22,777 nucleotides of DNA from a virus, in the IMG/VR virus record IMGVR_UViG_3300031801_001157, positions 1 through 22,777 of that record; one strand, written 5' to 3'. A program made the position numbers and the translations under genes. This document shows, piece after piece, positions 1 through 22,777 of the stretch; positions within the stretch are counted from its first letter, which is position 1; each line of letters starts with the position of its first letter. The notes beneath the pieces were generated by a model. The model was not told the DNA's origin, searched no databases, and was given only the letters and a program-made list of their open reading frames with translations.

Positions 1-84
1 AGAATTTACTTCTTTTTTAGTTTTATTACCACTCGGTGTTTCATATTTTATCTTTGTTTTTGCTTCTTTTATTGCCTTCGGCAT
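1..84 (-). CDS. Unrecognised gene, N-terminal part only
   Basis: An open frame begins at an ATG at position 84 and runs off the low-coordinate end of the window, giving 28 residues. They are rich in lysine and threonine and start MPKAIKEAKTKIKYETPSG. A strong Shine-Dalgarno sequence (AAGGAG) lies about 8 bases upstream of the ATG, which supports a real start. The gene follows the ClpP-like gene after about 50 bases and is on the same strand as everything else, so it is probably in the same transcript. The basic, hydrophilic start matches no family I can recognise, and too little is visible to suggest a function. Confidence 0.55.
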   Translation of the reverse strand, partial: MPKAIKEAKTKIKYETPSGNKTKKEVNS

Positions 85-133
85 AATAATCTCCTTATCT
101 CATACTTGATCTTACGAATAATTATTGTAAAAG

Positions 134-742
134 TCAAGTGATTTCATCCACAATACCATAATCTAAACATTCTTCTGATGTCAAATATGTATCTTGTTTG
201 GAAACTTCTTCCCAAAATTTTTGTGTTTTTTTCGTAACATTACCTAAAATACGATTTATATTTGTTTGTAATTTTTTCATGTGGTCGGCCCCTTTTATCA
301 CATCTGAAGTTTTACCTACTTCAAACGCTGAACCTTCGTGAACCATAACCGTTGAGTTTTGAGTCATTGTTCTTTTACCAGTTCCACATGCTAATATTAC
401 TGCGGCGGCAGACATACAGGCTCCAACACAATGAGTATTTACTTTGACTGGTAGGGAATTAAAGTAGTCAATAGTCCCTAACATTGCATAAACATCACCA
501 CCATAGGATGATATCACTAAAGTCACATCTTTCTTTCCCTTAGTATATTGGATAAAATTATCAAACCTTGTCATAACCGAATATAATTGGTCTGTATCTA
601 TCTCGTAAGTTAGATACATAGTATTATTACCTAAATTAATACCCCATTCTAACTGTTTGAATAGTATTTGTGTTTCTGTATCCAATCCTGGCATATCCGC
701 ATAATGTACTTTCAATAACTTTTCCATGTCACGTTCTAACAT
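134..742 (-). CDS. ClpP-like serine protease (copy 2)
   Basis: A 202-residue protein of the ClpP/crotonase-fold protease family. The oxyanion-strand glycine motif is SSYGGD (about residues 78-83). The nucleophile region is GACMSAAAV with Ser111, the histidine is in MVHEG (His135), and the third triad member is probably Asp184 in SKQDTYL. The C-terminus ends in the ClpP-typical GIVDEIT. All three catalytic residues are therefore present. The family cleaves peptides in ring-shaped oligomers; in phages ClpP-like genes are often capsid maturation proteases, but no capsid gene is visible here. An AGGAG Shine-Dalgarno precedes the ATG at 742. The gene follows a methyltransferase after 8 bases. It is a diverged paralogue of the ClpP-like gene at 11811-12419, which has the same length. 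It lacks a Clp ATPase partner in this window. Confidence 0.85.
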   Translation of the reverse strand: MLERDMEKLLKVHYADMPGLDTETQILFKQLEWGINLGNNTMYLTYEIDTDQLYSVMTRFDNFIQYTKGKKDVTLVISSYGGDVYAMLGTIDYFNSLPVKVNTHCVGACMSAAAVILACGTGKRTMTQNSTVMVHEGSAFEVGKTSDVIKGADHMKKLQTNINRILGNVTKKTQKFWEEVSKQDTYLTSEECLDYGIVDEIT

Positions 743-750
743 ACTTTCTC

Positions 751-1836
751 CTATTTTTTAAAGACGAATACTGGTTCGTATTTATAACCTGCACCCATCA
801 CACTTGATAATGTTAATTGTAATGTATCTTCTTGGGCAAAACCCAACTCTTTTGAAATCTTTACTGTTTGTTCTTCTATAAATTTATACTTGGCTGTATT
901 TGCGATATTGTATAACATATAACCACCCTTTTTTAATCCGTAATAACAATTCTCTATAGTCTTTCTCAAAAACCCGTTCACCCACTCATCTTCAGTAGGG
1001 AACTTTTTATAACTTTGTGTGGACTCATCGGAATACTTTTCCGTGTCGAAATAAGGTGGTGAAGTAAAACATAAATCAAGAGATGATTTGTTTGGAAGAT
1101 ATTCTTCACTCCCTTGTTTATATATATCAACTTTTTTTCCTAAATACGAGAATTCTTTGCTCATTTTTAACAAACCTTCATAGGCTCTTGTGGATGGTTC
1201 AGTTCCTATGTAGTGTCGGGTATTAGATGATGCGAGAAACCCCAATAGGCGACCACCCCAACCACACGACATATCCCATATCACTCCATCACCACCAAAC
1301 TTCTCGTAGATTAGTTTGGCTGCCGTTGGTCTGAAATTACTCACGGATTGAGTTCCACTATAAATCTTAATTGATTGTCTTAATCTATTTTCATGAAACC
1401 TGGTGCTTGTAGAATTTGGATTTTCACCTTTATAATGTTTCTGTTCCCAAGTCCAACACTTTTTAATGGTAGCCTTAAACTTATCATCATTTAAAAAGGT
1501 TTCCATTGGTGATTTCATAGAATTACCACATTTAATTTCCCAAAAGAAAGGAAAGTATGACCAAGCTAATCTTAGACAATGCATAGTTTGGACTATCTGA
1601 TTGTCTATGAATATTGTATCCACATCAAACTTTCTCAGTTTCTTCATATGGTCGTGTTTTTCATCTTCACGAATTTTATAGTGGGGAAATCCATGACGTC
1701 TGTAATAATCGAATATGACATCTACACCATATTCTATATCCACTACATCTATTGAACTTGTAACCCTTTCAAACTCTAAGTCTCTTTCATCCATCTCAAT
1801 GAACTTACCGAGAGTTTCATAGTTTACTCTTGTCAT
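751..1836 (-). CDS. TSPPY-type DNA methyltransferase (copy 2)
   Basis: A 361-residue class I SAM-dependent methyltransferase. The SAM-binding motif I is DMSCGWGGRLLGF at about residues 188-200, and the catalytic motif IV is TSPPYF at 258-263, of the (D/N/S)PPY type used by N4-cytosine and N6-adenine DNA methylases. Motif I before motif IV is the gamma/alpha-like order. The protein shares an extended signature, TSPPYF followed by an acidic/basic pair, YS and TQS, with the 407-residue enzyme at 20550-21773, so the two are paralogues. The ATG at 1836 shares one base with the gp62 stop codon (TAATG), so translation is probably coupled. The role may be modification of phage DNA to evade restriction. 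Base specificity cannot be read from the sequence, and no cognate nuclease is seen nearby. Confidence 0.8.
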   Translation of the reverse strand: MTRVNYETLGKFIEMDERDLEFERVTSSIDVVDIEYGVDVIFDYYRRHGFPHYKIREDEKHDHMKKLRKFDVDTIFIDNQIVQTMHCLRLAWSYFPFFWEIKCGNSMKSPMETFLNDDKFKATIKKCWTWEQKHYKGENPNSTSTRFHENRLRQSIKIYSGTQSVSNFRPTAAKLIYEKFGGDGVIWDMSCGWGGRLLGFLASSNTRHYIGTEPSTRAYEGLLKMSKEFSYLGKKVDIYKQGSEEYLPNKSSLDLCFTSPPYFDTEKYSDESTQSYKKFPTEDEWVNGFLRKTIENCYYGLKKGGYMLYNIANTAKYKFIEEQTVKISKELGFAQEDTLQLTLSSVMGAGYKYEPVFVFKK

Positions 1837-2273
1837 TAGGGTAGATTTAGTTTCTTGATTTCCTTTGGATCTGCTCCATATTTCTGGAGTACGGTTTTAA
1901 GATTAGCTTTATTTTGCTCTGTTGCATAGAATACATCCAAGTATTCTCTGGCCTCTGAAAGACTTGACTCGTAATGTTTTGCAACTATTTCTACTACCCA
2001 TTTTTCATATTTCATTGTCTTTTTTCCTTTAACATATCGTAACCATTCTTTCTTCTTTGGAAGAACATTGGTGTATAACTTATATAAATCTTTTGGTTTG
2101 AGATTGTATCTCTGAATTTCATTTACCACATCAACATATTCCATCTTCATAGATAGAAATCTATGTATCATATAGTTAGACCACTGCTTCTTCTCTGTTT
2201 CGTTTAGAGAATCCCAATAACCTTTTGTTTGTTTTTGTGTAATGTGTGTGATATGATCAAATAAAGTTTTCAT
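1836..2273 (-). CDS. 62: Clamp loader small subunit, gp62-like
   Basis: A 145-residue all-alpha-looking protein resembling the small clamp-loader subunit of T4-like phages, which with the gp44 ATPase loads the gp45 clamp onto primed DNA. The best local match to T4 gp62, recalled from memory, is the stretch VEIVAKHYESSLSEAREYL against the T4 segment with LLAKRYQVNTNDAINY. The features RFLSM near residue 38 and LPKKKEWLRYVK near 72-83 are, as I recall, typical of marine T4-like gp62 proteins. It is shorter than T4 gp62 (187 residues). It overlaps the upstream lipoate-ligase-like gene by 17 bases and the downstream methyltransferase by one. In T4 gene 62 lies next to gene 44; here gp44 is about 10 kb away, which is unusual. 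Confidence 0.72.
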   Translation of the reverse strand: MKTLFDHITHITQKQTKGYWDSLNETEKKQWSNYMIHRFLSMKMEYVDVVNEIQRYNLKPKDLYKLYTNVLPKKKEWLRYVKGKKTMKYEKWVVEIVAKHYESSLSEAREYLDVFYATEQNKANLKTVLQKYGADPKEIKKLNLP

Positions 2274-3054
2274 TATTTCCTCTTAACAGCCATTCTTCAT
2301 CTTCTAATCTTTTTTTTCCTCTATTAATAAGTAGTTGCATTTCTTCGTCAGATAGATTATTTTTTTCTAATGTCCCACCAAGTTTATTCATCAGTATCTT
2401 CAAAAATTCATCATTAAATTTTGTCGGATCAATAGTTGAATCAACTTCCCATAAACCACCAACCACATCACTAACACTTCCAGTATCAGATTCAAATTTT
2501 GGAGTTTTAAGTACATTATTAATATCCAATTCTCTAACTTTAGTTGCTAATTTAGAATCAAATTGATAAGTTATAGCCCCAGCAGTTACATGCCAATCAT
2601 TTATAACCTCATAACTACAACCAGAGAATTTTTTTCGTTTATTTCCAACTTCCAAAAATACATCATTACGACCATTCCAAAAAGTTTCAATCCCAAATTT
2701 AAAACAACATTCTCGTACAGACTGTAAAAATAATTGTTTTACATCACGTGAAAAATATAAAATAAAATTAAAAATATAAGGACCTTCTATCCAATATGCC
2801 ATCTCATCTTCATTGACATAATTATCTGGATCCTCGTAAACTCTTACTATCGGATCTTTTATATCCCCATTAAAAAATGATGAAATATCTACTTTATTAT
2901 TTCCAAAAAAAACTGCAGTAGTTTCTTTTAATGAAAATCTTAGCACTGTAGGATAATGTATATCAATTAAATTTCCATATTCCCAAAGAGAAGGATATAT
3001 ATCAAGTGCAATATCATTAAAATCAATACACTTAAATTTTAACTTATCATTCAT
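2257..3054 (-). CDS. Lipoate/biotin-protein ligase-like protein (LplA family, tentative)
   Basis: A 265-residue protein whose middle part resembles the BPL/LplA/LipB fold. NDVFLEVGNKRKKFSGCS (residues 130-147) looks like the LplA signature of an ND pair followed by a lysine and glycine, with Lys142 in the place of the catalytic/adenylate lysine. The later segment HVTAGAITYQFD (about 155-166) resembles the strand that follows it, and the C-terminus (EEMQLLINRGKK...EEWLLRG) resembles the end of LplA proteins. The usual arginine/glycine-rich RRxxGGG motif of the N-terminal half is not visible, so the protein is diverged or uses another substrate. The family attaches lipoate, octanoate or biotin to a lysine of a carrier domain; no carrier protein is seen here. 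The gene overlaps the SET gene by 8 bases and gp62 by 17. Confidence 0.5.
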   Translation of the reverse strand: MNDKLKFKCIDFNDIALDIYPSLWEYGNLIDIHYPTVLRFSLKETTAVFFGNNKVDISSFFNGDIKDPIVRVYEDPDNYVNEDEMAYWIEGPYIFNFILYFSRDVKQLFLQSVRECCFKFGIETFWNGRNDVFLEVGNKRKKFSGCSYEVINDWHVTAGAITYQFDSKLATKVRELDINNVLKTPKFESDTGSVSDVVGGLWEVDSTIDPTKFNDEFLKILMNKLGGTLEKNNLSDEEMQLLINRGKKRLEDEEWLLRGNNENFI

Positions 3055-3547
3055 CTCTTTTTGCTACGTCAAGCCAATTTACAAGATACTCATCAGAATC
3101 ATAATCATCAAATAGTTCTTCTCCCTTTTCAATGTCTCTATTTGTAATAAATTTATACACTCTTGGATTATCAGTAGCATAACTATCTGTATTTGCATTA
3201 TCAGAATGATTTGAAAAATACCAAGTACTCTGAAAATTCATACCCTTATTAGTGTATGTCCATAAAGGACCATATTCTTCCTTCCACTTAAAATCAGGAT
3301 ATATCACTTTTGTACCCACATGCGGTTGAATGGCAGTAAACCAATCAATTATTCCTTGTGGTAAAGTTTTTATAGTATCCCAAGGTATCCATGCCGTAAC
3401 ACTTCTGTCACACAAATCATAAACACTTGTTCCTTTAGGAATATCTCTAATCGCAATCATTCCAGGTTCTGGACATACAGTAGATACTAATGGTCGAGCC
3501 CATACATGATTTTGAAACCAATCAAGTATATATTCCTCATTGGTCAT
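3047..3547 (-). CDS. SET-domain protein methyltransferase-like (copy 1)
   Basis: A 166-residue protein with the parts of a SET domain in order: a start strand with GMIAIRDIPKGT (residues 29-40), the cofactor-pocket motif NHS at 113-115, and the terminal IEKGEELFDDY with Tyr149 in the place of the catalytic tyrosine. SET enzymes transfer a methyl group from S-adenosylmethionine to lysine side chains. The motifs look intact, so activity is plausible. The central insert of roughly 70 residues rich in Trp and Pro is not recognised. The gene overlaps the EamA permease gene by 11 bases and the ligase-like gene by 8, so the set is probably co-translated. It is only distantly similar to the SET protein at 8572-8973. 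The substrate (host or virion protein) is unknown. Confidence 0.75.
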   Translation of the reverse strand: MTNEEYILDWFQNHVWARPLVSTVCPEPGMIAIRDIPKGTSVYDLCDRSVTAWIPWDTIKTLPQGIIDWFTAIQPHVGTKVIYPDFKWKEEYGPLWTYTNKGMNFQSTWYFSNHSDNANTDSYATDNPRVYKFITNRDIEKGEELFDDYDSDEYLVNWLDVAKRDE

Positions 3548-4445
3548 ATACTACTTCCTTTTCTCTATATATTAAATAAGTACTACCCACTAACATTAAC
3601 AATCCACCAACTTGATACAATGTTGGTACTGTAGTTAAAAATAAAAATGCAAGAGATACACCAATAATAGGTGTAGAGAGTTCAAATATACCTGAATTGC
3701 TAGCTCCAATATTTTTCACTGCTGTCCAATAACATAGATATGCAATAAAACTTGCAACTACTGCCAAATATAAAATAGCTAATAGATTGTGTGGATTAAG
3801 TTCAGAAATCGTAACTGTTGGTAACTGAAACAATGAAACATAAACAAACACTTGTAAAAAATCATAAAACACGATTGTAAGTGGTTTATACTTCTTCATT
3901 ATATTTTGTCCTACTAACAAATATCCAACCCAAGTAACAACTGCTGCAATATCTAATAGTATACCAGTCGTATTAAGATGTTCTGTTGAAAAAGAAGGTA
4001 GAAACTCACAGGCAAATAATGCACCAATCGTTCCAAGTCCTAATGCTATCTTTCTATTATTACTAAACTTTTCTCCAAAGTAAAATACCGCTAAAAGTAT
4101 CAATACAAGTGGATACATATAGAAAATACCATAGATTACTGCTAAGTTAGGATCAAGTAATTCCCAAGCGAACCAATATGTAAGTAAATGTAATGACAAG
4201 AAAATACCATTACCAAGAAAATACTTATAATCTTGTTTTTCTATACGAAATAGATTCTCACCAGTTCTATATTTTTGAAACAAAATAGTTCCTCCGAACA
4301 GTAATGTAGCAAATAAGAATCTTGTTGATAACAAAGTTACCGTTCCTGCACCTTCTGCAAATATGTAACTTCCTGTAATCTCAAGACTTGACCATGCAAT
4401 TACTGCACCTGCCATAGCCAAGAAACCTTTTAAAAATTTATTCAT
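3537..4445 (-). CDS. EamA/DMT-family inner-membrane permease
   Basis: A 302-residue, strongly hydrophobic protein with about ten transmembrane helices arranged as two five-helix repeats, as in the drug/metabolite transporter (EamA) superfamily. The first half begins FLAMAGAVIAWSS and contains the short basic loops FQKYRTGENLF. The second half begins near residue 150 with TTGILLDIAAVVTWVGYLL and has the typical SFIAYLCYWTAVKNIGAS and GVSLAFLFL segments. Members export or import small metabolites; substrate cannot be predicted from sequence alone. A full-length permease is unusual in a phage genome and suggests acquisition from a host. It overlaps the porin-like gene by 8 bases and the SET gene by 11. 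With the outer-membrane protein it may form an envelope-crossing pair, which is inference only. Confidence 0.85.
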   Translation of the reverse strand: MNKFLKGFLAMAGAVIAWSSLEITGSYIFAEGAGTVTLLSTRFLFATLLFGGTILFQKYRTGENLFRIEKQDYKYFLGNGIFLSLHLLTYWFAWELLDPNLAVIYGIFYMYPLVLILLAVFYFGEKFSNNRKIALGLGTIGALFACEFLPSFSTEHLNTTGILLDIAAVVTWVGYLLVGQNIMKKYKPLTIVFYDFLQVFVYVSLFQLPTVTISELNPHNLLAILYLAVVASFIAYLCYWTAVKNIGASNSGIFELSTPIIGVSLAFLFLTTVPTLYQVGGLLMLVGSTYLIYREKEVVYDQ

Positions 4446-5265
4446 CTTCTTTTCCTCCTAAATATAACATATCAAGACCCCAGCCTAATTTAACTTTAAT
4501 ATCACCTTCACCACTAAATTCTGTAGAAATATAACGGCGTTCTCCATCATAAGCCCACATAAGTCCATATAATGGTTTACTTTCACCATCAAAGGTTTCA
4601 TATCCTGCGAGTAATGAAATACCAGTTGGTTTTCCAGTTGGTTTTATAACGGCTCTAATCCATTGAAAGTCATGACTTAAACTATATTCTCCAATATAAT
4701 TAATATACTTGTTCCAACCAACTACATCAATAATTTGAGAATTTTTATTATCTGCCGATAATGCTATAGATTGTCCTTTTATATCATAAGATACCCTTCC
4801 AACAGAATATCCTTCCCATTCATTTTCTAAATGTGAACCATAATAAGTTTCTATAAAAAAGTTTCCAAGTCCACCATAAAGACTAAAACCACGACCAATT
4901 TGTATCAATCCCACATTTTCACTTGTTTGGTAAGTAAACATATCTTGTCTTGTAAAATCAAGATACATAATATTCGAACCAAGTGGTATTGCTAATTGAC
5001 CAACTGCAAGTGTGAACTTATCAGAATAAGGTTTGTAAAATAATTCTTCAAACTCTATTCCATCTGGATTCCATGATGGATTAACAAAAACCGTAGCAAA
5101 CCAATCATCACTTTTTATTAAAGAAAATAAATACGGCTGGCCAAATGTCACATTATCACCTACTGTAGCATATCCATTTATTGTATTCTTTACTGTAATT
5201 TTAGATTGTGATAATAACATTGAAACCATTCCAAATATCATCAATAACCTTATTATTTTGTACAT
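4438..5265 (-). CDS. Porin-like outer-membrane beta-barrel protein
   Basis: A 275-residue protein with an N-terminal signal peptide (basic MYKIIR, then a hydrophobic run to about residue 20, likely cleaved near LLSQS). The mature part alternates short polar and aromatic strands, with segments such as FTLAVGQLAIPLGSN, GFSLYGGLGNFFIETYYG and YISTEFSGEGDIKVKLGW, which look like amphipathic transmembrane beta-strands of a small porin. The aromatic-rich C-terminal region fits insertion into the outer membrane, although the last residues are acidic rather than the classic terminal Phe. The gene has a strong AAGGAG Shine-Dalgarno. A second, decayed copy of its leader sits upstream of the next gene at 5922-5972. 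It overlaps the EamA gene by 8 bases. The role during infection is unknown; options are changed permeability or receptor masking. Confidence 0.7.
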   Translation of the reverse strand: MYKIIRLLMIFGMVSMLLSQSKITVKNTINGYATVGDNVTFGQPYLFSLIKSDDWFATVFVNPSWNPDGIEFEELFYKPYSDKFTLAVGQLAIPLGSNIMYLDFTRQDMFTYQTSENVGLIQIGRGFSLYGGLGNFFIETYYGSHLENEWEGYSVGRVSYDIKGQSIALSADNKNSQIIDVVGWNKYINYIGEYSLSHDFQWIRAVIKPTGKPTGISLLAGYETFDGESKPLYGLMWAYDGERRYISTEFSGEGDIKVKLGWGLDMLYLGGKEDE

Positions 5266-5284
5266 TATAACTTCTCCTTATTTT
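5218..5284 (-). repeat. Direct repeat copy A: ribosome binding site and leader of porin-like gene
   Basis: Read on the minus strand this stretch contains TAAGGAGAAGTTATA directly before the porin ATG, then codons for YKIIRLL, then GGAATGGTT. The same order recurs at 5922-5990 upstream of the oxygenase gene with only a few substitutions and a three-base deletion. This is the functional copy. Confidence 0.8.
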
Positions 5285-5286
5285 AA

Positions 5287-5925
5287 TTATACAAATGTAT
5301 TTCCTATTGCCCAAGTATTTAAAGCATATCTATTATCATTTCCACCCCAATGTTTATCTACTCCATGACTGGCAAAAGATGGACAAATTACTGCTCTACC
5401 AGTTTTTGGTTTAACTTTATAATGCATTATATGTGTTTCCCCACCTTCAAAGTCATCATTAAGATAAACAATCATAATTAATTTCAAATTTGAACCACAC
5501 GGGTGTTGTAATGATTGTTTCGGTGGATAAGATGAAAAACAAAAATCAGTATGAAATTTTAATGTAAATTCTGGTCCATATTTCTTAATATAAATAGTAT
5601 CTTTATTAGTCGAATCATGATAAATTTTTTCTAATTGAAAATTATAATGTTTATTATTAACCACCTGAAATAAATTCCAAACTCTATTTATTAAACTTTT
5701 TTCGCGAAAATGATCTATCCATTGATTTTTTTTATGATAATATGGGTCATTTTCTATAGTTGGATCCACTTCCCTTCTATGAATAAAATCAGAATCATCA
5801 TCCGATGTATCATCATGTGTTCTAATTCCATTTTCGTCTATTTGTTTAATTAAACTTCCACATTCTTCTTTATCTAAAAAATTATCTTCTATAACAAACC
5901 AACGAAATTTTTCATTCATAATCAT
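5287..5925 (-). CDS. 2-oxoglutarate/Fe(II)-dependent oxygenase (prolyl-hydroxylase-like)
   Basis: A 212-residue dioxygenase with the complete double-stranded beta-helix metal site: His125 and Asp127 in KFHTDF, distal His187 in SFASHGVD, and the 2-oxoglutarate-binding Arg199 in NDNRYALNTW. The strand VYLNDDFEGGETHI (about 153-166) and the segment KPKTGRAVICPS (172-183) are typical of prolyl-4-hydroxylase-like phage oxygenases. The enzyme would hydroxylate an amino acid, peptide or small molecule using O2 and 2-oxoglutarate; the substrate is unknown. Two starts are possible: ATG at 5925, which overlaps the TGA of a short relic reading frame (ATGA), or ATG at 5919. The gene has no clean Shine-Dalgarno of its own; the nearest one belongs to the relic frame, so translation may depend on coupling to it. 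Confidence 0.85.
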   Translation of the reverse strand: MIMNEKFRWFVIEDNFLDKEECGSLIKQIDENGIRTHDDTSDDDSDFIHRREVDPTIENDPYYHKKNQWIDHFREKSLINRVWNLFQVVNNKHYNFQLEKIYHDSTNKDTIYIKKYGPEFTLKFHTDFCFSSYPPKQSLQHPCGSNLKLIMIVYLNDDFEGGETHIMHYKVKPKTGRAVICPSFASHGVDKHWGGNDNRYALNTWAIGNTFV

Positions 5926-5972
5926 AATATTAAAACCATTCCTATCAACAATAACCTTATTATTTTATTCAC
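5922..5972 (-). pseudogene. Relic of a porin-like gene start (leader peptide remnant)
   Basis: A 16-codon frame starting with GTG at 5972 and ending with TGA at 5924-5922 encodes VNKIIRLLLIGMVLIL. It matches the porin-like signal peptide at 5265 (MYKIIRLLMIFGMVSMLL) residue for residue apart from a one-codon deletion and a few substitutions. Its Shine-Dalgarno region TAATAAGGAGAAGTTATA matches that of the porin gene almost exactly. The TGA overlaps the ATG of the oxygenase gene. The simplest reading is that an upstream duplicate of the porin gene was replaced by the oxygenase gene, leaving only its translation start. It may now act as a translated leader that delivers ribosomes to the oxygenase. 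Whether the peptide is made is not known. Confidence 0.75.
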
Positions 5973-5990
5973 TATAACTTCTCCTTATTA
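5922..5990 (-). repeat. Direct repeat copy B: decayed porin leader and ribosome binding site
   Basis: Second copy of the ribosome binding site plus signal-peptide start found at 5218-5284. The match covers TAAGGAGAAGTTATA, the AAAATAATAAGGTTATTG stretch and GGAATGGTT on the minus strand. The repeat stops at the oxygenase start. Confidence 0.8.
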
Positions 5991-6073
5991 TATATATCAT
6001 ATTTCATATTCAAATTCCAATATTTCTTTACGAAATAATTTTATTATTATTTATAACTTTTTTTAAAATCAGG
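5991..6073 (-). promoter_or_regulatory. Intergenic stretch with T4-late-promoter-like TATAAATA
   Basis: This 83-base gap after the glutaredoxin gene is part of the longest non-coding interval in the window (5926-6073). On the minus strand it contains TATAAATA at 6055-6048, identical to the -10 element of T4 late promoters, oriented to transcribe the oxygenase and porin genes. Downstream of it a small stem, ATTTC-GTAAA-GAAAT, could form in the leader. In DNA this AT-rich several exact octamer matches are expected by chance, so the promoter call rests on the intergenic position and orientation. No convincing terminator hairpin is seen. Confidence 0.35.
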
Positions 6074-6364
6074 TTAAAGATTAACTACAGTTTTTTGGGT
6101 CCACAATCCATGTTTTTTCAATGATTCAATAATTAAAAATGAATTTTTGTTATCAAATCCAATAAAAAAGTCATCTCCTATTTCTACTATTGGAACTACA
6201 AATGAATGAGTCTTTTTAAACATTCTTCGTCTTTCTTCTCTATTCGTAACTACATCAATTTCTTCATATTCTATAAATTGATTAGAAAGTAATTGTTTAA
6301 TCCTATTACAAGCTATACAATTTTTTATTTTTGATGATGTAAATAACTTTATTTTTGTAACCAT
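6074..6364 (-). CDS. Glutaredoxin-like thiol-disulfide oxidoreductase
   Basis: A 96-residue thioredoxin-fold protein. The N-terminal strand KIKLFTSS leads to the redox motif CIAC (Cys16 and Cys19), and the cis-proline motif VVPIVEIGDDFFIGF (Pro58) follows at the expected distance, with the helix FLIIESLKKHGL closing the fold. The length is normal for a glutaredoxin. T4-like phages encode glutaredoxins that reduce ribonucleotide reductase; no reductase gene is visible here, so the partner may be elsewhere in the genome. CIAC is not the classic CPYC dithiol motif but keeps both cysteines. The gene has an AAGGAA Shine-Dalgarno and follows the Hint-like gene after 14 bases. It is the last gene before the longest intergenic gap. 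Confidence 0.8.
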   Translation of the reverse strand: MVTKIKLFTSSKIKNCIACNRIKQLLSNQFIEYEEIDVVTNREERRRMFKKTHSFVVPIVEIGDDFFIGFDNKNSFLIIESLKKHGLWTQKTVVNL

Positions 6365-6378
6365 TTTTTCCTTATAAA

Positions 6379-8004
6379 TTAGACTACGTCACACAGGCCT
6401 TTAGAGATCCACCATGAATCAGTGGTGCAGCCGGTAATAGTACCTTTTGATTCAGTATAGCCAGGTGTATGGCCCTGGTTCATATTTGCATTAGAATAAT
6501 AATGACATCTGCCCACTGATCCCCAGGTGGCTGGCCAAAAGACTTCATCATATTCTACATAGTAGGTAGCGGTAGCCCAATAATTTGACACACACGCCGC
6601 ATTATGTACTATCACTCCATTCGCATAATAATAATCCTGGGGTTCGACATTAAGTTCGCTAATAGGAAACACCTGTGTTGAAGATGAAACAACCGAAACA
6701 CTTGTTATCTTTAATGGTTGTCCGTCCTCACCTGCCAAATAATCTCCAACCGACAACTCTATTGTTGGTTTAAATTTCCATTTATTTTCACTTCCGCTAG
6801 TCAAAAGGTTTGTAAATGTACCAAATTTCTTATCACTATTTATTACGGTATATGAATCTGTGAATGAATCGGACCAGTTATTAATAACCTCAACATTTGA
6901 TTGGGATGGTATTGACAAGCTTGAAGTTTCCCAAAGTTTCCACCTATAATTACCACACTTGTTAGCATACCCATCCGATTCATCGGGTAATCCACTAATA
7001 TTACGGACTTTTAAGAACGACCCTGTAACTACATTTTCTATATTTGTATGGCTATCATCAGACATCAATACTTGGCTGCCTGTCATGGCACCCCTTCGTG
7101 TAATAATAGTAGTCGCATAAGAACCCGAATCTCCTGATAAAATATAACAAGGCAATTGAGTTTGGGTAACATTCGTATCTGCTATAATTGAACCACGTGG
7201 TTGTAAATAAATATTTTCTTGTGGAGTCAACATCACAACACTCCTTACCTCGGAATAATAGGCCCCATTATAATTCAAATCGGGTAGGATAAACTCCTCA
7301 CAATAAGATTGAGAAAGTAAATAATTTTTATTATCATCCGTTATATCATAAAACTGAAACCAATTCATAACTAAAGTTTGATTATCCTCTGTCGGATCTT
7401 TAATAAGTACATCTGGAACACCAACACCATTAGAAAATACAGTAGGTAAATCTGCTATTTTTCTTGGCATCAAGGATTCAAGTCCAGATCCAGTTGTAAA
7501 ATTTCTAAATTCTCTTTTATCTGATGCTAAATAATCAATAGGACTTGCAGAATCAAATCCAAATCGTAACACAAAAGTAGTATTAGGAACATCAAAATCT
7601 GGTACAACAGCAGGATACTCGTCTTGAACATAAATACTTGATGTAAGACCATCACTCTGTAAACTGGCTGTTATATTACCCACTATGTTCAGGGGTGGCA
7701 TAACATTTCCTTCTTCGTTTCGTGTAACCAAAACTATAGTATCATAATTATTTGCCTTCCACCAAGTAACGGCATTATCTAAAAAATTAGGTTCTGGTGG
7801 AGTTTGAATATTTGTATTAAATTCTACTAACTTTAATGATCCACTTGAAGGGACCCAATCATATCCAGCGATTACTCCATAATTATTACCCTTTCCTGCC
7901 CAATATTTAGCATTACTCCCTGTTAAAAATGGGGCTGCAGCCTGTAAAGACTGAGTTACAATAGAACTACTATAATTATTAAAACTAAAATAATTTAATT
8001 TCAT
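6379..8004 (-). CDS. ATP-grasp-like protein with degenerate Hint-like domain and Cys-containing tail
   Basis: A 541-residue multidomain protein that I do not recognise as a whole. Residues 33-290 resemble a circularly permuted ATP-grasp fold: GYDWVP...LKLVEFNTN (47-65), then SDKREF (161-166), SLMPR, VLIKDP (199-204) and EEFILP...SEVRSVV (236-257). Residues 305-470 resemble a Hint (intein/hedgehog) domain: GSQVLMSDDSHTNIEN (309-324) for the N block and DYYYANGVIVHN (457-468) for the C block, ending in His467-Asn468. The usual N-terminal nucleophilic Cys is missing; Gly305 falls there by my alignment, so cleavage or splicing is doubtful. Residues 471-541 form an aromatic and Cys-containing tail (Cys471, 500, 526, 538). 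The last 80 codons are about 45% GC, against roughly 30% nearby, which suggests a transferred module. The N-terminal half is a paralogue of 8970-9557. Confidence 0.6.
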   Translation of the reverse strand: MKLNYFSFNNYSSSIVTQSLQAAAPFLTGSNAKYWAGKGNNYGVIAGYDWVPSSGSLKLVEFNTNIQTPPEPNFLDNAVTWWKANNYDTIVLVTRNEEGNVMPPLNIVGNITASLQSDGLTSSIYVQDEYPAVVPDFDVPNTTFVLRFGFDSASPIDYLASDKREFRNFTTGSGLESLMPRKIADLPTVFSNGVGVPDVLIKDPTEDNQTLVMNWFQFYDITDDNKNYLLSQSYCEEFILPDLNYNGAYYSEVRSVVMLTPQENIYLQPRGSIIADTNVTQTQLPCYILSGDSGSYATTIITRRGAMTGSQVLMSDDSHTNIENVVTGSFLKVRNISGLPDESDGYANKCGNYRWKLWETSSLSIPSQSNVEVINNWSDSFTDSYTVINSDKKFGTFTNLLTSGSENKWKFKPTIELSVGDYLAGEDGQPLKITSVSVVSSSTQVFPISELNVEPQDYYYANGVIVHNAACVSNYWATATYYVEYDEVFWPATWGSVGRCHYYSNANMNQGHTPGYTESKGTITGCTTDSWWISKGLCDVV

Positions 8005-8007
8005 ATA

Positions 8008-8571
8008 TTATTTCCCATATTCGTATTTAAATACTTCAATATCATCTTTACATAAAGTATACACTTCATTTATACTTTCTTCATCATAATAATAAGTATA
8101 AAATTTATGTTTTGTTTTATTTATTACTTCAAGTGTTTGTCCACCAAAATGAATATCAAAATCCTTTTGTAGATTTTCATATCTACCCACAAAATCTACT
8201 AAATCTAATCTATAATTTACTTGTTGAACATCCTTATATAAATATAAAACATTCTCTATTTTAGGATAAAAATTCAACCATTCTTTAAACTCATATTTTT
8301 TTGCTATTTTAGATTCATCCTTATTTGGAAATGTATGTTGATACCAATCCGATTTATTATAAAAATATAAAGATACAAATCTATCCCAAGGATTTCTTAC
8401 AAATGAAAACTTAAAATAATCTTTACATACATCAGGAATATCAACTGCACTCATATGATACAACTCCTTTTTATACATCATATCATTTAAACCTAACGCA
8501 TCTTTTATAGTCGTACCTCCTGTTCGTGGTATATGAATAAAAACTATCTTTTTGTGGTGGTCAATATACAT
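8008..8571 (-). CDS. Sulfotransferase (Sulfotransferase_2 type)
   Basis: A 187-residue PAPS-dependent sulfotransferase. The 5'-phosphosulfate-binding loop is IPRTGGTT (residues 14-21) after the strand IVFIH, and the 3'-phosphate-binding segment is FVRNPWDRFVSLY (57-69); both are textbook positions for this family. The protein is short compared with typical members of 220-300 residues but has both cofactor motifs and a plausible C-terminal helix. Such enzymes transfer sulfate to sugar hydroxyls of polysaccharides or to proteins. With the glycosyltransferases, sugar kinase and SGNH hydrolase of this window it could decorate a phage- or host-surface glycan, which is inference. It ends 3 bases before the 541-residue gene and begins directly after the SET gene. 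Confidence 0.85.
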   Translation of the reverse strand: MYIDHHKKIVFIHIPRTGGTTIKDALGLNDMMYKKELYHMSAVDIPDVCKDYFKFSFVRNPWDRFVSLYFYNKSDWYQHTFPNKDESKIAKKYEFKEWLNFYPKIENVLYLYKDVQQVNYRLDLVDFVGRYENLQKDFDIHFGGQTLEVINKTKHKFYTYYYDEESINEVYTLCKDDIEVFKYEYGK

Positions 8572-8973
8572 TTATTCCTCAATATCCAATGCATCAGGAT
8601 ACCATTGTAAAAGTTCTTCATCCTTTTTTATATCTTTGATAGCCGTAAAAACAAAAAGTTTATAATTAATATGTTTTTTAAATTTCCAATAAACACTTCT
8701 ATCCTCTAATTTAATTGCACTATTATACAATGGGGCATATCCAAATACTACACAATGGTTCTCTCTCTTTTGACCATTTGATAATTCTCCATCAAAAAAA
8801 GAATAAGAATATCTGTAAAAATTATCATCGTCAATATATTCTTCCAATTCATAATAATGGCATTCTTCCAGTAATTCTCCCTTTTTTATATCCTCTTTCG
8901 CGAAAACACCATATCCCTGTATGGAAGATTTTCTAACTTCTAATTTCGGATTAAGATAAAGTTTATCTTTCAT
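8572..8973 (-). CDS. Small SET-domain protein (copy 2)
   Basis: A 133-residue minimal SET domain: first strand LEVRKSSIQGYGVFAKEDI (residues 11-29), then IKKGELLEE, a central GYAPLYNSA (78-86) where other SET proteins have the NHS motif, and a C-terminal IKDIKKDEELLQWY with Tyr125 as the likely catalytic tyrosine. The histidine of NHS is replaced by serine, so the cofactor pocket is somewhat altered. This compact form resembles bacterial and viral SET proteins that methylate lysines. The substrate is unknown. The gene overlaps the upstream ATP-grasp-like fragment gene by 4 bases (ATGA) and abuts the sulfotransferase start. It is only distantly related to the SET protein at 3047-3547; the two were probably acquired separately or diverged long ago. 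Confidence 0.8.
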   Translation of the reverse strand: MKDKLYLNPKLEVRKSSIQGYGVFAKEDIKKGELLEECHYYELEEYIDDDNFYRYSYSFFDGELSNGQKRENHCVVFGYAPLYNSAIKLEDRSVYWKFKKHINYKLFVFTAIKDIKKDEELLQWYPDALDIEE

Positions 8974-9557
8974 TTATCAAAACCCTCCTTTAAAATCAAA
9001 TTTTCTATATCGCTACATAAAACAATAACTCTTGTTTTATCTTTACTCAAAATATCTTTCATCCAATAAGTATCCTTATAATATCTTTTCCAACTATTTT
9101 CCATAAAATCTTTAAATAGAGACGGAGTTGATGCAAAGTTATCTATTTTATTATTTGGATCAAAAGAATATCTCAAAATAAAAACATTCTCTGGAATATC
9201 AAACTGAGGAATTGGTGTTGGATATCGGCCTATAATATATTCATCATATTCAATCCCATTAAACTTTAATGTTTCTTTTAATTTATCTGTCCATTCTGGC
9301 GATGGATTATATTCGAATTCAACATTTCTCAAACCCAATATAAAAGTAAAATTATTCTTTTTTAAAAACTCTACAAAAATATCAAATTCAAAATTTTCAA
9401 CTTCTAAATAACTTAAATCAATATTAGTATTTATTTCAGTTAAATAATCTTTTCTCCAATCAAATGCAACAAGATTTCCACAATTTTTATTACTCTCTGT
9501 TAAAAAATCATTTGATGCCCAATAATTTGCAATATCTAATGATATAGACTCTAACAT
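8970..9557 (-). CDS. Short paralogue of the ATP-grasp-like domain of the 541-residue protein
   Basis: A 195-residue protein that aligns with the N-terminal part of the protein at 6379-8004. Shared segments are NYWAS/KYWAG, FDWR...LTEINTNI against YDWV...LVEFNTNI, and YPTPIPQFDIPENVFILRYSFD against YPAVVPDFDVPNTTFVLRFGFD. The EINTN motif resembles the metal-binding Glu/Asn motif of ATP-grasp ligases such as glutathionylspermidine-synthase-like enzymes, placed N-terminally as in permuted members. The half carrying the nucleotide-binding Lys and Arg of the longer paralogue is absent, so the protein is either a truncated enzyme or a non-catalytic partner. It starts one base inside the zinc ribbon gene stop and overlaps the SET gene by 4 bases. 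ATP-grasp assignment is tentative; the paralogy itself is clear. Confidence 0.6.
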   Translation of the reverse strand: MLESISLDIANYWASNDFLTESNKNCGNLVAFDWRKDYLTEINTNIDLSYLEVENFEFDIFVEFLKKNNFTFILGLRNVEFEYNPSPEWTDKLKETLKFNGIEYDEYIIGRYPTPIPQFDIPENVFILRYSFDPNNKIDNFASTPSLFKDFMENSWKRYYKDTYWMKDILSKDKTRVIVLCSDIENLILKEGFDK

Positions 9558-9859
9558 TATCCCATTAAATCTGGTCGTGAAAGTGAATCTTCTTTTGGTT
9601 TATTGATTTCTTCATCTAAACCCAATCCACTCCCCTCTAAAAACATCTTCGGAACTTTTCCACAATTACCACAACTATAAACTTGAACTGGTACAAGTGC
9701 TTCTTGTCCCGTTGGTGACATTATTGGTGAAATTCTCTTAATCACATGAGCTGTGATAAATAAATAATTCCCACAATCATCACATTTTATAGTCTCTGCC
9801 TTTTTCAAATCCACTTGAACTTCTGTTTGTGGTTGTTGGGGAAGTTTTCTTTTAGCCAT
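9557..9859 (-). CDS. Zinc ribbon protein
   Basis: A 100-residue protein with two CxxC knuckles, CDDC (Cys26 and Cys29) and CGNC (Cys63 and Cys66), separated by 33 residues that form two predicted strands. This is a typical zinc ribbon. The N-terminus is a basic, Gln/Pro-rich tail (AKRKLPQQPQTEVQV) and the C-terminus is acidic and flexible. The family is not identified; in phages small zinc ribbons often bind nucleic acid or RNA polymerase. The gene overlaps the PfkB-like gene by 8 bases and shares one base with the next gene, so it is co-translated with both. Confidence 0.65.
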   Translation of the reverse strand: MAKRKLPQQPQTEVQVDLKKAETIKCDDCGNYLFITAHVIKRISPIMSPTGQEALVPVQVYSCGNCGKVPKMFLEGSGLGLDEEINKPKEDSLSRPDLMG

Positions 9860-10646
9860 TTTCTAACTCCTTTAATGTAACTGTTGCAACACCGTGTTTT
9901 TGTACCACGTGTGTTGTACATTTTTGTGCAAATTCTATTGCACTTTCTATATTGTTTGTATCTAAATAACCACGGACTAATCCAGCAAGAAATGTATCAC
10001 CTGCTCCACTCACATCCTTTACAGGAACTTCTTCTACATTAAATACCTTATCTTTATATCTACATCCTTTACTACCTAATGTAACAATAAGTTTTTCCTT
10101 GAATCCATCGTCTGACAGTAATTCATGATTCTTTTTATATTCTAATTCATTTATCTTAATGTAATCTGCATCTTTAATCCAATTACCAAGTTTCTTTTTG
10201 GTATCCACAAATACATTTTTATTGTATTTACAAATATGTTCTATATCACTTTCTTCTAAAAACCCTTTACAATAATCTGAAATAATAATTGCATCAATCT
10301 TATTTACATTACCAGTCAAACTATAAGATGTAAATTTATTATTTGTTATACCTTGTAATTTTTTTATTTTTATTCTATCACAATAATCGTGTTCATCAAC
10401 CCTTAATACCATTTGACCTGAACGGTTTTCTACATATCTTTTCTTTATAATACTATTTCCATTCGTTATGGTATAAATATGCATATCTAATGACTCAATA
10501 TTATTTGCAACATTTTTTGCCATACCATCATTTTTTTCTGTATGTGTTGGTTTAAAAACTGGGACTGGTGCTTCGGGACTAATTCTTTCTATATCACCAT
10601 AGACAAATATATCTTGACAACTATCTCCTATAACTAAAACTCTCAT
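9852..10646 (-). CDS. PfkB-family sugar kinase, HldE/RfaE kinase-domain-like
   Basis: A 264-residue ribokinase-fold enzyme. The start VLVIGDSCQDIFVYGDIER followed by ISPEAPVPVF (to residue 31) is the signature of the kinase domain of HldE/RfaE, which phosphorylates D-glycero-beta-D-manno-heptose 7-phosphate on the way to ADP-heptose for lipopolysaccharide core. The GMAKNVANNI segment (about 41-50) matches the substrate region, and DVSGAGDTF (211-219) holds the catalytic Asp217 and the anion hole. It is shorter than HldE domain 1 (about 315 residues) and lacks the nucleotidyltransferase domain of the bifunctional enzyme. The substrate could be another sugar phosphate. It lies between the radical SAM and zinc ribbon genes and fits a surface-sugar pathway together with the glycosyltransferases. 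Confidence 0.8.
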   Translation of the reverse strand: MRVLVIGDSCQDIFVYGDIERISPEAPVPVFKPTHTEKNDGMAKNVANNIESLDMHIYTITNGNSIIKKRYVENRSGQMVLRVDEHDYCDRIKIKKLQGITNNKFTSYSLTGNVNKIDAIIISDYCKGFLEESDIEHICKYNKNVFVDTKKKLGNWIKDADYIKINELEYKKNHELLSDDGFKEKLIVTLGSKGCRYKDKVFNVEEVPVKDVSGAGDTFLAGLVRGYLDTNNIESAIEFAQKCTTHVVQKHGVATVTLKELENG

Positions 10647-10647
10647 A

Positions 10648-11811
10648 TTAATCCTCTAATAAATCTGTCATATTAGTTCCCATAAATCTATCTTGCCAAT
10701 ACGACTTTTTAACATTCTCATTTAATATTCTCACTAAATCATTATAATCTGGATGATTCTCCTTCCAAACTGCCTTCTTTTTATATTCTTTATCTGTAAA
10801 AATTCCCCAATTAGTAATCTTAGCAAAATAAACATAGATACTTTTATTTCCACTTTCTTTTACTAATTTATCTCTTAATTTTATAAATTGTGGTATCTCT
10901 TTATAATTTGTATCTTGAACTACCATACTTATTCCAAACCAGGGAACTTCTTTTGGAATAAATTTTAAATTTTCCATCAATTGATCCCAATCTCCACCTA
11001 TCCTAACTTTCTCATAAGTTTTTTTAGTTGCTGCATCAATAGATATTTCTGCATCTGTAACTAATCCGTGAATGTCGGACATCTTATTCCATATTTCCTT
11101 TGTCCACTTTGTTCCATTGGTATGAAGTCTAATACTTTTTATACTTGGAAAATCTTTTTTCTTAAAATTTAATAAAAATTTTCTCAATGTTGCACTACCA
11201 AACGGATCTCCTGTTCCAGTAATAAATAATTTTCTCGTTCCTTCTTGAATTACTTTAATCACAGAATTTTGTATTTTTTCAATTAACTCAAATTCTTTTC
11301 CTCTTGGTGTTATTAATTCAATTCTACAAGATGGACAAGATAAATTACAACTTCTATCATAATCCATTTTTACAACATCTGGAGCCAAAGGTAATTCTGT
11401 TAATTGTTTTTCTATTATATCTCGGTGTTGTTCTCCCCTTTCCTCATATAATAATTCTATATCTTTCATTTTTCTAACTGCTGGAGCTGATTCAATAGAA
11501 CCTACATTCGGTTTACTATGTACATTTTGTAAATGTGGACATAAATTTTCATTACAATATTTGAATGAACCATCTAAAATAGATTTTCTGAACTCTTGGG
11601 CCTTTTCACCATTCCAAATATCTTCCCATTTATCTGTATAAAGATTTCCAAAATCATATCCTGCTAGATTAGTATCATCTTTCAACCAACCAGGACAACA
11701 AGGATAAACATCACCATTTACATTTGGACTACTTTCTGGTTCTCCAGTATGACCTATCTCAGCCCATCCACCCATTGCAATAGAACAATATAATTTATCA
11801 TCAGAATTCAT
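10648..11811 (-). CDS. Radical SAM enzyme with N-terminal SPASM-like cysteine segment
   Basis: A 387-residue enzyme. The radical SAM 4Fe-4S motif is CNLSCPSC (Cys155, Cys159, Cys162) after MDYDRS, followed by an RLHTNGT strand and the VTDAEISIDAATKKTYEKVR segment typical of the SPASM-linked subfamily. Ahead of it, residues 9-91 carry Cys9, the pair Cys38-Cys39 in VYPCCPGW, GNLYTDKWEDIWNGEKAQEFR and a CxxxxC pair (Cys86, Cys91), which is the usual SPASM/auxiliary-cluster layout but placed N-terminally instead of C-terminally. No comparable cysteine cluster is seen at the C-terminus. SPASM enzymes modify peptides, proteins or carbohydrates. The ATG shares one base with the ClpP stop codon. The substrate is unknown; a sugar or peptide in the neighbouring cassette is possible. 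Confidence 0.82.
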   Translation of the reverse strand: MNSDDKLYCSIAMGGWAEIGHTGEPESSPNVNGDVYPCCPGWLKDDTNLAGYDFGNLYTDKWEDIWNGEKAQEFRKSILDGSFKYCNENLCPHLQNVHSKPNVGSIESAPAVRKMKDIELLYEERGEQHRDIIEKQLTELPLAPDVVKMDYDRSCNLSCPSCRIELITPRGKEFELIEKIQNSVIKVIQEGTRKLFITGTGDPFGSATLRKFLLNFKKKDFPSIKSIRLHTNGTKWTKEIWNKMSDIHGLVTDAEISIDAATKKTYEKVRIGGDWDQLMENLKFIPKEVPWFGISMVVQDTNYKEIPQFIKLRDKLVKESGNKSIYVYFAKITNWGIFTDKEYKKKAVWKENHPDYNDLVRILNENVKKSYWQDRFMGTNMTDLLED

Positions 11812-12419
11812 TAAATAATTTCATCAACCAATCCCAAAGTTTTACAGGTTTCTGCATCCCATAATAAATCATGTTTTAATATTTCATCAAGTTTCTTCAT
11901 TGGAACTTTAGTATATTTTTTATACACATCTTTAATGGTTTTCATCATTAAATCAAGATTCTGTTTCTCATCCTCAAAATTAGCGTATGTTCCCCAAAAA
12001 TTACTTGATAGTTGATGTATCAACATATAAGAATTTCTACTCATAAATCTATAATTACCAACTATTGAAAGAAATGTGGCTGCACTTGCCGCAAAACCAT
12101 CTACATAAGTGTGAACTGGAACTTTACATCTCAATATCGTATCCATAGATGAAATACCTGCGGTGATTGAACCACCACCTGAATTTATCAATATTTTAAG
12201 TACAGGTGGATCTATATCTAAAGTATTTGCTAATGTCAAACTTTTTGATTCTATCTCACCTATCTTTTTATTTAATTCTACTGCACTTTCTCTGTTTACA
12301 TTAGAATAATAATAAATCTTATTCTCGTGAACTGATATATGTTTTTCTGGTTTACCACCATTTGGTTGTGCATCTTTTTTAGTAGGTGGTTTCTTTTCAC
12401 CCCAATATTTTTCATTCAT
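11811..12419 (-). CDS. ClpP-like serine protease (copy 1)
   Basis: A 202-residue ClpP-fold protease. The glycine-rich strand is LINSGGGSI (about 77-85), the nucleophile motif is DGFAASAATF with Ser112, the histidine is in MLIHQLS (His135) and the acid is probably Asp184 in KHDLLW. The end GLVDEII is typical of ClpP. The first 30 residues are polar and Lys/Pro-rich and probably disordered. In phages such proteins act in head maturation or in other proteolysis, and here the neighbours are gp44 and a DUF4494-like gene rather than capsid genes. The start codon overlaps the stop of the 70-residue gene by 4 bases (ATGA), and the stop shares a base with the radical SAM start. It is a paralogue of the gene at 134-742. 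Confidence 0.87.
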   Translation of the reverse strand: MNEKYWGEKKPPTKKDAQPNGGKPEKHISVHENKIYYYSNVNRESAVELNKKIGEIESKSLTLANTLDIDPPVLKILINSGGGSITAGISSMDTILRCKVPVHTYVDGFAASAATFLSIVGNYRFMSRNSYMLIHQLSSNFWGTYANFEDEKQNLDLMMKTIKDVYKKYTKVPMKKLDEILKHDLLWDAETCKTLGLVDEII

Positions 12420-12628
12420 GATGACTCTACTACGTCAACTATCTTAGATTCCTTTGCTACTTTTACTTCAAAGAAAAATGCTGAATCCTTTAGAAATTCA
12501 ATTACCTTAGCTTCTGCTACTGATACTGAATCACATTCTACTAAATAGTTGCGTCGGACTTTCTTTTCCTTAACTCCATTTTTAGTATCGATTTCCTCAG
12601 TAAATACAACCTGTGTTTCGTAATACAT
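12416..12628 (-). CDS. Small DUF4494-like protein
   Basis: A 70-residue protein with the pattern YYETQVVFTEEI...KVRRNYLVECDSVSVAEAKVIEFL, where a two-strand hairpin is followed by the SVAEAK helix. This layout resembles the small DUF4494 family found in Bacteroidetes and their phages, recalled from memory and not checked. Function is unknown. The gene sits between gp44 (gap of 10 bases) and the ClpP-like gene (4-base ATGA overlap). Its tight linkage to gp44 suggests expression with the replication genes. If the DUF4494 match holds, it is a weak pointer to a Bacteroidota-type host. Confidence 0.6.
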   Translation of the reverse strand: MYYETQVVFTEEIDTKNGVKEKKVRRNYLVECDSVSVAEAKVIEFLKDSAFFFEVKVAKESKIVDVVESS

Positions 12629-12638
12629 TACTACTCCT

Positions 12639-13559
12639 TTATTTTATTATTTGTAATATTTCTATTATCATTGCCATTGCATTGATTTCCTTATCAACCA
12701 CTTGGGCATCACTTAATTCATATTTTGCTATAACCAAGATACAGGTGGCGATATGCCCTTTACCATAAGTATCAACTTCATCATATAGAAGTCGAAATAA
12801 ATCTGCAAAATCTGTAACCTTTGCATCTGCCATCAACTGACGAGTGTTATTAAATGCACTTTTTCTATCTTGGGTTTCTAATATCTTTAACAACTTTAAT
12901 TTATAATCATTCTCTACAATACTCTGTTTATCAATGACCAATTTACCATCAATACATTGTCGTTGTGCAGAATTTATAACTCGTCTTATATCAGGATAAC
13001 CACTATTCACTAACAATCCAATATCAGATAATTCTGATTCAATTCCTTCTTGTTTTAGAATATTACTCAAATGAACAGCCACCTCTTTCTTATTTGGTGG
13101 AATGACCTGGAATGTCTGACACCGAGATTGTATCGGGTCAATTATTCTCTCTACGAAATTACAAGTTAAAACAAATCTACAATGTTTACTGAATGTTTCC
13201 ATTAGGTTACGAAGTGCGGCCTGTGCGTTAGGTGTGATATAATCACACTCGTCCAGTATGATGACCTTGTAATCCTTGAACCCCATTGTAGATGCAAAAC
13301 TCTTAACCTTTGTCCTCACGGTTTCTACATTGTTTTCATCCGATGCGTTAATATACAAATAATCACATTCTATATTATTAACGAGTAGTTTTGCAAGAGT
13401 GGTCTTACCTGTACCTGCCTTCCCAAACAGTAAAAGATGTGGTAAGTCTCCACTATCCAAATAAACCTTGACTTTACTTTTTAATTGGTCATTACCAATG
13501 TAAGTATCAAGATTGGAGGGCCGGTATTTTTCTACCCATAGAGTATGTTCATTTTGCAT
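12639..13559 (-). CDS. 44: Clamp loader large subunit, gp44 (AAA+ ATPase)
   Basis: A 306-residue clamp-loader ATPase of the T4 gp44/RFC type. The N-terminal LWVEKYRPSNLDTYIG is the RFC box; Walker A is GKAGTGKT (residues 46-53), Walker B is ILDECD (101-106, where RFC proteins have DE(A/C)D), and the arginine-finger SRC motif is QSRCQTF (Ser145-Arg146-Cys147). T4 gp44 has 319 residues, so the length is as expected. Together with gp62 it opens and loads the gp45 clamp for the gp43 polymerase. In T4 the gene lies next to 62 and 45; here it is about 8 kb from 45 and 10 kb from 62. It overlaps the upstream GT2-type gene's stop by 11 bases in the downstream direction. Confidence 0.92.
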   Translation of the reverse strand: MQNEHTLWVEKYRPSNLDTYIGNDQLKSKVKVYLDSGDLPHLLLFGKAGTGKTTLAKLLVNNIECDYLYINASDENNVETVRTKVKSFASTMGFKDYKVIILDECDYITPNAQAALRNLMETFSKHCRFVLTCNFVERIIDPIQSRCQTFQVIPPNKKEVAVHLSNILKQEGIESELSDIGLLVNSGYPDIRRVINSAQRQCIDGKLVIDKQSIVENDYKLKLLKILETQDRKSAFNNTRQLMADAKVTDFADLFRLLYDEVDTYGKGHIATCILVIAKYELSDAQVVDKEINAMAMIIEILQIIK

Positions 13560-14457
13560 TTGTTAATTCCTGTAAATATGTATTAAATTCTTCTTCAAAA
13601 TCTTTTGATGACATTTTATTTTCTGAAAAACCACCTTTGAGGTGAGTTAGAAATGGCTCATCCTTGTAGTAATATGTATGTAACGTATCTTCCGTTTCCC
13701 AATTTGGATTATCATAATAAGGACCTAAATGAAGATATTTTAAATTATTATAAAGACAATAGGCAGTTGCACCGTGATTGGTATCACCATAGTACCAGTC
13801 TACATTATAAGTATCAAAGAATTTTCTCTTACACAGGAAAAAATACGCATCTGCGAATCCAATCTTTTTCGTTTTTACATATCCACCGTGTTCAGGTCGT
13901 AATGTAACTGGTTGTTGTGAATATTCTTTAATATATCTATCTAAAAAATCTTTATTCAATAGATAAGTTGAAATCCATATCTTTTTATTATCAACTGAAA
14001 TATATTCTAAATCTTCTTCTTCCATTTGTTTAATCATTTCATCTATACAATCTTGATGATAAAAAGTATCGTTATGTTGTAACACAACATACTCACCTTT
14101 TGCTTCTTGTATTCCCAAATGAAATGCCATGGATGCCCACATAGTATCATTTCCAAAATTGTCTAAACTCAATTGTATATCTCTATGATTCATAAATTCA
14201 GGAATCTTTTCAAGTTCTTCAAGTGGTAATGCTTGCCATCCTTTAATTACCTTAACATTTGGTAAATCTACTTCTGGCCAAGTATGACTATTATCTACTA
14301 ATAAAATTTCTTTTTCACATTTAAGTGAATTAATATTTTTAATTGTTTTTGTTGTAGCATCTATCACATTTGACGTATCAGAATACTCAAATCCCTCATT
14401 TATATTTAAAAACTTATCTTTTTCTATTGTAGAAAAGGGTATAATAAAACTAATCAT
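13549..14457 (-). CDS. Glycosyltransferase, family 2-like
   Basis: A 302-residue protein with a GT-A-like fold. It starts with the strand MISFIIPFS, continues with KEILLVDNSHTW, where family 2 enzymes have the VDDGS-type nucleotide-binding turn, and has GIQEAKGEYVVLQHNDTFYHQDCID near residues 116-140, in which HND takes the place of the metal-binding DxD. The later part has FFLCKRKFFDTYNVDWYYGDTNHG, a typical acceptor-side segment. The enzyme probably transfers a sugar to a glycan or protein using a nucleotide sugar. The replacement of the first acidic residue in DxD by His is unusual and could change metal use. The gene overlaps gp44 by 11 bases and the SGNH gene by 8, so it is co-translated with replication functions. 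Confidence 0.78.
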   Translation of the reverse strand: MISFIIPFSTIEKDKFLNINEGFEYSDTSNVIDATTKTIKNINSLKCEKEILLVDNSHTWPEVDLPNVKVIKGWQALPLEELEKIPEFMNHRDIQLSLDNFGNDTMWASMAFHLGIQEAKGEYVVLQHNDTFYHQDCIDEMIKQMEEEDLEYISVDNKKIWISTYLLNKDFLDRYIKEYSQQPVTLRPEHGGYVKTKKIGFADAYFFLCKRKFFDTYNVDWYYGDTNHGATAYCLYNNLKYLHLGPYYDNPNWETEDTLHTYYYKDEPFLTHLKGGFSENKMSSKDFEEEFNTYLQELTNAK

Positions 14458-15169
14458 TTTTATCTCCTATCTTTATAATTTTTGTTGGTGGCGATTGTTC
14501 TATTTTTTTTATTATTGAATCACCTATTACCGAATGTCCGTAATCACTAAAATGTCTATCAGCACTTTCAGGATGTTGATGATTAATAGTCAATTCGTTT
14601 AAATCTTGAAATGAAACATACTCTTTATCCTTATAGATAATAGGAATAAAATTATCAGGATATTTTTCCTTTAAAATCTCCCCCATCTCATCATACCAAG
14701 AAAGTCCTAACCATTTAGAATCTGGACCATATACGTCTATCTCTTTTTTCATCCGTTCAATTTGGTGATAACATAAATCATATACACTTCTTTTCAGTGT
14801 GTCTAAGTCATTTGTATATTCATCATGATCTAAATCTCTAGCAGGGTTTGTAAATTGTATAATATGATAATCTGTATGTTCGTGACTGCAAAAGTTATCC
14901 ATTTTCATTAATTTACTCCACATTCCTTCATTGGCCCCACCATTATTTATTGCACTATTGAAATAATTAACCCCAAAATGTTTGGATACCAAATGTGGAT
15001 ATGAGTGTTGTATTCTATATTGTTCTGCACCAAATGGTAATAATTCTTGTTGTATTTCTGACGCTTCAAATTTATCCATATCTTTCCATTCATTATTAGT
15101 ATTCTCAACTAACCAATAATACTGAAGTCCTTGTCCGTAAGTAAAACTACATCCATAAAAAATAAACAT
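14450..15169 (-). CDS. SGNH/GDSL-like hydrolase
   Basis: A 239-residue protein with the blocks of SGNH hydrolases: block I FYGCSFTYGQG, with Ser8 as the likely nucleophile; NNGGANEGMW (about 75-84), which matches the Gly/Asn oxyanion blocks in part; the strand YHIIQFTNPAR; and block V, SDYGHSVIGD, with Asp209 and His212 as DxxH. This family removes or transfers acyl groups on sugars and lipids. Similar proteins are common next to phage and capsule glycosyltransferases, where they may act as O-acetyl esterases or transferases. The Shine-Dalgarno AGGAG overlaps the stop codon of the glycosyltransferase fusion gene (TAGGAG). The gene overlaps the GT2 gene by 8 bases. Confidence 0.75.
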   Translation of the reverse strand: MFIFYGCSFTYGQGLQYYWLVENTNNEWKDMDKFEASEIQQELLPFGAEQYRIQHSYPHLVSKHFGVNYFNSAINNGGANEGMWSKLMKMDNFCSHEHTDYHIIQFTNPARDLDHDEYTNDLDTLKRSVYDLCYHQIERMKKEIDVYGPDSKWLGLSWYDEMGEILKEKYPDNFIPIIYKDKEYVSFQDLNELTINHQHPESADRHFSDYGHSVIGDSIIKKIEQSPPTKIIKIGDKND

Positions 15170-15177
15170 TTTTTCTC

Positions 15178-17235
15178 CTAATATCCTGAATATTCTTGAA
15201 ACTCATTTAAAAAATCTTCTATATTTCTTTTATTGTTATTCTCATAATATTTTATAATTTTTCGTAAATCTACCCATCTTGCATACTCTGAATCTAAATC
15301 TATCCACCTCTCTACTAAACTCGATGGTTCTATACCACGTAAAGTAAAACTGCCTGTATATGCACAATTTAGTAATCCATATCTTCTATACTTACAAACT
15401 ATTCCTGTATCTTCATATTTTGTTGGCCAGTTAATATATAATTGTTTTTTTTCTACTGACTTTAAAATTTCTCTGTTTCTCGGATAATCTGCTATCCATT
15501 GTGGAGTTCTCATATATAAAGTATCAAGATAAAATTTGTGAGTATCATATGCTAAATCAAACATATCTACCATCAGCTGTTCAAGTTCTTTTAATGTAGT
15601 CTGTTGTCCATCTCGTTTTGTAATAATAATATCAATATCCTTTGTTTTCTCTGGCCAGGATATGAAACCACCAGTTAAATAATAATTAAATTTATCAAAA
15701 TATTTATGATGTTGTATATCCATTAACCAATTAACAAATACATCAATATTAGGAACAATCGGATAAACATCTTCATTTCGTAACCAACTCTTTTTTATTA
15801 CTCTCTGTTGAAACTTATCAATTACTATCGGTCTTTTTTTGGTTTCATCTACCAATTCACCATCAACTGTAAATCCCATTACTTTAAATTTATTAATTCT
15901 CTTGAGAAGATTTGCAGGAAATTGATTGTTTAAATCACTATTAGGAATCAATCTTTTATTTTCTATGTCCTCAAAATATGTTTCTGGATATTTAAAAGTT
16001 TCTGTTCCAAAATCAAAACATCCAGCGGATATTGTAAAATCAGAATAACTCTTATTTAAATTTTCATAAGTACCTAACAATTTTTTATCATAAACAAGTG
16101 ATACAGTTAAATTATTAACCTCATAGTTTATAAATAATGGTGTTTTGTGTAAAAATTTAAAATTCTTTCTAAAATAATCATCTACATTTTTAAAACTTTT
16201 ATCGTCCACAAAATAAAAATCCAAATCAGTATTTAATGGTAAATTCATAAATAATCTTAAAATGGATCCTCCCATTAAATAAACATTATTCTTTTTCAAT
16301 ACTTCTATATCGATATTATTTGATTTCAGTATTTTCAATAATTTATTTCTCAAATACTTATTTTCAAACTTAACTCGATTATTTAAATAAAGTGGATAAA
16401 ATCTTAAATTATTTGGTGAGTATTGTGGAAAATATTGAGAAAAATGCTGAGCTATAACTCCATCATTTTTATAATCAATATTATCTTTTATAGTATCACC
16501 TATTCTATTATATTCTTCTCCCGTTTTATTATAACCTATTTCATAAATTGTTTTAAATTTATCACCGAGTATTTCCCATTTGCCATAAAATAATAAACTC
16601 CAAAATCCCTGACTCCAAACCGCTAACTTATAGTATTTATCATGAACTTCTTTATATTTTTTAAATATATCGTTTCTTATAAATTGTTTATTTAATAATA
16701 AAAAACAACCCTGTATGGCTGGTTCATTCCATCCAAGATAATCTTTTAATTCTTCCAATTTCTTTTTATCTGATACATTTAATTGTTCTATCATTTCTTC
16801 TCGCCATACAAATTGGTATTGAAGTGATATATCATTACAAGTATTTGCGTATAAAATATCTTTTCGTTTATTATCTAAATCAAAATCTATTTTATTGAAA
16901 TACCACACATCAAGATCAGTATAGAAAATCCAATCCCATTGTTTAAAATAATCATTACCAAATAGATGAATTTTATAACAATTTATTGGATGAAATTTTA
17001 CATCTAAAGTAGTGTTTAAATCTAATGGATATTTTCCTTTTTCGAGATTAGGTAAAAAAAGTATTTGAACATCATTATAATTGAATAAATCAACATCCAC
17101 AAATTCTTTATCTTCCTCGGGCACCATCAATACTAAATCACCATCCCATTCTCCTTCTTCTCGTACATTCGTGAATAGGCTTTTTGCATGATTTATATAA
17201 TCTTTATTTGCTAACGTAACTAAAACTTTTTTCAT
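15178..17235 (-). CDS. Glycosyltransferase fused to two nucleotidyltransferase-like domains
   Basis: A 685-residue protein with three apparent modules. Residues 1-285 look like a GT-A glycosyltransferase: KVLVTLANKDYINHAKSL at the start, and the metal-binding DxD in FYTDLDVWYF (Asp107, Asp109). Residues 310-460 resemble a polymerase-beta-type nucleotidyltransferase: LMGGSILRL (320-328) and TDLDFYF with Asp337 and Asp339, then ANLLKRINKFKVMGF, which recalls the segment after the active site of CCA-adding enzymes. Residues 515-600 repeat this pattern: LTGGFISW (520-527) and KDIDIIIT with Asp533 and Asp535. The start overlaps the previous gene by 32 bases and has no good Shine-Dalgarno, so coupling is likely. 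A possible role is making a nucleotidylated glycan, which is inference. I do not know a described family with this architecture. Confidence 0.7.
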   Translation of the reverse strand: MKKVLVTLANKDYINHAKSLFTNVREEGEWDGDLVLMVPEEDKEFVDVDLFNYNDVQILFLPNLEKGKYPLDLNTTLDVKFHPINCYKIHLFGNDYFKQWDWIFYTDLDVWYFNKIDFDLDNKRKDILYANTCNDISLQYQFVWREEMIEQLNVSDKKKLEELKDYLGWNEPAIQGCFLLLNKQFIRNDIFKKYKEVHDKYYKLAVWSQGFWSLLFYGKWEILGDKFKTIYEIGYNKTGEEYNRIGDTIKDNIDYKNDGVIAQHFSQYFPQYSPNNLRFYPLYLNNRVKFENKYLRNKLLKILKSNNIDIEVLKKNNVYLMGGSILRLFMNLPLNTDLDFYFVDDKSFKNVDDYFRKNFKFLHKTPLFINYEVNNLTVSLVYDKKLLGTYENLNKSYSDFTISAGCFDFGTETFKYPETYFEDIENKRLIPNSDLNNQFPANLLKRINKFKVMGFTVDGELVDETKKRPIVIDKFQQRVIKKSWLRNEDVYPIVPNIDVFVNWLMDIQHHKYFDKFNYYLTGGFISWPEKTKDIDIIITKRDGQQTTLKELEQLMVDMFDLAYDTHKFYLDTLYMRTPQWIADYPRNREILKSVEKKQLYINWPTKYEDTGIVCKYRRYGLLNCAYTGSFTLRGIEPSSLVERWIDLDSEYARWVDLRKIIKYYENNNKRNIEDFLNEFQEYSGY

Positions 17236-17785
17236 ATCTATATCTTTGATCTATATCTACTAAATAAATTTTACCATCATCTGTTTTTATACAATTTTTA
17301 GGAACACATTCTTCTTCAATAGTTGCTCTCCATCCTCGTTTTTTTGCAATAGCTGATTTATGTCTATAAATTTTATTTTCATTACAAAAATCCACCAAAC
17401 TATTTATCCATTTTTTATCTGGTTGAACATGAATTCCTCTAATATTATCCATTTTTATTGCAAAATATTCTTGGGGATCATCACAACACTTCATAATTTC
17501 ATATGGATGTGGAGCAAATCCACCATTAGACAATATATTCTGTATATCAAACAAAAGCTTTATATCTAATTCACTTGTAAAAATTTTATACCCATAATCC
17601 TTATCTTTACTTCCCAAAAACCTACAAAATTTTCCTGTAAAATAATATCTATCTTTTGTAGAAATATCAACTTCCCCTTCTGCTCCTTCACTATATGTAT
17701 CCCATTTCCCTACTGATTGATATCTATCTCCGTTAAAATCTATAATATCATTTTTCAACCATAACTTTATTGGAATCATTTTCAA
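17204..17785 (-). CDS. Small protein with kinase-fold-like C-terminal motif
   Basis: A 193-residue protein not recognised as a whole. Residues 157-179 contain EEECVPKNCIKT then DGKIYLVDID, which resembles the catalytic-loop and DFG-like pair of aminoglycoside-phosphotransferase/RIO-type kinases: Asn164 and Asp177 are in place, but the usual HxD is replaced by glutamates. GYKIF (Lys67) could be the ATP-binding lysine, and FAIKMDNIRGI (108-118) looks like a hinge strand. No glycine-rich loop is evident and the domain is small, so it may be a pseudokinase or a sugar kinase reduced in size, as seen in some capsule and LPS clusters. It overlaps the glycosyltransferase fusion by 32 bases and the MORN gene upstream by 4. 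Moderate to low confidence for the fold; good confidence that the gene is real. Confidence 0.5.
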   Translation of the reverse strand: MKMIPIKLWLKNDIIDFNGDRYQSVGKWDTYSEGAEGEVDISTKDRYYFTGKFCRFLGSKDKDYGYKIFTSELDIKLLFDIQNILSNGGFAPHPYEIMKCCDDPQEYFAIKMDNIRGIHVQPDKKWINSLVDFCNENKIYRHKSAIAKKRGWRATIEEECVPKNCIKTDDGKIYLVDIDQRYRYEKSFSYVSK

Positions 17786-18411
17786 AAACTTACTTCTTTT
17801 TTTAACACACCATTATCATGATATATTTTTGCACTACCAACTGGATTTCCAAAGTCAAACTCACATTCTAATTCTTTTTTTCCATTGTGATACCAAAATG
17901 TCCAGTTACCTTCCATCATACCATATAACATATTACCTCTTGCTCTTTCGTTATTATTTAAATGATAATCAATATATTCTCCATGAAGTTTACCATCTTT
18001 CCAAGTTTGAACTTTATTCTTCTTAACGAACAAACCTTTGTATTGATGATAAAATTTCAATTTTCCATGTTTTTTACCATTTTTATAATGAACAACAGAC
18101 CTCAATTCTCCAGTATCATAAAATCCCCTTTCTACACCATCTTTTTTATTATTCTTCATTTCACAAATCAAATTTAATTGTCCATTCTTATGATACCATT
18201 CCCGAATATCACCGTTTTCGTGTGGTGCACCAAGATTATATAACTTTCTATTTTCTATTTCAAGTTCCAACTCGTTTATCAATTTCAACTCTAAGTCTGG
18301 ATTTTCATCTCTCCATTTCAGATATTCTTTATACCTTGGATCGAATGACAGCACTACCTTTCCACCAATCTCTATTACATTTTCATTGTTTGAAACTTTT
18401 TTATATTTCAT
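17782..18411 (-). CDS. MORN-type (YwqK-like) repeat protein, short
   Basis: A 209-residue protein. The first 60 residues (charged, SFDPRYKEYLKWRDENPDL) are unique and predicted partly helical. From about residue 65 it consists of repeats of roughly 23 residues with the pattern NG-x(4)-WYHKNGQL and YKNGKKHGKLKFYH, the MORN_2 repeat found in YwqK-family proteins. Its last 38 residues are almost identical to the end of the larger MORN protein just upstream, and the DNA of that tail is about 91% identical. MORN repeats form beta-hairpin arrays that bind proteins or membranes. The YwqK family is sometimes named as an antitoxin, but no toxin is evident here. The gene begins two bases after the stop of the long paralogue. 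Confidence 0.72.
   Translation of the reverse strand: MKYKKVSNNENVIEIGGKVVLSFDPRYKEYLKWRDENPDLELKLINELELEIENRKLYNLGAPHENGDIREWYHKNGQLNLICEMKNNKKDGVERGFYDTGELRSVVHYKNGKKHGKLKFYHQYKGLFVKKNKVQTWKDGKLHGEYIDYHLNNNERARGNMLYGMMEGNWTFWYHNGKKELECEFDFGNPVGSAKIYHDNGVLKKEVSF
17801..17916 (-). repeat. Direct repeat, copy 2: C-terminal coding tail of short MORN gene
   Basis: About 116 bases match 18433-18548 with roughly 10 mismatches by eye, and the first 43 bases read on the plus strand are identical. The repeat encodes the shared C-terminal segment WTFWYHNGKKELE to IYHDNGVLK. The similarity is much higher than that of other MORN units within the region, which points to recent duplication or gene conversion. 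Confidence 0.85.
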
Positions 18412-18413
18412 CT

Positions 18414-20534
18414 TTAAAAACGTATCTTTTCCTTTAACACACCATTATCATGATATATTTTTGCACTACCAACTGGGTTTCCTAAGTCTAAATTAAATTC
18501 TAATTCTTTTTTTCCATTGTGATACCAGAATGTCCACTTACCATTCATAGCAGATAAAAACATCATTCCTTCTGATTTTTTTTGTCCATTAAGATGGTAC
18601 TCTATATAGTTTCCATTCATTTTTCCATTTTTATATAACACTTTAGATTTTATTTTTTTATCCGGATAACTAGGATTATATTCAGAAGGATAAAATGATG
18701 TCCATTCTTTATCCTTTTTATTTTCATTATAAAATCCGGTTGATTTTAGAGAACCTTGAGAATAATACTGAGTCCATTTCCCAATCTTCTGGCCTTTTTC
18801 CAATTTCCCCGTTTCAAATATTGCACCATCTCCATGATAAATACTTGACTTATCTGACTGCAAACCATCTTTATAATATAAAGACTTCCAAAGAATACCA
18901 TCTGAATGCCAAAATTTTACTTTACCATCTAACTTGCCATTTTTATAATTTTCTTCCTTTCCTACTATTTCATCATCATGCCAAGATTTCCAAGTTCCTA
19001 CTTTTTTATCATTTTTATATTGACCTTTAAGAATAATTATACCATCATTATCTAACCCAAAATATTCACCATCTAACTTACCATCTACATAATTTAATTC
19101 ACCAGATTTTTTTCCAGTATCTTCATCAAATTTAAACCACTTCCCAACTCTTTTACCATTTTTATAATTACCTTGATATTCTTTTTGTCCATTATCATAA
19201 CAATATATCCACTTACCAACTTTATTATTATCTTGATATTGTCCTATATATTCTGGTACTTCATCATATCTCCACCTCTTAAAAACACCATGTTTTTTTC
19301 CATTTACATAATTTTCTTCTGACCAATGTTTACCATTTTTATGCCAAGATATCCAATGTCCTATTTTTTTTCCATTGTCATATTCTTCATGTGCAAGAAC
19401 TTCTCCGCTTGGATGATAATAAATCCATTTATCATGTCGTTTTCCATTAACATATACTAAATTACCCCTTTTAGGACCTTCTTTATAAAAAATAATCCAT
19501 TTACCTTCCTTCTTATCATCTACCATTACGCCTTGTGTTCGTGTTTTACCTTGTATATAATATTCTACATATTCTCCATTCAATTTATTATTCTTATAAA
19601 ATTTATCTTCAAAAACCTTACCATTTGGATGAAATTTCATTGACTTTCCATTCAAGATCCCCATCTTATATATGACAGTTTCTTTAGTTGATCCGTTTGG
19701 ATAATAATCCCACCATTTTTTATTTTTAGTTCCTAATAACCAATGTTTAACACTCGATAAATTTCCTAACGAATTATATTCTGTACACTCACCGTGTAAT
19801 TTTCCATCTTTATATCTATAATTTTTCCACATCTTACCATCTGGGTGCCATTCCTTCACTTTACCATTTAATTCATCATTTTTGTAATTTTCTTCTTTAC
19901 CCACACTTCCATTATCGTTAGTATAAACCCATTTACCTATTTTTTTATTATTTTTATATTGTCCATCAAGAATAATTAAACCATTGTCATTTAACTCAAT
20001 ATATTTACCATTTACATAATTTAATTCACCAGATTTTTTTTCAGTATCCTCATTAAACTTAAACCACTTCCCAACTTTTTTATCATTTTCATAATTACCT
20101 TGATATTCTTTTTTACCATTATCATAATAATAAACCCATTCACCGACCTTTTCATTGTTTTTATAGTTACCTTCACTCTCTACAATTCCACCAATTCTTA
20201 CCTTTTTATGGTATCCCTCTTTTTTATTATTTTTATATTTTTCGGTATTCCACATTTCACCATTATCATGAAACATTTTCCATTCACCAACTCTCTTACC
20301 GTTGTTAAATTTTCGATAAATATTCAACTCACCATTTGAATGATATATTTTCCACTCACCATGTGGTTCTCCATTTATCAAAGTATATTTTTGCCAAAGT
20401 TGTCCATCACCATGATTATAAGAATGTTCTCCATCTATTACACCCAAACTACAATCATGCTTTCCATCTGTATACCAGTCAATAGATTTTATTTTTAAGT
20501 CATCAAAAACTAAATATTCGCCGTTTTTTTCCAT
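18414..20534 (-). CDS. Large MORN-type repeat protein
   Basis: A protein of 706 residues made almost entirely of MORN_2-type repeats of about 23 residues, roughly two dozen in total, with the core GKWxxYYDNGKKExxGxYKNxKKV. ATG at 20534 is chosen; an in-frame TTG two codons upstream (20540) is the alternative, and neither has a strong Shine-Dalgarno. A block of about 125 residues is present twice inside the gene (coding about 19790-20160 and 18850-19235), so it grew by segmental duplication of five or so units. The composition is rich in Lys, Asn, Tyr and Trp. No signal peptide or transmembrane segment is visible. In this position it may be a scaffold or an adhesion-type protein, but no function can be assigned. 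The tail is shared with the short MORN gene downstream. Confidence 0.8.
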   Translation of the reverse strand: MEKNGEYLVFDDLKIKSIDWYTDGKHDCSLGVIDGEHSYNHGDGQLWQKYTLINGEPHGEWKIYHSNGELNIYRKFNNGKRVGEWKMFHDNGEMWNTEKYKNNKKEGYHKKVRIGGIVESEGNYKNNEKVGEWVYYYDNGKKEYQGNYENDKKVGKWFKFNEDTEKKSGELNYVNGKYIELNDNGLIILDGQYKNNKKIGKWVYTNDNGSVGKEENYKNDELNGKVKEWHPDGKMWKNYRYKDGKLHGECTEYNSLGNLSSVKHWLLGTKNKKWWDYYPNGSTKETVIYKMGILNGKSMKFHPNGKVFEDKFYKNNKLNGEYVEYYIQGKTRTQGVMVDDKKEGKWIIFYKEGPKRGNLVYVNGKRHDKWIYYHPSGEVLAHEEYDNGKKIGHWISWHKNGKHWSEENYVNGKKHGVFKRWRYDEVPEYIGQYQDNNKVGKWIYCYDNGQKEYQGNYKNGKRVGKWFKFDEDTGKKSGELNYVDGKLDGEYFGLDNDGIIILKGQYKNDKKVGTWKSWHDDEIVGKEENYKNGKLDGKVKFWHSDGILWKSLYYKDGLQSDKSSIYHGDGAIFETGKLEKGQKIGKWTQYYSQGSLKSTGFYNENKKDKEWTSFYPSEYNPSYPDKKIKSKVLYKNGKMNGNYIEYHLNGQKKSEGMMFLSAMNGKWTFWYHNGKKELEFNLDLGNPVGSAKIYHDNGVLKEKIRF
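18433..18548 (-). repeat. Direct repeat, copy 1: C-terminal coding tail of long MORN gene
   Basis: Counterpart of the repeat at 17801-17916, offset by 632 bases. It ends the 706-residue protein. Confidence 0.85.
18850..19235 (-). repeat. Internal segmental repeat in MORN gene, copy 2
   Basis: Encodes the block that begins NKVGKWIYCYDNGQKEYQG and continues through KKSGELNYVDGK and KGQYKNDKKVG to KFWHSDG. It is the second copy of 19790-20160 and is about 12 bases longer, because it has four extra codons after the KKSGELNY segment. Boundaries are approximate. Confidence 0.7.
19790..20160 (-). repeat. Internal segmental repeat in MORN gene, copy 1
   Basis: Encodes EKVGEWVYYYDNGKKEYQG through KKSGELNYVNGK and DGQYKNNKKIG to KEWHPDG. 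The non-canonical spacer KFNEDTEKKSGELNY recurs as KFDEDTGKKSGELNY in copy 2, which shows this is a duplicated block and not just the short MORN periodicity. Boundaries are approximate. Confidence 0.7.
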
Positions 20535-20549
20535 ACCCAACCAGATTCT

Positions 20550-21773
20550 CTACTTTTTTTCCCATATCCAAACAGGTTCACAAAATTTACCATCGAACCT
20601 TTTTATCATTTCAGGCTCTCTATTACTCTCACCTGACTCGACACCTGTGCCGGCACCTAATGAGTTAGGTCTAGCTGCCATCTCCATACCTATACACCCA
20701 AGATAATCAGAATCTTTAAATGTATCTATAAATTCATTCATTGGATCACATATTGACAACCACCCTTTCTTCTTCTTACCTTGACTACTGGCATTCACAT
20801 CAGAAATATTCACACATAACTTTCCACCACTACGTAAAGATATCCACATATTTTCTATTGAACTCTGTAGGAAGTTCACGTTCCACTGGTCTATGTCTTT
20901 ATACCTTACCCAACTTTGTGTATCATCATAACTATATCTCTCTACATTAAAATAAGGTGGTGATGTAAAGATAATATCAAACGTATCTTCATATTGGTCA
21001 AAATCAAAGTCCTCGGCGGCATCACAATGAAATACAGTTTTCTTTGGTGTTTCGAAGAAAGTCAAATGTTTATCATAATATCGGGCTTGTTCTTCATAGA
21101 TGGGATGATTCTCCTTACGAGGATCAATACCAACATATAGTTCGGTATTCATACTGGCATAAAACCCAGCCAACCTATCACCCCAACCTGCAGAGAAATC
21201 CAATACATTCTTTACATCGAAATAATCATACAGAGCCTTAGCCGCGTTTGGTTTGAACTGACTACAAATGTATTTTCTCAACCCTAACATAGTTCTCAAT
21301 ACCGACTTATCAATCTTCTCCATCTTCAATGTATAGGCTGCACCCATTAGTGAAGTCATAAACTTCAACTCACTCCAAGTCCGTAAAGGACCTGGTGAAA
21401 TAGTTCCATCTACTGACCATCTGTTTTCTTGTTGAAAGAAATTAGATGATTTATTACCTGTATTGTTTCTCTTGATATATCGCTGTGAGCCTTTGTAAGT
21501 TAAAGGCCACTCATATCCGTTCTCAGCTCTAGCAAACCATTCACCTTCTTGTAGTAAATCATGAACCCAAGTGCCCTTCAGTTTACCAAAGTCCTTTCTA
21601 CATTCATTTTGACTTATCTCTTGATATGGTGGTGGATAAGTCATGGCGACTTTTGCCAGACTTTCCTTTACATCATCCTTCTCGAATGTATCTTTAATGA
21701 AAGTCCATTCTTTCTCGTCAATATAAAGATAAGGAACCTGATAAAGGAACTTATTAAAGTAAGGTAAGTACAC
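20550..21773 (-). CDS. TSPPY-type DNA methyltransferase (copy 1)
   Basis: A 407-residue SAM-dependent methyltransferase. Motif I is LDFSAGWGDRLAGF (about 191-204), and motif IV is TSPPYF (270-275) in IIFTSPPYFNVERYS. A C-terminal strand, GGKLCVNISDV, completes the Rossmann-like sheet. The extended match to the enzyme at 751-1836 (GWGxRLxGFxAS and TSPPYFxxExYSxxxTQS) shows common ancestry, but the N-terminal 180 residues differ. The family modifies bases in DNA (N4-C or N6-A); target sequence is unknown. The start at 21773 is GTG; the next in-frame ATG (residue 44) would cut off conserved-looking sequence. It follows gp45 after 9 bases and precedes the MORN gene, so it is probably expressed with the replisome. 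Confidence 0.8.
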   Translation of the reverse strand: MYLPYFNKFLYQVPYLYIDEKEWTFIKDTFEKDDVKESLAKVAMTYPPPYQEISQNECRKDFGKLKGTWVHDLLQEGEWFARAENGYEWPLTYKGSQRYIKRNNTGNKSSNFFQQENRWSVDGTISPGPLRTWSELKFMTSLMGAAYTLKMEKIDKSVLRTMLGLRKYICSQFKPNAAKALYDYFDVKNVLDFSAGWGDRLAGFYASMNTELYVGIDPRKENHPIYEEQARYYDKHLTFFETPKKTVFHCDAAEDFDFDQYEDTFDIIFTSPPYFNVERYSYDDTQSWVRYKDIDQWNVNFLQSSIENMWISLRSGGKLCVNISDVNASSQGKKKKGWLSICDPMNEFIDTFKDSDYLGCIGMEMAARPNSLGAGTGVESGESNREPEMIKRFDGKFCEPVWIWEKK

Positions 21774-21782
21774 TACTCTGAT

Positions 21783-22502
21783 TTAGTCTACATCTTGAAC
21801 GGCCACAAGAAAGTAAGTGGCATCATAATCATCAACCTTAAAATTGATTTTTGACAATCCTTGCTCACTAACATATAGTGTTGCACTTTCACATTCCTTG
21901 TTTGCCACTAATACATCTTTGAATAGATTTGCATTAAATGACACATTTTCTATACTTGATGATGCTGTAGTTTCAACTGGAATTGTAACTCTGTTTGTAT
22001 TGATTGCAGAATAACCTATTACAAGTCTAACTCCACCATCGTCAGTAATTACCGTGAAGGTATCTGTATCTGGTAATGCAGATTTACCACTAATGAACCT
22101 CTTAATGAAATTGGAATCCACCTTGATCTCTACCTGGAATTCAGGAAGCTTTTTTAGTGGTGGTGGTTGATTGATAACTGATTTATCCGACAACATAAAG
22201 TTGACTTTAGATAGTGCATCAGAAATCTCAACTGCGATTGCTTTATCACCTGCCTGTGTTAAATTAAGAGTTACATCATCATCCAAAACACCTAATAATC
22301 TACTAAGTTGTTCTGTATCATAAACTCCTAATTCAGCATCTTGGAATGTCCAATTCTTCATTTTTAATTCACCGAGTAGTGCTTTATCTCCAGTCATGAA
22401 ACGAGTCATTAAACTGTCTCCTTTACTATTGATAACTACAGCATTAACATTACCACTTAAATGGTACTTATCAATGAATCGAGTTAATTTATATTTGTTC
22501 AT
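21783..22502 (-). CDS. 45: Sliding clamp, gp45-like
   Basis: A 239-residue protein in the size range of T4 gp45 (228 residues). It begins NKYKLTRFIDKYHLSGN and contains the typical gp45 segments VYDTEQLSRLLGVLDDDV (about 60-77), where the clamp loop lies, and INQPPPLKKLPEFQVEI (about 110-126), a linker between the two domains. Two domains of similar fold follow one another, as expected for a trimeric ring. The clamp tethers the polymerase to DNA and in T4 also activates late transcription. A clear Shine-Dalgarno (AAGGAG) precedes the ATG. The polymerase tail lies 61 bases upstream. Identity rests on length, recalled motifs and position between gp43 and other replication genes. Confidence 0.85.
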   Translation of the reverse strand: MNKYKLTRFIDKYHLSGNVNAVVINSKGDSLMTRFMTGDKALLGELKMKNWTFQDAELGVYDTEQLSRLLGVLDDDVTLNLTQAGDKAIAVEISDALSKVNFMLSDKSVINQPPPLKKLPEFQVEIKVDSNFIKRFISGKSALPDTDTFTVITDDGGVRLVIGYSAINTNRVTIPVETTASSSIENVSFNANLFKDVLVANKECESATLYVSEQGLSKINFKVDDYDATYFLVAVQDVD

Positions 22503-22563
22503 TTATTATTTCTCCTTGTTATTAATATGATATATACATATATATCAAAGTTATTTCTTAAAA
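22503..22563 (-). promoter_or_regulatory. gp43-gp45 intergenic region with AT inverted repeat
   Basis: The 61-base gap holds the gp45 ribosome binding site (AAGGAG about 9 bases before the ATG) and a near-perfect palindrome, GATATATATGTATATATC on the minus strand (22546-22529), with 8-base arms around a TG centre. The arms are all A/T apart from the ends, so it could be an operator, a weak hairpin that affects gp45 translation, or chance. No T4 early, middle or late promoter consensus is evident here. Confidence 0.4.
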
Positions 22564-22777
22564 TCAAAAAAATCTTTCTATACTTTGTTCTTCATCTACG
22601 GGTTTTCCCCAATCCAAACAATCATAGAACATTTGTATTTTTTTTGTTAAAGATTGACGATATATTTTATCGTGGTCAATATGTTGAGTTATAAAATTCA
22701 TAATTTCGGGTGGATCTTCATGTCCTTTGTAAGCAACTGCATTTAATCCTAATGGATTCGTTTTTAAATACACCCAA
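22564..22777 (-). CDS. 43: DNA polymerase gp43, C-terminal fragment
   Basis: The last 71 codons of a gene whose start is outside the window; the frame is open to the window edge, so the GTG at 22773 is not the true start. It aligns with the end of T4 DNA polymerase as I recall it: YLKTNPLGLNAVAY here against NLKAGNPFGDKCIAW in T4, then a helical thumb region, and a C-terminal tail EEQSIERFF in place of the T4 clamp-binding tail KKASLFDMF. The tail fits the clamp-binding (PIP-like) pattern with Ile and two terminal Phe residues. The gene order polymerase then clamp supports the call. Only the thumb end and clamp-binding tail can be seen; polymerase and exonuclease active sites are outside the window. 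Confidence 0.75.
   Translation of the reverse strand, partial: WVYLKTNPLGLNAVAYKGHEDPPEIMNFITQHIDHDKIYRQSLTKKIQMFYDCLDWGKPVDEEQSIERFF

Follow-up and report, generated by a model that had tools for sequence, protein, structure and literature searches.

A phage protein joining a GT8-like glycosyltransferase to two nucleotidyltransferase-type domains, with an interchangeable N-terminal partner at one locus

Large phages are known to encode nucleotidyltransferases of the Pol-beta type for RNA repair as well as polymorphic clusters of glycosyltransferases (PMC7824862). The nucleotidyltransferases of jumbo phages, such as RlaP and the phage CCA enzymes, are predicted to restore RNA ends (PMC7824862). 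Another relevant protein is the anti-Gabija protein Gad2 of SPbeta-like Bacillus phages, the mechanism of which, according to the literature, has still to be worked out (PMC12904381). The window, i. e. the whole stretch of DNA analysed here, is an IMG/VR virus record of 22,777 bases. It encodes a protein with three domains: a GT8-like glycosyltransferase domain followed by the two nucleotidyltransferase-type domains NT1 and NT2, the latter being the structurally weaker assignment. Both carry complete catalytic triads, and in related phages the N-terminal partner at this locus is interchangeable. With the jumbo phage enzymes the protein shares the presence of phage-encoded Pol-beta nucleotidyltransferases, but no match to RlaP was obtained in Pfam with the whole protein or the set of NT1 sequences, and no RNA ligase was identified in the window. 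Each of the domains is of a known kind or similar to one, and it is the architecture of these known folds that is new: no description of a tandem nucleotidyltransferase core with a swappable N-terminus was found in the literature searched. We consider it probable that the protein is a modular fusion, in which a GT8-type glycosyltransferase has been joined in a hypervariable region to a tandem NT1-NT2 core that otherwise exists alone.

The fusion protein and its domains

The gene and the segments encoding its domains are as follows:

15178..17235, minus strand: GT8-NT1-NT2 fusion protein, 685 aa; single open frame with ATG, full-length homologue in contig L001
16366..17235, minus strand: GT8-like GT-A glycosyltransferase domain, residues 1-290, DxD at D107/D109; from AlphaFold and VIA-align
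15826..16359, minus strand: NT1, nucleotidyltransferase resembling the PolyA_pol/CCA head, residues ~293-470, with G322-G323, D337, D339, D399, R446 and K449; from PHROG, profile and Gad2 homology
15181..15783, minus strand: NT2, divergent minimal Pol-beta-type nucleotidyltransferase with a conserved C-terminal extension, residues ~485-685, with G522-G523, D533, D535 and D571; from the model and VIA-align

The reading frame is intact (ATG at 17235, stop at 15178), the plus-strand frame across 15178-17235 is crowded with stops, and the homologue in L001, an independent contig, is full-length (71% in the best segment). The initial annotation had noted a glycosyltransferase DxD and two GG...DxD motifs in one 685-residue chain, and all three pairs of aspartates are present: D107/D109 in YTDLDVW, D337/D339 in the stretch MGGSILRLFMNLPLNTDLDF after G322/G323 of MGGS, and D533/D535 in the stretch TGGFISWPEKTKDIDI after G522/G523 of TGGF. 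The third catalytic aspartate that it proposed to look for was found in both nucleotidyltransferase domains, as D399 in the DFTI motif of NT1 and as D571 in YLDT of NT2. All six carboxylates are invariant across nine NT1-NT2 proteins (from the window, L001, L046, L049, L041/L045, L002, L031, L033 and the truncated L048, in which the partner is unreadable), and both domains of every homologue keep the glycine motif, bar one change from GG to GS. The pattern hG[GS]x(7-14)DhDh matches the protein twice and, apart from it, only one further ORF of the window; in residue shuffles it appeared 0.015 times per protein and never twice in 5000 trials.

Scans with the whole protein (Pfam, PHROGs, PDB, NCBIfam, PADLOC) gave nothing useful, and results came only from searches domain by domain. 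In the AlphaFold model of the full protein, most of residues 1-230 and 290-460 is predicted with confidence. The domain content that had initially been proposed stands for the glycosyltransferase, with its structural match to GT8, glycogenin and LgtC, and for NT1, with its profile match to class II CCA and poly(A) enzymes; for NT2 it is retained with a Z score of about 5 on a modest model.

Residues 1-290 have a GT-A fold, modelled with pLDDT values mostly of 80-95 up to residue ~230 and lower thereafter. In VIA-align, LgtC (1g9r) superimposed with a Z score of 18.6 and an rmsd of 3.3 over 232 aa, followed by GlyE (Z 18.0), glycogenin (Z ~17) and the GT8 protein 3tzt (Z 15.7). The domain shares with these enzymes the fold, the DxD, which is conserved among its relatives, and, in most homologues, a C-terminal motif resembling HF...PW, but it is fused to nucleotidyltransferases and falls below the Pfam GT8 cut-off (PF01501; no match for the window domain, E 0.71 for the best family member). 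It is therefore termed GT8-like rather than a member of GT8. Relatives were found at 19 viral contig loci, some of them in marine phage contigs; most are free-standing proteins of 245-290 aa. A PDB match to a topoisomerase was at chance level.

NT1 has the elements that define the Pol-beta superfamily, i. e. hG[GS], Dx[DE] and a third carboxylate on a later strand (G322-G323, D337, D339 and D399), and most of it is modelled with pLDDT 70-96. Searched alone, it matched phrog_18122 (1e-10) as well as further phage families, of which some are named nucleotidyltransferase or tRNA nucleotidyltransferase, and in an NT1 homologue (L005) PF01743, the head domain of poly(A) polymerases, scores above cut-off (4e-5). 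When a profile of 18 NT1 homologues was compared with the PDB, 13 of the 15 matches were poly(A) polymerases or CCA-adding enzymes, with E values from 7e-4 to 1.5e-3 and the poly(A) polymerase 3aqk as the best. D337, D339, D399, R446 and K449 are invariant in these homologues (18/18), which come from phages of many hosts. The alignment places D399 opposite the Asp of RRDFTIN and R446 opposite the Arg of EDxxR, the nucleotide-selecting motif of class II tRNA nucleotidyltransferases. NT1 thus has the GG-x-DxD, the third Asp on the DFTI strand and Arg446 in common with the head of class II CCA-adding enzymes and poly(A) polymerases (PF01743), but it differs from them in three respects: (i) The RRD motif of class II CCA enzymes is absent, with S-D-F-T in place of RRDFT. 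(ii) The ED of EDxxR is missing from all 18 homologues, and only the Arg has been retained. (iii) The helical neck, body and tail domains for tRNA were not found after NT1; NT2 begins within ~20 residues. Since NT1 lacks ED and RR, and with them the CCA specificity motifs, CCA addition would not be the activity to expect.

The closest named annotated protein is Gad2 of the Bacillus phages SPbetaL6/L7 (E 3e-4 to 7e-6, 27-32% identity, same triad). The homology does not span the full ~400 aa of Gad2: only residues ~5-165 align, and these align to NT1, whereas nothing in the present protein corresponds to Gad2 residues ~170-400, and Gad2 has neither NT2 nor GT8. The N-terminal domain of Gad2 thereby joins a broad family of phage proteins, in which the active site of the CCA/poly(A) polymerase type is complete but the CCA specificity motifs are lacking, and this placement predicts nucleotidyl transfer dependent on the three named aspartates. 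Among the PDB matches listed for the full model, every row is taken up by the glycosyltransferase; viral structural matches to NT1 cover ~185 columns, and a BFVD match to Pseudoalteromonas phage J2-1 agrees with the tblastn match of NT1. In unrelated phages, NT1 homologues are encoded near genes for DNA ligase or for RecT, SSB and Holliday resolvase (L066:498-1841, L067:3064-4416, L068:227-3509), neighbours that hint at nucleic-acid work. No relatives were found in plasmids, and a pattern scan of a collection of genomes from 84,980 species gave none at that sensitivity.

NT2 was found only within the T4-like marine phage group of the window; its family search gave no match beyond weak PHROG ones, and neither tblastn in phages nor the pattern scan of the 84,980-species collection revealed a relative at that sensitivity. 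Predicted alone, it yields a modest model (pTM 0.71, pLDDT 68), in which a first strand, the GG, a helix, a strand bearing DxD, a long helix and a third predicted strand bearing D571 follow one another. Nearly all rows in VIA-align were members of the Pol-beta superfamily (minimal nucleotidyltransferases, MNT antitoxins, AadA, CCA enzymes, Pol mu/beta) with a best Z score of only 5.4, and Foldseek with this model reached E 0.02 at best. G522-G523, D533, D535 and D571 are invariant in all ten NT2 sequences. These structural neighbours and the invariant GG-DxD-D support, but do not prove, the assignment of NT2 as a putative nucleotidyltransferase. The predicted core order is that of minimal nucleotidyltransferases, MNT antitoxins and AadA adenylyltransferases, the nearest structural neighbours (Z 5.0-5.4), from which NT2 differs by the lack of a sequence-family match and by its long conserved C-terminal extension (YMRxPQW, VDLRxIIKYY, FQEYSGY). 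An origin by internal duplication of NT1 is not supported (profile-profile probability 3%, with the motif alone aligning), and PDB matches to dynein and Csm2 were at chance level.

Partner exchange at a conserved locus

All NT1-NT2 loci occupy the same place in related T4-like marine phages, at most one gene before the genes for a GT2 protein and the clamp loader. In the two contigs with such a layout that reach far enough (window, L002), the clamp gp45 lies on the other side. The neighbours in the window are:

12639..13559, minus strand: T4-like clamp loader gp44, at one border of the variable region (identity to clamp loaders of phages up to 47%)
13549..14457, minus strand: GT2-family glycosyltransferase, constant neighbour of the locus (PF00535 4.5e-7; synteny)
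17204..17785, minus strand: upstream ORF overlapping the fusion gene, putatively kinase-like as judged by eye (AIKMDN...VDID) and synteny
17782-18411 and 18414-20540, minus strand: two MORN_2 repeat proteins (PF07661 1.3e-15 and 1.8e-29)
21783..22502, minus strand: T4-like sliding clamp gp45, at the opposite border of this region (match to phrog_223, DNA polymerase processivity factor, with 5.7e-13)

For the kinase-like ORF, a Pfam scan gave no credible match; in L001, its homologue immediately precedes the gene for the GT-fused version. The MORN_2 repeats are of the type that is fused to GT8 in L018. Their genes contain internal DNA duplications of up to 300 nt and very similar ends common to both neighbours; they are a possible recombination substrate adjoining the fusion gene.

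The N-terminus of the NT1-NT2 proteins was found in several forms: (i) The partner is GT8 in the window and in L001. (ii) In L046 and L049, it is a sulfotransferase, with weak matches to Sulfotransfer_3 and clear homology to free sulfotransferases. (iii) A TadA-like deaminase takes this position in L041/L045 (PF00383 5.6e-24 in L041). (iv) In L002, L031 and L033, NT1-NT2 has no N-terminal partner. Moreover, in L003 (2991-4025) a dCMP deaminase immediately precedes NT2 in a single protein, and NT1 is missing. Two contigs (L053, L060) matched in the DNA pattern only and are unrelated. Unfused genes for all three kinds of partner are also present in the vicinity: GT8 in L031 and L046, sulfotransferases in L001 and L002, and deaminases in L031, L048 and L001. 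The free GT8 proteins stop where the fused GT8 domain stops, and the free core of L031 begins where the fused NT1 begins; the GT8-core fusion is therefore one from end to end.

The domains differ in their degree of conservation. Between the window and L001, the identity is 93% for the glycosyltransferase, 46% for NT1 and 70% for NT2, and the NT1 domains of L001 and L046 are 85% identical despite their different partners. In most pairs, the conservation of NT2 (66-90%) exceeds that of NT1 (34-69%), and the trees of the two domains conflict, e. g. in the placement of L002. The simplest account of the mosaic identities and conflicting trees would be recombination at domain borders. N-terminal swapping on a constant tandem core points to marine T4-like phages building multi-domain proteins from neighbouring cassettes. 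That the protein is a chimeric assembly artefact, as metagenomic contigs with mosaic identities might suggest, is very improbable: the same fusion occurs in two contigs and other fusions elsewhere, every one of them is in frame, the domain ends are clean and the synteny is conserved.

Possible functions of the fusion

In the modular fusion that we favour, both NT1 and NT2 would be catalytic and transfer an NMP from an NTP to an acceptor by means of two metals, presumably held by D337/D339/D399 and D533/D535/D571. As the acceptor, our leading guess is the end of an RNA or a component of the host defence, in view of the CCA/poly(A) head fold of NT1, its kinship to Gad2 and the nucleic-acid-metabolism neighbourhoods of several homologues. 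The GT8 domain would transfer a sugar from a nucleotide sugar independently, and its substrate need not be shared with the nucleotidyltransferases. The fusion would have arisen from a hypervariable phage region that repeatedly joins neighbouring cassettes, rather than from one reaction that needs both activities. That GT8-NT1-NT2 has been kept in two independent contigs may reflect some selective advantage of tethering, and the glycosyltransferase, sulfotransferase and deaminase partners could have a class of substrates in common that is not apparent here.

The kinship to Gad2 can also be read as function: the nucleotidyltransferase core would modify or block a component of host immunity, with the N-terminal enzyme as an accessory that varies with the host defences. 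The homology of NT1 to the N-terminal half of Gad2 (at the E values given above), the polymorphic N-terminus at a single locus and the fact that Gad2 itself still awaits a mechanism (PMC12904381) make such an effector a possibility, though a rather unlikely one. However, the identity is only 27-32%, NT2 takes the place of the C-terminal half of Gad2, most members of the broad NT1 family have no known function, and a search of a defence library with the full protein gave no match. It is tempting to speculate that NT1-NT2 is the constant core of a polymorphic counter-defence protein that swaps its N-terminal enzyme and disarms bacterial immunity or modifies host RNA, a proposal that we regard as rather doubtful; its layout would be analogous to that of the polymorphic effectors of bacteria, here turned by a phage against the bacterium that it infects.

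The many glycan-type enzymes in the region suggest a different setting, a cluster for surface glycans or virion decoration, in which GT8, GT2, sulfotransferase, FkbM, PfkB kinase and SGNH-like proteins act on sugars and the nucleotidyltransferases prime small-molecule or sugar acceptors. Cyanophage clusters with PfkB kinases and glycosyltransferases have been proposed to alter surface polysaccharide (PMC7824862). Yet nucleotidyltransferases of the Pol-beta type are not the usual sugar-nucleotide synthases, a role for which HIGH-type enzymes are named (PMC7824862), and the deaminase partners do not fit; we judge this setting to be somewhat unlikely.

Two further proposals go back to the initial annotation. 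According to the first, the protein is a coupled bifunctional enzyme: the glycosyltransferase adds a sugar, and the nucleotidyltransferases then nucleotidylate the same acceptor. The physical fusion in both the window and L001 as well as the kinase-like gene directly upstream in both would agree with this. However, the glycosyltransferase is missing or substituted in most homologues at the locus, three contigs having the core without it and others carrying chemically unrelated partners, and GT8 is joined elsewhere to unrelated proteins, i. e. to MORN repeats in L018 (3986-6169) and, in L016 (3713-5566), to an FkbM-like methyltransferase (assigned by eye), together with a short N-terminal module common to MORN proteins. 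The coupled enzyme is thus unlikely, and coupled chemistry should not be read from a single fusion. The second proposal, that catalysis is confined to one of the nucleotidyltransferases and the other has degenerated into a domain for regulation or scaffolding, is quite unlikely as well: the stronger conservation of NT2 in most pairs may indicate different roles, but both domains retain the three invariant carboxylates and the glycine motif in every homologue, with the single GG to GS change as the exception.

Further features of the region

In a related contig (L047:4070-6354, IMGVR_UViG_3300025727_000634), a split intein seems to break up the gene for the clamp loader gp44, which borders the locus in the window. 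There, the N-extein and the N-part of the intein (4070-4687) are followed by a free ORF of 297 aa, endonuclease-like by eye, and then by the C-part of the intein and the C-extein. The insertion site is the Walker B motif (LDEC|DF), and residues 1-105 and 105-306 of the window gp44 map to the two parts. The window itself contains an ORF of 541 aa (6379-8004, minus strand), the C-terminal third of which looks Hint/intein-like by eye (GSQVLMSDDSHTNIENV ... YYANGVIVHN), with no match in Pfam. Two ClpP-like protease genes are located at 134-742 and 11811-12419 on the minus strand (PF00574 3.1e-31 and 5.2e-26). Finally, two paralogous DNA-methylase-like proteins with weak matches to PF01555 are encoded at 751-1836 and 20550-21773 (minus strand), one of them beside the sliding clamp.
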